DNA from: Pseudomonadota bacterium
GTDB taxonomy: Bacteria > Pseudomonadota > Alphaproteobacteria > Puniceispirillales > Marisalimonadaceae
Length of the DNA stretch: 64,000 bases
Reading direction: 5' to 3'
Assembly (NCBI GenBank): GCA_028382005.1
Contig: JAOESH010000002.1
Span: forward strand, 62,001 to 126,000
Shown: piece after piece, positions 1-64,000 of the stretch
Numbering within the stretch: the first letter of the stretch is position 1
How the letters are laid out: every line of letters starts with the position of its first letter
The notes under the pieces: generated by a model
Told to the model about the DNA's origin: nothing
The model's input: only the letters and a program-made list of their open reading frames with translations
The model's database searches: none
Program-made: the position numbers and the translations under genes

Positions 1-90
1 AACATGCCAAATTTAGGAAATATGGCCAATAAATTTGGAGGAATGGGTTTGCCCGGGTTAGGCGGAAATTCGTCAAAAAAGAGAAGATAA
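1..90 (+). CDS. ffh: Signal recognition particle protein Ffh, C-terminal end (partial)
   Basis: The window opens inside a gene. Frame 1 gives 29 residues and a TAA stop at 88-90. They form a Met/Gly/Pro-rich tail (NMPNLGNMANKFGG, GLPGLGG) with a basic end (KKRR). This is the usual flexible tail after the M domain of Ffh, the SRP54 GTPase that binds 4.5S RNA and signal sequences for co-translational membrane targeting. The position just upstream of rpsP-rimM-trmD-rplS is the conserved proteobacterial order and supports the call. The GTPase and M domains lie outside the window, so identification rests on tail composition and context only. Confidence 0.75.
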   Translation, partial: NMPNLGNMANKFGGMGLPGLGGNSSKKRR

Positions 91-119
91 ATTTAATTAA
101 CAAAATATAAGGAAAAAAA

Positions 120-563
120 ATGGCACTAAAAATAAGATTATCAAGAGGTGGAGCTAAGAAGAGACCTTTTTACAAAATTGTAGTTGCAGAAGCTTTATCT
201 CCAAGAGATGGTAAATTCATTGAAAGATTAGGGTCATATAACCCAATGGTAGCTAAAGATCATGCTGAAAGATTAGTTTTAGATGTTGAAAGAGCTAAAT
301 ATTGGATTTCTAAAGGAGCGCAACCAACATTAAGAGTAGCCAAAATGTTATCTTCTGATGGCTTAGTAAAAGCTCCTGTTATAAGAGAACAGCCTATCAA
401 AAGTGCACCAGGAAAGAAAAGGCAAGAAAGAGAAGCAGAAGCTGCTGAGAAATTAGCATTAGCAGCAGAAGCACCAGTAGCAGAAGCACCAGTAGCAGAA
501 GCACCAGTAGCAGAAGCACCTGCGGAAGAAGCTCCTGCTGAAGAAGTGGAGAAAAAAGAATAG
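120..563 (+). CDS. rpsP: 30S ribosomal protein S16 with long acidic Ala/Glu/Pro tail
   Basis: S16 is a primary binder of the 16S rRNA 5' domain and assists 30S assembly. The first 80 or so residues are a typical S16 domain: [19 protein letters not shown], then ERLGSYNPM, then [11 protein letters not shown]. The ATG at 120 follows AAGGAAAA at a normal distance. The protein is 147 residues, against roughly 80-90 for bacterial S16. The extra C-terminal part begins with a basic stretch ([10 protein letters not shown]) and then becomes Ala/Glu-rich, ending in AEAPV units encoded by a 15-base tandem repeat. Extended S16 tails are common in Alphaproteobacteria, but the repeat looks recently expanded. 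It is first in rpsP-rimM-trmD-rplS, with 7 bases to rimM. Confidence 0.97.
465..524 (+). repeat. 15-bp tandem repeat inside rpsP
   Basis: The unit GCAGAAGCACCAGTA occurs three times without change (465-479, 480-494, 495-509). It is followed by a fourth diverged copy (510-524) and then looser Ala/Glu/Pro codons. Each unit encodes Ala-Glu-Ala-Pro-Val, so gain or loss of units keeps the frame. Identity at synonymous positions suggests recent slippage or unequal exchange rather than old protein-level conservation. Confidence 0.9.
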
Positions 564-570
564 GTATACA

Positions 571-1080
571 TTGTCTAAAAGTGATTTAATTGAAATTGGA
601 TGTTTTGTTGGTGTTCATGGTATAAAGGGCGAAGTTAAGCTTAAAAGTTATGCTGAAAAACCTGAAAATATATTTAGTTATAAAGAAATATTCCTAGAAA
701 ATAATGTTAATCCAATTAGATTTAAGTTTCTTAGAAAGGTTAAACAAAATCTTATTTGTGAAATAGAAAATGTTAAAACAAGAAATGATGCAGAAAAATT
801 TAGGAATTCGAAATTATTTATAAAAAGACAAAGTCTTCCTAAGCTTCTGGATGATGAGTTTTACCACAGAGATCTTATAGGTTTTGATGTTTGTAATACA
901 AATAAGGAAAGTTTTGGTTCAATTATCTCATTTAGTGATTTTGGTGGAGGTTTGTTAATTGAAGTAAAAAAAAATGGAAAGACATTTTATTTACCAGCAG
1001 GTAGTGAATTTTTAAATATAATTAATTATAAAGAAAAAGAGGTAATTTTAAATTTAGATTTTAGTTTTTTTAATGATTAA
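571..1080 (+). CDS. rimM: 16S rRNA processing protein RimM
   Basis: RimM is a maturation factor that binds S19 and the 3' domain of 16S rRNA during 30S assembly. The N-terminal RimM domain shows GCFVGVHGIKGEVKLKSY (about residues 11-28). A PRC-barrel half follows from about residue 95 (EFYHRDLIGFDV, then the Gly-rich turn FSDFGGGLLIEV). Length, 169 residues, is normal. The start is a TTG at 571, 7 bases after the rpsP stop. No in-frame ATG is closer, and an AGAATAGG sequence lies just upstream. It is followed after 15 bases by trmD. The order rpsP-rimM-trmD-rplS is diagnostic even though RimM is poorly conserved. Confidence 0.93.
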   Translation: MSKSDLIEIGCFVGVHGIKGEVKLKSYAEKPENIFSYKEIFLENNVNPIRFKFLRKVKQNLICEIENVKTRNDAEKFRNSKLFIKRQSLPKLLDDEFYHRDLIGFDVCNTNKESFGSIISFSDFGGGLLIEVKKNGKTFYLPAGSEFLNIINYKEKEVILNLDFSFFND

Positions 1081-1095
1081 AAAGGGAGTTTTAGA

Positions 1096-1782
1096 GTGTG
1101 GAATGCGACAGTTTTATCACTATTTCCAGAAATGTTTCCTGGAACTTTAGATTTTTCTATATCAGGTAAAGCCTTAAAAAAAGGGCTTTGGTCATTAAAA
1201 AAAATTAATATTAGAGATTTTTCAAATGATAAAAATGGAAAGGTAGATGATGTCCCATTTGGTGGAGGCCATGGAATGGTTCTTAAACCAGAAGTTCTGG
1301 ATAAAGCTTTAAAATCTGCAGCATATGATAAAGGTCCAAGAATTTATTTGTCACCAAGAGGTCGTAAATTTGATCAAAGTTTTGCAAAAGAATTATCTAA
1401 AGAAAAAGGTGTGGTTTTTATTTGTGGAAGATATGAGGGAGTTGACGAAAGATTTTTAAATCATAATGACATACAAGAAGTAAGTGTTGGTGATTATATT
1501 TTATCAGGTGGAGAAATTGGAGCACAATTAATTATGGATGCTACGATTAGGCTTCTTCCAAATGTAATTGGAAATTCAAAAGGTTTAATAGAAGAGAGTT
1601 TTGAAGGTGGCTTGTTAGAATATCCATTATACACACAACCTAGAGTGTGGAATGGAATAGAAGTTCCAGAGGTTTTGATATCTGGAGACCATAAAAAAAT
1701 AGAAATGTGGAAAATTAAGATGTCAGAAGAGATTACAAAATCAAAAAGACCAGATTTATGGTCTAAATATTTAAAATCTTAA
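1096..1782 (+). CDS. trmD: tRNA (guanine-N1-)-methyltransferase TrmD
   Basis: TrmD is a SPOUT-class methyltransferase that makes m1G37 in tRNAs, preventing +1 frameshifts, with S-adenosylmethionine as donor. Visible family blocks are LFPEMFPG at the N-terminus, PFGGGHGMVLKPEVL, YLSPRGRKFDQ, the knot motif CGRYEGVDERF and SVGDYILSGGE. A C-terminal helical domain carries SGDHKKIEMWK. The catalytic-loop region reads GLLEYPLYTQP, with Glu where E. coli has the catalytic Asp; as I recall this is usual in alphaproteobacterial TrmD. Length is 228 residues. The GTG start at 1096 is preceded by AAGGGAG at 1082-1088, a clear ribosome-binding site. Confidence 0.97.
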   Translation: MWNATVLSLFPEMFPGTLDFSISGKALKKGLWSLKKINIRDFSNDKNGKVDDVPFGGGHGMVLKPEVLDKALKSAAYDKGPRIYLSPRGRKFDQSFAKELSKEKGVVFICGRYEGVDERFLNHNDIQEVSVGDYILSGGEIGAQLIMDATIRLLPNVIGNSKGLIEESFEGGLLEYPLYTQPRVWNGIEVPEVLISGDHKKIEMWKIKMSEEITKSKRPDLWSKYLKS

Positions 1783-1836
1783 CTAGATAAAAAATTATTA
1801 ATTTGTTATGTGTATAAATCACGAAAGGGTAATAAA

Positions 1837-2265
1837 ATGAATGTTATTGATAAAATTGAAAAAAATCAGATGGAGAAGATTTCTGCAGAGAGATCATTGC
1901 CGGAATTTGGTGCAGGTGATACCTTAAAAGTTGATGTTAAGATAGTTGAAGGTGACAAAGAAAGAGTACAGGCATTTGAAGGTTTGTGTATTGCCAGAAG
2001 TGGTGGTGGTTTGAATGAAAGTTTTACTGTTAGAAAAATATCTTACGGTGAAGGTGTTGAAAGAATATTTCCAATTTTCTCACCCAAAATTGCCGGAATA
2101 ACTGTACTTAAAAGAGGTAAAGTTAGAAGAGCTAAATTATATTACCTTAGAGATAGAAGAGGTAAATCAGCTCGTATTGTTGAAAAAATACAAGTGTCAA
2201 AAAAGGAAATTAAACCTAAATCAGATAATAAAAAAGTTACTGAAGAGGCAGCCTCTAAGGATTAA
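1837..2265 (+). CDS. rplS: 50S ribosomal protein L19
   Basis: L19 lies at the 30S-50S interface. The 142-residue reading has the family signatures [45 protein letters not shown] and the basic C-terminal part [20 protein letters not shown] place the start at the ATG at 1837 rather than the in-frame GTG nine codons earlier. A CGAAAGGG ribosome-binding site lies about 8 bases before the ATG, and [11 protein letters not shown] matches the usual L19 N-terminus. A Lys/Glu-rich tail of about 20 residues extends past the core. It closes the ribosomal group before leuC. Confidence 0.96.
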
Positions 2266-2326
2266 TTATCATATAATTTAATTTGCTGATTTTATATCTT
2301 GATTTCTAAGTTATAGGAGACCTGAA

Positions 2327-3730
2327 ATGAAACCGAGGACACTCTTTGATAAAATTTGGGACTATCATCTGATTAATACACAAGAAGATGGCGCTTCTCT
2401 AATATATATTGACAGGCATTTGGTTCATGAAGTCACGAGCCCTCAAGCATTTGAGGGTTTAAGATTGTCTGGTAGAAAAGTTAGTTCTCCCCAACGTACA
2501 TTAGCAGTTGCAGATCATAATGTACCTACTTCAGATAGATCTGGTGGAATAGTAGAAGAAGAATCAAGAATACAAGTTGAAGCATTAGATAAAAATGTAG
2601 CAGAATTTGGTGTTCCTTACTTCAATATGATGGATGTTAGGCAAGGTATAGTTCATGTTATAGGTCCCGAACAGGGCTTTACGCAACCTGGAATGACAAT
2701 TGTTTGCGGTGACAGCCATACTGCTACTCATGGAGCCTTTGGAGCATTAGCATTTGGAATTGGTACATCTGAAGTTGAACACGTTTTAGCAACACAAACC
2801 TTAATCCAAAAACCTGCTAAAAACATGCTTGTAAATGTTGAAGGTGAACTGCAACAAGGAGTTTCTGCTAAAGACCTGGTTTTGGCTATTATAGGTAAAA
2901 TTGGAACAGCTGGTGGAACAGGCCATGTTATTGAATATTCTGGAGAAGCTATTAGAAAGCTCTCCATGGAAGGAAGAATGACTGTTTGTAATATGTCAAT
3001 AGAAGCTGGCGCTAGGGCAGGTATGGTTGCTCCAGATGAAATAACTTTTGAGTATTTATATGGAAAACCTATGTCTCCTAGTGATAAAAATTGGGATCTT
3101 GCTCTTAAGTGGTGGAAATCTCTACCTTCAGACTATGATGCTTTCTATGATACTAAAGTGACTATTAATGCAAATGAAATAAAGCCAACAATAACATGGG
3201 GAACAAGTCCTGAAGATATAGTTTCTATTGATGGATTTATTCCAGATCCAAAAAAAATAAAAGACGAGGATACGCGCGAAAAAGTTGAGAGATCACTCAA
3301 CTATATGGGATTAATTGGAGGGCAAAAAATTTCTGATGTTGAAATAAACACAGTTTTTATAGGCTCATGCACTAACTCAAGAATAGAAGATCTAAGAGCT
3401 GCTGCAGAAGTTATAAAAGGAAAAAAAGTTAAAGAAGGTATTCGTGCAATGGTTGTACCTGGTTCAGGCCTTGTAAAGAATCAAGCTGAAGAAGAAGGAT
3501 TGGATACTATATTTTCAGATGCAGGGTTTGATTGGAGAGAGCCTGGGTGTTCTATGTGTCTTGCAATGAACGATGATAAACTTGAACCAGGTGAAAGATG
3601 CGCAAGCACGTCTAATAGAAACTTTGAAGGAAGACAAGGTAAAGGTGGCAGAACTCATTTGGTTAGCCCTCAAATTGCAGCAGCATCCGCCTTAACAGGA
3701 AGGCTAACTGACTCCAATGAGATTATCTAA
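2327..3730 (+). CDS. leuC: 3-isopropylmalate dehydratase large subunit LeuC
   Basis: With LeuD it isomerises 2-isopropylmalate to 3-isopropylmalate in leucine biosynthesis, using a [4Fe-4S] cluster. This is an aconitase-superfamily protein of 467 residues, normal length. The cluster ligands are visible as Cys348 ([13 protein letters not shown]) and Cys408/Cys411 ([11 protein letters not shown]). Other blocks are [10 protein letters not shown] at the N-terminus, [26 protein letters not shown], and [20 protein letters not shown] near the C-terminus. The ATG follows TAGGAGACCTGAA. leuD begins 20 bases downstream, so leuCDB and asd appear to be one transcription unit. Confidence 0.98.
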
Positions 3731-3750
3731 ATTTTCAATAAGGGCGTAAA

Positions 3751-4356
3751 ATGGAAAAATTCATTAATTTAAAAGGTATCGCAGCACCATTTAATTTTAT
3801 TAATGTTGATACTGATAAAATAATACCTAAACAATTCTTAAAAACTATTAAAAGAACCGGTTTAGGTAAACACCTATTCGATGAAATGAGATTTAATGAT
3901 GACGGATCAGAAAAAAAAGAATTTATTTTAAATCAAGATCCCTACAGATCAAGTAACATAATTGTTGCAGGCGACAACTTTGGATGTGGATCAAGTAGAG
4001 AACATGCACCTTGGGCTTTATCTGATTTTGGAATTAAATGTATAATATCAACATCTTTTGCAGATATTTTTTACAATAATTCTTTTAAAAATGGCGTCTT
4101 ACCTATCCAAGTTACGGCTGAACAGCGTGAAGCCCTATTGGCAGATGCAAAAGACAAAGAAAATCCAGAGTTAGAAATTGATCTGCCTTCTCAAGAAATC
4201 AGAAGGCCTAATGGTGCCGTAATTAAATTTGAGTTAGATCCGTTTAGAAAAAAATGCCTTCTTGAAGGATTAGACGACATTGGAATAACTCTCGAAAAAT
4301 CAAAAAAAATAGATGATTTTGAAATTGAGATGGAAAATGACCGGCCTTGGTTATAA
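3751..4356 (+). CDS. leuD: 3-isopropylmalate dehydratase small subunit LeuD
   Basis: Small (swivel-domain) subunit of isopropylmalate isomerase. It completes the active site of LeuC with the substrate-binding loop. The family pattern is clear: [13 protein letters not shown] near the N-terminus, then [18 protein letters not shown] (about residues 72-89), then [17 protein letters not shown]. Length 201 is standard for the proteobacterial long form. An AAGGGCG ribosome-binding site precedes the ATG at 3751. It sits between leuC and leuB with 20- and 26-base spacers, consistent with co-expression. Confidence 0.98.
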
Positions 4357-4382
4357 AATAATTTTAATAAAGGAAATTTAAG

Positions 4383-5498
4383 ATGACTTCGAATAGAACT
4401 CTAATGGTTTTGCCAGGTGATGGTGTTGGACCAGAAGTGGTTAAAGAGACTTTAAGAGTCGTAGACTGGTTAGCTAAAAATAAAACCATTAGTTTTAATA
4501 TTAAAGAAGGTTTAGTTGGAGGTGCTTCATATGATAAACACGGAACACCTTTAACTGACAAAACACTTGTAGATACAATGGAAGCTGATGCTGTATTGTT
4601 TGGTGCAGTTGGTGGTCCAAAATATGATGGCTTAGATTTTGAAAAAAGACCAGAAAATGGTTTGTTAAAATTAAGAAAAGAAATGGACTTATTTGCTAAT
4701 TTAAGACCAGCAACGGTTTTTTCTGCTTTAGTTGATGCATCATCTCTTAAATCAGAGATCATATCTGGACTAGATATTTTAATATTAAGAGAACTTACTG
4801 GTGGCATTTATTTTGCTGAGCCAAGAGGAATAGAAGAAGTTAAAACAGGTGTCAAAAAAGGTTATGACACTAATCTTTACACTACACCTGAAATTGAAAG
4901 GATTGGAAGAGTAGCTTTCGATTTAGCAAAAGCTAGAAGTAGTAAAGTAACTTCGGTAGAAAAAGCTAATGTTATGATGTCTGGGGTTCTCTGGCGTGAA
5001 GTAATGACAGACCTGCATAAAAGAGAAGGTCATGGTATAGACATGTTACATATGTATGCTGATAACTGTGCTATGCAATTAGTTAAGGAACCAAAGCAAT
5101 TTGACGTTATTGTAACGGACAACTTATTTGGCGATATTTTGTCAGATTGTGCCGCAATGTTAACGGGCTCTCTTGGAATGTTACCTTCAGCTAGTTTAGG
5201 TTCCATAGATAAGGACACTGGAAAAAGATTTGCAATGTATGAGCCTGTGCACGGTTCTGCTCCAGATATAGCTGGGAAAGGCTTAGCAAACCCTTTAGCC
5301 GAACTATTAAGTTTTTCAATGATGTTGAGATATTCATTTGATATGAAAGATGAGGCTGATTTAATAGATAAAGCAGTATCGCAAGCCTTAGAAGCTGGTC
5401 CTAGAACAGCAGATATAATGGCAGACGGTAGAGAAAAAGTAGGAACTAAAGGAATGATGGATATAGTATTAAGAAAATTAGAGGAATTAACAAATTAA
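4383..5498 (+). CDS. leuB: 3-isopropylmalate dehydrogenase LeuB
   Basis: This enzyme performs the NAD-dependent oxidative decarboxylation of 3-isopropylmalate to 2-ketoisocaproate. It belongs to the beta-decarboxylating dehydrogenase family with isocitrate dehydrogenase. Key blocks are [20 protein letters not shown], the leucine-specific loop [48 protein letters not shown] and [18 protein letters not shown]. Length is 371. AAAGGAAATTTAAG precedes the ATG. Its TAA overlaps the asd ATG by one base (TAATG at 5496-5500), a translational-coupling arrangement. Confidence 0.98.
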
Positions 5499-6526
5499 TG
5501 ACTTATAATATTGCAGTTGTTGGCGCTACTGGAGCTGTTGGAAGAGAAATGCTCCAAACGTTATCTGAAAGAAATTTTCCTTTAAACAATATATACGCAT
5601 TAGCGTCTAAATCTTCTATTGGAAGGGAGGTTTCTTTTGGTGACGATAAAATTTTAAAAGTTTTGTCGCTAGAAGATTTCGATTTTGAAAAAGTGGATAT
5701 CGCTCTTTTTTCTGCTGGATCTGACATAGCTAAAAAATATGGACCAATTGTGGGCAAAACAGGTTGTATAGTTATTGATAATTCGTCGTGCTTTAGGATG
5801 GATGATGAAGTTCCTTTGATAGTTCCTGAAGTTAATCCTGATGCTATCAACTCGTTCAAAAAGAGAAATATCATAGCTAACCCTAACTGTTCAACTATTC
5901 AATTAGTTGTTGCTTTGAAGCCAATTCATGATCATTTCAAAGTTTCAAGAGTTGTTGTTTCTACTTATCAAGCAGTATCTGGTGCAGGAAAACCGGCAAT
6001 GGACGAATTGTTTAATCAAACAAAAGGTGTTTTTGTTCATGATCAAGCTACTCCAGAACAATTTACAAAAAAAATAGCATTCAACGTAATTCCTCACATA
6101 GACACGTTTATGGATGATGGTTTTACCAAAGAAGAATGGAAGATGCGTGTTGAAACAAAAAAGATTTTAGATAACAACATAAATTTAGTAGCTCATTGCG
6201 TAAGGGTTCCCGTATTTATTGGTCATAGTGAAGCTGTTTTTCTTGAATGCGAAAAAGATATAAGCGTTACCAAAGTTAGAAATTTATTAAGAGATGCCGA
6301 TGGTATAACAGTTATAGATCATAGAGCAGACGAGGGGTACGTGACGCCAGTTGAAGTGGCTGGTGAAGATGATATTTATATTAGCAGAATAAGAAAAGAT
6401 CCATCTGTAAAAAATGGTCTTGTTTTTTGGTGTGTAGGAGACAATCTCAGAAAAGGTGCTGCTTTAAACACAGTGCAAATAGCTGAATTGTTAGTGAGTA
6501 AAAACCTAAAAGGAATTAAAATATAA
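5498..6526 (+). CDS. asd: Aspartate-semialdehyde dehydrogenase
   Basis: Reduces L-aspartyl phosphate to the semialdehyde with NADPH, feeding lysine/diaminopimelate, methionine and threonine synthesis. The Rossmann loop is VGATGAVGREML (about residues 7-18). The catalytic cysteine is Cys131 in NPNCSTIQ. AGKPAMDEL and the C-terminal VFWCVGDNLRKGAALNTVQIAE match the family, and length is 342. The start overlaps the leuB stop by one base. Placement of asd after leuB is common in Alphaproteobacteria. Its stop overlaps, again as TAATG, the ATG of an 11-codon open frame leading into the next gene. Confidence 0.97.
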   Translation: MTYNIAVVGATGAVGREMLQTLSERNFPLNNIYALASKSSIGREVSFGDDKILKVLSLEDFDFEKVDIALFSAGSDIAKKYGPIVGKTGCIVIDNSSCFRMDDEVPLIVPEVNPDAINSFKKRNIIANPNCSTIQLVVALKPIHDHFKVSRVVVSTYQAVSGAGKPAMDELFNQTKGVFVHDQATPEQFTKKIAFNVIPHIDTFMDDGFTKEEWKMRVETKKILDNNINLVAHCVRVPVFIGHSEAVFLECEKDISVTKVRNLLRDADGITVIDHRADEGYVTPVEVAGEDDIYISRIRKDPSVKNGLVFWCVGDNLRKGAALNTVQIAELLVSKNLKGIKI

Positions 6527-6561
6527 TGTCAAAGACACATTATGTTGGATTTCTTATTTAA
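6526..6561 (+). CDS. Possible 11-residue coupling peptide between asd and the EamA gene
   Basis: ATG at 6526-6528 overlaps the asd TAA by one base, and the frame encodes MSKTHYVGFLI. Its TAA at 6559-6561 again overlaps by one base the ATG of the EamA transporter gene. AAAAGGAATT lies upstream, within asd. The double TAATG arrangement could pass terminating ribosomes from asd to the transporter gene. It may be chance in AT-rich DNA; I see no other evidence of function. Confidence 0.25.
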   Translation: MSKTHYVGFLI

Positions 6562-7481
6562 TGGACATGATCTGGATTTTTGCTGCAATTTTTGCTGCTG
6601 CTTGTCAAACTGCTAGATCTGCTTTCCAGAAAAATATGATACCAAGATTAGGTGATTATGGTGCCGCTTATATACGATTTTGCTATGCCTTCCCTTTTAC
6701 TTCTTTAGTATGGATTTTTTGGCTCAGCTTTTCTGGTCATTCAATCCCTATATTATCATTATATTCTTTAATCCTTATATGCTTAGGCTCCATTTTCCAA
6801 GTGCTTTTTACGTACGTTTTGATGCAAGTTTTTTCTCATAAAAGTTTTGCAGCAGGAATAGCTTTTTCAAAAACAGAAGTAATATTAATTGCTTTTTTAG
6901 AAGTGGCGATTCTGAATGTTATATTTTCATTGCCATTAATTTTAGGTATATTGCTTGGTGTAATTTCAGTGTTATTTTTATCTTTTGCCAAGAAAGCTGA
7001 AACTGTCTTGGAAACATTCAAACAATTATTTAATTCAATGATGAAAATAGGAACTTTAATAGGAATACTATCAGGGTTATTACTTGCTGCGTCAGTAGTT
7101 TTTTTTAGAATGGCAATAATTTCAGTTGATGCCCCTTTATTAGATAAGTCCCTTTATATCTCGTTTATAGCTATTGTATTCCAAACTATATTAGTTGGTT
7201 CATATATGTTCTTTTTTAAAAAAGAACAGTTTTTTGCTGTTTTCAAATATTGGAAACCAAGTCTACCAGCAGGCATTTGTGGCACGGGTGCAACCTTTGG
7301 ATGGTTTTTAGCTTTTGGTTTAGCAACTGCAGCAGAGGTAAGAGCTGTAGGTCAAATTGAGTTGATTTTTTCAATACTTATATCAATATTGATATTTAAA
7401 GAGAAAATAAAGCGAATGGAAATGATAGGGATTGTATTACTTGGAATATCAATTATGATTATTATTTTTAATAAATTATAA
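6561..7481 (+). CDS. EamA/DMT-family membrane transporter
   Basis: An integral membrane protein of 306 residues with about ten hydrophobic segments spread over its length, the 5+5 repeat layout of the drug/metabolite transporter superfamily. The second half ends with AVGQIELIFSILISILIFKEKI, the typical EamA pattern of the ninth helix followed by a short charged loop, then a final helix. Substrate cannot be read from sequence; EamA proteins export amino acids, purines or other metabolites. No clear ribosome-binding site precedes the ATG at 6561, so translation may be coupled to the short frame ending there. It could be transcribed with leuCDB-asd, which hints at amino-acid export but does not prove it. 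Confidence 0.85.
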   Translation: MDMIWIFAAIFAAACQTARSAFQKNMIPRLGDYGAAYIRFCYAFPFTSLVWIFWLSFSGHSIPILSLYSLILICLGSIFQVLFTYVLMQVFSHKSFAAGIAFSKTEVILIAFLEVAILNVIFSLPLILGILLGVISVLFLSFAKKAETVLETFKQLFNSMMKIGTLIGILSGLLLAASVVFFRMAIISVDAPLLDKSLYISFIAIVFQTILVGSYMFFFKKEQFFAVFKYWKPSLPAGICGTGATFGWFLAFGLATAAEVRAVGQIELIFSILISILIFKEKIKRMEMIGIVLLGISIMIIIFNKL

Positions 7482-7562
7482 ATATTATAAATTACAATTT
7501 GAGTTTTCTCTACTTTTAGTCCATTTATAAATAAATAAAATAGAATGAGTTTTTAAAATACA

Positions 7563-7943
7563 ATGACCAGAAAGAGACCCCTATCACCACATCTTCAAAT
7601 ATATAAACCGCAACTTACATCAATATTATCAATTTTACATAGAGCCACAGGTGTGACTTTATCTATGGGTAGTATAATTTTAGTTTTATGGATCATTGCA
7701 TTGACATTAGGGGAAGAAACTTATGCAATGTTTTCTTTGATTGTAAATCACTGGTTTAGTAAACTTGTATTATTAGGTTTTACTTTTGGCCTGTTTTATC
7801 ATTTATCTAATGGTATACGACATTTATTTTGGGATGCTGGTTATGGTTATGATCTAAAAGTGGCCTATATGTCAGGTTCAGTAGTTGTCGTTGCATCTTT
7901 ATTTTTTACAGCAGTAACCTGGTTGTTAATCTTTTTTAAATGA
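7563..7943 (+). CDS. sdhC: Succinate dehydrogenase cytochrome b556 subunit SdhC
   Basis: Membrane anchor of complex II, helping bind haem b and ubiquinone. The N-terminal signature RPLSPHLQIYKPQLTSILSILHRATG is followed by three transmembrane segments. LFYHLSNGIRHLFWDAGYG carries the conserved His expected to ligate haem b. Length 126 is normal. It is the first gene of sdhCDAB. An 81-base AT-rich spacer upstream probably holds the promoter, but I cannot point to a convincing -35/-10 pair. Confidence 0.96.
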   Translation: MTRKRPLSPHLQIYKPQLTSILSILHRATGVTLSMGSIILVLWIIALTLGEETYAMFSLIVNHWFSKLVLLGFTFGLFYHLSNGIRHLFWDAGYGYDLKVAYMSGSVVVVASLFFTAVTWLLIFFK

Positions 7944-7956
7944 AAATGAATAAAAT

Positions 7957-8343
7957 ATGAGTAATAATAGTGTTGGAAATGAAATAGGTAAGGCTCAGGA
8001 TATGGGATCTGAAAAACATCATGGAGTTGGGCATTGGAAGCTGCAAAGAATATCAGCTATAGCCATGGTCCCATTAGTTTTATGGTTTGTCCCTTCTCTA
8101 TTATTTATATTAATGAGTGGGTATAATGATTCCATCATCTGGGTTCAAAATCCGTTTAATGCAACGGGATTAGTTTTATTATTTGGAACTCTATTTTTTC
8201 ATTCTGCTTTGGGGTTACAGGTTGTTATTGAAGATTATGTTCATCTTGAGGGGTTGAAAATAATTTCAATAATATTAATTAAGTTATTAGCTATATTACT
8301 CGGCGTACTATCCATATTGTGCGTATTAAAATTATTTTTATAA
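7957..8343 (+). CDS. sdhD: Succinate dehydrogenase membrane anchor subunit SdhD
   Basis: Second membrane anchor of complex II. The 128-residue protein has a hydrophilic start with SEKHHGVGHWKLQRISAIAMVPL, the alphaproteobacterial SdhD pattern in which WKLQR(I/V)SA leads into the first helix. Three hydrophobic segments follow. The second contains FFHSALGLQVVIEDYVH, whose His is the likely haem ligand and whose Asp-Tyr pair lies near the quinone site in homologues. It starts 13 bases after sdhC and ends 16 bases before sdhA, in the standard sdhCDAB order. Confidence 0.95.
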   Translation: MSNNSVGNEIGKAQDMGSEKHHGVGHWKLQRISAIAMVPLVLWFVPSLLFILMSGYNDSIIWVQNPFNATGLVLLFGTLFFHSALGLQVVIEDYVHLEGLKIISIILIKLLAILLGVLSILCVLKLFL

Positions 8344-8359
8344 TAAAGAAAGAAAATAA

Positions 8360-10150
8360 ATGTCTGAATATGAAATTATAGACCATGAACATGATGTAGT
8401 AGTAGTTGGCGCAGGTGGTGCTGGACTTAGAGCTACTTTAGGAATGGTTTCTGGTGGCTTAAAAACAGCTTGTATTACTAAAGTATTTCCAACTAGAAGT
8501 CATACAGTGGCTGCACAGGGTGGTATTGGAGCCGCTTTAAACAATATGGGTGAGAATGATAGTTGGCAATTTCACATGTATGACACAGTGAAGGGATCTG
8601 ACTGGTTAGGCGATCAAGATGCAATAGAATATATGTGCAAAAATGCTATACCATCTGTTACAGAGCTAGAAAACTTTGGAGTACCATTTTCAAGGACTGA
8701 AGACGGCGAAGTGTACCAGAGACCTTTCGGAGGGCACACCTTAGATTATGGGAAGAGTATGGCAAGAAGAGCTTGTGCTGCTGCTGATAGAACAGGACAT
8801 GCTATCTTGCACACTCTCTATCAACAATGTTTAAAACATCAAGCTGAATTTTTTGTTGAATACATAGCATTAGATCTATTAATGGATGATAACGGAGCTT
8901 GTAAAGGTGTAATAGCACTATGTATGGACGATGGAAAGATTCATAGATTTAGAGGCCATCAAACTGTTTTAGCTACTGGAGGTTATGGAAGAGTTTATTT
9001 TTCATGTACATCAGCTCATACTTGTACAGGTGATGGAAATGCTATGGCATTAAGGGCAGGATTGCCTCTTCAAGATATGGAGTTTGTCCAATTTCATCCA
9101 ACAGGAGTATATGGAGCGGGTGTTTTAATAACAGAAGGTTCTAGAGGTGAAGGTGGTTATCTTACAAACTCTGAAGGTGAACGTTTTATGGAGAGGTATG
9201 CTCCAACAGCAAAAGATCTAGCTAGTAGAGATGTGGTTTCAAGATCTATGACTGTTGAAATTAATGAAGGAAGAGGGGTGGGAACAAATAAAGATCACAT
9301 ATATATGCATCTCGAGCATATCGACCCAGCTACACTACATATGAGATTGCCAGGAATTAGTGAAACAGCAAAAATTTTCTGTGGAGTAGATGTTACTAAA
9401 GAGCCAATACCTGTATTACCTACTGTTCATTATAATATGGGTGGCATACCTACTAACTATCACGGAGAAGTTGTGACTAGAAAAGGTGGAGATCAAAACT
9501 CAGTTGTTTCAGGACTTATGGCCATCGGTGAGGCTGCTTGTGTCTCGGTTCATGGTGCAAATAGATTGGGAACAAACTCATTATTAGACATAGTTGTCTT
9601 TGGAAGAGCGGCTGCACAAAGAGCACTTAAAATAGTTGAAAAAGGAAGTTCTCATTCTCCGCTACCTAAAAGTGCAACTGACAAAATTTTAGCTAGATTA
9701 GATAAAATGAGATTTGCAAAAGGTGAAACTTCTGTTGGTGAAGTAAGAAACTCAATGCAAAATGCGATGCAAAAACATGCGGCGGTTTTTAGGTCTACTT
9801 CTTCAATGGATGAAGGTGTTAAAAAAGTTGACACTATAGCCAAAGGTATGGATGGAATTGGTATTAAAGATAGATCAATGATATTTAATACAGATTTAGT
9901 TGAGGCCTTGGAGCTTGAAAATCTTATGCAACAAGCCATAATTACAATTAGATCAGCAGAGCAGCGCAAGGAATCAAGAGGAGCGCATTCCCATGAAGAT
10001 TTTCCTGATCGAGATGATAAAGAATGGATGAAACATACTATTATGTGGCTGGACGGTAAAATGAAAACAAAAGTTGACTATAGAGATGTCCATCTTAATA
10101 CTTTAACAAATGAAGTTGCAACGGTCCCACCCGCGGCAAGAGTATATTAA
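8360..10150 (+). CDS. sdhA: Succinate dehydrogenase flavoprotein subunit SdhA
   Basis: Catalytic subunit oxidising succinate to fumarate with covalently bound FAD, on the cytoplasmic side. The dinucleotide-binding loop is [13 protein letters not shown] (about 16-28). The FAD-linking His is His48 in [11 protein letters not shown]. Substrate and catalytic blocks include [53 protein letters not shown] and the C-terminal REDFP-like [11 protein letters not shown] followed by KVDYRDV. Length is 596, as usual. Only a weak AAAGAAAG precedes the ATG, so translation may be coupled to sdhD. Confidence 0.98.
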
Positions 10151-10168
10151 TTTAGCAGGAGATATTTA

Positions 10169-10948
10169 GTGGCTGAATTTGCCCTTCCAAGACATTCCAA
10201 AGTTGTTAAAGGTATTGATTACCCGTTAGACAGTGATTCTGAAAATACTAGAAAAGTGAATGTTTACAGATGGTCACCTGATGATGATGAGAATCCAAGA
10301 ATTGACAGTTATACTATTGATTTAGACGAATGTGGTCCTATGGTTTTAGATGCTTTGATTAAAATCAAGCAAGAAATTGATTCAAGCATTACTTTTCGAC
10401 GTTCATGTAGAGAAGGCATTTGTGGTTCTTGCTCCATGAATATCGATGGAACTAACACTTTAGCTTGTTTAAAGTCAATTGATGATGTTAAAGGTGATAT
10501 CAATATTTATCCACTACCCCATATGGAAGTTGTTAAAGATTTAGTTCCTGACTTATCGCAAGCATACGCACAATTAACATCTGTAAAACCTTGGTTACAA
10601 ACTGATTCAAGTCCAGAAAAAGGAAAATCAAGAAAGCAATCTCCTCAAGAAAGAGAGAAAATTGATGGATTATGGGAATGTGTACTTTGTTTTTCTTGTA
10701 CAACATCTTGTCCTTCTTACTGGTGGAATGGTGATAAATATTTGGGACCTGCAGTCCTTTTACAAGCATATAGGTGGATTGCAGACAGTAGAGACGAAAA
10801 TACTGATGAAAGATTGGATGCTTTAGAAGATTCTTTTAAACTTTATAGATGTCATACAATTATGAATTGTACGAAGACTTGTCCAAAGGGCCTGAACCCA
10901 GCTAAGGCTATTGGTGAAATCAAAAAGTTACAAATTGAAAGACAATAA
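10169..10948 (+). CDS. sdhB: Succinate dehydrogenase iron-sulfur subunit SdhB
   Basis: Carries electrons from FAD to ubiquinone through three clusters. Cysteine motifs for all three are present: [15 protein letters not shown] with a later TLAC for [2Fe-2S], [16 protein letters not shown] for [4Fe-4S], and [17 protein letters not shown] for [3Fe-4S] together with a Cys from the second motif. Length is 259. The GTG start at 10169 is preceded by AGCAGGAGATA, a good ribosome-binding site, 18 bases after the sdhA stop. It ends the sdhCDAB operon; the next gene begins about 28 bases later on the same strand. Confidence 0.98.
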
Positions 10949-10976
10949 TTTATTTATTCAAAATTAGTTGTTTTAT

Positions 10977-12062
10977 ATGTCTGCAATTAAGCAAAACAGT
11001 TTAAATTTTTCTTTAAAAGCGATAGCTCATGAAGCTTCTATCAATTTTGACGAAGGACAATCATTAATTTCTCAGTCATTTGATTTTTTAGTTAAACAAA
11101 TAAATGAAAACAACAATAAAAAATCAATAGTAAGCAACTTTTTTTTCAAAACACAAAAAAATAAAATTAAAGGAATTTATCTCCACGGAGGAGTAGGAAG
11201 AGGTAAATCTATGATTATGGATTTATTTTTTAATAATATTAATATTAAAGATAAACGTAGGTTACATTTTCATGATTTCATGAAAGAAGTTCATCAGAGA
11301 ATTAAAGATAAAAGTAAAAAAGTTAAAAAAAATGACACTGTAATTATGGTTGCAAAAGATTTGGCATCATCTGCACGACTTTTATGTTTCGATGAAATGG
11401 AAGTTAAAGATATTGCTGATGCAATGATACTATCTCGTTTATTCAACATTATGTTTGATGAAGGAACTATTTTAGTAACAACATCCAATCAACCACCCGA
11501 TGGCCTTTATAAAAATGGCTTGCATCGAGATCGGATCTTACCCTTTATTGAAAATCTTAAATTAAAAACTAACATAATAGCAATGCCACCAGGAGACGAT
11601 TGGCGAAAAAGATCTCTTAGTGGTAATAAAATGTGGTTAAGCCCCATAACAAAAGAAAATTCAATAAAAGTTAATGAACTATTTGATGGTTTAAGTACAG
11701 GTTTTACAATTAATTCAGAAAACATATTAGTAGCAGGAAGGAAAATTTTCATACCTAAGGTAGCTGCTGGAATAGCAAGAATTAGCTTTGACAATTTATG
11801 TAAAAAACCACTTGCAGCTGCTGATTATATTGAAATTGCTCTAAGATACAAAGGGATAATAATAGAAAATATTCCAATTTTAACAAATGAATTTAGGAAT
11901 GAGGCTAGAAGATTTATTTGGTTGATTGACGCTTTATACGATAAAAACTGTTTCTTGGTAGCTACCTCAGAAGTTGATTTTAAAGATCTTTATCAAGGAA
12001 ACGACTGGGAATTTGAGTTTGATAGAACTATATCTAGAATTATAGAAATGTCTCAGATTTAG
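10977..12062 (+). CDS. zapE: Cell division protein ZapE / AFG1-type ATPase
   Basis: An AAA+-like ATPase of the AFG1/LACE1/ZapE family, linked in E. coli to FtsZ-ring dynamics and in mitochondria to respiratory-complex quality control. The Walker A is YLHGGVGRGKSMIMDLFF, the Walker B LLCFDEMEVKDIADAMIL, and sensor 1 region TILVTTSNQPPDGLYKNGLHRDRILPFI. The C-terminal FDRTISRIIEM is also typical. I use the ATG at 10977 (361 residues) rather than the TTG three codons earlier. Position directly after sdhCDAB and before mdh is common in Alphaproteobacteria and fits a link to respiratory proteins, though that is inference. Confidence 0.93.
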   Translation: MSAIKQNSLNFSLKAIAHEASINFDEGQSLISQSFDFLVKQINENNNKKSIVSNFFFKTQKNKIKGIYLHGGVGRGKSMIMDLFFNNINIKDKRRLHFHDFMKEVHQRIKDKSKKVKKNDTVIMVAKDLASSARLLCFDEMEVKDIADAMILSRLFNIMFDEGTILVTTSNQPPDGLYKNGLHRDRILPFIENLKLKTNIIAMPPGDDWRKRSLSGNKMWLSPITKENSIKVNELFDGLSTGFTINSENILVAGRKIFIPKVAAGIARISFDNLCKKPLAAADYIEIALRYKGIIIENIPILTNEFRNEARRFIWLIDALYDKNCFLVATSEVDFKDLYQGNDWEFEFDRTISRIIEMSQI

Positions 12063-12189
12063 AAATAATAATAATAAATATTCTGTCCTTGATAGCTCAC
12101 AAAAAAAAAGTTAAAAGATTAACATATTATTAGAAATAAGCAGATGTTTTAAACAGAGATTTTAAAAAAATCAATCACTATAGGATTAA

Positions 12190-13146
<957 letters not shown>

Positions 13147-13168
13147 AATATTTATTAAGGGTTAAGTT

Positions 13169-14338
13169 ATGGATATTCATGAGCACCAAGCTAAAGAACT
13201 TTTAAAATCATACGACATTCCAACACCTTTAGGTAAAGCTGTTTTTTCAGTAGATGAAGCCTTGTCTGCTGCCAAAGATTTGCCAGGGCCAATTTATGTT
13301 GTAAAGGCTCAGATACATGCTGGTGGAAGAGGTAAAGCAGGTGGAGTTAAAGTAGTTAAAGATCTTGATGGGGTAAAAAGTGCTGCTCTTACAATTTTAG
13401 GTAAAAACTTGATAACTCACCAAACAAGCAACGAGGGTAAGTTAGTTCAAAGATTATATATAGAAGACGGATGCGACATCCAATCTGAATATTATTTTTC
13501 GATGGTTATTGATAGAGCAACCAGTAAAATATCTGTAATAGCCTCCACTGAAGGTGGAATGGACATAGAAAAAGTTGCAGATGAGAGACCTGAAAAAATA
13601 TTATCATTTAGTGTAGATCCAACTATAGGGTTTCAACCTTTTCATTCAAGGTTAATTGCTAATAGTTTAGGTTTGAAAGGATCTAGCCTCAAACAATCAG
13701 GATCTTTTTTTAAACAATTATACAAGCTTTTTACAGAATTAGATTCAAGTTTATTAGAAATAAATCCATTAGTTGTGACTTCTGAAAATAACCTTATCGC
13801 TTTAGATGCTAAAATGTCATTTGACAACAATGCTCTATTTAGACATCCCGAAATAATGAAGTTAAGGGATGAAAGTGAAGAAGATCCAGCTGAAATAATA
13901 GCTAGTAAACATGATTTAGCCTATATCAAATTAGATGGAACTATTGGTTGCTTAGTAAATGGAGCTGGTTTAGCTATGGCAACGATGGATATCATTAAAC
14001 TAAAAGGATCATCTCCAGCAAATTTCTTAGATGTTGGAGGAAGTGCTACTAAGGAAAAGGTAACAGAGGCATTTAAAATAATATTGTCTGACAAAGCAGT
14101 TGAAGGAATTTTAGTTAATATTTTTGGTGGTATAATGAGGTGTGATATAATTGCTTCTGGAGTAGTTGCCGCAGCAAAAGCTTTGTCTTTGTCAAAACCA
14201 TTAGTTGTAAGGTTAGCAGGCACTAATGTTGAAGAAGGAAAAAAAATACTTTCTGATTCAGGCTTGAAAATCATTCCAGCAGATGATTTAGATGATGCAG
14301 CAGTAAAAATTGTAAATGCTGTAAAGGAGATAAATTAA
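13169..14338 (+). CDS. sucC: Succinyl-CoA synthetase beta subunit SucC
   Basis: Nucleotide-binding subunit of the enzyme making ATP or GTP from succinyl-CoA. It starts [18 protein letters not shown], then has an ATP-grasp domain ([21 protein letters not shown]). The C-terminal ligase domain includes [27 protein letters not shown] and [16 protein letters not shown], the loop supporting the phosphohistidine of SucD. Length is 389. AAGGGTTAAGTT precedes the ATG. Its TAA is directly followed by the sucD ATG with no bases between them. Confidence 0.98.
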
Positions 14339-15220
14339 ATGTCTGTTTTAATAAATAGTAAAACGAAAGTTATATGTCAGGGATTCACAGGAGGCCAAGG
14401 TACCTTTCATTCTGAACAGGCTATTGCTTATGGGACGAAGATGGTAGGAGGTGTAACTCCTGGCAAAGGTGGAACAATTCACCTAGATCTTCCAGTATTT
14501 AATACCGTTGACGAAGCTGTGAAAGAGGCTAACCCTGACGCTACTGTAATATATGTTCCTCCCCCATTTGCAGCGGATTCTATTTTAGAGGCTATTTCAG
14601 CTAAAATACCATTAATAATTTGTATAACTGAAGGTATTCCAGTTCAGGATATGATAAAAGTTAAACAATTTTTGAACCAATCAAATTCTAGGCTTATAGG
14701 TCCGAATTGTCCGGGTGTTATAACTCCAGGTCAATGTAAGATTGGAATAATGCCTGGGCATATCCATACCCCTGGCAAAATTGGTATTGTTTCGCGTTCA
14801 GGCACATTAACCTATGAAGCAGTTGCTCAAACAACGGCTGCAGGGTTAGGTCAATCAACATGTATAGGCATAGGTGGTGATCCAATTAATGGAACAAATT
14901 TTATTGATTGTTTAGACATGTTTTTAAATGATGAACAGACAGAAGCTATTTTAATGATTGGTGAAATAGGGGGTAGCGCAGAAGAGGATGCCGCTAATTT
15001 TATAAAAAATCATAAAATAAAAAAACCAATTGCTGGATTTATTGCTGGAAAAACTGCACCTCCTGGGAGAACAATGGGTCATGCTGGAGCAATTGTAAGT
15101 GGTGGAAGTGGTGATGCTGATACTAAGGTCAAAGTTATGGAAAAATCAGGGTTTATAATGTCAGATTCGCCAGCGGGCTTGGGTAAAGCTGTCTTAAAAG
15201 CAATAGAAGAGTGGAAATAA
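14339..15220 (+). CDS. sucD: Succinyl-CoA synthetase alpha subunit SucD
   Basis: CoA-binding and phosphoryl-transfer subunit. [19 protein letters not shown] is the CoA-binding part near the N-terminus. [11 protein letters not shown] and [13 protein letters not shown] follow. The phosphohistidine is His248 in [15 protein letters not shown]. Length is 293. AAAGGAGA at the end of sucC serves as ribosome-binding site. The next gene is sucA after 111 bases. Confidence 0.98.
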
Positions 15221-15331
15221 CTTGAATAAGTTTAAAATGTTTTGTGTAGTATATTATGTTAAAAAATTTGGTCATAATATCAATATAATTAGATAGATAC
15301 TTATCATTAAAGCTTCAAAGGAGTCATACCA

Positions 15332-18226
15332 ATGGACGATCTCAATCCTGATCAAAGTTTTCTTTCAGGGGGTAATGCGACTTTCATAAACGATCTACAT
15401 AAAGAGTGGAAAAACGATCCTAACTCCGTTCCAAAAGAATGGGCATTGTGGTTTCAAAATAATGGTGACGAAGTTGCGGTGGATGATGGTCCTAGCTGGG
15501 CCAGAAAGAATAGTCAAGTTATTGGTGCAAGTGACAGTATTGAGAGTGTTAAAGCAGTTGCGAGGGGTATAGCTGGTAAAGGGGATCTATCAGCAACTGA
15601 TTTAAGATCGGCTACAACCGACTCTATTAGAGCTATAATGCTAATAAGAGCATATAGAATCAATGGACATTTACTGGCAAATTTAGATCCTCTTGGTCTT
15701 CAAAAAGGAGATATTCACCCTGAATTAAATCCTGCTACTTATGGATTTAAAGATGAAGACTGGGATAGACCTATCTTTATTGATAACGTTTTGGGCATAG
15801 AATCAGCCACTCTTAAGCAAATAATGGAAATAGTTAGAGAAACATTCTGTGGTTCCATAGGAATAGAATTTATGCATGTTCAAGATCCAGCTCAAAAAGC
15901 ATGGGTTCAAGAAAGAATAGAATCAATAAGAAACACAACTCAATTTACTAAAAGGGGCAAAAAAGCAATTTATGAAAGACTGGTCGGAGCAGAGACATTT
16001 GAACAATTTCTTCATAAAAAATATGCTGGAACAAAAAGATTTGGTTTAGATGGTTCAGAGTCAGTTGTTCCTGCGATAGAACAAATTTTAAAACGCGGTA
16101 GCCAACTAGGTATGAAAGAAGTTGTTATAGCTATGGCTCATAGAGGAAGGCTTAATTTATTATACAATATATTAAATAAACCTTTTAGAGCTATTATTTC
16201 GGAGTTTTTAGGTAATCAAGCTAATCCTGAAGAAGCTGGAGGTTCAGGGGATGTTAAGTATCATATGGGAGCTTCAGCCGATAGAGAATTTGATGGAAAG
16301 AATGTTCATCTATCTTTGCAAGCTAACCCTTCTCATTTAGAAATTGTAGCTCCAGTTGTCATTGGAAGAGTTAGAGCTAAACAAAATCAACATAATGATA
16401 CTAATGATAGACTATCAGTTTTAGGAATTGTTTTACATGGTGACGCTGCTTTTGCCGGACAAGGAATTGTAGCTGAAACCTTTGATTTCTCTGGTCTTCG
16501 TGGTTATAGAACTGGAGGTACTATTCATATAGTTGTTAACAACCAAATTGGATTTACAACAAGCCCCAACTATTCTAGATCTAGCCCTTATTGTACAGAT
16601 GTGGCAAAAATGGTTATGGCTCCAATTATGCACATTAATGGAGATGATCCAGAAGCTGTTGTCCATGCATCAAGAATAGCAACAGAGTTTAGACAGAAAT
16701 TTGCATGTGACGTTATTTTAGATATAATTAGTTATAGACGATACGGACATAATGAAGGTGATGAGCCAGCATTTACACAACCTGTAATGTACGAAAAGAT
16801 TGGATCTCATCCTAGTATCAGTAAAATATATGCAAATCAGTTAATTAATGAAGGCGTCATAACAGAAAAAGAAGCTAAAGACGAAGTGAATAACCATAAC
16901 AAATTTTTAGAAAAAGAGTTTGATGCTGGCTCAAATTATAAGCCGAACAAGGCAGATTGGTTAGAAGGTCAATGGTCAAGTCTACGTGCTGCTCATGGAG
17001 ACGATAGAAGAGGTGAAACATCTGTAAGTACAGATGATTTAAAATTAATTGGTAAAGCAATTACAACTATTCCTGAAGGTTTGCAAATTAATAAAAAACT
17101 CATAAGGATTGTAGAAGGTAGAAAAAAAGCTATAGAAACCGGTCAAGGTATAGATTGGTCAACTGCAGAACATCTTGCCTTTGGATCTTTGTTATTAGAG
17201 GGGCATCCAGTAAGGTTGTCTGGTCAAGATAGTTGTAGAGGCACTTTTTCACAAAGACACGCTGTCTTTATAGATCAATCAAATGAGACGAGACATACGC
17301 CATTAAATAATATTAAAGAAAATCAGGCATCATTTGAGGTTATTGACTCACCTTTATCTGAGGCGTCTGTTTTGGGTTTTGAATATGGTTACTCTTTAAC
17401 AGAACCTACAGCTTTAGTAATGTGGGAAGCTCAATTTGGAGACTTTGCAAATGGAGCACAAGTCATTGTTGATCAATTTATTTCTAGTGGCGAAGCTAAA
17501 TGGCTTAGAATGTCTGGATTAGTAATGCTTCTACCCCATGGTTATGAAGGACAAGGTCCTGAACATTCATCAGCAAGATTAGAGAGATATCTTCAATTAT
17601 GTGGTGAAGATAATATGCAAGTTTTAAATTGTAGTACTCCAGCAAATTATTTCCATGCTTTAAGAAGACAACTTAAAAGAGACTTTAGAAAACCATTGAT
17701 AATAATGACACCTAAAAGTTTGCTAAGAAATAAAATGTGTGTTTCTAAATTATCTGATATGGGAGAAAACACTGCTTTTCGAAGAGTAATCAAAGATCCA
17801 AATTTAGACTTAGATGATAAGAATATTAAAAAAGTAGTTATTTCATCAGGAAAAGTTTTTTATAATTTATTTGAAGAAAGAGAAGTAAGAAAATTAAAAA
17901 ATGTAAAACTACTGAGACTAGAGCAAATTTATCCTTTCCCAGCAAGAACACTTAAGGAAGAGTTGTCCAAAACACCAGATGCAGAAGTTATCTGGTGTCA
18001 GGAAGAACCCAAAAATATGGGCGCTTGGTTCTTTGTAGATAGAAAAATTGAAGAGGTGCTTTTATCTTATAAAGCAAAATTTGCGCGTCCAAGTTATGCT
18101 GGTAGAGCCGAAGCTGCTTCTCCTGCTACGGGATCTTTATCTCGACATAATAGAGAACAGGCTGACTTAGTAAATAAGGCTTTGGAAACTGTAGATAAAA
18201 AATCTAGAAAACAAGCTGCAGAGTAG
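15332..18226 (+). CDS. sucA: 2-oxoglutarate dehydrogenase E1 component SucA
   Basis: Thiamine diphosphate-dependent decarboxylase that transfers the succinyl group to the lipoyl arm of SucB. The N-terminal part has [20 protein letters not shown], matching the alphaproteobacterial E1o leader. The core shows [59 protein letters not shown] and [10 protein letters not shown]. The C-terminal part has [23 protein letters not shown] and [12 protein letters not shown]. Length is 964. AAAGGAGTCATACCA precedes the ATG. It is a stand-alone E1, not fused to E2, and sucB starts 10 bases downstream. Confidence 0.98.
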
Positions 18227-18236
18227 ATTAAAACTT

Positions 18237-19532
18237 ATGACTAATGAGATAAATAACAAAATTAACGAATTAGCCATGCCTTCTGCTGCTAAAATGATTA
18301 AAGAAAAAGATATTGATATTTCTGAAATATCAGGAACTGGTAAAGATGAGAGAGTGACTAAGGGTGACGTTCTTTTATATCTAAATTTAATAAAAAAAAA
18401 TAGTGATTCAACTTATAATAAACCAAACATAGAAAATAATAATCTTAAAAAAAGGGATGGAATAATGGATGTTTTAGTTCCAATACTTGGAGAATCTGTT
18501 GTAGAGGCAACAGTTTCAAAGTGGATAAAAAAACAAGGTGAATTTGTTGAAATTGATGAACCAATTGTAGAGTTAGAAACTGATAAGGTTACCTTGGAAG
18601 TGCCGGCTGCAATTTCTGGAACAATTGACCATTTGGCTGTCGCTGAAGGTGACACAGTAGAGGTTGGTGCTTTATTGGCAATGATTGTAGCTGGTGAAAA
18701 AACCTTATCTAACACTAAGCCAACTACAGATAAATTAGAACCTATTAAAACTGAACAAAAACTGACAAAAGAACAACCTAAAAAGCAAGAAATTGACGAA
18801 AACTCAATTATTTCTTCAAGTAGAGATAAAGAGAATTTAGAAGAAAGAGTTCCTATGTCACGGTTACGTCAAGCTATTGCTAGACGTTTGAAAGAAGCTC
18901 AAAATACAGCTGCTATGTTAACTACTTATAATGAAGTTGATATGACAGCATTAATGGAAATGAGAAGTAATTATCAAGATAGCTTTGAGAAGAAAAACGG
19001 GGTTAGACTTGGTTACATGAGCTTTTTTGTTAAGGCAGCAATAGACGCTCTCAGAGAATTTCCTGCAGTTAACGCAGAAATTGAAGGTAATGATATAATT
19101 TATAAAAATTACTATAACATTGGAGTGGCCGTAGGCACATCTCAAGGTTTAGTAGTGCCTGTTTTAAGAAATGCAGATAAGTTATCTTTTGGTGAAACTG
19201 AAATGAATATAGTTTCTTTTGGAAAAAAAGCAAAAGACGGTGATCTAGCTATCTCTGATATGGCGGGTGGAACCTTTACAATTTCAAATGGTGGCGTTTA
19301 TGGATCATTAATGTCATCTCCAATTTTAAATCCACCCCAGTCTGGAATCCTTGGAATGCACAAAATTCAAAAAAGACCAGTAGCTATAGGTAACAATATT
19401 GAAATTAGACCAATGATGTATTTAGCTTTATCTTATGATCATAGAATTATAGATGGAAGAGAGGCTGTTTCATTTTTAGTAAGGATTAAAGAAATAATAG
19501 AAGATCCAAGAAGATTGGTAATTGGTGCCTAA
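18237..19532 (+). CDS. sucB: 2-oxoglutarate dehydrogenase E2 (dihydrolipoyl succinyltransferase) with permuted domains
   Basis: Core of the 2-oxoglutarate dehydrogenase complex. The lipoyl domain spans about 77-150 ([18 protein letters not shown], lipoyl Lys117 in [13 protein letters not shown]). The catalytic domain runs from about 202 ([18 protein letters not shown]) to 431, with His402 and Asp406 in SYDHRIIDG. The subunit-binding domain, which in known E2 proteins lies between these two, is instead at the N-terminus, residues 13-49: [20 protein letters not shown], then [17 protein letters not shown]. The segment from 151 to 201 is a charged, Lys/Glu/Gln-rich linker without a second copy. 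Met77 starts [12 protein letters not shown], the canonical N-terminus of SucB, and a Shine-Dalgarno-like sequence stands before it, so a 355-residue short form is possible. The ATG at 18237 has only a weak ribosome-binding site. Confidence 0.95.
18452..18467 (+). promoter_or_regulatory. Possible internal ribosome-binding site and start codon within sucB
   Basis: AAGGGATGG at 18452-18460 lies just before the in-frame ATG at 18465-18467, with 7 bases between AAGGGA and the ATG. Translation from here would give a SucB without the N-terminal subunit-binding domain and with the normal lipoyl-first N-terminus. The match is as good as those of many real starts in this window. Use in the cell is not shown. 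Confidence 0.4.
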
Positions 19533-19554
19533 TTTATTAATTTAAAGGTTAAAA

Positions 19555-20967
19555 ATGTCAGATAATAAATATGATCTTGTTGTTATAGGTTCAGGTCCTG
19601 GTGGATATGTAGCATCTATTGTAGCATCTCAAAAAGGAATGAAAGTAGCAACTATAGAAAAAAGAGAAAGGTTGGGTGGAACCTGTTTAAACGTTGGATG
19701 TATTCCTTCTAAAGCTATGCTTCATGCTTCAGAACAATATGAGAGTACAATCAAATCAAATGGTATGATGGAATGGGGTATCAATTGTAAAGACGTTAGT
19801 TTAGATCTTTCTAAATTATTAAAAAGGAAATCAAATATAGTTGAAGATCTTACTAAAGGTATAGGTTTTTTATTTGGTAAAAATAAAATAAGTAAATTTA
19901 CTGGAACAGCTAGGATAATTTCTTCAAAAGAAATAGAAATAAATAATAATGGAAAAATAGAAATAATAAATACAGATAAAGTGATTATAGCTACTGGGTC
20001 TGAAGCGTCAGTTTTACCTAATATAAAAATAGATGAAGAATCTATTGTAACTTCTACCGGAGCTCTAGAACTTAAAAAAGTTCCTAAAAAATTGATTGTG
20101 ATTGGTGGAGGTGTCATCGGTCTTGAAATGGGAACTATTTGGAGAAGACTTGGAGCGGAAGTCGAGATAATAGAATTCCTTCCAAGAATATTACCAGGGA
20201 TGGATAATGAAATTGCTGAAAAATTTATGAAAATATTACAAAAACAGGGTATCAAGTTCAAATTAAATCACTCTGTTGAAACAACAAAGAAAGTTAAAAA
20301 TAAAGTAATACTAACTGTGAAAAATGTTGAGAATGGAAATTCAGAAGAATTAGATGCAGACGTGGTTTTAGTTGCAGTTGGTCGCAAGCCTAATACTAAT
20401 GGTTTAGGTTTAGATAAATTAAATCTTGAAATGGATAAATATGGTTTTATTAATACAAATGATAAATTTGAAACATCTATTAGTGATATTTATGCTATTG
20501 GTGACGTAATAAAAGGCCCAATGCTGGCTCACAAAGCTGAAGAAGACGGTGTTGCTGCAGTCGAGTTTATAAATGGTGAAGTAGGTCATGTTGACTATAA
20601 TCTTGTACCTGGAATTATCTATACCTCTCCTGAAGTTGCTGTGATTGGACAGACGGAAGAGAACTTAAAAGATCAAGGCCTTGAATATAACAAAGGTGTA
20701 TTCCCAATGTCTGCAAATAGTAGGGCTAAAGCCATAGGTCATACTGATGGTATGGTAAAGATACTTTCTGACAAATCTACAGACAAGATTTTAGGTGCTC
20801 ACATGATTGGTCATGAGGCTGGTACTGTAATTCATGAATTATCAGTGGCTATGGGTTTTGGTGCCTCTTCTGAAGATGTTGCAAGAATTTGTCATGGTCA
20901 TCCAACAGTAAATGAAGCAATAAAAGAAGCTGCTTTGGCAACATATTCTAAAGCTATACATTCTTAA
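19555..20967 (+). CDS. lpd: Dihydrolipoyl dehydrogenase (E3)
   Basis: FAD/NAD disulfide oxidoreductase that reoxidises the dihydrolipoyl groups of SucB and other 2-oxoacid complexes. The FAD loop is VVIGSGPGGYVASIVA, and the redox pair is Cys44-Cys49 in GGTCLNVGCIPSKAML. The NAD-binding loop is VIGGGVIGLEMGTIW, and the second FAD contact is IYAIGDVIKGPMLAHKAEEDG. The C-terminal dimer interface has the catalytic His in CHGHPTVNEAIKEAA. Length is 470. AAAGG precedes the ATG, 22 bases after sucB. Its stop shares the palindrome TTAA (20964-20967) with the convergent SMR gene. Confidence 0.98.
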   Translation: MSDNKYDLVVIGSGPGGYVASIVASQKGMKVATIEKRERLGGTCLNVGCIPSKAMLHASEQYESTIKSNGMMEWGINCKDVSLDLSKLLKRKSNIVEDLTKGIGFLFGKNKISKFTGTARIISSKEIEINNNGKIEIINTDKVIIATGSEASVLPNIKIDEESIVTSTGALELKKVPKKLIVIGGGVIGLEMGTIWRRLGAEVEIIEFLPRILPGMDNEIAEKFMKILQKQGIKFKLNHSVETTKKVKNKVILTVKNVENGNSEELDADVVLVAVGRKPNTNGLGLDKLNLEMDKYGFINTNDKFETSISDIYAIGDVIKGPMLAHKAEEDGVAAVEFINGEVGHVDYNLVPGIIYTSPEVAVIGQTEENLKDQGLEYNKGVFPMSANSRAKAIGHTDGMVKILSDKSTDKILGAHMIGHEAGTVIHELSVAMGFGASSEDVARICHGHPTVNEAIKEAALATYSKAIHS

Positions 20968-21293
20968 TTAGTTCCCATTTTACTATAAAAGACTAATATT
21001 ATTACACCCAAAATTATCAATCCAAGACCTAATAAAGCCTGTATATCTGGTATTTCTTTGTACTTTAAAGCCCCCAAAAGTGCAATCGCAGCTATACCTA
21101 CGCCTGCCCAAATTGAATAGGTTATGGCAATTGGTATTGTTTTCATTGCAAGCATCATAAAATAAAAAGCAGTTCCATAGCCAATAACAACATAAATACT
21201 AGGAACTAACTCTGAAAAACTATTTGTACTTTTTAAGTAAGTTGTTCCAATAACCTCACCTGTAATAGCAATTAATAAATAAATATAACCCAT
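20964..21293 (-). CDS. Small multidrug resistance (SMR/EmrE-type) transporter
   Basis: A 109-residue protein with four hydrophobic helices, closely following the EmrE layout: YIYLLIAITGEVIGTTYLKS with the membrane Glu13 that couples proton and substrate, then a second helix ending MKTIPIAITYSIWAGVGIAAIAL (conserved Trp of the YxxWxG motif), and a last helix LGLGLIILGVIIL. Such proteins form dimers exporting cationic compounds, polyamines or guanidinium-type molecules in exchange for protons. AAAAGGAAAATC precedes the start. It is convergent with lpd, overlapping by 4 bases, and divergent from the aldolase-like gene. I see no guanidine riboswitch in the short upstream gap. Confidence 0.92.
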   Translation of the reverse strand: MGYIYLLIAITGEVIGTTYLKSTNSFSELVPSIYVVIGYGTAFYFMMLAMKTIPIAITYSIWAGVGIAAIALLGALKYKEIPDIQALLGLGLIILGVIILVFYSKMGTN

Positions 21294-21350
21294 GATTTTC
21301 CTTTTAATAAAACTTAATTATTTATAATATTTGACAGGTTTAAATACAAT
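21294..21350. promoter_or_regulatory. Divergent promoter region between the SMR and aldolase-like genes
   Basis: The 57-base gap between two divergent genes must hold both promoters or parts of them. TATAAT at 21323-21328 is a possible -10 for the rightward gene, but no good -35 lies at the expected distance in the gap. In DNA this AT-rich a single hexamer is weak evidence. Confidence 0.25.
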
Positions 21351-22157
21351 ATGAGAATGTTTAAAAAAGGGAGTTTAACTGTGGATGAAATATTAAAAAA
21401 TACTGGTTATATACCTAACATGAATATTGATGAAGAAAGAAAGGATTTAGCCGCAGCATTTAGATGGGCAGAGAGATCAAATTTACATGAAGCTGTAGCA
21501 AATCATTTTAGCTTAGCTGTAGATCCAGAAGGCACCAAATTTTTAATGAACCCAAATATGTGGCATTTTTCAAGGATCAAAGCATCTGATTTATTATTAT
21601 TAAATATAAATGACAAATCAGTTCTTAAAAAAGAAAACGCCCCTGATGCTACAGCATGGGGCTTGCATGGAGCAATTCATAAAATGTGTCCTCATGCAAA
21701 ATGTATAATGCATGTTCACTCGATATTTGCTACCGTTTTAGCCTCTTTGGAAGATAGTTATCTGCCACCTATTAATCAGGTTACATCAATGTTTTTTGGT
21801 AGACAGGTTATTGATAAGAAATATGGTGGTCTAGCTTTCGAAGAAGAAGGTACAAGATGTGCAAATTTATTATCAGATCCAAAAAAACATACTTTTATAA
21901 TGGGAAACCATGGAATTTTAATATTTGGACAAAACGTCGCAGAGACTTTTAATCGTTTGTTTTATTTTGAGAGGGCTGCAAAGATGTATATCAATGCCCT
22001 TCAAACAGGAAAAAATATTAGTATTTTAGATGATACAGTAGCAGAAAAAACTGCTGTTGAATTAGATAATGAGGAGTTTCCAAATCCAGCTGGAACAGCA
22101 TTCTTAAGAGAAATAAGATCAATATTAGATCAAGAAAACTCTGATTATGATAAATAA
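21351..22157 (+). CDS. Class II aldolase/adducin-family protein
   Basis: Contains the class II aldolase/adducin fold, whose members (fuculose-1-phosphate aldolase, ribulose-5-phosphate 4-epimerase and others) use a divalent metal held by three His. Visible parts are NHFSLAVDPEGTKFLMNPN, WGLHGAIHKMCPHAKCIMHVHS (HVHS supplies two metal ligands) and FIMGNHGILIFGQNVAETFNRLFYFERAAKM with the third His. The reaction is not clear; the family includes many uncharacterised members in marine Alphaproteobacteria. Two starts are possible: ATG at 21351 (268 residues) or GTG at 21381 (258 residues), which has a better ribosome-binding site, AAAGGGAG, 7 bases upstream. I report the longer form. Confidence 0.88.
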   Translation: MRMFKKGSLTVDEILKNTGYIPNMNIDEERKDLAAAFRWAERSNLHEAVANHFSLAVDPEGTKFLMNPNMWHFSRIKASDLLLLNINDKSVLKKENAPDATAWGLHGAIHKMCPHAKCIMHVHSIFATVLASLEDSYLPPINQVTSMFFGRQVIDKKYGGLAFEEEGTRCANLLSDPKKHTFIMGNHGILIFGQNVAETFNRLFYFERAAKMYINALQTGKNISILDDTVAEKTAVELDNEEFPNPAGTAFLREIRSILDQENSDYDK

Positions 22158-22164
22158 TAGACAA

Positions 22165-23052
22165 TTAATTAAATTTTTTATTTATGTAAATACTTGTTAA
22201 CGATGCGTCATGATTTTCCCAGCCGTTATTAACTGCTTCTTGTACATATAATGCAGCACTCTTAATAACTTGCAATTCATTATGATTCTTTTTTCCTTCT
22301 TCAACCATTAAATTCATATCTTTTAAAGATGATGAAACATTGAATGTAGAACTTAAGTTAGTTTCACCTTTCGTGGCCTGCATTATGCTCTGTACTTTTA
22401 AATGAGCCACTTTTGCTGCTCCTGAACTATCCATCATTATATCTAAAGCTTTATCAAAGTTAATACCAGAGTTTGTGGCTATGCTCATAGCTTCACCTAA
22501 AGCTTGCCAATAAACCATTAGCGGAAGATTAATAGCTAACTTCATAGCAGTTCCCTTGCCTACTTCTCCGAGGTGTTCATATCTTCGACAAATAATTTTT
22601 AAAATATGCTCAATTTTCTTAAAATTTTCTTTTGTTCCACCTATTAAGCCTAGTAAATTACCATCTCTAGCTGGTTTTGTTGAGCCCCCAATCGGACACT
22701 CTATAAAAGCTCCATTAGATTTTTTAATAATTTTTTCTAAAGACTTAATTTTATCTACGCTTGTAGTACTTAATTCTACAACAATTTTGTTTTTTAAAAT
22801 TTGATTTTGTAATCCGTCTTCACCCTGATAAATACTATCAAGTGCAAAATCATCACCCATAATAATTAATATTATGTCTGAATCTTCAACTAACTCAGAT
22901 AAACTTAATTTTACTTTGGCACCGTTTTTAGAGAGCAATTGAGCTTTACTTGCCGTTCGATTCCATACAAGTAAATCTTGATTACAATCCAGTAACCTTT
23001 TAGCAATTTCAGAACCCATTTTGCCTGTACCACAAATACCAACCTTAGTCAT
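22165..23052 (-). CDS. NAD(P)-dependent beta-hydroxyacid dehydrogenase (3-hydroxyisobutyrate dehydrogenase family)
   Basis: The Rossmann start is VGICGTGKMGSEIAKRLL. The substrate-binding block ECPIGGSTKPARDGNLLGLIGG corresponds to the D-x-PVSGG region of this family. The catalytic Lys lies in GKGTAMKLAINLPL, and a C-terminal helical dimerisation domain includes SSLKDMNLMVEEGKKN. Members oxidise or reduce 3-hydroxyisobutyrate, tartronate semialdehyde, succinic semialdehyde and similar compounds. The SGG of the usual motif is GGS here, so substrate assignment is open. Length is 295. AAAGGAGC upstream is a strong ribosome-binding site. It is convergent with the aldolase-like gene, 7 bases apart. 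Confidence 0.88.
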   Translation of the reverse strand: MTKVGICGTGKMGSEIAKRLLDCNQDLLVWNRTASKAQLLSKNGAKVKLSLSELVEDSDIILIIMGDDFALDSIYQGEDGLQNQILKNKIVVELSTTSVDKIKSLEKIIKKSNGAFIECPIGGSTKPARDGNLLGLIGGTKENFKKIEHILKIICRRYEHLGEVGKGTAMKLAINLPLMVYWQALGEAMSIATNSGINFDKALDIMMDSSGAAKVAHLKVQSIMQATKGETNLSSTFNVSSSLKDMNLMVEEGKKNHNELQVIKSAALYVQEAVNNGWENHDASLTSIYINKKFN

Positions 23053-23154
23053 AGAACAGCTCCTTTAAAATTTTAAATTTGAACTTTACTCTTGAAAATA
23101 AAGTATTAAATAACCAATTAATAATCTATATAAAAAAATAATGAGGATCCCTAG

Positions 23155-25053
23155 ATGACTAATATGAGTAATAAATTCGAAGCTGATACAGGTAAGATAT
23201 TAGATATAGTTATAAATTCTCTTTATTCTGAAAGAGAAATATTTTTACGTGAATTAGTATCAAATTCTTCAGACGCTCTCGATAAAAGAAAGTATCTAGG
23301 TCTAACTGATAAAAAAATTAACAACTCATCTGATGCATCTGAAATAAAAATTGAAGTTAACAATAAAGAAAAAACATTAACTATTTCAGATAATGGAATA
23401 GGTATGAGTGAGGAAGACTTAAAATCTTCATTGGGAACTATTGCTAGGTCAGGAACAAAAGCTTTCCTTGAACAAGTTGCAACCAATACTAAAGATAAGA
23501 AATCTGACATGTCTATGATTGGACAATTTGGTGTTGGCTTTTATGCTTCTTTTATGGTTGCAGACAGTGTAATCGTTATTTCAAAAAAAGCTGGTGATGA
23601 ACAGGCTTGGAAGTGGACCTCTGATGGAAAAACTGGTTTTGATTTAGAGAAAGCCGATAAAGACACTGCGGGAACGTCAATAACCCTAAAATTAAAAAAA
23701 GATGCCAAAGAGTTTTTGGAGGAAACAAGACTTCAATTTATTGTTAGAAAGTATTCTGACCACATTTCATACCCAGTAAAATTATTTGAGGTTGATAAAA
23801 AAGATGCTGAAGAAAAAACGTTAAATGAAGCATCTGCTCTTTGGACTAGGCCTGCTAAAGATATAAAAGAAGAACAGTATCAAGAATTCTTTTCACATAT
23901 TGGTGCTGGATTTGGTAAGCCATTATTAACGATGCACAATAATACAGAAGGAACCATAAGCTATACTAATTTGATATGTATTCCTTCAACACGACCTTTT
24001 GACTTATTTAACCCAGATAGAAAATCATCATTAAAACTATATATTAATAGAGTGTTTATAACAGATAAATGTGACGCTTTAGTTCCAAGTTATTTAAGAT
24101 TTATAAAAGGTCTGGTTGATACTCAAGATATAGATTTAAATGTCAGCAGGGAAATGCTTCAAAATAATCCAGCTGTTGCAAAAATAAGTAAATCATTAGT
24201 CGGAAAGATTTTAAGAGAGCTTAAAAAAGTAAGTGAGAAAAATGCTGATGGTTACAAAGATTTTTGGAAAGAATACGGAGCTGTCTTAAAAGAAGGTCTT
24301 TATGAAGATGCAGAAAGAAAAGAAACTCTATTAGATTTATGTAGATTTTCTACTAATGAAAATGATGAAATAATATCATTATCTTCTTATTTAGAGAAAA
24401 TGCCAGAAACTCAAAAAGATATTTATTATATTTCAGCAGAAACAAGATCACAAGCTTTAGCAAGTCCACACTTAGAAGGTTTCAAGTCAAAAAATATTCC
24501 AATTCTAATAATGACTGATGCGATTGACCAGTTTTGGTTGCCTATGATTGGTTCTTTTAAAGATAAAAAATTTACATCTATCACCCAAGGTCAAATTAAC
24601 TTAGATGAGTTAGATGAAAAAAATAAAGATAAAAAATCTGTTAGTAAAGAGCAAAAAGAAAAGCAAGATAAAGAGTTTATTGATTTAATAGCACAAATGA
24701 AAGTTGTTTTAGGCGAACAAGTTAAAGATATAAGGTTATCTTCTAAATTAACAGATAGTCCAGTATGTTTGGTTGCGGATGACGGTGATATGGATATTGC
24801 AATGGAACAACTGATGGCACAAAGAGACACTAATTATAAAGGGGCGCCCCGTATTTTAGAAATTAATGGTGACCATTCCCTTATTAAAAATATGAAATCG
24901 TTATTAAGTAAAAAAGAAAATAACGATCTGGTTAGTGATGCAGGTACACTTTTATTTGAACAAGCTAGGTTGTTAGAGGGTAAAATGCCAGCAGATCCAG
25001 CTCAATTTAGTAAAATTATGAACCAATTCCTACTCAAAGCTATTCCTGAATAA
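23155..25053 (+). CDS. htpG: Molecular chaperone HtpG (Hsp90)
   Basis: ATP-dependent cytosolic chaperone dimer. The N-terminal GHKL ATPase domain shows SLYSEREIFLRELVSNSSDALDK, ISDNGIGMSEEDL, LGTIARSGTKAFLEQV and GQFGVGFYASFMVAD. The middle domain has RPFDLFNPDRKSSLKLYINRVFI, VPSYLRFIKGLVDTQDIDLN and VSREMLQNNPA with the conserved Arg. The C-terminal dimerisation domain follows, ending without an EEVD tail as in bacteria. Length is 632. GAGG lies upstream of the ATG at 23155. An in-frame ATG three codons later is an alternative start. It is monocistronic, ending one base from the convergent MFS gene. Confidence 0.98.
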   Translation: MTNMSNKFEADTGKILDIVINSLYSEREIFLRELVSNSSDALDKRKYLGLTDKKINNSSDASEIKIEVNNKEKTLTISDNGIGMSEEDLKSSLGTIARSGTKAFLEQVATNTKDKKSDMSMIGQFGVGFYASFMVADSVIVISKKAGDEQAWKWTSDGKTGFDLEKADKDTAGTSITLKLKKDAKEFLEETRLQFIVRKYSDHISYPVKLFEVDKKDAEEKTLNEASALWTRPAKDIKEEQYQEFFSHIGAGFGKPLLTMHNNTEGTISYTNLICIPSTRPFDLFNPDRKSSLKLYINRVFITDKCDALVPSYLRFIKGLVDTQDIDLNVSREMLQNNPAVAKISKSLVGKILRELKKVSEKNADGYKDFWKEYGAVLKEGLYEDAERKETLLDLCRFSTNENDEIISLSSYLEKMPETQKDIYYISAETRSQALASPHLEGFKSKNIPILIMTDAIDQFWLPMIGSFKDKKFTSITQGQINLDELDEKNKDKKSVSKEQKEKQDKEFIDLIAQMKVVLGEQVKDIRLSSKLTDSPVCLVADDGDMDIAMEQLMAQRDTNYKGAPRILEINGDHSLIKNMKSLLSKKENNDLVSDAGTLLFEQARLLEGKMPADPAQFSKIMNQFLLKAIPE

Positions 25054-25054
25054 T

Positions 25055-26287
25055 CTAATTTTTACTTTTATACAGATAGTAAAGACCAGTTAATATTAGA
25101 CAAAATAATCCTAAAAATACATTTATTTGAATTGTTTTGTCTACTGGGACTTTCGTGATTATCCAAGATAAATTCATTAAGCCAAGAGGAGCTGTTCCAA
25201 TACAAGTTGCTAATATTCCAAAATTGCTACCCTTTGAAGTTGCTGATGCCTGATATACTAATGCACCTTGCATTGTACTAAATCCAGATAAACAGATACC
25301 ACCAAAAGTTAGACTTAAAAAAGCTAGTATCAGGCTTGGCGAAAAAGAAAACATAACCATACCTATAAAAAAACCAGTAATTCCAGTAATAAAAATAGAT
25401 GCAAGTTGTTTTTGAGGCGATATATTTCCAATTATTAATGCGCCAATGAGGGCACCAAAACCTTCTGAAGAAGCTAACACCCCTATATTAAATTCAGATA
25501 GTATTAATTTTTCTTTTCCAAGAACGGGTATTAATGAAACTAATGGAAATCCAAAAATATTAAAAATTAGAGTTATTATCAGAACTAACCTTAAACTTAC
25601 TAAATTATAGGCATTTTTTCCTGTTTTTAATATTTCTTTTAATAAGCCATGAGCCCAGTGTTGTTTTATTGTAGTCTCAGATTGTCCTTTATAGAGACTA
25701 ATATTATGTTTTTTTGATATTTGAAATTTTATTATAAACCCAAGTGCAAGAATATACATTAATAATTGGACACTAAAAATACCAACTAAACCTACAAAAG
25801 TATATAGTGACCCAGCACACAATGGACCAATTAACCTAGTTGCATTATTTGAAAGAGTTTCCATTGCAAGAGAAGAGCTTAAGAGGTTTGGATCAATGTT
25901 ATCTGCTAACACACGTCTTCTAACTGCAAGGTCGACTACCCAAGTAATACCGTTTATGAAAGCAAGCAAAAAAGCAAAAATAATATTAAAGTTATTAGTA
26001 AAAACCAGCAATATAGCAATGCCAGTCGAAATATTAGAAAGTGTGTATATGAATTTAATTACTGAAATTGGGGATACCCTTTCAGAAATTGTTCCAATGA
26101 CAATTCCTAAAAGGCTCATTGGTAACATTCTTGCTGCAAAAATTATTGTAACTAAATATGGTAATCCCAGTTCTTGGAGTGCATATAAACTTAAGGCTAA
26201 AAATTCCATGGCACGAGCAATACCTGTCATACAGCCAGCTCCCCATAGAATTCTAAAATCAATATTTTTGAAACATTTTCTTATCAT
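25055..26287 (-). CDS. MFS transporter, Bcr/EntS-like exporter
   Basis: A 410-residue protein with about twelve hydrophobic segments and the Major Facilitator layout. It has an N-terminal half with LGIVIGTISERVSPISVIK near the loop 2-3 position, DLAVRRRVLADNIDPNLLSSSLAMETLSN at the central N-half, and a Lys-rich cytoplasmic loop around residues 190-230. ITWVVDLAVRRR and the LGPLCAG-like LIGPLCAGSLYTFVG segment resemble exporters of the EntS/DUF894 group. Substrate is unknown. It starts 8 bases after the stop of the VOC gene on the same strand, so the two form an operon. No strong ribosome-binding site is visible, consistent with coupling. Confidence 0.8.
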   Translation of the reverse strand: MIRKCFKNIDFRILWGAGCMTGIARAMEFLALSLYALQELGLPYLVTIIFAARMLPMSLLGIVIGTISERVSPISVIKFIYTLSNISTGIAILLVFTNNFNIIFAFLLAFINGITWVVDLAVRRRVLADNIDPNLLSSSLAMETLSNNATRLIGPLCAGSLYTFVGLVGIFSVQLLMYILALGFIIKFQISKKHNISLYKGQSETTIKQHWAHGLLKEILKTGKNAYNLVSLRLVLIITLIFNIFGFPLVSLIPVLGKEKLILSEFNIGVLASSEGFGALIGALIIGNISPQKQLASIFITGITGFFIGMVMFSFSPSLILAFLSLTFGGICLSGFSTMQGALVYQASATSKGSNFGILATCIGTAPLGLMNLSWIITKVPVDKTIQINVFLGLFCLILTGLYYLYKSKN

Positions 26288-26295
26288 TGAGATGC

Positions 26296-26712
26296 TTAAT
26301 TTAACTTCTGATGAACTTCAACCACGTTACCTTCTGGATCATGAAAAAAAACTTGATGCCATTCTTTGGCAAAAGTAGTTCCATAATCTGAAAACGGAAT
26401 ATTTTCTTTTTTGAGCTTATTAATAAACGAATTAATATCGTCAGTTCTGAATGCGATATGTCCTTTATCAACAGGGTTAATAGTATGATTGTTCTTGAAG
26501 GCAACATTTATATCTCGTTCTGCTAAATGCATTTCTATTTTACCCTCAGTTACAAAATTAATCTTACCACTATAACCACTATCGACTGTTTCTTCTGTTC
26601 GAGGAAATTTTTCTATTGGGATACTATCCATTTCAAGAATGTTTATATAAAATTCATTCATGTTATCAATATTTTTAGAAACAAAATTGATGTGGTGAAA
26701 TTCTAACTTCAT
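26296..26712 (-). CDS. VOC-family (glyoxalase-like) protein
   Basis: A 138-residue single-module pair of beta-alpha-beta-beta-beta repeats. FHHINFVSKNIDNMNEFY starts the first repeat and KGHIAFRTDDINSFINKLKKE the second. It ends FFHDPEGNVVEVHQ, the characteristic strand with a metal-binding Glu. The His near the start of each repeat and the terminal Glu are the usual metal ligands. Members include glyoxalase I, fosfomycin-resistance proteins and dioxygenases; the reaction cannot be chosen. AAGGAG 7 bases before the ATG supports the start. It precedes an MFS exporter in one operon, so a role in detoxification followed by export is possible but not shown. Confidence 0.85.
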   Translation of the reverse strand: MKLEFHHINFVSKNIDNMNEFYINILEMDSIPIEKFPRTEETVDSGYSGKINFVTEGKIEMHLAERDINVAFKNNHTINPVDKGHIAFRTDDINSFINKLKKENIPFSDYGTTFAKEWHQVFFHDPEGNVVEVHQKLN

Positions 26713-26840
26713 TCATTTTCTCCTTAGTATTTATTCATAACGATTTTTATGTTATTAATAGTAACTATTAACATTTAGGTAAGTAAGATAATATTATAAT
26801 CTTTTATTCAGTATTTTAAAATTAATTAATGAGGAACAAT

Positions 26841-28031
26841 ATGCCAGACACAACTATTCCAGCAGAAAACCTAGAAGCAGAAAATTCTGTGATAACAGAA
26901 GTAAGAGAATCTGTTGCTAAACTTTGTGGAGATTTCCAAGGTGAATACTGGCGTAAACTTGATAGAGAACAGGCTTATCCTACAGAATTTGTAAAGGCAC
27001 TTACAGATGCGGGATTTTTAGGGGCTCTTATTCCTGAAGAATATGGTGGTGTCGGATTAGGCATGGTTGCAGCTTCTGTCATTCTTGAGGAGATACATAA
27101 TCAAGGTTGTAATGCGGCTGCATGTCATGCACAGATGTATACTATGGGAACAGTACTTAGACATGGTTCTGATGAACAAAAAAAGGAATATTTACCTAAA
27201 ATTGCTGATGGAACTTTGAGATTACAAGCATTTGGCGTGACAGAGCCAACAAGTGGTACTGATACGACAAGTTTAAGGACTGTAGCAGTCAGAGATGGCG
27301 ATGAGTATGTTATAAATGGTCAAAAAATTTGGACAAGTAGGGCAGAACATTCAGATTTAATGTTATTATTAGCTAGAACTAAGCCTTTAAATCAAGTGTC
27401 TAAGAAAACAGACGGTTTATCTGTATTTCTTTTAGATATGAGGAAAGCTAAAGGAAATGGTTTAACAATTAGACCAATCAGAACAATGATGAACCATGCA
27501 ACAACAGAAGTATTCTTTGATAACCTTAGAATCCCAGCATCTAACCTTGTAGGTGAAGAAAATAAAGGTTTTAAATATATTTTATCTGGTATGAATGCTG
27601 AAAGAATATTAATTGCAGCTGAATGTATAGGTGATGCAAAATGGTTTACTAAAAAATCAACTCATTACGCAAATGATAGAAATATTTTTGGGAGAGCTAT
27701 TGGTCAAAATCAAGGTGTTCAGTTTCCAATAGCTAAGGCTTATGCTCATATGAAAGCAGCTGAATTAATGGTATACCATGCGGCTAAATTATATGAGGCA
27801 GGTAAACCTATAGGAGAAGAAGCTAACACAGCTAAGTTATTAGCAGCAGATGCTTCTTGGGAAGCTGCTGAAGCTTGTGTGCAAACGCATGGTGGATTTG
27901 GTTTTGCTGAAGAATATGACGTAGAAAGAAAGTTTAGAGAAGCTAGGCTATATCAAGTGGCTCCAATATCAACAAATTTAATTCTCTCTTATTTAGCAGA
28001 ACATGTTCTAGGTATGCCTAGATCGTATTAA
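26841..28031 (+). CDS. Acyl-CoA dehydrogenase family protein
   Basis: FAD-dependent alpha,beta-dehydrogenation of an acyl-CoA. The family blocks are AFGVTEPTSGTDTTSLRT, YVINGQKIWTSRAEHSDLMLLL, MNHATTEVFFDNLRIPASNLVG, RNIFGRAIGQNQGVQFPIA and THGGFGFAEEYDVERKFREARLYQVAPIS. The Tyr-Glu-Gly-Thr motif that gives the catalytic Glu in most members is replaced by QVAPIS. A Glu in NAER (residue 254) sits where isovaleryl-CoA-type enzymes have their base. I place the start at the ATG at 26841 (396 residues) because GAGG lies 6 bases upstream; the ATG at 26829 overlaps that site. Substrate unknown, perhaps a branched acyl-CoA. Confidence 0.92.
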   Translation: MPDTTIPAENLEAENSVITEVRESVAKLCGDFQGEYWRKLDREQAYPTEFVKALTDAGFLGALIPEEYGGVGLGMVAASVILEEIHNQGCNAAACHAQMYTMGTVLRHGSDEQKKEYLPKIADGTLRLQAFGVTEPTSGTDTTSLRTVAVRDGDEYVINGQKIWTSRAEHSDLMLLLARTKPLNQVSKKTDGLSVFLLDMRKAKGNGLTIRPIRTMMNHATTEVFFDNLRIPASNLVGEENKGFKYILSGMNAERILIAAECIGDAKWFTKKSTHYANDRNIFGRAIGQNQGVQFPIAKAYAHMKAAELMVYHAAKLYEAGKPIGEEANTAKLLAADASWEAAEACVQTHGGFGFAEEYDVERKFREARLYQVAPISTNLILSYLAEHVLGMPRSY

Positions 28032-28036
28032 AGAGT

Positions 28037-29062
28037 CTATTTATCTTTTTCAGCAAGATTTTGAATGTTCCATCTTAGAATATCACTAGTATTTATATTA
28101 GCTAAGAATTCATAGCCTATTGTTTTACTAGTGATTTCGTCTGCAATTTTTTTAGCTCCAAGCTTTTTTGCTCTTGCTTTGATTATTATCCAACTTTCTC
28201 CTTCTTTATCTTGTTTTACTGAAGATAAAGATAATATCAATCCACTTTTAGTTTCAAAAGAAAGAGTAGGTAGATTATTAAGATCTTTTGTTTTTGATTT
28301 TCTTACATCATAAAAATAAAACCCATTTATAGTTTCTCTAATATCATTAAGCTTTGATTGATCAACTTTAAAATTTAAATTTTTTGGGTAAGATAATTTT
28401 AATAATTGTTCAGCATTTTCAACTTTAAATATTTGATTTTGATTTATTAACGATGCACTAAGAAAATCCTTATTCTGAACTGTAAAGAGTAAACTCTCAA
28501 ACCAATCAGATTTACTAGTAGGCATTCTGATAGCCCCCTTTAAAAGGTAGCTTTGATTATTATCAGGCATTCTCGTGAATTGGCCGCCACTTAATCCACC
28601 TACACTAGGATCTGTTTTTCCGAATAAAATTGAAGAATAAACTGATCCGTCTTTTTTTGTAAGAGTAATCTTAGAAGCATAACCTTCACTTTCAAGATCA
28701 CTGTTATTTAGCTCGGGCAATAATAAATTCAATTCGGCATGTCTTTTTGGGTCGTTAGTCTTTTTTTCTTCAATTCTTAGTAAAGACAAACTGGTAATTA
28801 AATTTTCCCATATGCCATTTTTAAGGGGGTAACCAGATTTAGATACATAACCATTTTCTTCTTTAACCAAATCAATATTATTATCAAATGATTCAATCGA
28901 TATTAAGGTAATATCATTTACGTTTTTCGTAAAATTTGTTAAGAAAATATTACCTCTATTACCAAAGTTATAAGTTTGAGAATTAAAATTGATTGAAACA
29001 GCAGCAAAGATTATTAATAAAAATGAAATCATTGTTAAGTTTAAAAAGTTTTTTTTGGTCAT
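28037..29062 (-). CDS. DUF4340 domain-containing protein, last gene of a Gld-type ABC operon
   Basis: A 341-residue protein with one N-terminal membrane segment (LNLTMISFLLIIFAAVSI) and a long soluble domain rich in beta structure, presumably periplasmic. Segments such as ITLISIESFDNNIDLVKEENGYVSKSG and the later SWFESLLF match the DUF4340 pattern. These proteins usually follow an ABC-2 permease and a GldG-like auxiliary protein, as here. The role is unknown. It lies 21 bases downstream of the gldG-like gene and ends 5 bases from the convergent acyl-CoA dehydrogenase gene. Confidence 0.8.
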   Translation of the reverse strand: MTKKNFLNLTMISFLLIIFAAVSINFNSQTYNFGNRGNIFLTNFTKNVNDITLISIESFDNNIDLVKEENGYVSKSGYPLKNGIWENLITSLSLLRIEEKKTNDPKRHAELNLLLPELNNSDLESEGYASKITLTKKDGSVYSSILFGKTDPSVGGLSGGQFTRMPDNNQSYLLKGAIRMPTSKSDWFESLLFTVQNKDFLSASLINQNQIFKVENAEQLLKLSYPKNLNFKVDQSKLNDIRETINGFYFYDVRKSKTKDLNNLPTLSFETKSGLILSLSSVKQDKEGESWIIIKARAKKLGAKKIADEITSKTIGYEFLANINTSDILRWNIQNLAEKDK

Positions 29063-29083
29063 GTTATTATCCAGTTTTCAATT

Positions 29084-30910
29084 TTAATAAGAATCTTTTC
29101 TTTTTCTTCTTAAAGAAATTAGAAGAGCTATTCCGGCAAAAAATAGAGGGAGTATTGCCACATTTATGGAAATAACCCATTTTTTTAAAGACTCTACATC
29201 TCTTCGTAAATCAAACTTTACACTTCTTAATTGTGATCTAGTTGACATCATTTCAGATTTAAATCCTTCAATAGCTTTAAGGCTTTCAGGAGATAAAATA
29301 TCGCTTTCGCCATCATTATTTTGAGTTAAAGTTCTTATTTTATCTTCCATACCTTTTAATTTTTTTGCCAACATTTGCTCTTGAAGTTGAAACTTTTCTT
29401 CAGCTACTTTCTCTAAAGAAATAATCTTTTCAAATGGTCGCCATGAAGTACCCTTACCTCTTAAATCAGATAAAATATTACCGCCTATCATTTTTTCAAC
29501 AACGTTTAAGACAAAGTCGCCATTATTTGCAAAAGCTCCTCTTTGTGTTAGCCAATTACGATCCATGAGCATATCTGCGTCAGCTACTAATAATATGTTA
29601 GATTTGTTTTTAGATTTTAATAATTGTTTCGTATCATCCTTTTTTTTAAGAGTTGGAAATGATGTTTTTAAATCTGATTTAATCCATCCAGCAAGTATGT
29701 GTTTTTGATCTTTATCTTTTATATTAGATAAAAGATCCCTAGGATCTCCTTTTGGGTTTCCTGCCTTTTGAGCTTCACCCAAACCTGATTTCATACTTGA
29801 AGATATTATAGGCTCAAAAAGTATTGATTCATTGTTTACTTTAAAAGATCCAGCAGTTGTCATTACTATCGTACTGAGGTTTGAAAGTGAACTTTCACTT
29901 TGATTTAATCCATCTCCTCTAATATTCAACCATGGGTAATTAGTAACTTGAAGATCGCGACCATTTATATTTCTTGAAATACGAAAACCATATTCTGCGT
30001 CCAAAACAGCTTTTTTATCATCGAATTTTATACCCCATGTATCTAATAATTTTTTAAGATTAGATCTTGGGTTTATTGGGGGGACGCCTTGTTGTCTGCT
30101 AATTTCTGTTTCAGCATAAGGGTCTAGAAATATGAGCGTAGGTCCATCTTTCAATATCCATTGATCTATCATGTAAAGTGTCTCTTCTGATAAATATTTT
30201 GGATGAATAATCATTAAAACTTTTGTCTTTTTGTTTAATTCATTAACACTTTCATTTATCGTTTCAACCTGAAACAGTTGCTTCATTTGTGTAAGAATTT
30301 GTTGTTCAGGCTTTCCAATTCTACTGTCTGCCTTAAGGCCAAGATTATCTATAATACTTATTACAGGTTTTTCTATTTGACTTAACTCAGACACTAAACT
30401 TGATAGATCATATTCTAAAAAAGTTTCTCTTTCTGGAGAAAAAATAGGTATATTTTTTTGTCCAGTTGTAGAGTTTGTTGCGGCTAAACCAAAATAAAGA
30501 GTGTCTGACATCTCAGTAGCATTAAATGAATTAATACCCATGCCAACTGCTCTATCTTCAGCGTCTGAAAACGGCTTTGGGTCAATTATTTCAAGGGTAA
30601 CTTTACCATTTGAGAGGTTGCTATATGTTTTAAGCATTGTTTGCACTCTGTTGGCATAAGTAGATAGTTGGGGGACATCTTTTACTAAATTGCTTGAAAT
30701 GAAAAGTCTAATATGAATAGGTTCATTAAGATTTTTTAAAAGAGATTTAGTGCCGCCTGATAGTGAATATAGTTTATTTTCAGTAAAATCCACTCTTGAA
30801 GATGCAAGCATATTATTAGTTATAATATTAATACTAAAAAATATTATTATAGATAAAAGTATAGAAAATTTTATAAGAGTTTTTGGTTTAATGTTGTTAA
30901 TTGAATTCAT
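29084..30910 (-). CDS. GldG-like ABC transporter auxiliary protein
   Basis: A 608-residue membrane protein with an N-terminal helix (LIKFSILLSIIIFFSINIIT), a large extracytoplasmic ABC_transp_aux domain and a C-terminal helix (INVAILPLFFAGIALLISL) followed by a basic tail. FTENKLYSLSGGTKSLLKNL near the start and the internal DGPTLIFLDPYAE block are typical of GldG and eukaryotic IFT52-like folds. A coiled segment with many Lys/Glu lies before the last helix. I use the ATG at 30910, preceded by GAGGATATA, just past the permease stop, rather than a TTG 11 codons earlier. In Bacteroidetes GldAFG serves gliding; outside them function is unknown. Confidence 0.85.
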   Translation of the reverse strand: MNSINNIKPKTLIKFSILLSIIIFFSINIITNNMLASSRVDFTENKLYSLSGGTKSLLKNLNEPIHIRLFISSNLVKDVPQLSTYANRVQTMLKTYSNLSNGKVTLEIIDPKPFSDAEDRAVGMGINSFNATEMSDTLYFGLAATNSTTGQKNIPIFSPERETFLEYDLSSLVSELSQIEKPVISIIDNLGLKADSRIGKPEQQILTQMKQLFQVETINESVNELNKKTKVLMIIHPKYLSEETLYMIDQWILKDGPTLIFLDPYAETEISRQQGVPPINPRSNLKKLLDTWGIKFDDKKAVLDAEYGFRISRNINGRDLQVTNYPWLNIRGDGLNQSESSLSNLSTIVMTTAGSFKVNNESILFEPIISSSMKSGLGEAQKAGNPKGDPRDLLSNIKDKDQKHILAGWIKSDLKTSFPTLKKKDDTKQLLKSKNKSNILLVADADMLMDRNWLTQRGAFANNGDFVLNVVEKMIGGNILSDLRGKGTSWRPFEKIISLEKVAEEKFQLQEQMLAKKLKGMEDKIRTLTQNNDGESDILSPESLKAIEGFKSEMMSTRSQLRSVKFDLRRDVESLKKWVISINVAILPLFFAGIALLISLRRKRKDSY

Positions 30911-30917
30911 TATATCC

Positions 30918-31664
30918 TCAATCTGCTTTTTTAATTTGAACAAGTTGAATGTTTATCCAAAGGCACAAAATAATCATTGAAACAAAAAATATTAAAGTTG
31001 ATAAATCAAAAACCCCCATTTGAACTCTACTAAAATGTGATAGGAAAGACATTGATCCAATTGTTTCTGTAATCCAAATTGGTGCCCAAGATCTAACAGT
31101 AGATAAAACCAGACTAAAGCCAGCCATAATTAAAATAAATCCGCTAATAGATGAAATAATAAAAGCAATAACTTGGTTTTTTGTAAGAGTTGAAAGACAA
31201 GAAGTTAAGGCTAAGAATGCTCCAGCCATTAACCAACTAGTTAAATATGATATAAATATAACATTATTATCTGGGTTTCCTAAATAATTTACAGTTATCC
31301 AAATAGGAGTTGAAAGTAAAAGTGCGATGAGTGTAAACAACCAACTAGCAAAAAATTTACCTACAACAAGTTGTGAATTTGTTACAGGTAGTGTCATTAG
31401 TAATTCTATTGTACCAGAACGTCTTTCTTCAGCCCATAATCTCATACCAATTGCAGGCATTAAAATTAAAAATAACCAAGGGTGCCAAGCAAAAAAAGCT
31501 GTTAAATCAGCTTGATCGCGTTCAAAAAATCTACCAAGAAAAAAAGTCATTCCTGAAGAAAGAGCTAAAAAAACAAGTAAGAAAATTGATGCTAGAGGCG
31601 TTCGGAAATAGCCTCTCAATTCTCTATCAAAAATTATAAAAGTTTTATTTAAATATGCATTCAT
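30918..31664 (-). CDS. ABC-2 type permease, GldF-like
   Basis: A 248-residue permease with six hydrophobic segments. It starts with a cytoplasmic FIIFDRELRGYFRTPLASIF amphipathic stretch typical of ABC-2 exporters. The conserved MRLWAEERRSGTIELLMTLPVT block lies between helices 2 and 3, where it contacts the ATPase. It probably pairs with the ATPase upstream and the GldG/DUF4340 proteins downstream, forming an export or envelope-remodelling complex. Substrate unknown. It starts 30 bases after the ATPase gene stop, and its stop is 7 bases from the gldG-like start. Confidence 0.88.
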   Translation of the reverse strand: MNAYLNKTFIIFDRELRGYFRTPLASIFLLVFLALSSGMTFFLGRFFERDQADLTAFFAWHPWLFLILMPAIGMRLWAEERRSGTIELLMTLPVTNSQLVVGKFFASWLFTLIALLLSTPIWITVNYLGNPDNNVIFISYLTSWLMAGAFLALTSCLSTLTKNQVIAFIISSISGFILIMAGFSLVLSTVRSWAPIWITETIGSMSFLSHFSRVQMGVFDLSTLIFFVSMIILCLWINIQLVQIKKAD

Positions 31665-31694
31665 CTTTAATATCCAAATACGTTGGGAGTTAAT

Positions 31695-32645
31695 CTATTT
31701 TTGCTGAGTTATTTTTCTAAAAATATCATCTAAGCTAGGTTTTATAAAAGTAGCTTCATTTATATCAAGTTTATGTTTTTTTAACTGTGTCATTATTTTA
31801 TTAAGATTAATGTTTTCCTTTTCGTCTTCAATCAATATTGAAGTGTCAGTGATATCTAAATTCTTAACTGTTACTTTTTTGAAATTAAGTGACGATTTTA
31901 TGTCTTTGATTTGAGAATTGCTAAGTTCATTAGCAACTTTGATTGAGAAAACATTTTTTTTGTTGAATTTTTTTGTTAAATTTTGTGTTGTTTCGTTTGC
32001 AAGAAGTTTGCCATTAGCTATGATAACTGTACGAGAACACACCGCTTCAACTTCTTCTAAAATATGTGTTGATATAACTATAGCTTTATTACTAGAAATT
32101 TTTTTAATTAAATTTCTCATTTCATACTTTTGATTTGGGTCTAATCCATCAGTTGGCTCGTCTAAAATAAGAATATCAGGGTCGTGTATAAGAGCCTGTG
32201 CAATTCCAACTCTTCTTTTAAAACCTTTAGACAAAGTCTCAATTGGCTTATGCCAAACTTCTTTTAAATTTATCTGTTCAGCCATGTTAGACAATCGTGT
32301 CTCTAATAACTCATTGTTATCCAACCCTCTCATTTTGCCTACAAAAGATAAAAAGTCTGACACTTCCATATCTGAATATGATGGAGCTCCTTCTGGAAGA
32401 TAACCAATAGCTTGTTTTGCTTCTAAAGGTTTGGATTTTAAATCTATACCGTCAATAAAAATTTTACCCTCATCAGGTTCTAGAAAACCAGTTAACATTT
32501 TCATAGTTGTGGATTTTCCTGCCCCGTTAGGCCCTAGAAAACCAATAACTTCTCCTCTTTCCACGCTTAAATCAATATCGTCAACAGCAATAAAATTACC
32601 AAAAGACTTTTTTAAATTTTTTGCTTCTATAAGTTTTATAGACAA
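31695..32645 (-). CDS. ABC transporter ATP-binding protein, GldA-like
   Basis: A cytoplasmic ATPase with Walker A FLGPNGAGKSTTMKMLTGFL, a Q-loop in IGYLPEGAPSYSDMEV, signature LSKGFKRRVGIAQAL (LSKGF instead of LSGGQ, common in this group), Walker B DPDILILDEPTDGLDPNQ and H-loop ISTHILEEVEAVC. A C-terminal extension of about 90 residues resembles the regulatory domain of ABC-2 ATPases. I place the start at a TTG at 32645 (317 codons with stop) because AAAGGA lies 9 bases before it. An upstream TTG at 32672 is possible. It is the first gene of a four-gene operon. Confidence 0.9.
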   Translation of the reverse strand: MSIKLIEAKNLKKSFGNFIAVDDIDLSVERGEVIGFLGPNGAGKSTTMKMLTGFLEPDEGKIFIDGIDLKSKPLEAKQAIGYLPEGAPSYSDMEVSDFLSFVGKMRGLDNNELLETRLSNMAEQINLKEVWHKPIETLSKGFKRRVGIAQALIHDPDILILDEPTDGLDPNQKYEMRNLIKKISSNKAIVISTHILEEVEAVCSRTVIIANGKLLANETTQNLTKKFNKKNVFSIKVANELSNSQIKDIKSSLNFKKVTVKNLDITDTSILIEDEKENINLNKIMTQLKKHKLDINEATFIKPSLDDIFRKITQQK

Positions 32646-32784
32646 AGTGTGATATCCTTTACAATAATTCAATTAAACTGGATCTAATTATCATATTCCA
32701 AAATTATAGATTCTTCATTTTAAAATAATAAATTAAAATCAATACTCTATTTTTAATTAAAGAGCATTAATAAAATATAAAATA
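32646..32784 (-). promoter_or_regulatory. AT-rich gap upstream of the GldA-like operon
   Basis: The 139 bases between the amidase stop and the ATPase start are almost entirely A and T. This gap should hold the promoter of the four-gene leftward operon. I see no hairpin with a T-run and no unambiguous promoter pair. No open frame of interest lies here. Confidence 0.3.
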
Positions 32785-34206
32785 CTATAAGAATTTTTTA
32801 ACATTAGGTAATATAGGTTCTCCAAACATTTTCTCAAAAGAGAGAGCTATTTCAACAGCTTTTTCATCTTGATCCCTTCCACAAATAATCTGCAAACCTA
32901 TAGGTAAAGTTTTTTCAAAATCATAATTATTACAAAAACTCTGTATAGGGTAAGTTATTGCGCATGCTCCAAAAATATTTACTGGTTGTGTATTTGCAGA
33001 TGCTAAAAGACTTCTATCATGCATTTTTTCGGTATTTTCTGTGTCATTTACTTTTAAAGCCTGCATAATTGTAGTTGGAGAAATTAGTGCGTCAAATTTT
33101 GTAAAATATATTTTTGTAATTTTTTCTAATTCTAAAACCCTATTTTTAGCATTAATATATTCTATGGATGAGACATTTAAGCCTAATTTTGCTCTGTGAC
33201 CTGTAACAGAATCCATTTTATCTACGTTATCTAGAAAACGTTCTTTACCAAAGGCACTAATAATTTCTGAACCAACAATTTTAGGAAAAAGAACTGCTTT
33301 TTCATTTGCTTCAGAAACAGTTACATTTTCAATTGTTGCCCCAAGATCTTTTAATTTAATACAAAAATTATCATATGCCTCTGCAACTTGTAGATCTAAA
33401 TTTGAAGTAAATGGTTCTTGAAGTTTTCCTAAACGCATACCTTCTATTTTTAAAGGAGCAATTAATGGATTTGAATTATTGTATGTATTAAATATTAATT
33501 TTATGTCTTTTACAGATCTACCAATAGGACCTGGGGTATCTAAAGTTGGAGATAAAGGAAAAATACCATCAGTTGGCCATTTGTTTTTTGTAGTCTTTAA
33601 TCCTACTATTCCATTAAGTGATGCAGGTATTCTTACAGATCCTCCAGTATCTGTGCCGATGGCAAAAGGAACCAATCCAGAAGCTACTGCAACAGCAGAC
33701 CCACTACTAGAGCCTCCAGGTATTCTGTGAGATTCAATGTCCCATGGATTTTTTGGTGTTCCTTTTCGTTCATTAATACCTGTTGCGCCAAGAGCAAATT
33801 CTACTGTATGAGTTTTTCCTAATATAACGCAACCTAATGACTTTAATTTTTTAACTAGAGTTCCCTCTCGTCCTGTAATGTCATCTGTTATTATATCTGA
33901 CCCATTTGTCGTAGGCATTCCATTTACGGAGCATATATCTTTAATTGCCACTGGTATTCCCATCAATGGGCCTAAATCAACTTTGCTTTCAAACAATTTA
34001 TCTATTCCATCTGCCCAAAGCATAGCTTTTGATTCATCAAAATATATAAAAGAATGAAGTTTGGAGTTAAATGCTTTAATTCTATTGCAATAGATAGAGG
34101 TTAGTTCTTTACATGTAATTGAACCTTTTCTCAAATCTAGCCCTAATTGTTCTATACTCTTTCCTGTAAGAGGATCGTTAAGTACAGTGTCCTTGGAAGA
34201 ATTCAT
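32785..34206 (-). CDS. Amidase (amidase signature family)
   Basis: A 473-residue hydrolase with the Ser-cisSer-Lys catalytic triad. The Lys is in IPVAIKDICSVNGMPTTNGS, the cis-Ser in PGGSSSGSAVAVASG, and the nucleophilic Ser in IGTDTGGSVRIPASLNGIVG. The sequence resembles stand-alone amidases and allophanate-hydrolase-like proteins more than GatA. There is no gatB or gatC beside it, so a tRNA amidotransferase role is unlikely. Substrate unknown. TAGGAGATTAAA precedes the ATG. It follows the small membrane-anchored protein gene by 14 bases on the same strand. Confidence 0.9.
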   Translation of the reverse strand: MNSSKDTVLNDPLTGKSIEQLGLDLRKGSITCKELTSIYCNRIKAFNSKLHSFIYFDESKAMLWADGIDKLFESKVDLGPLMGIPVAIKDICSVNGMPTTNGSDIITDDITGREGTLVKKLKSLGCVILGKTHTVEFALGATGINERKGTPKNPWDIESHRIPGGSSSGSAVAVASGLVPFAIGTDTGGSVRIPASLNGIVGLKTTKNKWPTDGIFPLSPTLDTPGPIGRSVKDIKLIFNTYNNSNPLIAPLKIEGMRLGKLQEPFTSNLDLQVAEAYDNFCIKLKDLGATIENVTVSEANEKAVLFPKIVGSEIISAFGKERFLDNVDKMDSVTGHRAKLGLNVSSIEYINAKNRVLELEKITKIYFTKFDALISPTTIMQALKVNDTENTEKMHDRSLLASANTQPVNIFGACAITYPIQSFCNNYDFEKTLPIGLQIICGRDQDEKAVEIALSFEKMFGEPILPNVKKFL

Positions 34207-34220
34207 TTTAATCTCCTATT

Positions 34221-34619
34221 TTAGTTTTTAAACTGATTTTTCATTGACCCAAAAATCCCTTTTAGTCTTTTAGACGTAGAGCAATCTGCTTCTAACATCA
34301 TTTTGGGTTCTACAGGAACATGAATGCCAACATATCTGACAGCTTCATATTTTGGATTTGCTTGAAGTTGAACTTTTCTATCAGATTTAAGTCTAAGTCT
34401 AGCGACGCCCTTCTTAAATGGGACAATTAAATTTGTTCCGGGTACTGTTACTACAAAACTATCATCATCAACAGAGCATTTATTATTTAAAGTAATGGTT
34501 ACAGATATCACTTTAACAGGCTTAAGCGCTTGTTGGATGTTAGGCATACCAAACCACAACATCAATCCTATAACTGATATTCCACAAATTAAAAATATGA
34601 TTTTAATAAAAAAACGCAT
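34221..34619 (-). CDS. Hypothetical membrane-anchored protein
   Basis: I do not recognise this 132-residue protein. One N-terminal hydrophobic helix (FFIKIIFLICGISVIGLMLWF) is followed by a soluble part that should face the periplasm. That part is rich in beta-forming residues (VISVTITLNNKC, SFVVTVPGTNLIVPF, ARLRLKSDRKVQL). Two Cys (in NNKCSVD and EADCSTS) could form a disulfide. The C-terminus is basic. TTAAGG precedes the ATG. It is the first gene of a pair with the amidase and is divergent from the aminotransferase gene. Confidence 0.7.
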   Translation of the reverse strand: MRFFIKIIFLICGISVIGLMLWFGMPNIQQALKPVKVISVTITLNNKCSVDDDSFVVTVPGTNLIVPFKKGVARLRLKSDRKVQLQANPKYEAVRYVGIHVPVEPKMMLEADCSTSKRLKGIFGSMKNQFKN

Positions 34620-34729
34620 TGATACCTTAAAATAAACATATTAAATCTAAATGATATAATTATTTAAACTAAAACTTAATATATCTAAAGATATTATTTA
34701 AAATCATTTGATATTAATTAGGATCAAAA

Positions 34730-35917
34730 ATGAGTGATGAATTTGATAGAATAAAAAGATTACCTCCTTACGTTTTTGCTGAAGTTAATAGGCTCAAAGC
34801 TGAGTTAAGAGCTAAGGGCAAGGATATAATTGACTTTGGTATGGGTAATCCTGATATGCCCACACCTAAGCACATTAGAGAAAAATTAAAAGAGACTGTT
34901 GAGAAACCAGGTACTGGAAGATATTCAACTAGCAGAGGTATCCCAGGATTAAGAAAAGCACAAACTTCATATTATAAAAGAAGGTTTGATGTCGATTTAG
35001 ATCCAGAAAATGAGGTTGTTGTCACATTAGGTTCAAAGGAGGGGTTGGCAAATTTAGCGCAAGCTATAACATCACCTGGAGATATAATATTATCTCCAAA
35101 TCCTTCATACCCAATACATCCTTATGGCTTTATTATTGCAGGTGCTTCTTTACGTCATTTACCAGCAATGGATGATGGAATTTTTAACCCAGATCTATAC
35201 TTAGAAAGGTTAGAAAGATCAATTAGAGAGAGTGTCCCTGCACCAGTGGCACTAATTGTTTCTTTCCCATCTAATCCTACTGCCCAAATTGCATCAATAG
35301 AATTCTATAAAGAAGTCGTAAAGATAGCATTAAAATACAATGTTTATATTTTATCAGATCTAGCATACGCTGAAATATATTACGACGGTATTTTACCTCC
35401 TTCAATTTTACAGGTTCCAAGGGCAAAAGAAATAGCTGTTGAGTTTACTTCCATGTCTAAAACTTATGCAATGGCAGGTTGGAGAATTGGTTTTGCAGTA
35501 GGTAATATAAAATTAATCAGTGCTCTAACTAGAATTAAGTCATATCTTGATTATGGTGCCTTTACACCTGTACAGGTGGCAGCAGCAACAGCTTTAAATG
35601 GGCCTCAAGATTGTGTTACAGAAATCAGAAATACATATCAAAAAAGAAGAGATATTTTGATTAATTCCATGTCACGAGCTGGATGGAATATACCTAGTCC
35701 AAAAGCAAGTATGTTTGCTTGGGCACCGTTACCAGAAAAATTTAAAAATAAGGGTTCATTAAATTTTGCAAAAGAATTAATGCTTAAAGCTGATGTTGCT
35801 GTTGCACCAGGTGTGGCTTTCGGTGAATATGGAGAAGGCTTTGTAAGAGTGGGTTTAGTTGAAAATGAACAAAGAATTAAGCAAGCTGCAAAAAACATCA
35901 AAAAATTATTATTATAA
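34730..35917 (+). CDS. PLP-dependent aminotransferase, AlaC / LL-DAP-aminotransferase-like
   Basis: Class I/II fold-type I aminotransferase of 395 residues. It starts RIKRLPPYVFAEVNRLKAELRA, the pattern of AlaC (glutamate-pyruvate transaminase) and its relatives. Key parts are DFGMGNPDMPTP, GRYSTSRGIPGLRKA, LGSKEGLANLAQAI, SNPTAQ, LSDLAYAEIYYDG and SMSKTYAMAGWRIGFAVGN, whose Lys binds PLP. The C-terminal GEGFVRVGLVENEQRI includes the carboxylate-binding Arg. Most likely alanine synthesis; other amino-acid specificity is possible. AGGATC precedes the ATG. A stand-alone gene between divergent and convergent neighbours. Confidence 0.92.
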   Translation: MSDEFDRIKRLPPYVFAEVNRLKAELRAKGKDIIDFGMGNPDMPTPKHIREKLKETVEKPGTGRYSTSRGIPGLRKAQTSYYKRRFDVDLDPENEVVVTLGSKEGLANLAQAITSPGDIILSPNPSYPIHPYGFIIAGASLRHLPAMDDGIFNPDLYLERLERSIRESVPAPVALIVSFPSNPTAQIASIEFYKEVVKIALKYNVYILSDLAYAEIYYDGILPPSILQVPRAKEIAVEFTSMSKTYAMAGWRIGFAVGNIKLISALTRIKSYLDYGAFTPVQVAAATALNGPQDCVTEIRNTYQKRRDILINSMSRAGWNIPSPKASMFAWAPLPEKFKNKGSLNFAKELMLKADVAVAPGVAFGEYGEGFVRVGLVENEQRIKQAAKNIKKLLL

Positions 35918-35977
35918 ATAACACAATAAGTTTTAAAAAATGAATACAAATGCGTTTTGATATGAGGGATTTCTATT

Positions 35978-37585
35978 TTGAGTAAAATATTTAATAATTA
36001 TATTAACAGGGATTTTTCTGATACTGGAAGATCTAACGTAATCAGTTCAAACGCCATGCTTGCATCATCACATCCAATTGCTTCCTCTGTTGGTATTGAT
36101 ATATTAAAAAATGGAGGAAATGCTGTTGATGCTGCATTGGCGATGAATGCAGTTTTATGTATTGCTGAACCACATATGACCGGAGTTGGAGGAGATTGTT
36201 TTGCAATGATCTCAGTTGATGGAAGTGCTAATATTAAAGCTCTTAATGGATCAGGTAAATCTTCTGAGAATGCTTTTGCAAGCAATTTACGTAATAGGAA
36301 CCTTTCTGTAATTAGTCCAGAAATGCCCGATGCCATTACTATCCCTGGAGCAGTTGCAGGCTGGAGTTTGCTTCACAAAGAGCATGGACGTATGCCTTGG
36401 AAGGAAATCTTTCATCCTGCTATAGAGTATGCAAGGTCAGGAGTTCTTGTCCACGAAAGAGTGGCGCTTGACTGGTCAAAAAACACTGAAAAATTATCTC
36501 AAGATAACGACACATCAAATTTATTTTTAAGAAATGGAAACTCATTCAAAGCTACTGATAATTTTATTAATTTAAATTTATCTGAAACTTTTAAAACAAT
36601 AGCTGATGAAGGCTCACGTGGATTTTATCATGGATGGATTACAGAAGACATGATAAATAAGCTTCAATCTATTGGTGGAAAACATACCTTAAATGATTTT
36701 AATAATGCGAATGCTGAATGGGTAACACCCATTTCAAGTAATTATCGAAATATAAAAATACATGAATGCGCTCCTAATGGACAAGGTTTAGTTGTATTAA
36801 TAATTTTAGCAATTCTTGAAAAATTTAATCCTAAACAATTGTCCAAAGCAGATTATACACATGTGTTTTGTGAAGCTGTCAAAGTCGGTTATTATTTAAG
36901 AGATCAGTATTTAGCAGATCCTAAATATAATATATTATCTGTTAATAAGTTTCTCAGTGCTAAAATGATAGACGCATGTGTATCTAAAATTGACATGGGA
37001 AAAGCGAAATCATATGAAGAAAGTGACTTTCCTGACCACCCTGACACTATTTATCTTACAGTTAGAGATAAAAATGGAATGACAGTTTCATTCATTAATT
37101 CTCTTTTTGACGCTTTTGGAAGTGGTATAACTGCTCCAAAAAGTGGGATTTTATTTCATTGTAGAGGCAGGGCTTTTAATCTCCTAAAAGGGCACCCAAA
37201 TGAACTTAATCCAAATAAAAGACCCCTGCATACGATAATACCAGCAATGATCTCTGATAATAATCAATTAATAGGATCATTTGGAGTAATGGGAGGACAG
37301 TATCAAGCGGCTGGTCATGCTTATGTCTTATCACAAATAATTGACTTTGGTTTAAACCCTCAAGCAGCCCTTAATTTTCCAAGAGTGTTTCCCAATAATA
37401 ATATTTTAGATTTTGAAAAAGAGTTTGATAAAGACATAATAGATGACTTAGCTTCAAGAGGGCATGAAATAAATTACCCAGCGCCACTTATTGGTGGAGG
37501 GCAGATTATATTAATAGATAATAATAGAGATATCTTGATTGGCGCCAGTGATTGGCGAAAAGACGGTTTAGCAATAGGTTATTAA
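35978..37585 (+). CDS. Gamma-glutamyltransferase family protein
   Basis: An Ntn-hydrolase proenzyme-type protein of 535 residues. The large-subunit part has NGGNAVDAALAMNAVLCIAEPHMTGVGGDCFAMI and PGAVAGWSLLHKEHGRMPW. The expected self-processing Thr lies in HPDTIYLTVRDKNG (about residue 353). The small-subunit part has GILFHCRGRAFNL, a LNPNKRPLHTIIPAM block and FGVMGGQYQAAGHAYVLSQI. I see no signal peptide, so it is probably cytoplasmic. It may be a glutathione or gamma-glutamyl amide hydrolase or a cephalosporin-acylase-like enzyme. The start is a TTG at 35978 with GAGGGA upstream; no closer ATG exists. Confidence 0.9.
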   Translation: MSKIFNNYINRDFSDTGRSNVISSNAMLASSHPIASSVGIDILKNGGNAVDAALAMNAVLCIAEPHMTGVGGDCFAMISVDGSANIKALNGSGKSSENAFASNLRNRNLSVISPEMPDAITIPGAVAGWSLLHKEHGRMPWKEIFHPAIEYARSGVLVHERVALDWSKNTEKLSQDNDTSNLFLRNGNSFKATDNFINLNLSETFKTIADEGSRGFYHGWITEDMINKLQSIGGKHTLNDFNNANAEWVTPISSNYRNIKIHECAPNGQGLVVLIILAILEKFNPKQLSKADYTHVFCEAVKVGYYLRDQYLADPKYNILSVNKFLSAKMIDACVSKIDMGKAKSYEESDFPDHPDTIYLTVRDKNGMTVSFINSLFDAFGSGITAPKSGILFHCRGRAFNLLKGHPNELNPNKRPLHTIIPAMISDNNQLIGSFGVMGGQYQAAGHAYVLSQIIDFGLNPQAALNFPRVFPNNNILDFEKEFDKDIIDDLASRGHEINYPAPLIGGGQIILIDNNRDILIGASDWRKDGLAIGY

Positions 37586-37589
37586 ATAT

Positions 37590-38504
37590 TTATCTTTTTT
37601 TCATTTCTCTATACGTAATCAAAAGACAAGAACTAATTACAATTAAGCCACCCGCAACTTGGTTGCTTGAAGGTATTTCGTCCCAAATTATATAACCAAA
37701 TATTGTAGCAATAGGTATAGCTAAATAGCGTAAGGTTACTAATATAGTTGCTTCAGCATATTTATAACTTTGTGCCATTAAATATTGTACGAAAGATCCT
37801 ATGAAACCTAAAAAGATTAGAGTATACAGTAAATAACTAGGTGTAATTAGAATTTCTAATCCGTGTTTTCCTGTAGTTCCGTAAAACTTAGTTCCTAAAA
37901 CTACTATAAGAAATATTATAACAAATGATGTTATTAAGTTATGTATTAATGCTGTAGTAGCAGGGTGCTCTGTTTTTCCAATTTTCCTTAAAATAAGCGC
38001 CAATCCAGCGTGAGTAATTGCGCTTCCAAAAGCTAGGTAAAGTCCTAAGCTAGATAAACCTGAGGTTTGTCTAATTATACTTATTGGATCAATCATTAGA
38101 AAAACGCCTAATAGACCAGTCATTACTGCTGTCCATCTAATTAGTCCTATTTTTTCACCTAAAAAAAATGGTGATAATAATGTAACATATATTGCGGAGC
38201 TCTGAGCTAGAGCTGTAGTAAGACCTATGGGTATTAGTTGTAAAGAAGAGAAAACCATTACCATTGTAATAAAACCAAAACATGAACGTAATATAATATT
38301 TTGCCAATTATTCACTTTTAGGAAAAGTTTGTTTCTTGCTAAATATGCTAAAATAAAAAGGATTGGTAACGAATAAACGAACCTAGAAAACAATGTTATT
38401 ATAAAGTCGACCTCACCTGAAAGTGATTTTATTATCATGTGTGTAAATACGGATAAAAAAATAAATATGATCCAAATTAGGGAACCTATTAAATTTGAAG
38501 ACAT
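37590..38504 (-). CDS. EamA/DMT-family membrane transporter
   Basis: A 304-residue protein with about ten transmembrane helices in two EamA halves. The first half contains GLTTALAQSSAIYVTLLSPFFLGEKIG, the family pattern before the fifth helix. The second ends AEATILVTLRYLAIPIATIFGYIIWDEIP. I set the start at the ATG at 38504, preceded by TTAAGG, rather than a start 18 codons earlier. Substrate unknown. It is convergent with the gamma-glutamyltransferase gene (4 bases apart) and divergent from the flavoprotein gene, with about 100 bases for both promoters. It is only distantly similar to the other EamA protein in the window. Confidence 0.87.
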   Translation of the reverse strand: MSSNLIGSLIWIIFIFLSVFTHMIIKSLSGEVDFIITLFSRFVYSLPILFILAYLARNKLFLKVNNWQNIILRSCFGFITMVMVFSSLQLIPIGLTTALAQSSAIYVTLLSPFFLGEKIGLIRWTAVMTGLLGVFLMIDPISIIRQTSGLSSLGLYLAFGSAITHAGLALILRKIGKTEHPATTALIHNLITSFVIIFLIVVLGTKFYGTTGKHGLEILITPSYLLYTLIFLGFIGSFVQYLMAQSYKYAEATILVTLRYLAIPIATIFGYIIWDEIPSSNQVAGGLIVISSCLLITYREMKKR

Positions 38505-38605
38505 AATAAGCCTTAAAAATAAATTGAACTTGAAAAAACCCACATTAAAGAATAACAATATTTAAACAATCTATTAATGAATATTTAACCTCAAGGAAAA
38601 CTAAT

Positions 38606-40072
38606 ATGGCTAAAAAAGTTGTTGTTGTTGGTTCTGGTAATGCTGCTTTATCAGCAGGTATAGCAGCTTTAGAAAAAGGGGCAAAGGTAGTTATTTACGA
38701 AAAAGCCGATAAAAAAATGGCTGGAGGAAACACTAAATATACGGCAGGAGCAATGAGGTTTTCTTATGAAAGTGGGGATCAATTAATAGATCTCTTAAAA
38801 AACCCTGACGATAAAAGAATTAAAAATACTGACTTTGGAACATACACTACAGAAAAATTTTCATTAGATCTTTTAAATTTTAACGATGGTAGACCATTAA
38901 GTCCTGAACAAAATATTTTAGTATCTAAATCCTTTGAAACAATTCAATGGCTTTCATCTCATAATATTAAGTTTGAGCCTATTTATTCAAGACAAAGTTT
39001 TTTGAAAGATGGAAAACACATTTTTTGGGGTGGTTTAACACTTGCTTCAGAAAATGAAGGTGTTGGTTTGTTTGATCAAGAATTAGAAGCTTTCTTATCA
39101 TTGGGGGGTAAAATCCATTATAATAGTCCTGTAACTAAGCTAATTTACCAACATCACAAAGTAAGTGGAGTATTAGTTGATAACAAAAGTGTGGAAGCTG
39201 ATTCAGTAATTTTGGCATCAGGTGGGTTCGAGGCAAATGATGAGTTGCGAAAATTATATATTGGGGATGATTGGTTGAAAGCAAAAGTTAGAGGGACACC
39301 AAATAATACAGGTGATGGTTTAAAGATGGCCCTAGATATTGGAGCCACAAAACACGGTTTATTCGATGGGTGTCATGCGACGCCAATGGATTTGCATATG
39401 AAAAATTATGGTGGATTAGATTTAGAACCAGGCGAAAGGAAAAATTATCGTAAAATATGTTACTTCTTAGGTATTATGGTTAATGCTGATGGTAAAAGGT
39501 TTCTTGATGAAGGTAAGAATTTCAGAAATTATACATATGCACAATATGGAAGAAAAGTATTAGAACAACCTGAGCATTTTGCTTGGCAAATATTTGATAG
39601 TAAAGTTTTTGACTTGCTTTACGAAGAATATAGGTTTCATGATGCTCATTTTGTTGAGGGTAACACTTTAGAAGAATTAATTGATAAAATGGATGGAATT
39701 GACAAAAATGAAACACGAAAGACAATAGATGAATATAATAAATCTATAGATAAAGAAATAGTTTTTGATCCAACTATTCTAGACGGTAAGTCGACACAAG
39801 GTTTAAAAATTAAAAAATCAAATTGGGCTCAAATACTTGATAAGGGACCTTTTAAAGCATATCCAGTAACAGGCGGAATTACATTTACATATGGTGGATT
39901 AAAAGTAGATGACAGCGGAAGGGTTTTAAAATTAGATAATGTACCAATAAAGGGTTTGTTTGCTTGTGGAGAACTAGTAGGTGGTGTCTTCTTTAACGGT
40001 TATCCGGGAGGTTCAGGATTAACATCAGGGGCTGTTTTTGGTCGTATAGCAGGATATGGATCAGTTAAGTAA
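38606..40072 (+). CDS. FAD-dependent dehydrogenase, tricarballylate dehydrogenase (TcuA)-like
   Basis: Member of the fumarate reductase/succinate dehydrogenase flavoprotein family. The N-terminal FAD loop is VVVVGSGNAALSAGIAALEKGA, with Asn-Ala-Ala in place of the usual Gly-Gly-Ala, as in TcuA. AGGNTKYTAGAMRFSY and SVILASGGFEANDELR follow. The C-terminal TGGITFTYGGLKVDDSGRV and ELVGGVFFNGYPGGSGLTSGAVFGRIAG complete the family pattern. Length is 488. TcuA oxidises tricarballylate to aconitate, but substrate is not proven here. CAAGGAAAAC precedes the ATG. It is co-transcribed with a D-2-hydroxyacid dehydrogenase 14 bases downstream, so a shared organic-acid pathway is likely. Confidence 0.88.
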   Translation: MAKKVVVVGSGNAALSAGIAALEKGAKVVIYEKADKKMAGGNTKYTAGAMRFSYESGDQLIDLLKNPDDKRIKNTDFGTYTTEKFSLDLLNFNDGRPLSPEQNILVSKSFETIQWLSSHNIKFEPIYSRQSFLKDGKHIFWGGLTLASENEGVGLFDQELEAFLSLGGKIHYNSPVTKLIYQHHKVSGVLVDNKSVEADSVILASGGFEANDELRKLYIGDDWLKAKVRGTPNNTGDGLKMALDIGATKHGLFDGCHATPMDLHMKNYGGLDLEPGERKNYRKICYFLGIMVNADGKRFLDEGKNFRNYTYAQYGRKVLEQPEHFAWQIFDSKVFDLLYEEYRFHDAHFVEGNTLEELIDKMDGIDKNETRKTIDEYNKSIDKEIVFDPTILDGKSTQGLKIKKSNWAQILDKGPFKAYPVTGGITFTYGGLKVDDSGRVLKLDNVPIKGLFACGELVGGVFFNGYPGGSGLTSGAVFGRIAGYGSVK

Positions 40073-40086
40073 AAGGGTTTAAAAGA

Positions 40087-41043
40087 ATGGAAAAAATTAA
40101 AGTTGCTATTTTAGATGATTACCAAAATGTTACTCATAAATTTGCTGACTGGAGCTCTTTAAGTGAGAAAATTGATCTAAATATTATTAATGAATATATA
40201 GGTAATGATAATAATTTAGATGAACAGCTAAAAGATTATGATGTTTTATGTTTGATGCGAGAAAGAACGCCTCTTCCTGAAGGTTTAATTAATAAACTCC
40301 CTAACTTAAAGTTAGTCATTACAAGTGGTATGTGGAACGCTTCTATAGATACAGAAGCTCTAAAGGCTAAAAATATAACTTATTGTGGTACTGATACAAA
40401 AATTCATTCAACAGCTGAATTAGCTTGGGCGCTGATAATGAATAGTTGGAGAGGACTCCAAACCGAAATTGAAAACATGAAAGATGGTAATTGGCAAACA
40501 ACTATAGGAAGAGGGCTGAAGGGGAATACTTTAGGTATTTTTGGTCTTGGAAAGCAAGGTTTACAGGTTGCTAATTTTGCTAAAGCTTTTAACATGAGGG
40601 TAATTGCGTGGAGCCACAACTTAAAAAAAGAAGACTGTGAAAAAGCTAACGTTGAATATGTTAGCAGTCCAGATTTATTTAAAATGTCAGATATTTTAAC
40701 AATTCACACTAGGCTTTCTGCTAGAACAGAAGGATACATAAACAAAGATAAACTAAAATTGATGAAAAAAGAATCTGTCATAGTAAATACTAGTCGCGGT
40801 CCTATTATTAAAGAACAAGATTTAATAGAAGCATTAAATAAGCGCACTATTTCATGTGCCGCATTGGATGTTTATGATAAAGAACCGCTACCTGTAGATC
40901 ATATCTTAAGAAAAACCCAAAATACAATTCTTACACCCCATATAGGTTATGTGTCAGTGGAGGCGTATAAGAAATTTTTTAATGGTTATTTAAAAGCAAT
41001 AGAATCTTTTTTAAATGGCAAACCTGTAAATCAGATTTTATAA
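40087..41043 (+). CDS. D-2-hydroxyacid dehydrogenase family protein
   Basis: NAD-dependent dehydrogenase of the D-isomer 2-hydroxyacid family, 318 residues. The Rossmann loop is LGIFGLGKQGLQVANFAKAF. The catalytic Arg is in VNTSRGPIIKEQDL, the Glu in DVYDKEPLP and the His in LTPHIGYVSVEAY. The N-terminal half starts KVAILDDYQNVTHKFADWSSL, which resembles a subgroup annotated as phosphoglycerate-dehydrogenase-like but lacks ACT or serine-binding domains. Substrate unknown. AAAGGG upstream supports the start. Likely operon partner of the TcuA-like flavoprotein. Confidence 0.9.
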   Translation: MEKIKVAILDDYQNVTHKFADWSSLSEKIDLNIINEYIGNDNNLDEQLKDYDVLCLMRERTPLPEGLINKLPNLKLVITSGMWNASIDTEALKAKNITYCGTDTKIHSTAELAWALIMNSWRGLQTEIENMKDGNWQTTIGRGLKGNTLGIFGLGKQGLQVANFAKAFNMRVIAWSHNLKKEDCEKANVEYVSSPDLFKMSDILTIHTRLSARTEGYINKDKLKLMKKESVIVNTSRGPIIKEQDLIEALNKRTISCAALDVYDKEPLPVDHILRKTQNTILTPHIGYVSVEAYKKFFNGYLKAIESFLNGKPVNQIL

Positions 41044-41045
41044 GA

Positions 41046-41783
41046 TTATATCCAATTATTAGCAACCCATTTTGGAGCTTTAAGTTGTTTATAAATTTTT
41101 TTATAAAACTGTGATTTTTTTACAGGCCAATTCCCATTAATGACATCATCTGGATCAGGTTTTCCTGTAAAAGCAACAATGCTTGTATCATCTGGAAGAA
41201 TTGCTGGTTTCCAAATCCTAGAAGGCCATTTAGGCAGAAGATTATGCTTAAAACTTTTACACCAATCAGATGGCCAGAAAACTTGATCCCTAATTTCGTT
41301 GCTTATGTATGTTTGTTCAATATGAAATCTTTTCCAAATTTTAACTGGATCTTTTTCAAAATTTTTAAAAATTGAAACATATTTCCCAACAGGAATTCTA
41401 AAACAACTAGTATTCCCAATATTTTGACCTAATTGAGTCCAATTTTCGATTACACAATAACTTCCAGGTTTATAATCAAAAAACCGATCTAAATTACCAG
41501 TAATTACCAAATCAAGATCTAAAAACAACACGTCACCTTTTAAATTGTATAGAGGAAATTGCCAAACACTTAACTTTCTCCAGGGAGTTAATGAAATAAT
41601 ATTAGGCAACTTTACTTCAGGTAAAGGTTTACATATTACATGTTCGTTAATATCTTTGTAATCATCTGTAAAACAGTAGACTTTAGTTGTTTTTTTTGTA
41701 TGTCTTTTTATAGATGCATATAGTCTGTTGACAAACTCAGGACCATATCTTGAACCCCATTTCATACATATAATCGTTTGCAA
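41046..41783 (-). CDS. Probable glycosyltransferase (GT-A-like, DxD motif)
   Basis: A 245-residue cytoplasmic protein. It begins TIICMKWGSRYGPEFVNRLYASIKRH, as in a group of bacterial glycosyltransferases distantly related to GT8. LKGDVLFLDLDLVITGNLDRFF holds an Asp-x-Asp motif that would bind metal and nucleotide-sugar. SSFN-type asparagine and serine residues follow in NIGNTSCFRIPVGKY, and a C-terminal HNLLPKWPSRIWKPAILPDDTSIVAFTGKPDP is typical of the same group. Donor and acceptor unknown. It is the first gene of the envelope region, convergent with the dehydrogenase (2 bases apart). Confidence 0.72.
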   Translation of the reverse strand: MQTIICMKWGSRYGPEFVNRLYASIKRHTKKTTKVYCFTDDYKDINEHVICKPLPEVKLPNIISLTPWRKLSVWQFPLYNLKGDVLFLDLDLVITGNLDRFFDYKPGSYCVIENWTQLGQNIGNTSCFRIPVGKYVSIFKNFEKDPVKIWKRFHIEQTYISNEIRDQVFWPSDWCKSFKHNLLPKWPSRIWKPAILPDDTSIVAFTGKPDPDDVINGNWPVKKSQFYKKIYKQLKAPKWVANNWI

Positions 41784-41869
41784 ATCTTAACCCATTTATA
41801 AATATAATTATTAAAAATTTAGAAATCGTTTTATAACACTTTTAATAATATCATAAAGATTAAAAAAAT

Positions 41870-42976
41870 ATGAAAATAAATATTTTGTTACCCTACAAAG
41901 AAAAGTTTGACGAAAACAAAGCTTCTTCAGTTTCAATCACAGTTAAAAATAATTTGTCATACTCAAAATTTTTAAGCCATATAAAAGTTTATGGACAAGA
42001 TGTAGAAAAACCTCTCTTCAAAAATAATTTTGAAGGCATTAAATATTCTATTCTTTCACTTAAAAGTAAGAATGTGTTTTTAGCACAAAAAATGATAAGT
42101 ATAATGTCCAAAGATATTTCAAAGAAACAGTTAATAGAAATACATAATAGGCCGTACCTTATAGAAAAGATTGCGAAGAATAGTAACTATCCAATCACTC
42201 TATTTCTTCATAATGATCCACAAACAATGAAGGGATCAAAATTAGTTAGAGATAGAAAAAAAATATTAAAAAAGTGTGAAGCAGTTTTTTGTGTGAGTGA
42301 ATACGTAAAAAATAAGTTTCTTGAAGGAATTTTAATTAATAAAGAAAAAGTTCATGTTTTATATAATGGTGTGAATAGACAACTTAAAAAAATGCCAACG
42401 AAGAAAAAAGAAATCTTATTTGTTGGAAGATTAGTCGCTGAAAAAGGCGTTGATCTATATGTTGACGTTGTCGAAAATATTGCTAAAAATTTTCCAGATT
42501 GGACTTTTGAACTCATTGGATCATTTAGGTTAGGCGATAATAAAAATAAAGATACGTTTGCTAACAATCTAATCAAAAAATTTAAAAAAATTAGTAGCCA
42601 AACAAAATTTCATGGATTCAAAAATCAAGCATTTATCCAAAAAAAAATGAAAACAGCCTCCATAATTGTTATTCCTTCAGTATGGGCAGAGCCATTTGGC
42701 TTAGTTGCAGCTGAAGCTATGAGTAATGGTATTGGGATAATAGCATCAGATGTTGGAGGAATACCTGAAATAGTAAAAGCTAATGGTGTTTTAATACAGG
42801 ATATTAATAAACAAAAGATAGAACATGCTCTTACTGACTTAATGAGTGACCATACTAAAAGAAAAAATCTTCAAAGAATGTCGTGGGATAATTTTCAATT
42901 GTCTGCAAAAAAAAGTTCTGAAAAACTAGATTTTTATAGAGAAATGATTTCATCTAAATATTTTGTTGATGACTAG
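41870..42976 (+). CDS. Glycosyltransferase family 4 protein
   Basis: A GT-B fold retaining glycosyltransferase of 368 residues. The C-terminal donor-binding half has EILFVGRLVAEKGVDLYVDVVENIA, then SVWAEPFGLVAAEAMSNGIGIIASDVGGIPEIV, which includes the E-x7-E motif of GT4. The N-terminal half has an acceptor domain with ITLFLHNDPQTMKGSK and VFCVSEYVKNKFLEG. Donor unknown, often GDP-mannose or UDP-hexose. No clear ribosome-binding site precedes the ATG at 41870. The last 27 bases overlap the end of the convergent gene. Confidence 0.88.
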   Translation: MKINILLPYKEKFDENKASSVSITVKNNLSYSKFLSHIKVYGQDVEKPLFKNNFEGIKYSILSLKSKNVFLAQKMISIMSKDISKKQLIEIHNRPYLIEKIAKNSNYPITLFLHNDPQTMKGSKLVRDRKKILKKCEAVFCVSEYVKNKFLEGILINKEKVHVLYNGVNRQLKKMPTKKKEILFVGRLVAEKGVDLYVDVVENIAKNFPDWTFELIGSFRLGDNKNKDTFANNLIKKFKKISSQTKFHGFKNQAFIQKKMKTASIIVIPSVWAEPFGLVAAEAMSNGIGIIASDVGGIPEIVKANGVLIQDINKQKIEHALTDLMSDHTKRKNLQRMSWDNFQLSAKKSSEKLDFYREMISSKYFVDD

Positions 42977-43912
42977 AGAACATTGACTATGATTACTATA
43001 ACCTGTAATTGGAAAAAGTTGTGGAAAAACTTTGTGAAAATGTATTTGATCAATACAATCTATTTCAATTAAATCTTTAAGGTAGACTATTCCTTCTCTG
43101 TTTCTTGATATCCAACTTAGCGTCTCAGAGCTGAGTTTCATGTTTTTAATATCTTTTAACATTGATATTGTTGGTATTGGGGGCCATCCATCTGAGTGGA
43201 TGTTAAGAAAACTTAAATCATCATCAAAAAAGTTGTATTGTATATTGTGTTTTTGAGAAAATTTAAGTCTGTCCATCTGTGAAGTATGATCATCCCACAA
43301 AGCAACTATTTTTTTATTTGTGATTGGAGGTATTTTATTAGTAATATCAGTATTTATATATGTAGCTTTTTTTGAATTAAACATATTATTTTCGAAATTA
43401 ATATCATAACTATATATTTTACAATCATCATCAGTTGCTGCATCAATTAAATATGTCGTAAACCCTTTCATCACTCCCGACTCTATAACTATTTCCGGGT
43501 TAATTATTTTTAATAATGTATAAAAAAATACAGCTTCATTATAACCAAAACCACTCTCATGCTCTTTAATAGGGCTTTGAGAAAAAACATAATCAAATTC
43601 GTCCAAGTATTTTTCAATGTTAGATCTGTTATATTTTAGGTTTGATAATTCTAAAAAAGAACAAATTTCTTTAATTATCAAAGTGTTTCTATGTTTTTTA
43701 ATATTTTGTTCAACAGGGTAAGAAATATAAGCTTCATCTTTTTGAGGTTTGTTTTTTTTAATTCGTACACTTATTGTGAAACCTAAAAACTTGTTTAATA
43801 CTTTTTTTAACTTTTTAAAAAATAATGAAGTGTTAATAAACTTCTTAGGTTGTTCAGAAAAATTATTCCAGTATCTAGTGTATGTTTTTTTTTTATATTG
43901 ATCAAATTTCAA
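42950..43912 (-). CDS. Predicted class I SAM-dependent methyltransferase-like protein
   Basis: A 320-residue protein with a central Rossmann-like part. PEIVIESGVMKGFTTYLIDAA resembles motif I of class I methyltransferases. CKIYSYDINFEN gives an acidic residue after the second strand, and KKIVALWDDHTSQMDRLKF a fourth strand with Asp. Similar proteins occur in polysaccharide clusters, some annotated as cephalosporin-hydroxylase- or rhamnosyl-methyltransferase-like. The N-terminal 70 residues are very basic. The start is uncertain: a TTG at 43912 has GGAAAG about 9 bases upstream, and no useful ATG lies further in. It overlaps the convergent GT4 gene by 27 bases. Confidence 0.6.
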   Translation of the reverse strand: MKFDQYKKKTYTRYWNNFSEQPKKFINTSLFFKKLKKVLNKFLGFTISVRIKKNKPQKDEAYISYPVEQNIKKHRNTLIIKEICSFLELSNLKYNRSNIEKYLDEFDYVFSQSPIKEHESGFGYNEAVFFYTLLKIINPEIVIESGVMKGFTTYLIDAATDDDCKIYSYDINFENNMFNSKKATYINTDITNKIPPITNKKIVALWDDHTSQMDRLKFSQKHNIQYNFFDDDLSFLNIHSDGWPPIPTISMLKDIKNMKLSSETLSWISRNREGIVYLKDLIEIDCIDQIHFHKVFPQLFPITGYSNHSQCSLVINKIFR

Positions 43913-43943
43913 AGGTTTTAGCTTTCCAAATTAATATTAGTTA

Positions 43944-45224
43944 TTAGTTACAATCCTTTTTATAACTTTGAACTTGAGAAAGTGCAAAGGCTATGGCAAA
44001 CCAAAGAAAAAGGTTGCCCCACTGTCCATAGAAACTACCAAATTGTTGTATGGGAAAAAACAGGCCTAGAGGAATTACAAAAGCTGTAGCAGCCATCGGG
44101 CATTCAAAGTGTTTTTTCCTAGCTTTAAAGCACGTCCAAATCATTGAAGAAACCATTATCAGTCCAAGTATAAGTCCAATAATTCCTGTCTCAGCAAATA
44201 ACTGAACATAAAAATTATGAGGATGGTTTCCACAGTAATTTTTTCCTGGAAGCCAATTTGGCAAACTAGAATCTAAGTTTTTGCATGTATTTCTAGTACC
44301 AGAAGGACCAATACCTTTGACCGGAGTTAATAAACCTTGTTGAATTCCACCTCTCCAAGAACCCCAATAACTGTTTGATTCTGACGTATTTAAAATTGGG
44401 ACAGCATTAACAAAACTTTTAATAAAACGATGTGATAAGTCTGGTCTAATAAAAACTAAAGTTAATACTGCTAGGATTTCAAATAATACTAATAAAAAAA
44501 ATAATCTAAATTTAGGTTTCCATAAAAGAGCTGCTAGCGTTCCTCCACACGCTCTCATAAGAAAATTAATTCTTTCTCCTGTTAAAAGAGATACTATTAT
44601 TGAAAATAAACCTATACAACCTGAAAAAAAAGCAACTCTATTTTGTCTACTAACTGCAACAGCCATTAAAACACATAACAAAGGCAACGAAACTCTAGCA
44701 ACATAACTACCAGGAATTGCGTCACCATATGGCCAAGTTAATCTAGTTTTTGGCTCAATGATAGCTTCAGCTGTTAAAATTCCAGACATGATAATCATCC
44801 CAAGTAACATAGATAATAACATGATAATTCTAATATCTCTGTCTTTTGCAATCCATACTTGGGCAGCCGCCGCATAAAGTGGGAAACGTATCCAGACAAA
44901 ACCTTGTTCAAATGAAAAAAGAGGATCAGGACCGGTAATTGCCGAAAACAAACCAAATACCCATAAAGCTAAAGCGCTTTTAAACCAAATTTGAGATGCC
45001 CAGCTCCAATCTTTTCTTTTAATACATCTGGTTAAAAAAATTAGACAAATTGAAGTTAGCCATAAATCAGCTGGATCTCTTTCTATTAAGTAAATAAATG
45101 GTCCCAAAAACCAAAACAAAGTCATATATCTATCGATTTTACTTAAATGATTAATTTTTTCCCATCCAATTTTCCAGCTTTCAGAAAAATTAAGTTCAGG
45201 AACAGATAAATACTTTAATATCAT
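43944..45224 (-). CDS. O-antigen ligase/polymerase-family membrane protein (WaaL/Wzy-like)
   Basis: A 426-residue membrane protein with about eleven hydrophobic segments and one long periplasmic loop. The loop includes SYWGSWRGGIQQGLL and GKNYCGNHPHNFYVQLFAETGIIGLILGL, the Wzy_C/O-antigen-ligase signature with the His thought to be catalytic in WaaL. PVKGIGPSGTRNTCKN is also typical. It should either join polymerised glycan to lipid A core or polymerise repeat units; sequence alone does not separate the two. It begins SESWKIGWEKINHLSKIDR, a long cytoplasmic N-terminus. It lies 31 bases upstream of the methyltransferase-like gene on the same strand. Confidence 0.85.
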   Translation of the reverse strand: MILKYLSVPELNFSESWKIGWEKINHLSKIDRYMTLFWFLGPFIYLIERDPADLWLTSICLIFLTRCIKRKDWSWASQIWFKSALALWVFGLFSAITGPDPLFSFEQGFVWIRFPLYAAAAQVWIAKDRDIRIIMLLSMLLGMIIMSGILTAEAIIEPKTRLTWPYGDAIPGSYVARVSLPLLCVLMAVAVSRQNRVAFFSGCIGLFSIIVSLLTGERINFLMRACGGTLAALLWKPKFRLFFLLVLFEILAVLTLVFIRPDLSHRFIKSFVNAVPILNTSESNSYWGSWRGGIQQGLLTPVKGIGPSGTRNTCKNLDSSLPNWLPGKNYCGNHPHNFYVQLFAETGIIGLILGLIMVSSMIWTCFKARKKHFECPMAATAFVIPLGLFFPIQQFGSFYGQWGNLFLWFAIAFALSQVQSYKKDCN

Positions 45225-45402
45225 TGGTTATAACCTTCGTTATTAACAAGTTTGTTTATTCATAAATAATTTATTTTTAAACACAACTATTAATATTATG
45301 ATATGCAAAACAAGACTTTGGAAGAGAATAATTTATGAGCTAATTGTAGATTTAACTGAAGACTGCTTTTATATATTCATAAAGTGATATGTTGAATAGT
45401 AA
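45225..45402. other. Gap without recognised gene between ampG and the WaaL-like gene
   Basis: This 178-base AT-rich gap lies downstream of the leftward MFS gene and upstream of the leftward ligase gene on the same strand. It should hold the ligase-gene promoter. I found no tRNA, no strong hairpin followed by T-run and no frame with recognisable protein similarity. Confidence 0.4.
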
Positions 45403-46776
45403 TTATTTTGTACCAATTTTCATTTTATTTCTTATAAACCACAAACAAATTAAAGAAGGAATTACCATTATTGTGGTTAAAATAAAAAAAGTTCCCCAAT
45501 CTCCATTTAGCCAATCTACTAGAGCTCCTGAAGATGAAGCAAGAGTTGTTCTGCCAGCAGTTCCAATAGACGCAAGTAAAGCATACTGAGTAGCAGTATA
45601 AGTCCTATCAACCAATAATGAAATAAATGCAACAAATGCTACTGTTGCAAATGCTGCTGTAATGTCATCAGCAATAACAGCAATTGCAAATAATAATTCA
45701 GATTTGTCTGTCCAAGCTAAAACTGCAAATAGAAGGTTTGTTAGAGCCATCAATCCTCCAGCAAAGAACATTGTTTTTATTGTTCCTACCCTCATTGCCA
45801 TTAAACCGCCTAATAATGTGAAAACAACAGTTGTAATCCAACCAATTCCTTTTGAGTAAAGGGCAATCTCCCCTTTAGAAAATCCAATTTCTTTATAAAA
45901 AACAATAGACATACGACCAAGAAATGCTTCCCCAACTTTAAATAAGAAAACAAAACCTAATATTCCTGCAGCTATAGCAAATCCATTTTTTTTAAAGAAG
46001 CTAATTACAGGCCCACCTATAGTTCCTGTAATATATACAAAGAATTTAGTTATAAAGTTTCTAGATCCAATTTTTCTTGCAATGATTTCATCAGTTTCTT
46101 TTTGTTTTGCTTGTCTATTAGTTTCAATTGGCTCATCAACAAACATCAAACCAATATTCATTAAAATTATTATTGCCCCTAAAACTAAGAAAGTTGTTTG
46201 CCAGTAATCAGTAATACCAATATTTTCAAAATATTCTGCAGTAAATAAAGCAACAACACCTCCTAATTTATAACCAGTCCACCAACCAACCACCGCCATA
46301 GCAGCACCTGCTGCCATAGCTTTCCCTTCATTTTCATTGATTTGTTCAATTCTTAAAGCATCAACAGTTATGTCTTGTGTCGCCGAAGCTATAGCAATAA
46401 TCAATCCAACAGAAATTAATAAAGCTAAATTTTGAGTTGGATTTATAAAACTCCAAACTATCAAACTTAGTAAAATTACAACTTGCATTAAAACTATCCA
46501 TGCTCTTCTGTGGCCTAGTTTTTTTGTTAATAGAGGTATTTGGATTCTATCTATTATAGGAGCCCATAAATAATTAAATGCGTAGACACCAAAAATTAAG
46601 CCTGCCCAACCAATAGTCGATCTACTCAATCCTTCTTCTTTTAGCCAAAGGCTTAAACTACTGGCAATCAGGACCCATGGAAAACCACTTATGGCACCAA
46701 GAAGTAATATCCTTAACATTCTTATATCTTTATAAACTAAAACTGATTGAACCCAGTTTTGTTTTTTTTCTATCAT
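45403..46776 (-). CDS. ampG: Muropeptide permease AmpG-like MFS transporter
   Basis: A 457-residue MFS protein with about twelve to fourteen helices. It carries the AmpG pattern: MLRILLLGAISGFPWVLIASSLSLWLKEEGLS in the first helices, YAFNYLWAPIIDRIQIPLL, GHRRAWIVLMQ, and ASATQDITVDALRIEQ in the helix 4-5 region. AmpG imports GlcNAc-anhydroMurNAc muropeptides released by lytic transglycosylases. The family also holds acetyl-CoA transporters, but the ASATQDIxxDA block and the presence of anmK and a murQ homologue in this window favour AmpG. It is divergent from the YkuD gene, 94 bases apart. Confidence 0.85.
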   Translation of the reverse strand: MIEKKQNWVQSVLVYKDIRMLRILLLGAISGFPWVLIASSLSLWLKEEGLSRSTIGWAGLIFGVYAFNYLWAPIIDRIQIPLLTKKLGHRRAWIVLMQVVILLSLIVWSFINPTQNLALLISVGLIIAIASATQDITVDALRIEQINENEGKAMAAGAAMAVVGWWTGYKLGGVVALFTAEYFENIGITDYWQTTFLVLGAIIILMNIGLMFVDEPIETNRQAKQKETDEIIARKIGSRNFITKFFVYITGTIGGPVISFFKKNGFAIAAGILGFVFLFKVGEAFLGRMSIVFYKEIGFSKGEIALYSKGIGWITTVVFTLLGGLMAMRVGTIKTMFFAGGLMALTNLLFAVLAWTDKSELLFAIAVIADDITAAFATVAFVAFISLLVDRTYTATQYALLASIGTAGRTTLASSSGALVDWLNGDWGTFFILTTIMVIPSLICLWFIRNKMKIGTK

Positions 46777-46870
46777 AATAAAAACAATTCAAAAAAGTTA
46801 TTTATAATATTACTCTTACTTTTCAAAAAAATATATGTTTTTTGTTTGATTAAATTAACTATAATTATAT

Positions 46871-47413
46871 ATGCATCAAAATTGGTTAGTTATAAATCTA
46901 AATAAAAATTATTTCCTAAAAGTTGGTAATAAAGCTTTTCGATGTCAAATAGGTGAAGGAGGCCTTAAAAACGCAGCAAAAAAAGTAGAAGGTGATAAAA
47001 CATCACCAATTGGGAAATGGTATTTAGAATCATTATATTATAGACCTGACAGGGCTTTAAGGCCAAAATTTAAGAAAAAAAATGTTTTAAAAATCAATCG
47101 AATTACAAAACACTGTGGATGGTGCTGTGATATTGGAAGTCTACATTACAACAAACATATAAACATTAATAATTTTCCATCGCTGAAAATTAATTATGAA
47201 AGATTATGGCGAGAAGATAATGCTTACGATATAATCATTGAGATTTCTCACAACACTAAACCTACTATTAAGAATAAAGGAAGCGCAATATTTATACATT
47301 GTAGTTTTGAAGATATTAGGCCAACAGCCGGTTGCATTGCTTTAAAAAAAAGAGATTTAATTAATTTAATTAAAAATCTTAAATATAATGCATGTATTGA
47401 AATTAAAAATTAA
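46871..47413 (+). CDS. YkuD (L,D-transpeptidase fold) protein without signal peptide
   Basis: A 180-residue protein made of one YkuD domain. EGDKTSPIGKWYLESLYYRPDR corresponds to the substrate-groove start. The catalytic pair is His143 and Cys155 in IFIHCSFEDIRPTAGCIAL. It begins MHQNWLVINLNKNYF with no signal peptide, membrane helix or lipobox, so it should be cytoplasmic unless exported unconventionally. Secreted family members make 3-3 cross-links; a cytoplasmic one would more plausibly trim muropeptides as an L,D-carboxypeptidase. It is divergent from ampG. There is no Shine-Dalgarno; TATAAT at 46860-46865 ends 5 bases before the ATG, so a leaderless transcript is possible. Confidence 0.85.
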   Translation: MHQNWLVINLNKNYFLKVGNKAFRCQIGEGGLKNAAKKVEGDKTSPIGKWYLESLYYRPDRALRPKFKKKNVLKINRITKHCGWCCDIGSLHYNKHININNFPSLKINYERLWREDNAYDIIIEISHNTKPTIKNKGSAIFIHCSFEDIRPTAGCIALKKRDLINLIKNLKYNACIEIKN

Positions 47414-47490
47414 TATATATAGTAATATAAAACTTTACAGATTCAATTAATAGAATTAAAAGTTAGTTTTTTCAATAAGTGAGGTTGTTA

Positions 47491-49500
47491 ATGCCATATT
47501 CTCTAATATCAGTTTCTCTTGGCCTTCTTGGCTTATTATCGGCTTATGTAGTGTATTTGAAAGTCAAGTCTTCTCCTGAAGGTGGAGGCCGTGTTAAAGA
47601 GATTGGAGACGAAATACACCTTGGTGCTATGGTCTTCATGTCTGCAGAATATAAAAGATTAGCTGTTTTTTGTTTAATTTGTATTTTAGCTCTTTATTTT
47701 TCTTTAGGATGGCAAACTGCTGCTTCATTTTTATTAGGGGCACTATGCTCAGGCATTGCAGGCTTTATAGGTATGTATGCGGCAACTAAAGCTAACGTTA
47801 GAACAGCAGTGGCGGCTAAAGAAAAAGGTGCAGCTGAGGCACTTAATGTTGCATTTTTTGGCGGTTCCGTTATGGGCTTGACTGTTGCAGCAATGGGATT
47901 AGTAGGAGTAGGAATTTTATTTTACTATTTTGCTGGAGATATAGAAACTATTCATGCAATAGAAGGTTTTGCAATGGGAGCTTCATCTGTAGCCTTATTT
48001 TCTAGAGTTGGTGGTGGTATTTTTACAAAGAGTGCAGATGTTGGAGCAGATTTAGTTGGTAAAGTTGAGGCAGGTATTCCTGAAGATGATCCGCGAAACC
48101 CAGCTGTTATTGCTGATAACGTTGGGGATAATGTTGGTGATGTAGCAGGTATGGGATCAGATATATTTGAGTCATATTGTGGTTCTATGATTGCTTGTAT
48201 AGCTTTGGCTGCGTCCATGACTAGTGCTACGGTTTCAAGTCTTGGTGGCAACCAATTCATGTTACAATTTATGCCTTTAGCTTTAGCATCTTTAGGTTTA
48301 ATATGTTCTTTATTAGGAATATTAACGGTTAAGATATTTTCTTCGAAAAGTGCTGAAACAGCCCTTAGATTTGGCACAATTGGATCTGCTGTTATATTTG
48401 TTATCACATCTTATTTTTTAATTGATTTTATGAATGTTTCCTCAGGTGTTTGGGTTGCTGTTTTAACTGGATCAGTTGGTGGAATTATTGTTGGATTGGT
48501 AACTGAATACTATACTGGTGGAAGCCCAGTAAGAAAAATAGCTAAAGATGGAGAAACTGGACCAGCTACAGTAATGATATCCGGACTTGCTGTTGGAATG
48601 CAATCCGTTGCTATTCCAGTTTTAACTATAGTAGTAATTATATTTATTTCTAATGTCTATGCTGGGCTATATGGAGTTGGAATTGCAGCTATTGGAATGT
48701 TAAGTACTGTTGGTATTACCATGGCAATAGATGCATATGGTCCTGTTGCTGACAATGCTGGTGGCATTGCTGAAATGGCTGAAATGGGAAAAGAAACAAG
48801 AGAAATAACAGACTCACTTGATGAAGTTGGAAATACTACAGCTGCCATTGGTAAAGGTTTTGCTATAAGCGCAGCTGCACTAGCAGCTCTAGCATTGATA
48901 AGTGCATATATAGAAAAAATTTCTTTGAAAGACGGCTCTTTTATTCTAGCTATAAATGACCCATTGGTTTTGTGTGGCATGTTTTTAGGAGGTATTTTTC
49001 CATTCTTAGTAAGTTCAATGACTATGACGGCTGTAGGTGATGCTGCTTTTGACATGATTAAAGAAGTTAGAAGACAGTTTAAAGAAATACCTGGCTTATT
49101 AGAAGGTAAGGCTAAACCTGATACAGCAAGATGTGTAGATATAGCAACTAGAGCTGCATTACGGAAGATGATTGCTCCTGGCTCGCTCGCTGTTTTGTCC
49201 CCAGTTATAATTGGATTTTTATTAGGACCCAAAGCTCTTGGTGGAATGCTTGGCGGAGCACTTATATGTTGTGTTATGATGGCATTAATGATGTCTAACG
49301 CTGGTGGCGCTTGGGATAATGCTAAGAAATTTGTAGAAAAAGGTAATTTTGGAGGTAAAGGCTCGGATGTTCATAAGGCGGCAGTTGTTGGTGATACGGT
49401 TGGTGATCCTTTAAAGGATACTTCTGGTCCATCTATGAATATTTTGATAAATGTTATGGCAATTGTTAGCTTAGTGATCGCGCCATTACTAATTAACTAA
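47491..49500 (+). CDS. hppA: Membrane-bound ion-pumping pyrophosphatase, K+-dependent type by signature
   Basis: Hydrolyses cytoplasmic pyrophosphate and pumps H+ or Na+ outward. The protein has 669 residues and about sixteen hydrophobic segments. Active-site loops are [55 protein letters not shown] and the C-terminal [32 protein letters not shown] has Ala451 and Gly454, where K+-independent enzymes have Lys and Thr. Transmembrane helix 6 shows Asp224-x-x-Glu227, the arrangement of Na+-PPases and several H+-PPases. I use the ATG at 47491 with GAGG 6 bases upstream rather than the GTG at 47479. Monocistronic. Confidence 0.96.
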
Positions 49501-49552
49501 CATTCACATTCACATTTAGATTATAATTGTTTAGATGGAATAATACTATATT

Positions 49553-50542
49553 ATGAAAATATTGGTTACAGGTGTTGCAGGTTTCATTGGCTTTCATTTA
49601 GCTAGAAAACTAATTCTTGCTAATCAAACTATTGTAGGTCTGGATGATTTAAATAATTATTATGACGAAGATTTAAAGCAAGCAAGACTTTCAAAACTTC
49701 TTGAAATAGGACTTATTTTTAAAAAAATTGATATATCAAATAAAAATCTACTAGATAACTTTTTATTAAAAAATAATTTTGATATCATTATTCATTTAGC
49801 TGCTCAAGCTGGAGTAAGGTATTCAATAGAAAACCCTCAAGCTTATATAAATAGTAATATTAATGGTTTTTTTAATATCTTAGAAGGAGCTCGTAAAACT
49901 GAGCTTAAACATTTAATTTATGCATCTTCATCATCTGTTTACGGAGGTAATTTTTTAACTCCATTTCAAGAAAGTCAAAAAACAGATACACCACAAAACT
50001 TATATGCTGCTTCCAAAAAAAGTAATGAATTAATGTCTTATTCTTATTCTAACTTATTTAAAATACCTACTACTGGTTTAAGATTTTTTACAGTTTATGG
50101 TCCATGGGGGCGTCCAGATATGGCTTATTTCAAATTTGTGAAAAATATATTTGAAGGTAAACCCATTGAAATTTATGGAAATGGTGAAATGTATAGAGAC
50201 TTTACTTATATTGATGACGTGGTAAACGGCATTTTAGAGGTTCTAGATAGAGGTCCAACAAAAATCAATATAGATAATTATGAAAATGATGTGCCATGGG
50301 AAATTTTTAATATAGGTAATAATAAAGTTGTCTCACTAGAAGAATTTATTACGATTATAGAGAATTGTATCGGTAAAAAAGCTACAAAAAAATATTTAGA
50401 TATGCAACCTGGGGACATGAGGTTAACATTTGCTAATATTGATAAAATTAAAAATAGTTTAGATTTTGCTCCTTTAACTTCAATAAATAAAGGATTATTA
50501 GAATTTATTAAATGGTACAAATCATTTTATAAAATCGTCTAA
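49553..50542 (+). CDS. NAD-dependent sugar epimerase, UDP-glucuronate 4-epimerase-like
   Basis: Extended short-chain dehydrogenase of 329 residues. The NAD loop is VTGVAGFIGFHLARKLI. LDDLNNYYDEDLKQARLSKL is the segment characteristic of UDP-glucuronate 4-epimerases (LspL/CapI type). The catalytic Tyr-x3-Lys is in YAASKKSNELMSYSYS, preceded by ASSSSVYGG. RFFTVYGPWGRPDMAYFKFVKNI follows. The product would be UDP-galacturonate for surface glycan; a related epimerase specificity is possible. TATAAT at 49522-49527 is a candidate -10. Its stop shares CTAA (50539-50542) with the convergent gene. Confidence 0.9.
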   Translation: MKILVTGVAGFIGFHLARKLILANQTIVGLDDLNNYYDEDLKQARLSKLLEIGLIFKKIDISNKNLLDNFLLKNNFDIIIHLAAQAGVRYSIENPQAYINSNINGFFNILEGARKTELKHLIYASSSSVYGGNFLTPFQESQKTDTPQNLYAASKKSNELMSYSYSNLFKIPTTGLRFFTVYGPWGRPDMAYFKFVKNIFEGKPIEIYGNGEMYRDFTYIDDVVNGILEVLDRGPTKINIDNYENDVPWEIFNIGNNKVVSLEEFITIIENCIGKKATKKYLDMQPGDMRLTFANIDKIKNSLDFAPLTSINKGLLEFIKWYKSFYKIV

Positions 50543-51417
50543 TTATTATAAATTTCCTCTATAATAGCAGAAAAATCTTTATCACCGTTATTGCCTTCCG
50601 CCATTTTAGTAAATAGTTCCTTAGCTTTTTTTCCAAAGTTTATTGTTGAATTTGAAGTTTTTGCTGCATCAACAGCTAAATTTAAATCTTTGGCCATTAA
50701 TTTAGCTGAAAAGCCTGGTAAAAAATTATTATCTGCAGGGCTATGAGGACCTACATTTGGAATTGGACAATAATTGTTTACTGCCCAACAAGATCCTGTA
50801 GCCGTACTAACTACGTCAAACAAAATATTGAGGTCTAATTTTAATTTTTTAGCCATGTTAAAAGATTCAGCTACACCAATCATAGTGATAGCCAACAACA
50901 TATTGTTACATAATTTAGTAGCTTGACCAGAACCTGTTTCACCACAATAAACTGATTTAGACCCCATTATATTCAATATAGGAGACATTTCATTAAAAAT
51001 ACTTTGGTTACCTCCAACCATAAAAGTTAGAGTTCCATTTTTAGCTCCTATAGTTCCACCTGACACTGGCGCATCTAACAAAGATATTTTTTTGGACAAC
51101 GCTAATTTATATAACTTTTTTGACGTATCAACCTCAATCGTAGAACAGTCAATAATAATAGGTTTATTTATTGTATTACTTATAACATTTTTTAATACTT
51201 CATCTACAATACTTCCATTTGGTAACATTGTAATAATTATATCCTTATTTTTTGCAATGCTAGATACAGAAGTTTCTTTTTTTATACCATGCTCTAAAAG
51301 TCTATCAGTTAGTTTTTCATCAATGTCATAGCCTGAAACATCATGACCTGCTTTAATCAAGTGAATGCACATTTTAGAGCCCATATTACCTAGTCCAATA
51401 AATCCAATTTTTTTCAT
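50539..51417 (-). CDS. 3-hydroxyisobutyrate dehydrogenase family protein
   Basis: Beta-hydroxyacid dehydrogenase of 292 residues. The Rossmann loop is IGFIGLGNMGSKMCIHLI, the substrate block LDAPVSGGTIGAKNGTLTFMVGG is the full family motif, and the catalytic Lys is in GSGQATKLCNNMLLA. Compared with the paralogue at 22165-23052, the classical PVSGG is intact, so this copy is the better candidate for true 3-hydroxyisobutyrate oxidation in valine degradation, though no other valine-degradation genes adjoin it. I place the start at the ATG at 51417, with GGAGAGAAAG directly upstream. A start four codons earlier would overlap that site. It overlaps the epimerase gene by 4 bases. Confidence 0.92.
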   Translation of the reverse strand: MKKIGFIGLGNMGSKMCIHLIKAGHDVSGYDIDEKLTDRLLEHGIKKETSVSSIAKNKDIIITMLPNGSIVDEVLKNVISNTINKPIIIDCSTIEVDTSKKLYKLALSKKISLLDAPVSGGTIGAKNGTLTFMVGGNQSIFNEMSPILNIMGSKSVYCGETGSGQATKLCNNMLLAITMIGVAESFNMAKKLKLDLNILFDVVSTATGSCWAVNNYCPIPNVGPHSPADNNFLPGFSAKLMAKDLNLAVDAAKTSNSTINFGKKAKELFTKMAEGNNGDKDFSAIIEEIYNN

Positions 51418-51445
51418 CTTTCTCTCCATATAATTTCTTAAAATA

Positions 51446-52600
51446 TTAACGTTTTATTAAATAACTTGCTAATGCTTTTGTTTGTGTTTTTATTATTCTT
51501 TCAGAGGTAAAATCGTTTGTCATCATCTGAAGGTCTTGTTTTAAGCCTAACAAAAAAGGGTACCACTCTCTAGATAGTGGACTTTTCCATTTCCAAAGCA
51601 GAAAATCCAAACTTTCAATAGCTTTTGTTGATATATTCGCTTTGTTGATAACAGGACGTTGTCCAAAGTTAGGTTTCATAAAATAGTCGCTTATATCAAA
51701 AAATTGGGAAGGGACATTATGTCTGTTAAGTGTTTTTTTCCAAATTGATTTTGGGTGTAAATTATTTCTAGTAGCTTTTATAATATCCAAAATAAGTAAA
51801 TCTGTTTCAATTAATCCTGTTGGATTTATCATAATATCATTTATTTCTGAACGACCGACGTAAGGTCCTAAAAATATTCTCCTAGGGCAGTAATCGTTGG
51901 AATAAAAGTTATCCCAAATTACTACTTTTGTAGAAACAATTTTAGATATGTTATTGATTGTTGATTTATTGACGTTTTTAGCAACAATATTTTTACCTGA
52001 ATAAAATGTAACATTATTTTTATTAATGTACTTTCCATAATCAAGTAAGTAATTTTTATCCTCATAAACTAGTTGATCAGAGTAAATCCTTGGGACAACA
52101 TAAACAGGTTTATTCAGAAGAACTGATAATTTATTAGCTAATAAGGCATGAAAAAAACCTTCAGAAGAAAAAGGGCCATAAATTTTTTGAAAATTATTAG
52201 GCAAGTCGTCAAATAATAATGCAATATCGTCAGCACCTTTATTTAAAAAAAAACGTGCTTTTTTTAAAAGTGTAGTTAGATCATTACTTTTTTTATTTTG
52301 GTCAATCTTTTCTTCTAATTCTATGAAATTAAAAGTAAATCCTGGAGATATTCCTATTATCACCTTAATGTTGTTTTGTTTAGCTTTTTGACAAAATTTA
52401 TTAAAATTTTGGCTCCATTCATAATTATACTTTAACTTCCAATGGACTCTATGTTTTTCATCTTCTTTAGGAGCATAAAAATAAAAATTCATTTTATTTT
52501 TTTTTAATCTTGATATGATTCTATATCTTTCACCCCACGTTAATAGTCGGCCATAATAACCTTCGATATAACCATTTAATGATTTATAATTACTTTTCAT
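51446..52600 (-). CDS. GH84-type beta-N-acetylglucosaminidase without signal peptide
   Basis: A 384-residue TIM-barrel glycosidase matching GH84 (O-GlcNAcase/NagJ family). LNGYIEGYYGRLLTWGERY starts the barrel, MNFYFYAPKEDEKHR follows, and IALLFDDLPNNF holds the catalytic pair Asp131-Asp132. NDYCPRRIFLGPYVGR and a downstream NPTGLIETD-type segment complete the active site. GH84 uses substrate-assisted hydrolysis of terminal GlcNAc. No signal peptide or accessory domain is present, so action in the cytoplasm is expected. The family is best known from gut and pathogenic bacteria acting outside the cell. It lies near a PIG-L deacetylase gene (divergent) and anmK. Confidence 0.88.
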   Translation of the reverse strand: MKSNYKSLNGYIEGYYGRLLTWGERYRIISRLKKNKMNFYFYAPKEDEKHRVHWKLKYNYEWSQNFNKFCQKAKQNNIKVIIGISPGFTFNFIELEEKIDQNKKSNDLTTLLKKARFFLNKGADDIALLFDDLPNNFQKIYGPFSSEGFFHALLANKLSVLLNKPVYVVPRIYSDQLVYEDKNYLLDYGKYINKNNVTFYSGKNIVAKNVNKSTINNISKIVSTKVVIWDNFYSNDYCPRRIFLGPYVGRSEINDIMINPTGLIETDLLILDIIKATRNNLHPKSIWKKTLNRHNVPSQFFDISDYFMKPNFGQRPVINKANISTKAIESLDFLLWKWKSPLSREWYPFLLGLKQDLQMMTNDFTSERIIKTQTKALASYLIKR

Positions 52601-52656
52601 TAATTTAACTTACTTTAATTACAGAGCTTATATTAAACAAATTAGGAGAAAATAAA

Positions 52657-53346
52657 ATGAAAATTTTAGCAATTGGTGCACACCCAGACGATATAGAAAT
52701 TTTTATGTATGGAACACTCTCTGCTTGTTTAAATAGGGGTGATGAAATAGCCATGATTGTTGTTACTGATGGGAGTGCAGGCAATGTTTTATCCAAAGAC
52801 AATTTAGCTGAAATAAGAAAAAAAGAAACTATTAATGCATTAAAATATATTGGGAAACCTACTTTTTTAGAGTTTTCTGATGGAGAACTATCAATTCAAA
52901 TTGAAGCAATTAATATTTTAAAAAGACAAATAAATAAATTAAATCCAGATTTAATTATAACTCATGCACCAGAAGATTATCACCCCGATCACAGAGCGTT
53001 ATCAGAATTTGTTAAAAATAGTGCGGGCTTTAAATTTCCTGTTATTTATTGTGAGACACTATTAGGTATAAACTTTAACCCTCAATACTATATAAATATA
53101 AGTGAATATTTTGAAGCCAAGAAAAAAGCAATTTTAAAACATAAAAGTCAGTCTCCAGAAAAATTTTTAAAGGCAATCGAGATTAACAACATATTTAGAG
53201 CCGCTCAATGTAATGCAGGCAATAATAGTTATGCTGAAGTATTTAGATTTGATTCGTCTTTTCCTTTCGTCGATATATCATCACTATTGCCTGAAAGACT
53301 ATCAATAAGACCGTATTATAAAAATTTACCTGATTCTTTGATTTAA
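52657..53346 (+). CDS. PIG-L/LmbE-family deacetylase
   Basis: Zinc-dependent N-deacetylase of 229 residues. The metal motif AHPDDIEIFMYGTL (residues about 9-22) and the second HAPEDYHPDHRALSEF are complete. VVTDGSAGN lies between them. Family members remove acetyl from GlcNAc-containing molecules such as GlcNAc-inositol, GlcNAc-malate, chitobiose or antibiotic intermediates. TTAGGAGAAAATAAA precedes the ATG, a strong ribosome-binding site. It is divergent from the GH84 gene by 56 bases. Its stop shares TTAA (53343-53346) with anmK. The context suggests amino-sugar metabolism, but the substrate is not known. Confidence 0.9.
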   Translation: MKILAIGAHPDDIEIFMYGTLSACLNRGDEIAMIVVTDGSAGNVLSKDNLAEIRKKETINALKYIGKPTFLEFSDGELSIQIEAINILKRQINKLNPDLIITHAPEDYHPDHRALSEFVKNSAGFKFPVIYCETLLGINFNPQYYINISEYFEAKKKAILKHKSQSPEKFLKAIEINNIFRAAQCNAGNNSYAEVFRFDSSFPFVDISSLLPERLSIRPYYKNLPDSLI

Positions 53347-54434
53347 GCTAAATTAATTTTCCCACCAACACACGGCAGAAGAACTCCAGTTGTCTTAGGA
53401 AAAGTTATTGGTAAGTTGTTAACTTTACGAGCAGCAAGATAGGCAATCATTTCAGCTTCTATAAAATCTCCTGGGATACCAATTTCGTCAGCCTTAATTA
53501 TGTCAAAAGAAAAACTATCTGTTATTCGTTTCAATAAATATTTATTGTGTTGTCCACCTCCCATTACAACAATCATTTTGGGCTGAGAAGGTAAAAAGCT
53601 AATACCCTTTAAAATAGAATGAATTGTGAACTCTAAAAATGTAGCTAAGATATCAGAAGGATTGTTATTGAACTTTAATTTATTAACAAAAAAGGTGAAA
53701 TCTAGACGATCCAAAGATTTAGGGTATGTTTTTTTAAAATATGGTAATTTCAAAAATTCTTGTATTTTTTCTAAGTCAGGCTTACCTTTTGAGGCAATTA
53801 TACCATCTCTATCAAAATTAACACCTAAGTTTTCTTGGCAATAAATATCCATTATTCCATTACCAGGACCAACATCAAAACCTAATAGTTGGTATCCATC
53901 CCAATAACTAATATTTGAAATTCCTCCAATATTTAAAAAACAACATGGTAGAATGAGGTTAAGTTTTTTCATTAGTAATTTGTGATAGATAGGAGATATA
54001 GGCGCACCTTCACCACCATGTTTAATATCATTTTGTCTAAATTGCGAAACAACATTTGTACTGCATAATTTAGCTAATAATTCTCCATCACCTATTTGGA
54101 CAGTTAATTTTTTTGAAGGGTTATGAAAAACAGTTTGACCATGAAAGCCTACTAAATCTGGATTAATACCTGATAAGTTAATAATTTTTTTTATTGCAAG
54201 GTTATTGTCGTGGGAAATATTCTTTGACAATTTTTTATAAAAATCTATGTCTTTTTTTAATATATTATAATTAAAAACGTATTTCTTTAAAATAGTAATA
54301 GTTTCTTTACTATAATTTGAAATAATTTGATATCCAGTTCGATCAAGGGTTTTTCCATCTGTATATACTAATGACGCATTAATGCCGTCCATGCTAGTAC
54401 CTGACATTAATCCAATTACGTAGTTTTTTTTCAT
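53343..54434 (-). CDS. anmK: Anhydro-N-acetylmuramic acid kinase AnmK
   Basis: Phosphorylates and hydrates 1,6-anhydroMurNAc to MurNAc-6-phosphate, a step of cell-wall recycling. The 363-residue protein begins with YVIGLMSGTSMDGINASLVY, the phosphate-binding signature. GFHGQTVFHNPSKKLTVQIGDG contains the conserved Gly-His-Gly-Gln-Thr. CFLNIGGISNISY and GFDVGPGNGIMD follow, then VMGGGQHNKYLL. All are AnmK markers within the ASKHA kinase fold. It begins one base after the galE stop on the same strand. A MurQ homologue that would take the product lies at 62722. Confidence 0.96.
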   Translation of the reverse strand: MKKNYVIGLMSGTSMDGINASLVYTDGKTLDRTGYQIISNYSKETITILKKYVFNYNILKKDIDFYKKLSKNISHDNNLAIKKIINLSGINPDLVGFHGQTVFHNPSKKLTVQIGDGELLAKLCSTNVVSQFRQNDIKHGGEGAPISPIYHKLLMKKLNLILPCCFLNIGGISNISYWDGYQLLGFDVGPGNGIMDIYCQENLGVNFDRDGIIASKGKPDLEKIQEFLKLPYFKKTYPKSLDRLDFTFFVNKLKFNNNPSDILATFLEFTIHSILKGISFLPSQPKMIVVMGGGQHNKYLLKRITDSFSFDIIKADEIGIPGDFIEAEMIAYLAARKVNNLPITFPKTTGVLLPCVGGKINLA

Positions 54435-55412
54435 TTAGACTAACAAACTTTTTTCCCAATTTAAGGAAGTTTTTATAATTGTTTCAATATCATTGTGTAA
54501 AGGTTGCCATTTATATTTAGATTTTATTTTATTGCAATCTGCAACAACATAAGGGTTGTCTCCTTCTCTTTTATTACCAATTTTTACCAAAAAATTATTT
54601 CCAGAAACATCTTTCACCTTTTGTATTACTTCTGAAACACTTAATCCTATGCCGTAACCAAGATTGCATATATCAGAGTTTCCTCCATCAATAAGATGCT
54701 GGAGTGCCAAAATATGTCCAGAAATTAAATCAGAAATATGAATGAAATCTCTAACACAAGTTCCATCTTGTGTATCATAATCATTCCCATAAACTTCTAC
54801 TAATTTTCTCTTTTGTAGAGCACATTCAACACAAACTTTTATTAGGTGCGTAGAGTTTTCACTTATTTGCCCAGATCTCATTTTCAAGTCTGCTCCAGCA
54901 ACATTAAAATATCTTAAAATAAAAAACTTTAATTCGGAGGACTTTGATATATCTTGAATAATTTTTTCACACATTTGTTTAGAGGACCCGTATGGGTTAA
55001 GTGGGTTTAATCTGTTATTTTCTTTTATTATAATATTTTTGGATATGTCATAAACTGCTGCTGTAGAGGAGAAAACTAATTTTTTCGTCTTGGATTTTGA
55101 TAAAAGGTTAACAAATCTTAAAGTATTTACGGTATTATTTTGATAATATTTTACAGGATCATAAATACTTTCTTCAACCTGAATGCTTCCTGCAAAATGT
55201 GCTACAGCGTCAAATTTATGTTCAGTTAAAATTTTATTAACTAGATCTAAATTGCTGATATTGCCTTCGATAAAAATAGCTTTTGAGGGGATGAGATTTT
55301 TAGAACCAGTAGATAGATCGTCTAATATAACGACATCATGACCTTGGTCTAAAAGAGATAAAGCCATATGACTGCCAATATAACCTGCACCACCTGTAAT
55401 AAAAACTTTCAT
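54435..55412 (-). CDS. galE: UDP-glucose 4-epimerase GalE
   Basis: Extended SDR of 325 residues interconverting UDP-glucose and UDP-galactose (or their N-acetyl forms). The NAD loop is ITGGAGYIGSHMALSLLD. VILDDLSTGSKNLIP, AHFAGSIQVEESI with the GalE-specific block, YGSSKQMCEKII with Tyr-x3-Lys, and RYFNVAGADLKMRSGQ follow. The C-terminal GTCVRDFIHISDLISGHILAL is strongly diagnostic. Product use in surface glycan is likely from context. It directly precedes anmK with no gap. It is divergent from gmd, with 86 AT-rich bases between them including TATAAT at 55445-55450. Confidence 0.95.
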   Translation of the reverse strand: MKVFITGGAGYIGSHMALSLLDQGHDVVILDDLSTGSKNLIPSKAIFIEGNISNLDLVNKILTEHKFDAVAHFAGSIQVEESIYDPVKYYQNNTVNTLRFVNLLSKSKTKKLVFSSTAAVYDISKNIIIKENNRLNPLNPYGSSKQMCEKIIQDISKSSELKFFILRYFNVAGADLKMRSGQISENSTHLIKVCVECALQKRKLVEVYGNDYDTQDGTCVRDFIHISDLISGHILALQHLIDGGNSDICNLGYGIGLSVSEVIQKVKDVSGNNFLVKIGNKREGDNPYVVADCNKIKSKYKWQPLHNDIETIIKTSLNWEKSLLV

Positions 55413-55498
55413 TTACATTAACCTATAATTAAAATATAAATTTTTATAATATCTACTATAAGAGTTTATTAATTAATAGAGTTATAAAGATCTTACAT

Positions 55499-56551
55499 AT
55501 GAAAGACAAACAGAAAATAGCATTAATTACTGGAGTTAATGGTCAAGATGGCGCCTATCTAGCAGAGTTTTTATTGAAAAAAAATTATATAGTCCATGGC
55601 ATAAAAAGAAGATCTTCGTTAATTAATACAGCTAGAATTGATCATTTTTATGTAGATCCTCAGATTGAAGATAAAAAATTTTATCTACATTATGGTGATA
55701 TGACAGATTCTATGAACATTTTTAAACTAATCAAAGAAACTAAGCCAGATGAAATCTATAACTTAGCTGCACAAAGTCATGTAAAGGTTAGTTTTGAATC
55801 ACCTGAGTATACTGCAAATTCAGATGGAATAGGCGTTTTAAGATGCCTTGAAGCAATTAGGCTGTTAGGTTTAGAAAAGAAGGTTAGATTTTATCAGGCA
55901 TCTACATCTGAACTTTATGGCAAAGTTATGGAAGTGCCTCAAAATGAGAAAACACCTTTTTACCCACGAAGCCCATATGCTATAGCAAAATTATATGCAT
56001 ATTGGATGGTTATAAACTATAGAGAGGCATACAATATACACGCATCCAACGGTATATTATTTAATCATGAAGGTCCAACACGCGGTGAAACTTTTGTTTC
56101 ACGTAAAATAACAATGGCTGTAGCTAAAATTTATTATGGTTTACAAGATAAATTATATTTAGGAAATTTAAGCTCAAAAAGGGACTGGGGACATGCAAAG
56201 GATTATGTAAAGGGAATGTGGCAAATACTTCAGCACGACATAGCAGATGATTTTGTTTTATCTAGTGGCAAAATGTATTCTGTAAGACATTTTGTAAACT
56301 TAGCGTTTAACAAAGTAAATATAGATATAGTTTGGAATGGATCTGGTATCAAAGAAAAAGGCTTTGACAAGCAAACTGGTAAATGTTTAGTAAAAGTTGA
56401 TCCTCGTTATTTTAGACCTGCGGAGGTAGATCAACTTCTAGGAGATTCTACAAAAGCAAAAAATATTCTAGGTTGGGAGACAAAAATCTCTTTTGATGAC
56501 TTAGTCTCTGAAATGGTTGAAAATGATTTAAGTAAAATTAAAAATGAATAA
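55499..56551 (+). CDS. gmd: GDP-mannose 4,6-dehydratase
   Basis: Makes GDP-4-keto-6-deoxymannose, precursor of GDP-fucose, GDP-rhamnose, GDP-perosamine and others. The 350-residue protein has [36 protein letters not shown], the [18 protein letters not shown] block, [29 protein letters not shown] with the catalytic Tyr-x3-Lys, and [16 protein letters not shown]. Fucose or rhamnose synthesis needs a second enzyme. The usual partner fcl is reduced to a stub just downstream, and no rmd or per gene is visible in the window. manC follows after the stub, supplying GDP-mannose. Confidence 0.96.
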
Positions 56552-56650
56552 TATAAAAAATTTAATTTAATAGATAGATTTATTTTTGTTGTAGGTCATA
56601 ATGGTATGATCGGTTCCGCAATTTTAAATAAGATTATCTTTGTTAAATAA
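56552..56650 (+). pseudogene. fcl: Remnant of fcl (GDP-L-fucose synthase), 5' end only
   Basis: Right after the gmd stop, in the same frame, 32 codons stay open: DRFIFVVGHNGMIGSAILNK, then IIFVK and TAA at 56648-56650. This matches the N-terminal NADP-binding strand of Fcl/WcaG (usually IFVAGHxGMVGSAI). The other 280 or so residues are absent, and manC begins 12 bases later. There is no ATG in this frame. An ATG at 56544, overlapping the gmd end, would read eight codons and stop, which suggests a frameshift near the old start. The order gmd-fcl is standard, so this is best read as a deletion remnant. Confidence 0.75.
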
Positions 56651-56661
56651 GGGAAGTTTTT

Positions 56662-58065
56662 TTGTACAACTTATTTCCAGTTATCTTAAGTGGCGGCTCA
56701 GGGACAAGATTATGGCCTGCTAGTAGAAAGTCGTTACCAAAACAATTTAAAAACTTTAATAACATTGGCACTCTTTTTTCCCATACCCTAAATAGGGTAA
56801 AAGAATTAAACAATTGTAACAATTTAATAATAGTTTCTTCTAGGGATTACGAGTTTTTATTAAAAAAAGAAATTGAGAAATACAACAAAGAAAGTTTATT
56901 AATTCTTGAAGAAATATCCAAAAATACATCCGCAGCCATTTTTTTTGCAGCTAAGTTGGCATTAGAAAAATCAGCCAACGCTCTTTTGTGTATTATGCCT
57001 TCAGATCACTGGATTCCTGATTTTAAAGAATTTAAAAGTGTAATTAAAGACAGTATTAAATATGCAGAACAACAATATTGGATTACTTACGGCATTAAGC
57101 CTTCAGAGCCTTCAACAGGTTTTGGATATATCAAAGTTAGTGATACTTATCTTGAAAACATTAAAGACGTTGAGCATTTTATTGAAAAACCAGATTTTGA
57201 GATGGCAAAAGAACTTTTACAATCAAAAAGTTATTATTGGAACTCTGGAATATTTTTAGTTTCAGCTAAAAAAGTTTTAAAAAGCTTTGACGATCATAAT
57301 CCAGAAATTAGAAGTATTCTAGAAAAGGTATGGTCAAATAGAGAAAATTTCCATAATAGAAGTATCATTAAGAAATCATTTATGGAAGACATACCTAACA
57401 TTTCAATCGATAAAGCAATAATGGAATATGAGCACTTTATTAAATTAGTATCGTATGATGGTAAATGGAGTGATATTGGAAATTGGGATTCTATGAACAG
57501 ACTTTTAGTCAATCATAAAAATAGTGATGATGCTAATGCTATTCTCATTGATAGTAAGAATACTGATATACAATCTTCAGAAAGATTGATAGTTGGAATT
57601 GGACTTCAAGACTTAACAATTGTAGATGAAATGGACGCCACTTTAATTTTTAAAAAGGGTGAAGCGGAAAAGGTTAAAGAAGTAGTTAAAAAATTACAAA
57701 AAGATAATAAAAAAATAGCTGATCAATATAACTTTGAGTACAGACCATGGGGTAAATTTGAAGTGTTATTGGACTCTGACGAATGTAAGGTTAAAAAAAT
57801 TATTGTAGACCCCTCAAAATCATTGTCATACCAATATCATTTCAAAAGATCCGAACATTGGACCATTGTTTCGGGTAAGGCTGAAGTAATTTTAAACGGT
57901 ATTAGAAAAACGTATCATGTGGGTGAGTCAGTAATTATTCCAACTCAAGTAAAACATTCATTAACAAATAATGGTAAAGATTTATTAATTATTATTGAGG
58001 TGCAATATGGTTCATATTTTGGAGAAGACGATATAATAAGGGTCTCAGATCCTTACAATAGATAA
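56662..58065 (+). CDS. manC: Mannose-1-phosphate guanylyltransferase / mannose-6-phosphate isomerase
   Basis: Bifunctional type II enzyme of 467 residues giving GDP-mannose. The nucleotidyltransferase half has FPVILSGGSGTRLWPASRKSLPKQF, IMPSDHWIPD, TGFGYIK, FIEKPD and YYWNSGIFLVSA. The C-terminal cupin half, for the isomerase, has EYRPWGKFEVL, SYQYHFKRSEHWTIVSGKAEV and HVGESVIIPTQVKHSLTN. The start is a TTG at 56662, with AAGGGAAG about 7 bases upstream; the protein then begins as expected (YNLFPVILSGG). It forms a GDP-sugar group with gmd. It ends 14 bases from the convergent dehydratase gene. Confidence 0.96.
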   Translation: MYNLFPVILSGGSGTRLWPASRKSLPKQFKNFNNIGTLFSHTLNRVKELNNCNNLIIVSSRDYEFLLKKEIEKYNKESLLILEEISKNTSAAIFFAAKLALEKSANALLCIMPSDHWIPDFKEFKSVIKDSIKYAEQQYWITYGIKPSEPSTGFGYIKVSDTYLENIKDVEHFIEKPDFEMAKELLQSKSYYWNSGIFLVSAKKVLKSFDDHNPEIRSILEKVWSNRENFHNRSIIKKSFMEDIPNISIDKAIMEYEHFIKLVSYDGKWSDIGNWDSMNRLLVNHKNSDDANAILIDSKNTDIQSSERLIVGIGLQDLTIVDEMDATLIFKKGEAEKVKEVVKKLQKDNKKIADQYNFEYRPWGKFEVLLDSDECKVKKIIVDPSKSLSYQYHFKRSEHWTIVSGKAEVILNGIRKTYHVGESVIIPTQVKHSLTNNGKDLLIIIEVQYGSYFGEDDIIRVSDPYNR

Positions 58066-58079
58066 AAAATATAATTTAA

Positions 58080-59960
58080 TTAATTACTTTTATAAAACGT
58101 ACCAATATTAATAAATAAATTTTTAACTAGTTTTATATTTCCATCACATAAGGCTTTTTTTAAGGTTTCCAAATGTATTTTTAAATGTTTCCATTCAATA
58201 AATTTTTCCTGAGCTATGAAAATTTTATCTTGCTTTGTTTTTATTGGACTGTTTCCTATTAAAAGCTCTTCGTATAATTTTTCACCTTCACTTAAACCAA
58301 TAACTTTTATCTCAATATCTCCATTTGAATTATTTTGATCTTTAATTGTTTTTCCAGATAATTCTATCATTTTTTTTGCTAAATCAATTATCCTAATAGG
58401 ATCTCCCATGTTTAAGACAAAAACTTCTCCTCCTTTAGTTATTATAGACGATTTAATTACTAAACTAACAGCTTCATTAATTGTCATAAAAAATCTTGTC
58501 ACTTTAGGATCAGTTAGAGTAATTGGCCCACCTTTTTTAATTTGATTCAGAAACTTAGGAACAACCGAGCCAGATGATCCTAATACATTTCCAAATCTCA
58601 CCATAGAATACTTTGTATTTTTTGATTTTTTTTGAAATGCTTGTATAATAAGCTCAGATAATCTTTTTGATGCCCCCATTATGTTGCTTGGTCTAACAGC
58701 TTTATCAGTACTTATAAGAACAAAATTTGATAATTTGTACTTTAAGGAAAGTTCAGCTAAATTTAAAGTTCCAAAAACATTATTATTTATGCCAGTAATA
58801 GGGTTTTCTTCAACCAATTTGACATGTTTGTATGCTGCAGCATGGAAAATAGTATCAGGTTTGTATTTTTGAAATATTTTTTCTATGTTTGGTTTGTCAA
58901 GTATTGAAACCAAACATGGAATTATTTTTACTTGTTTAGAAAGATTTGATGATTCAATTTCTTGTTGTATAGAATATAAGGAAAACTCGTTTAATTCTAT
59001 AATAATTATTGTTTTAGGTGACAATTGAGAAATTTGGCGACATAGTTCACTCCCTATAGAACCGCCTCCTCCAGTAATAATAATATTTTTATTTTTGACA
59101 TTAGAATTAGAGGATAATGATTTTAAGTTAATTGAAGATCTTCCAAGTAATTCATCAATGTTTAAACTATTAATATTAGAGCTGTAAATATTACCAGAAG
59201 TTAATTCATTTAAATTCGGTATAGAACGAATGGGTATGTCTAAAATTTGAATACTAGATAATATTTTAATTTTATTATGAATTGTCAAAGAAGAAATTGC
59301 TAAGAAAACCAACTCAATATTAAATTTCTCTTTTAGTTTATTAAGCTGTTTAGGATTGTAAATAGTTCTATTGTTTATTTTAGTACCTTGTAAAGAGACG
59401 TTGTCATCTATAAAACCAACACAATTGATTTCAATGTTACCATCAATGATCGTAGCTAACTGTCTACCTGAATCACCTGCACCATATATGAAACAATTTT
59501 TAGTCTTTATCTTTTTTGTTGTGTTATTTAAAAATTTTAAGAATATATACTTTATTAAAGCCCGGGAGGATAAAATACTAAATGATAATAAAATTGGCTG
59601 AATAATTCCAATTGTTCTAGGTGTGTTTTCAAAACTATTTAAAGTAAATATGAAACAAAAAACTAAGCTATATAAAAGTAATACCTTAGTTAATTGTATA
59701 AATGTCTCTAGACCAGAGTAGCGATTAATTGATTTGTGAATTTGAAAAAAAAATATTAAACCTATCAAAAGTATTAAAGATATAAATGAAGGGTATAAAG
59801 GAATTTCATAAATAGAATAAAATTTATCCATTCTTAAAGAAAATGCTAACCATAAAGTAAAATAGCAAATACAAATATCAAATATAATAAAGATATATCT
59901 GTTTGGACCTAGGTTGTTATAAATATAATTAATAAGTGCAAAAATTATTCGTCTCAACAT
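58080..59960 (-). CDS. Membrane nucleotide-sugar 4,6-dehydratase (WbpM/CapD/PglF family)
   Basis: A 626-residue protein with four N-terminal transmembrane helices, a first Rossmann-like domain (CFIYGAGDSGRQLATII) and a C-terminal SDR domain (IIITGGGGSIGSELCRQI). The catalytic block is LISTDKAVRPSNIMGASKRLSELI, with Met-Gly in place of the usual Tyr of Tyr-x3-Lys, as in WbpM/FlaA1-type enzymes. It should convert UDP-GlcNAc to a 4-keto-6-deoxy product used for the first sugars of O-antigen repeats (bacillosamine, QuiNAc or FucNAc). It lies 34 bases downstream of the initiating sugar transferase gene, the normal pairing. Confidence 0.93.
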   Translation of the reverse strand: MLRRIIFALINYIYNNLGPNRYIFIIFDICICYFTLWLAFSLRMDKFYSIYEIPLYPSFISLILLIGLIFFFQIHKSINRYSGLETFIQLTKVLLLYSLVFCFIFTLNSFENTPRTIGIIQPILLSFSILSSRALIKYIFLKFLNNTTKKIKTKNCFIYGAGDSGRQLATIIDGNIEINCVGFIDDNVSLQGTKINNRTIYNPKQLNKLKEKFNIELVFLAISSLTIHNKIKILSSIQILDIPIRSIPNLNELTSGNIYSSNINSLNIDELLGRSSINLKSLSSNSNVKNKNIIITGGGGSIGSELCRQISQLSPKTIIIIELNEFSLYSIQQEIESSNLSKQVKIIPCLVSILDKPNIEKIFQKYKPDTIFHAAAYKHVKLVEENPITGINNNVFGTLNLAELSLKYKLSNFVLISTDKAVRPSNIMGASKRLSELIIQAFQKKSKNTKYSMVRFGNVLGSSGSVVPKFLNQIKKGGPITLTDPKVTRFFMTINEAVSLVIKSSIITKGGEVFVLNMGDPIRIIDLAKKMIELSGKTIKDQNNSNGDIEIKVIGLSEGEKLYEELLIGNSPIKTKQDKIFIAQEKFIEWKHLKIHLETLKKALCDGNIKLVKNLFINIGTFYKSN

Positions 59961-59994
59961 TTTATTTCACTCTAACAATGCAATTTAGTAGGTA

Positions 59995-60561
59995 TTAATG
60001 CTTTATATCTTTCATTTTGATAACTTTTAAAAAGGTTAGATATAAAATTTTTAGATCTAAAATAAAAGACTTGTTGTCTTCATAAAATCGTTCTATTGAA
60101 ACTTTTTCATGTATGGAGACCTCATCTCTACCGTTAACTTGAGCCCAGCCAGTTAAACCAGGTGTCGATAAATGAATATCAAATTTTTCTCTTAATGTCA
60201 TTAAATCAAATTGATTAAATAAAGCCGGTCTAGGTCCAACAAATGACATGTCTCCTATTAAGATACTCCATAATTGTGGTATTTCATCTAAGCTTGTTTT
60301 TCTTAAAAAACTACCAATCTTTGTTACATATTTTTCGCTTTCATTTAACAAATTTGTTGCTAACTGCGGGGTGTTTGTTTTCATGCTTCTAAATTTGGGC
60401 ATTAAAAAAAAATTTTTATTTTTACCAAATCTTTTACTATAAAATATGGCAGGTCCAGGTGTATCTAATTTAATAATAATAAAAATACATAAAAATGGGA
60501 AAAACAAAATTATGATACACAATATTGATAATATAATGTCAAAATATCTTTTTATATACAT
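59995..60561 (-). CDS. Initiating sugar transferase (PglC/WcaJ-type polyprenyl-phosphate glycosyl-1-phosphate transferase)
   Basis: Transfers the first sugar-1-phosphate of a repeat unit to undecaprenyl phosphate. This short form has 188 residues with one membrane-embedded N-terminal helix (ILSILCIIILFFPFLCIFIII). DTPGPAIFYSKRFGKN, FRSMKTN, TKIGSFLRKTSLDEIPQLWSIL, GDMSFVGPRPAL and LSTPGLTGWAQVNGRDE are all family blocks. The size and the Asp-Glu (SLDEIPQ) match the PglC group. It is placed upstream of the WbpM-type dehydratase, so the first sugar is likely a 6-deoxy-HexNAc. No acetyltransferase or aminotransferase for it is in the window. Confidence 0.95.
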   Translation of the reverse strand: MYIKRYFDIILSILCIIILFFPFLCIFIIIKLDTPGPAIFYSKRFGKNKNFFLMPKFRSMKTNTPQLATNLLNESEKYVTKIGSFLRKTSLDEIPQLWSILIGDMSFVGPRPALFNQFDLMTLREKFDIHLSTPGLTGWAQVNGRDEVSIHEKVSIERFYEDNKSFILDLKILYLTFLKVIKMKDIKH

Positions 60562-60801
60562 GGTATTTTATTAACATAAATAAATTGAAAAAAAAATATT
60601 GAATTATAGTATATAGAATTTTACTAATGATGTGAATAATGTTTAAGTATGCAAATAAAATTCAAATTAATTAATCATTTTTAATAAATAACAATTTTAA
60701 GTCTATTGACGTCATATAAAAGGATTTGGAAATATGTTACTTGCATAATCAAAATGAAAAATATGTCTAGGTGTTTTCTCTAAAATATATTTTTTTTAAA
60801 T
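60562..60801. other. Gap upstream of the sugar transferase gene
   Basis: About 240 very AT-rich bases separate the end of the decayed neuA-like gene from the sugar transferase start, both leftward. It should hold the promoter of the transferase-dehydratase pair. On the minus strand, TATAAT lies at 60603-60608, and TTCACA at 60631-60636 is a weak -35, but 22 bases apart. I see no gene or structured RNA here. Confidence 0.3.
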
Positions 60802-61423
60802 TTATTTTTTCCATTGTTTGCTATTGTGATTGAATAAAAAATTTGCCCACAATAGCTCTAACTCAGTGTCTATATCTACTGATCTCTTTTGGGACGCAAT
60901 TTAATTTTAATTTACCTTCAAACATATTATTATTTTTTAATACAAAGTTATGATTTATAACATAACATGCTGTTGTCATATCGAAATACTTTTCTGCATA
61001 CTTTTCGTTATTCTCTCTGATAATATTGAATGACGGGTTTCTATAACTATCTGTAAAAGATATTACACCATCACAGTCGTTTGAATTATAAATATCAATT
61101 GCTTTTTCTATATCAATTTTATTTCTTAAAGGAGCTGTCGTTGGAAGAATTACAATCATTTTAATTTTTTCTAATTTAAAGTTTGTAATTGCATGTTGCC
61201 ATACCTCCCATTCAGGTCTTAAAAAAGGAATTTTTGCACCATATTTTTTTCCTTTATTGGCAATATTAATGCAGTCTGTAGAAAGTATTAATTCATTAAT
61301 ATTTTTGCAACTCTGTGCATGAGAAATGCTATGAGCAAGTAATGATTTATTATTTATTTTTAACAAATTTTTTCCAGGAAGTCCTTTAGAGCCTCCCCTT
61401 GCACATATCAAGCATAAAATCAT
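60802..61423 (-). pseudogene. Frameshifted acylneuraminate cytidylyltransferase (NeuA/LegF/PtmB-like)
   Basis: Would activate a sialic-acid-like sugar as its CMP form. The frame from 61423 gives CLICARGGSKGLPGKNLLKINNKSLLAHSI, STDCINIANKGKKYGA, ILPTTAPLRNKIDI and YFDMTTACYVIN, all NeuA markers. It then ends early at 60863 with VPKEISRYRH. In another frame the normal ending follows at once: RSVDIDTELELLWANFL, running to a stop at 60802. The two join if GAGATC at about 60881-60886 is short by two bases of a GAGAGA run. In addition FLRPEWEVWQHAI lacks about eight residues normally found between RP and the EW. Two lesions suggest a dead gene; the frameshift alone could be a sequence error. Confidence 0.8.
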
Positions 61424-61443
61424 AATGTCCTGACTATGTTGAA

Positions 61444-62481
61444 TTATTTAAATGATCGTTTGATTTTTTTTAATTCTTCTGGTGTACCAATATCAATCCA
61501 TTCCTCATGCATATGAAATATATATACGCGTTTATTTTTATCTTTTAATTTTTTTAAAATATGAGGCATAGAAATTTTTTGATTTTCTTTTATAAACTTT
61601 GTCACTTTGCTTTCAACAACATAAATACCGGCATTTATGTAAGTTATCCATGATGGTTTTTCATCAAAATCTAATAGTTCAATTCCACTATATCTAATTA
61701 CCCCATATGGATTTTTAATCTCATTTTTTAGAACTGCCATTGTGGCAATGCCATCATTTAGAATATGAAAATCCAATAATTTTTTATAACCAATTTTAGA
61801 GATGATGTCTCCGTTAGTTATTACTATTGGTCCATTAAATTTACTCATAAGCTTCAAGCTTCCTCCAGTACCTAGAGGTTTTTTTTCCTTAATATAAGTT
61901 ATTTTAACATCAAAATTTTCACCATTTCCAAAATAGTTCTCAATAACTTCAGATTTATAATGTGTCGCTATAAAAATATTTATGAATTTTTCATCTCTCG
62001 CTTTTTTTATAATATGTTCTAAAACTGGTCTACCACCTATTTTTAACATAGGTTTAGGACAATTCTTAGTTAATTTACCTAATCTTGTTCCGAAGCCACC
62101 TGCCATTATTAATAAAGGGGGATTTTCTTTAATACTTAAAAATGTGTCTGGGAAATAACAATTAATTATTTTTTGGTTTTCATCTACAACTGGTAATGAT
62201 TTGTATTTTTCTTTGACAAATAAATTATAAACATCAGTTTTTGTCGTGTTTGCAAGCACATATTTTGGTTTTTTGTTCATAATTAAACTGATATCATCTT
62301 TTAATGATAGGCCGTTTGCTAAACCTTTTCTAATATCTCCATCAGTAATAGTAGCCAATAGTTTATTGGATTTATCTACAACTATTACTATCAACAATCC
62401 TGTTCTTGAAAGTGAATTAATAGCGTCTATAATCAATTTGTTCTCATTAAGGAGAATTGATTTCAAATTTTCTTTTATCAT
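61444..62481 (-). CDS. CBS-domain nucleotidyltransferase (PtmE-like)
   Basis: A 345-residue protein. Two CBS motifs occupy about residues 1-120 (VVDKSNKLLATITDGDIRKGL, SLPVVDENQKIINCYF). A sugar-phosphate nucleotidyltransferase follows: LLIMAGGFGTRLGKLTKNCPKPMLKIGGRPVLEHII, KKPLGTGGSLKLM, ITNGDIIS and NAGIYVVESKV, ending in EWIDIGTPEELKK. The combination matches PtmE, the glucosamine-1-phosphate guanylyltransferase of legionaminic acid synthesis in Campylobacter, and other GDP- or NDP-sugar enzymes. CBS domains may sense adenosine nucleotides. It is followed after 20 bases by the decayed neuA-like gene, so the two probably belonged to one nonulosonic acid pathway. Confidence 0.87.
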   Translation of the reverse strand: MIKENLKSILLNENKLIIDAINSLSRTGLLIVIVVDKSNKLLATITDGDIRKGLANGLSLKDDISLIMNKKPKYVLANTTKTDVYNLFVKEKYKSLPVVDENQKIINCYFPDTFLSIKENPPLLIMAGGFGTRLGKLTKNCPKPMLKIGGRPVLEHIIKKARDEKFINIFIATHYKSEVIENYFGNGENFDVKITYIKEKKPLGTGGSLKLMSKFNGPIVITNGDIISKIGYKKLLDFHILNDGIATMAVLKNEIKNPYGVIRYSGIELLDFDEKPSWITYINAGIYVVESKVTKFIKENQKISMPHILKKLKDKNKRVYIFHMHEEWIDIGTPEELKKIKRSFK

Positions 62482-62721
62482 TAAATCTCACTTATGTGAT
62501 TTCTAAGAGAAATATGTTTATTAAATATGGATAGTAATTTACATCAAAAAAAACACGATTAACAATCTTTTCTTTCTTAAACATAGTCAACGTATTACTT
62601 CTTATATAATGAATAATTATTTTGTTTGTTATTTAATTTTTATTTGAAAAAAATTATCTATTCAAAATTAAATAGTTGATGTAAAATTATTTATATATTA
62701 TTTAATTTCATAGAAAAAATA
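62482..62721. promoter_or_regulatory. Divergent control region between the PtmE-like and MurQ-like genes
   Basis: The 240 AT-rich bases between two divergent genes should carry promoters for both transcription units. TATAAT occurs near 62603 on the plus strand, but it lies over 100 bases before the MurQ-like start and lacks a convincing -35. I see no open frame, tRNA or strong hairpin. Confidence 0.3.
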
Positions 62722-63459
62722 ATGAGTACAGAAAACAGACCACCAGAAAATTTGTGGGTAGACAAAATGTCTATCGATAAAGCAACACAGGTAATGTTGG
62801 ATAATCAAGAAAAATCAATTTGGGCTATTCAAAAAGCTTTACCTCAAATAAATATTGTTATCTCCAAAATATATGAAAAATTAAAAAATAATTCTAAAAG
62901 TAGACTAATATTTGCTGGAGCTGGTTCATCTGCAAGAATTGGGGTGCAAGATGCTGTTGAATTATATCCAACCTTTGGATGGCCCAAAAATAGAGTAGGT
63001 TTTATGATTGCGGGTGGTAAAGAGGCTATAACAACCTCTGTTGAGGGAGCTGAAGATAATATATTTGATCCACATGACATTGCTGATGAAATTAATTTAT
63101 CATCAAATGACATTTTAATAGCTCTTGCAGCTAGTGGTAACACACCTTTTACAAGAGAGTGTTTAATACAGTCAAATTTAAAAAACTCACTATCAATAGC
63201 AATTTCAAATAACAAAGAAGGCTTAATATTAAAAGAAGCAAATCATTGTATTGTTTTAGATACAGGTTATGAAATAATAGCAGGATCTACTCGATTAAAA
63301 GCAGCTACAGCTCAAAAAATTTGTTTGAATATTTTATCTTCCATGATAATGACCAAGTTAGGTTTTGTGAAGAACGGTTTAATGACACACTTCATTCCTT
63401 CAAATCAAAAGTTAAAAAAAAGAAAAATAGAAGTTTTAAAACAAATAAAGAAAATATAA
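62722..63459 (+). CDS. MurQ-like SIS-domain protein (N-acetylmuramic acid 6-phosphate etherase homologue), short form
   Basis: Starts STENRPPENLWVDKMSIDKA, like MurQ leaders, then one SIS domain: LIFAGAGSSARIGVQDAVELYPTFG and the GKEAITTSVEGAEDN block. Both hold Glu residues matching catalytic Glu83 and Glu114 of E. coli MurQ. AASGNTPFTRECL and EIIAGSTRLKAATAQKICLNILSS complete the family pattern. MurQ splits MurNAc-6-phosphate into GlcNAc-6-phosphate and lactate. The protein has 245 residues against about 300; the C-terminal helical domain is missing. Activity is therefore likely but not certain. With anmK it would complete the anhydroMurNAc salvage route. No ribosome-binding site is clear. 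A second SIS gene starts 4 bases downstream. Confidence 0.82.
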   Translation: MSTENRPPENLWVDKMSIDKATQVMLDNQEKSIWAIQKALPQINIVISKIYEKLKNNSKSRLIFAGAGSSARIGVQDAVELYPTFGWPKNRVGFMIAGGKEAITTSVEGAEDNIFDPHDIADEINLSSNDILIALAASGNTPFTRECLIQSNLKNSLSIAISNNKEGLILKEANHCIVLDTGYEIIAGSTRLKAATAQKICLNILSSMIMTKLGFVKNGLMTHFIPSNQKLKKRKIEVLKQIKKI

Positions 63460-63463
63460 ATAA

Positions 63464-64000
63464 ATGGTAAATATTAGTAAAAGTTTCTTAAATGATTATT
63501 TGGATAATTTAAATAAATTATCTAATGATTTGGATAAGTCCACTTTAATTAGTGTTTCTGAAGAAATAATTGAATCTGTAAATTCTAAAGGATCTGTCAT
63601 CATAGTTGGAAACGGAGGCAGTGCAGCTATTGCTAGTCACGTTGCGGTTGATTTTCTGAAAGCTGTAGGGATAAGAGCTTTTACTTTTAATGAAAGTAGT
63701 TTAATTACTTGCTATGCTAATGATTTTGGATATGAAAATTGGGTTAAAGAGGCTTTAAAAAGTCATGCTCAACCAAATGACATTGTAATTTTAATTAGTA
63801 GCAGCGGAGAATCTCTTAACATTTTAAACGCCGCGAAATATACAAGAAAGAATGATTTAAGTTTAGTTACATTTAGTGGATTTAATAAGAATAATTCTCT
63901 TTCAAATTTAGGTGAATTTAATATATGGGTTGATAGTTCTAATTATAATTATGTAGAGATTATCCATAATCAATTTTTGCTGATGTTAGTAGATTTGGTT
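63464..64000 (+). CDS. GmhA-like SIS-domain sugar isomerase (partial, runs off the window)
   Basis: The frame from the ATG at 63464 is open to the last base, 179 codons. IIVGNGGSAAIASHVAVDFLKA (about residues 43-64) and LISSSGESLNILNAAKY are the SIS sugar-phosphate-binding loops. NYVEIIHNQFLLMLVDLV near the end matches the C-terminal helix of phosphoheptose isomerase (GmhA), which carries catalytic Glu and His. GmhA makes D-glycero-D-manno-heptose 7-phosphate from sedoheptulose 7-phosphate; related proteins in glycan clusters act on other phosphosugars. It lies 4 bases after the MurQ-like gene, so they are co-transcribed. The end is outside the window. Confidence 0.85.
   Translation, partial: MVNISKSFLNDYLDNLNKLSNDLDKSTLISVSEEIIESVNSKGSVIIVGNGGSAAIASHVAVDFLKAVGIRAFTFNESSLITCYANDFGYENWVKEALKSHAQPNDIVILISSSGESLNILNAAKYTRKNDLSLVTFSGFNKNNSLSNLGEFNIWVDSSNYNYVEIIHNQFLLMLVDLV

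Follow-up and report, generated by a model that had tools for sequence, protein, structure and literature searches.

A GH84 glucosaminidase encoded near anmK as a candidate replacement for NagZ in peptidoglycan recycling of SAR116 bacteria

In NagZ, the GH3 hexosaminidase of peptidoglycan recycling, catalysis relies on a His-Asp general acid and proceeds through a covalent intermediate. GH84 enzymes belong to another family and use a substrate-assisted mechanism with a double Asp; work on those of bacteria has mainly treated them as secreted glycosidases or as models of human O-GlcNAcase (OGA), with no housekeeping role attached to them. Our search of open-access papers turned up no earlier report that places a GH84 enzyme in recycling. 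Recycling in Alphaproteobacteria operates with NagZ in Caulobacter (PMC13046382), and in the same class YejBEF-YepA replaces AmpG in Agrobacterium (PMC9790009), a non-orthologous swap of one recycling component, although it concerns a transporter and Agrobacterium keeps NagZ. A further precedent for a non-orthologous recycling enzyme is ElsL, a leaderless YkuD protein that is the cytosolic L,D-carboxypeptidase of Acinetobacter (PMC8649774), but this replaces LdcA and not NagZ.

We examined a 64,000-nucleotide stretch of DNA (the window), a piece of one contig from a 1.81-Mb alphaproteobacterial SAR116 genome that is 80.7% complete. SAR116 bacteria are abundant in marine waters, and related public records bear the titles SAR116 cluster, Puniceispirillum or Alphaproteobacteria. 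The initial annotation of the window proposed that a GH84 enzyme clustered with a PIG-L deacetylase and AnmK could replace NagZ, and regarded deglycosylation of proteins or of glycan precursors as equally likely. Comparative genomics supports the replacement well, through the absence of GH3, the synteny of GH84 with AnmK and the recycling genes around them, and the other roles are now much less likely. We consider it very probable that this GH84 is the cytosolic peptidoglycan-recycling hexosaminidase of SAR116 and takes the place of GH3 NagZ. It would resemble NagZ in being cytosolic and exo-acting on terminal beta-GlcNAc, a function read from genomic context for GH84, and is like it genetically tied to AmpG, an AmpD-type amidase and AnmK; it differs in family and catalysis. 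As judged from sequence, the arrangement is consistent with a clean exchange of one enzyme for another within a core pathway, and gives a GH84 clade a candidate core function in a very common group of marine bacteria. If this is correct, a central muropeptide-recycling hydrolase is exchangeable between unrelated families, and the absence of NagZ is no proof that recycling is absent.

Recycling genes of the window

The clustering of the three genes was borne out by intact open reading frames and profile scores above the cut-offs. The GH84 beta-N-acetylglucosaminidase (51446–52600, minus strand; 384 aa) scores 153.9 bits with PF07555 against a cut-off of 25, the PIG-L/LmbE family de-N-acetylase (52657–53346, plus strand) 95.5 bits with PF02585 against 28.2, and AnmK, the anhydro-N-acetylmuramic acid kinase (53343–54434, minus strand), 239 bits with PF03702 and 368.6 bits with the NCBIfam equivalog model NF007141, for which the cut-off is 352. 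These genes do not constitute a single operon in the window, as PIG-L is transcribed from the other strand, in divergent orientation to GH84 and in convergent orientation to AnmK.

The AmpG, YkuD and MurQ homologues attributed to the window are likewise all present. An AmpG family muropeptide importer (45403–46776, minus strand; TIGR00901, 366.6 bits with a cut-off of 350) and a leaderless YkuD-domain protein (46871–47413, plus strand; PF03734, 38.9 bits) lie 4–6 kb from GH84, and MurQ, the N-acetylmuramic acid 6-phosphate etherase (62722–63459, plus strand; NF003915, 248 bits with a cut-off of 168), is about 8 kb past AnmK. MurQ covers model positions 1–246 of 300 and is about 50 C-terminal residues short; MurQ is of similar short length in other SAR116 loci (e.g. 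L079). We liken the YkuD protein to ElsL by its domain and the lack of a signal sequence as judged by reading, and it has no match among PDB sequences at E 1. The amidase and NlpC/P60 pair of this genome is on another contig (L164).

A polysaccharide locus begins directly after AnmK (54435–64000), as it also does in the closest relatives (L041 and L042). Its genes encode GalE, GDP-mannose dehydratase, mannose-1-phosphate guanylyltransferase, a FlaA1/WbpM-like protein and a sugar transferase, together with a CMP-sugar transferase, a CBS-plus-nucleotidyltransferase protein resembling PtmE and a GmhA-like SIS protein.

The GH84 enzyme and its clade

The window enzyme carries PF07555 only, and no GH3 domain (PF00933) was detected in it by profile search. 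The Asp131-Asp132 catalytic pair is invariant in an alignment of 52 sequences, as are the other −1 subsite residues K45, Y173, W229, N231, D236 and N259, and an AlphaFold model (pLDDT 92.7) has the TIM barrel and helical domain of the family. The first barrel strand begins at residue 9, which leaves no room for a leader, so that the intact catalytic pair and missing signal peptide noted at the outset are both upheld. Residues 6–384 of the model superimpose on human OGA with a Z-score of 38.5 (rmsd 3.1, 358 residues aligned), and the Z-score with OgOGA is 35.5; the likeness to these enzymes thus extends over the whole chain and to the same −1 subsite residues. However, identity to them is only about 20–26%, and the window GH84 is unlike the OGAs in its length of 384 aa, its compact helical C-terminal part, its R171 and R368 and its recycling neighbours.

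The AnmK-linked GH84s form one clade in the tree (support 96/96). R171 is present in 46 of its 47 aligned members and R368 in all 47, whereas T and W replace them in all five unlinked sequences, and human OGA likewise has T at the R171 position in the alignment. That these two arginines mark the linked clade is suggestive only, the comparison being with just five unlinked sequences. The sister group consists of Fibrobacteres and one gammaproteobacterial record, and no recycling genes lie near GH84 in its loci. Other alphaproteobacterial GH84s fall in a distant clade; all their genomes have GH3, and no AnmK linkage was seen in those checked (G504 not among them).

GH84 of the AnmK-linked type is also carried by six genomes titled Granulosicoccaceae (3–5 Mb), with no GH3 in any of the six (completeness figures for these are not given). 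The gene order is amidase-AnmK-GH84 in one locus (L064); in others AnmK and GH84 share a single overlapping base (L067), follow an amidase-NlpC/P60 pair and AmpG (L069), or are arranged as M19-amidase-AmpG-GH84 with AnmK-MurQ nearby (L075). In the tree the SAR116 GH84s enclose those of Granulosicoccaceae, which suggests transfer of GH84 between the two lineages, and together with the single linked clade may indicate one origin spread by transfer.

Distribution of GH84, AnmK and NagZ, and alternative roles

We surveyed an order-wide set of 136 genomes, mostly fragmented metagenome-assembled genomes and single-cell genomes, a near-complete set of 43 (completeness of 90% or more, contamination of 5% or less), and 387 Alphaproteobacteria sampled across the class; the hexosaminidase families searched in SAR116 were GH3, GH20 and GH84. 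GH3 (PF00933) was not detected in the window genome, within the limits of its 80.7% completeness, nor in any of the 43 near-complete genomes, and it was absent from 134 of the 136 genomes of the order; the absence holds in several single-contig genomes (G077, G082, G124 and G135), and the same search was positive in 10 of 14 control genomes. A nagZ gene elsewhere in the genome, which would have spoken against the proposal, was therefore not found. As judged by reading, the two GH3 matches look like contamination or misassembly: the fragment in G097 is NagZ-like and adjoins scpA/scpB on a contig of 3.8 kb, in a genome with 7% contamination, and the G120 match is a fragment within a chimeric ORF. 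Both were set aside as unreliable. GH20, considered as a substitute for NagZ, was ruled out by its absence from all 45 genomes searched.

Elsewhere in the class AnmK is usually accompanied by GH3. The class sample contains AnmK in 308 genomes and GH3 in 332, and GH3 is present in 292 of the 302 AnmK genomes outside SAR116, versus 0 of 6 within it. Both GH3 and GH84 are missing from ten alphaproteobacterial genomes that carry AnmK (G177, G194, G200, G224, G230, G292, G325, G348, G501 and G529), and AnmK is thus not strictly dependent on a known hexosaminidase gene; further NagZ replacements or assembly gaps are possible reasons.

Co-occurrence of GH84 with anmK, proposed as a check on the initial reading, is strong. 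The two are together in 80 of the 136 genomes, with GH84 alone in 5, AnmK alone in 5 and neither in 46, and in the near-complete set the corresponding numbers are 30, 1, 1 and 11 (Fisher's test, p < 1e-7 in both sets, a guide only, as the genomes share ancestry and are not phylogenetically independent). Nor is the GH84 neighbourhood random among relatives: wherever a single contig holds both genes (73 genomes), they invariably share a strand and lie 49 bp to 6.6 kb apart, with a median of 786 bp between profile matches. The proximity of GH84 and AnmK is not due to chance, as they are neighbours across the order.

The wider cluster is similarly conserved. Of the 45 alphaproteobacterial loci that span 14 kb or more, 44 contain AmpG, 43 YkuD (usually adjoining AmpG), 42 AnmK, 41 PIG-L, 38 MurQ and 32 an AmpD-like amidase. 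There is one Amidase_2 match per genome, located in most within the recycling cluster and mainly beside AmpG, and the cluster amidase either has an NlpC/P60 domain fused to it or is paired with one; an M19 dipeptidase gene directly follows GH84 in many genomes. Several SAR116 genomes encode the AmpD-like amidase, SH3 and NlpC/P60 in one protein (e.g. L130:6631–7860), which is split into two genes in others. Our first-look amidase filter gave false negatives, real genes being recovered by blastp, and an apparent amidase loss from the window's family was ruled out by an approximately 60%-identical amidase in L043, L044, L047, L050 and L061; that one search overlooked these genes advises caution about absence calls generally. 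Eleven near-complete SAR116 genomes lack both GH84 and AnmK (G098, G099, G101, G103, G104, G106, G107, G122, G086, G012 and G049), and no amidase was found in these either, as if the whole recycling pathway had been lost together.

These patterns bear on other roles that might be envisaged for GH84. One such view makes GH84 a bacterial protein O-GlcNAcase, the role proposed in Thermobaculum terrenum, that adjoins anmK by chance. In its favour, the characterised GH84s nearest to this one have O-GlcNAc proteins as substrates, human OGA and OgOGA are its nearest relatives of solved structure, and T. terrenum possesses both a functional OGA and a conserved OGT (PMC4683255). We regard this view as very improbable, since the conserved neighbours are recycling genes and not glycosyltransferases, NagZ is missing, GH84 is missing jointly with AnmK from the same eleven near-complete genomes, and R171 and R368 set the AnmK-linked clade apart from its unlinked sister sequences, which have T and W there. 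Hydrolysis of GlcNAc glycosides from outside the cell, such as imported chitooligosaccharides, is more improbable still: although unrelated alphaproteobacterial GH84 genes have permease genes of ABC sugar transporters (L152) or a gene resembling a GlcNAc kinase (L158) as neighbours, both as judged by reading, such transporter- or kinase-linked GH84s are in the distant clade (L152 itself is absent from the tree), and the importer of the SAR116 cluster is AmpG, with no chitinase or sugar ABC transporter conserved there. The least probable role is the trimming of GlcNAc from envelope polysaccharide or lipid-linked precursors, to which the sugar-nucleotide genes at 54–64 kb might point, polysaccharide genes directly following AnmK both here and in the closest relatives; however, in other SAR116 families and in Granulosicoccaceae the neighbours are AnmK, AmpG, the amidase and MurQ and not polysaccharide genes, and GH84 has neither a leader nor a membrane anchor.

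The PIG-L deacetylase and the proposed route

With GH84 as the NagZ replacement, we propose a route that follows established recycling biochemistry with three swaps, and for which we infer every substrate in SAR116 and the order of the steps. AmpG would import anhydromuropeptides, from which the leaderless YkuD protein, as a putative cytosolic L,D-carboxypeptidase, would strip the terminal D-Ala; the AmpD-like amidase would free the peptide, to be cut further by the NlpC/P60 and M19 enzymes. GH84 would split GlcNAc-beta-1,4-anhydroMurNAc, with or without peptide, to release GlcNAc. AnmK would then yield MurNAc-6-phosphate, MurQ would convert this to GlcNAc-6-phosphate, and PIG-L (NagA in some genomes) would produce GlcN-6-phosphate for re-entry via GlmM/GlmU. 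A more far-reaching version, in which the GH84 clade is a hexosaminidase specialised for anhydromuropeptides, R171 and R368 confer specificity on the anhMurNAc side, NagZ, NagA and LdcA are replaced by GH84, PIG-L and YkuD, and the cluster moved between alpha- and gammaproteobacteria, may be correct, but we hold it tentatively and lean slightly against it.

The PIG-L protein has the conserved metal motifs HPDD and DYHxDH (H8, D10, D11 and H108/H111), and its PF02585 match, HXDD motif and distal His place it in the PIG-L/LmbE family. It does not match TIGR00221, the NagA model; its equivalog matches are to BshB and Mca only and all below cut-off, and a bacillithiol or mycothiol enzyme was rejected at a best match of 91 bits to BshB1 (cut-off 182). 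NagA is an amidohydrolase unrelated to PIG-L, and any likeness of PIG-L to it could be one of function only, but PIG-L appears in its place. Of the 32 near-complete genomes with GH84 or AnmK, 21 have the cluster PIG-L, 7 have NagA (TIGR00221 above cut-off), none has both and 4 have neither (G124, G132, G134 and G135), an exclusivity with a hypergeometric p of about 1e-4 if ancestry is ignored. Both states occur within one genus (g6), and NagA adjoins AnmK in G114, G117 and G119. This exclusivity, together with NagA in the cluster where PIG-L is missing, indicates that PIG-L probably replaces NagA, and PIG-L most likely performs NagA's role.

It was initially suggested that the deacetylase might act on GlcNAc. 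This calls for refinement: de-N-acetylation of GlcNAc derivatives is common to NagA and the archaeal diacetylchitobiose deacetylases, the nearest solved relatives of PIG-L, and the alternation with NagA makes GlcNAc-6-phosphate the likelier substrate. The main rival, in which PIG-L deacetylates free GlcNAc (or the disaccharide), is a lesser but genuine prospect: the diacetylchitobiose deacetylases favour it, although they act on GlcNAc2, and no NagK-like BadF kinase was found in any PIG-L-type locus, the loci alone being considered, versus several of NagA type (the locus of G072, and L096 and L099), as if PIG-L replaced a NagK-NagA pair. MurQ is however kept in PIG-L-type loci, so GlcNAc-6-phosphate would still be produced and need a deacetylase, and no Caulobacter strain devoid of both NagA copies could be obtained (PMC13046382), which also speaks against free GlcNAc. 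The NagK-like BadF kinase genes lie by MurQ or NagA, at L132:10579–11514, L096:925–1785 and L099:1579–2640.
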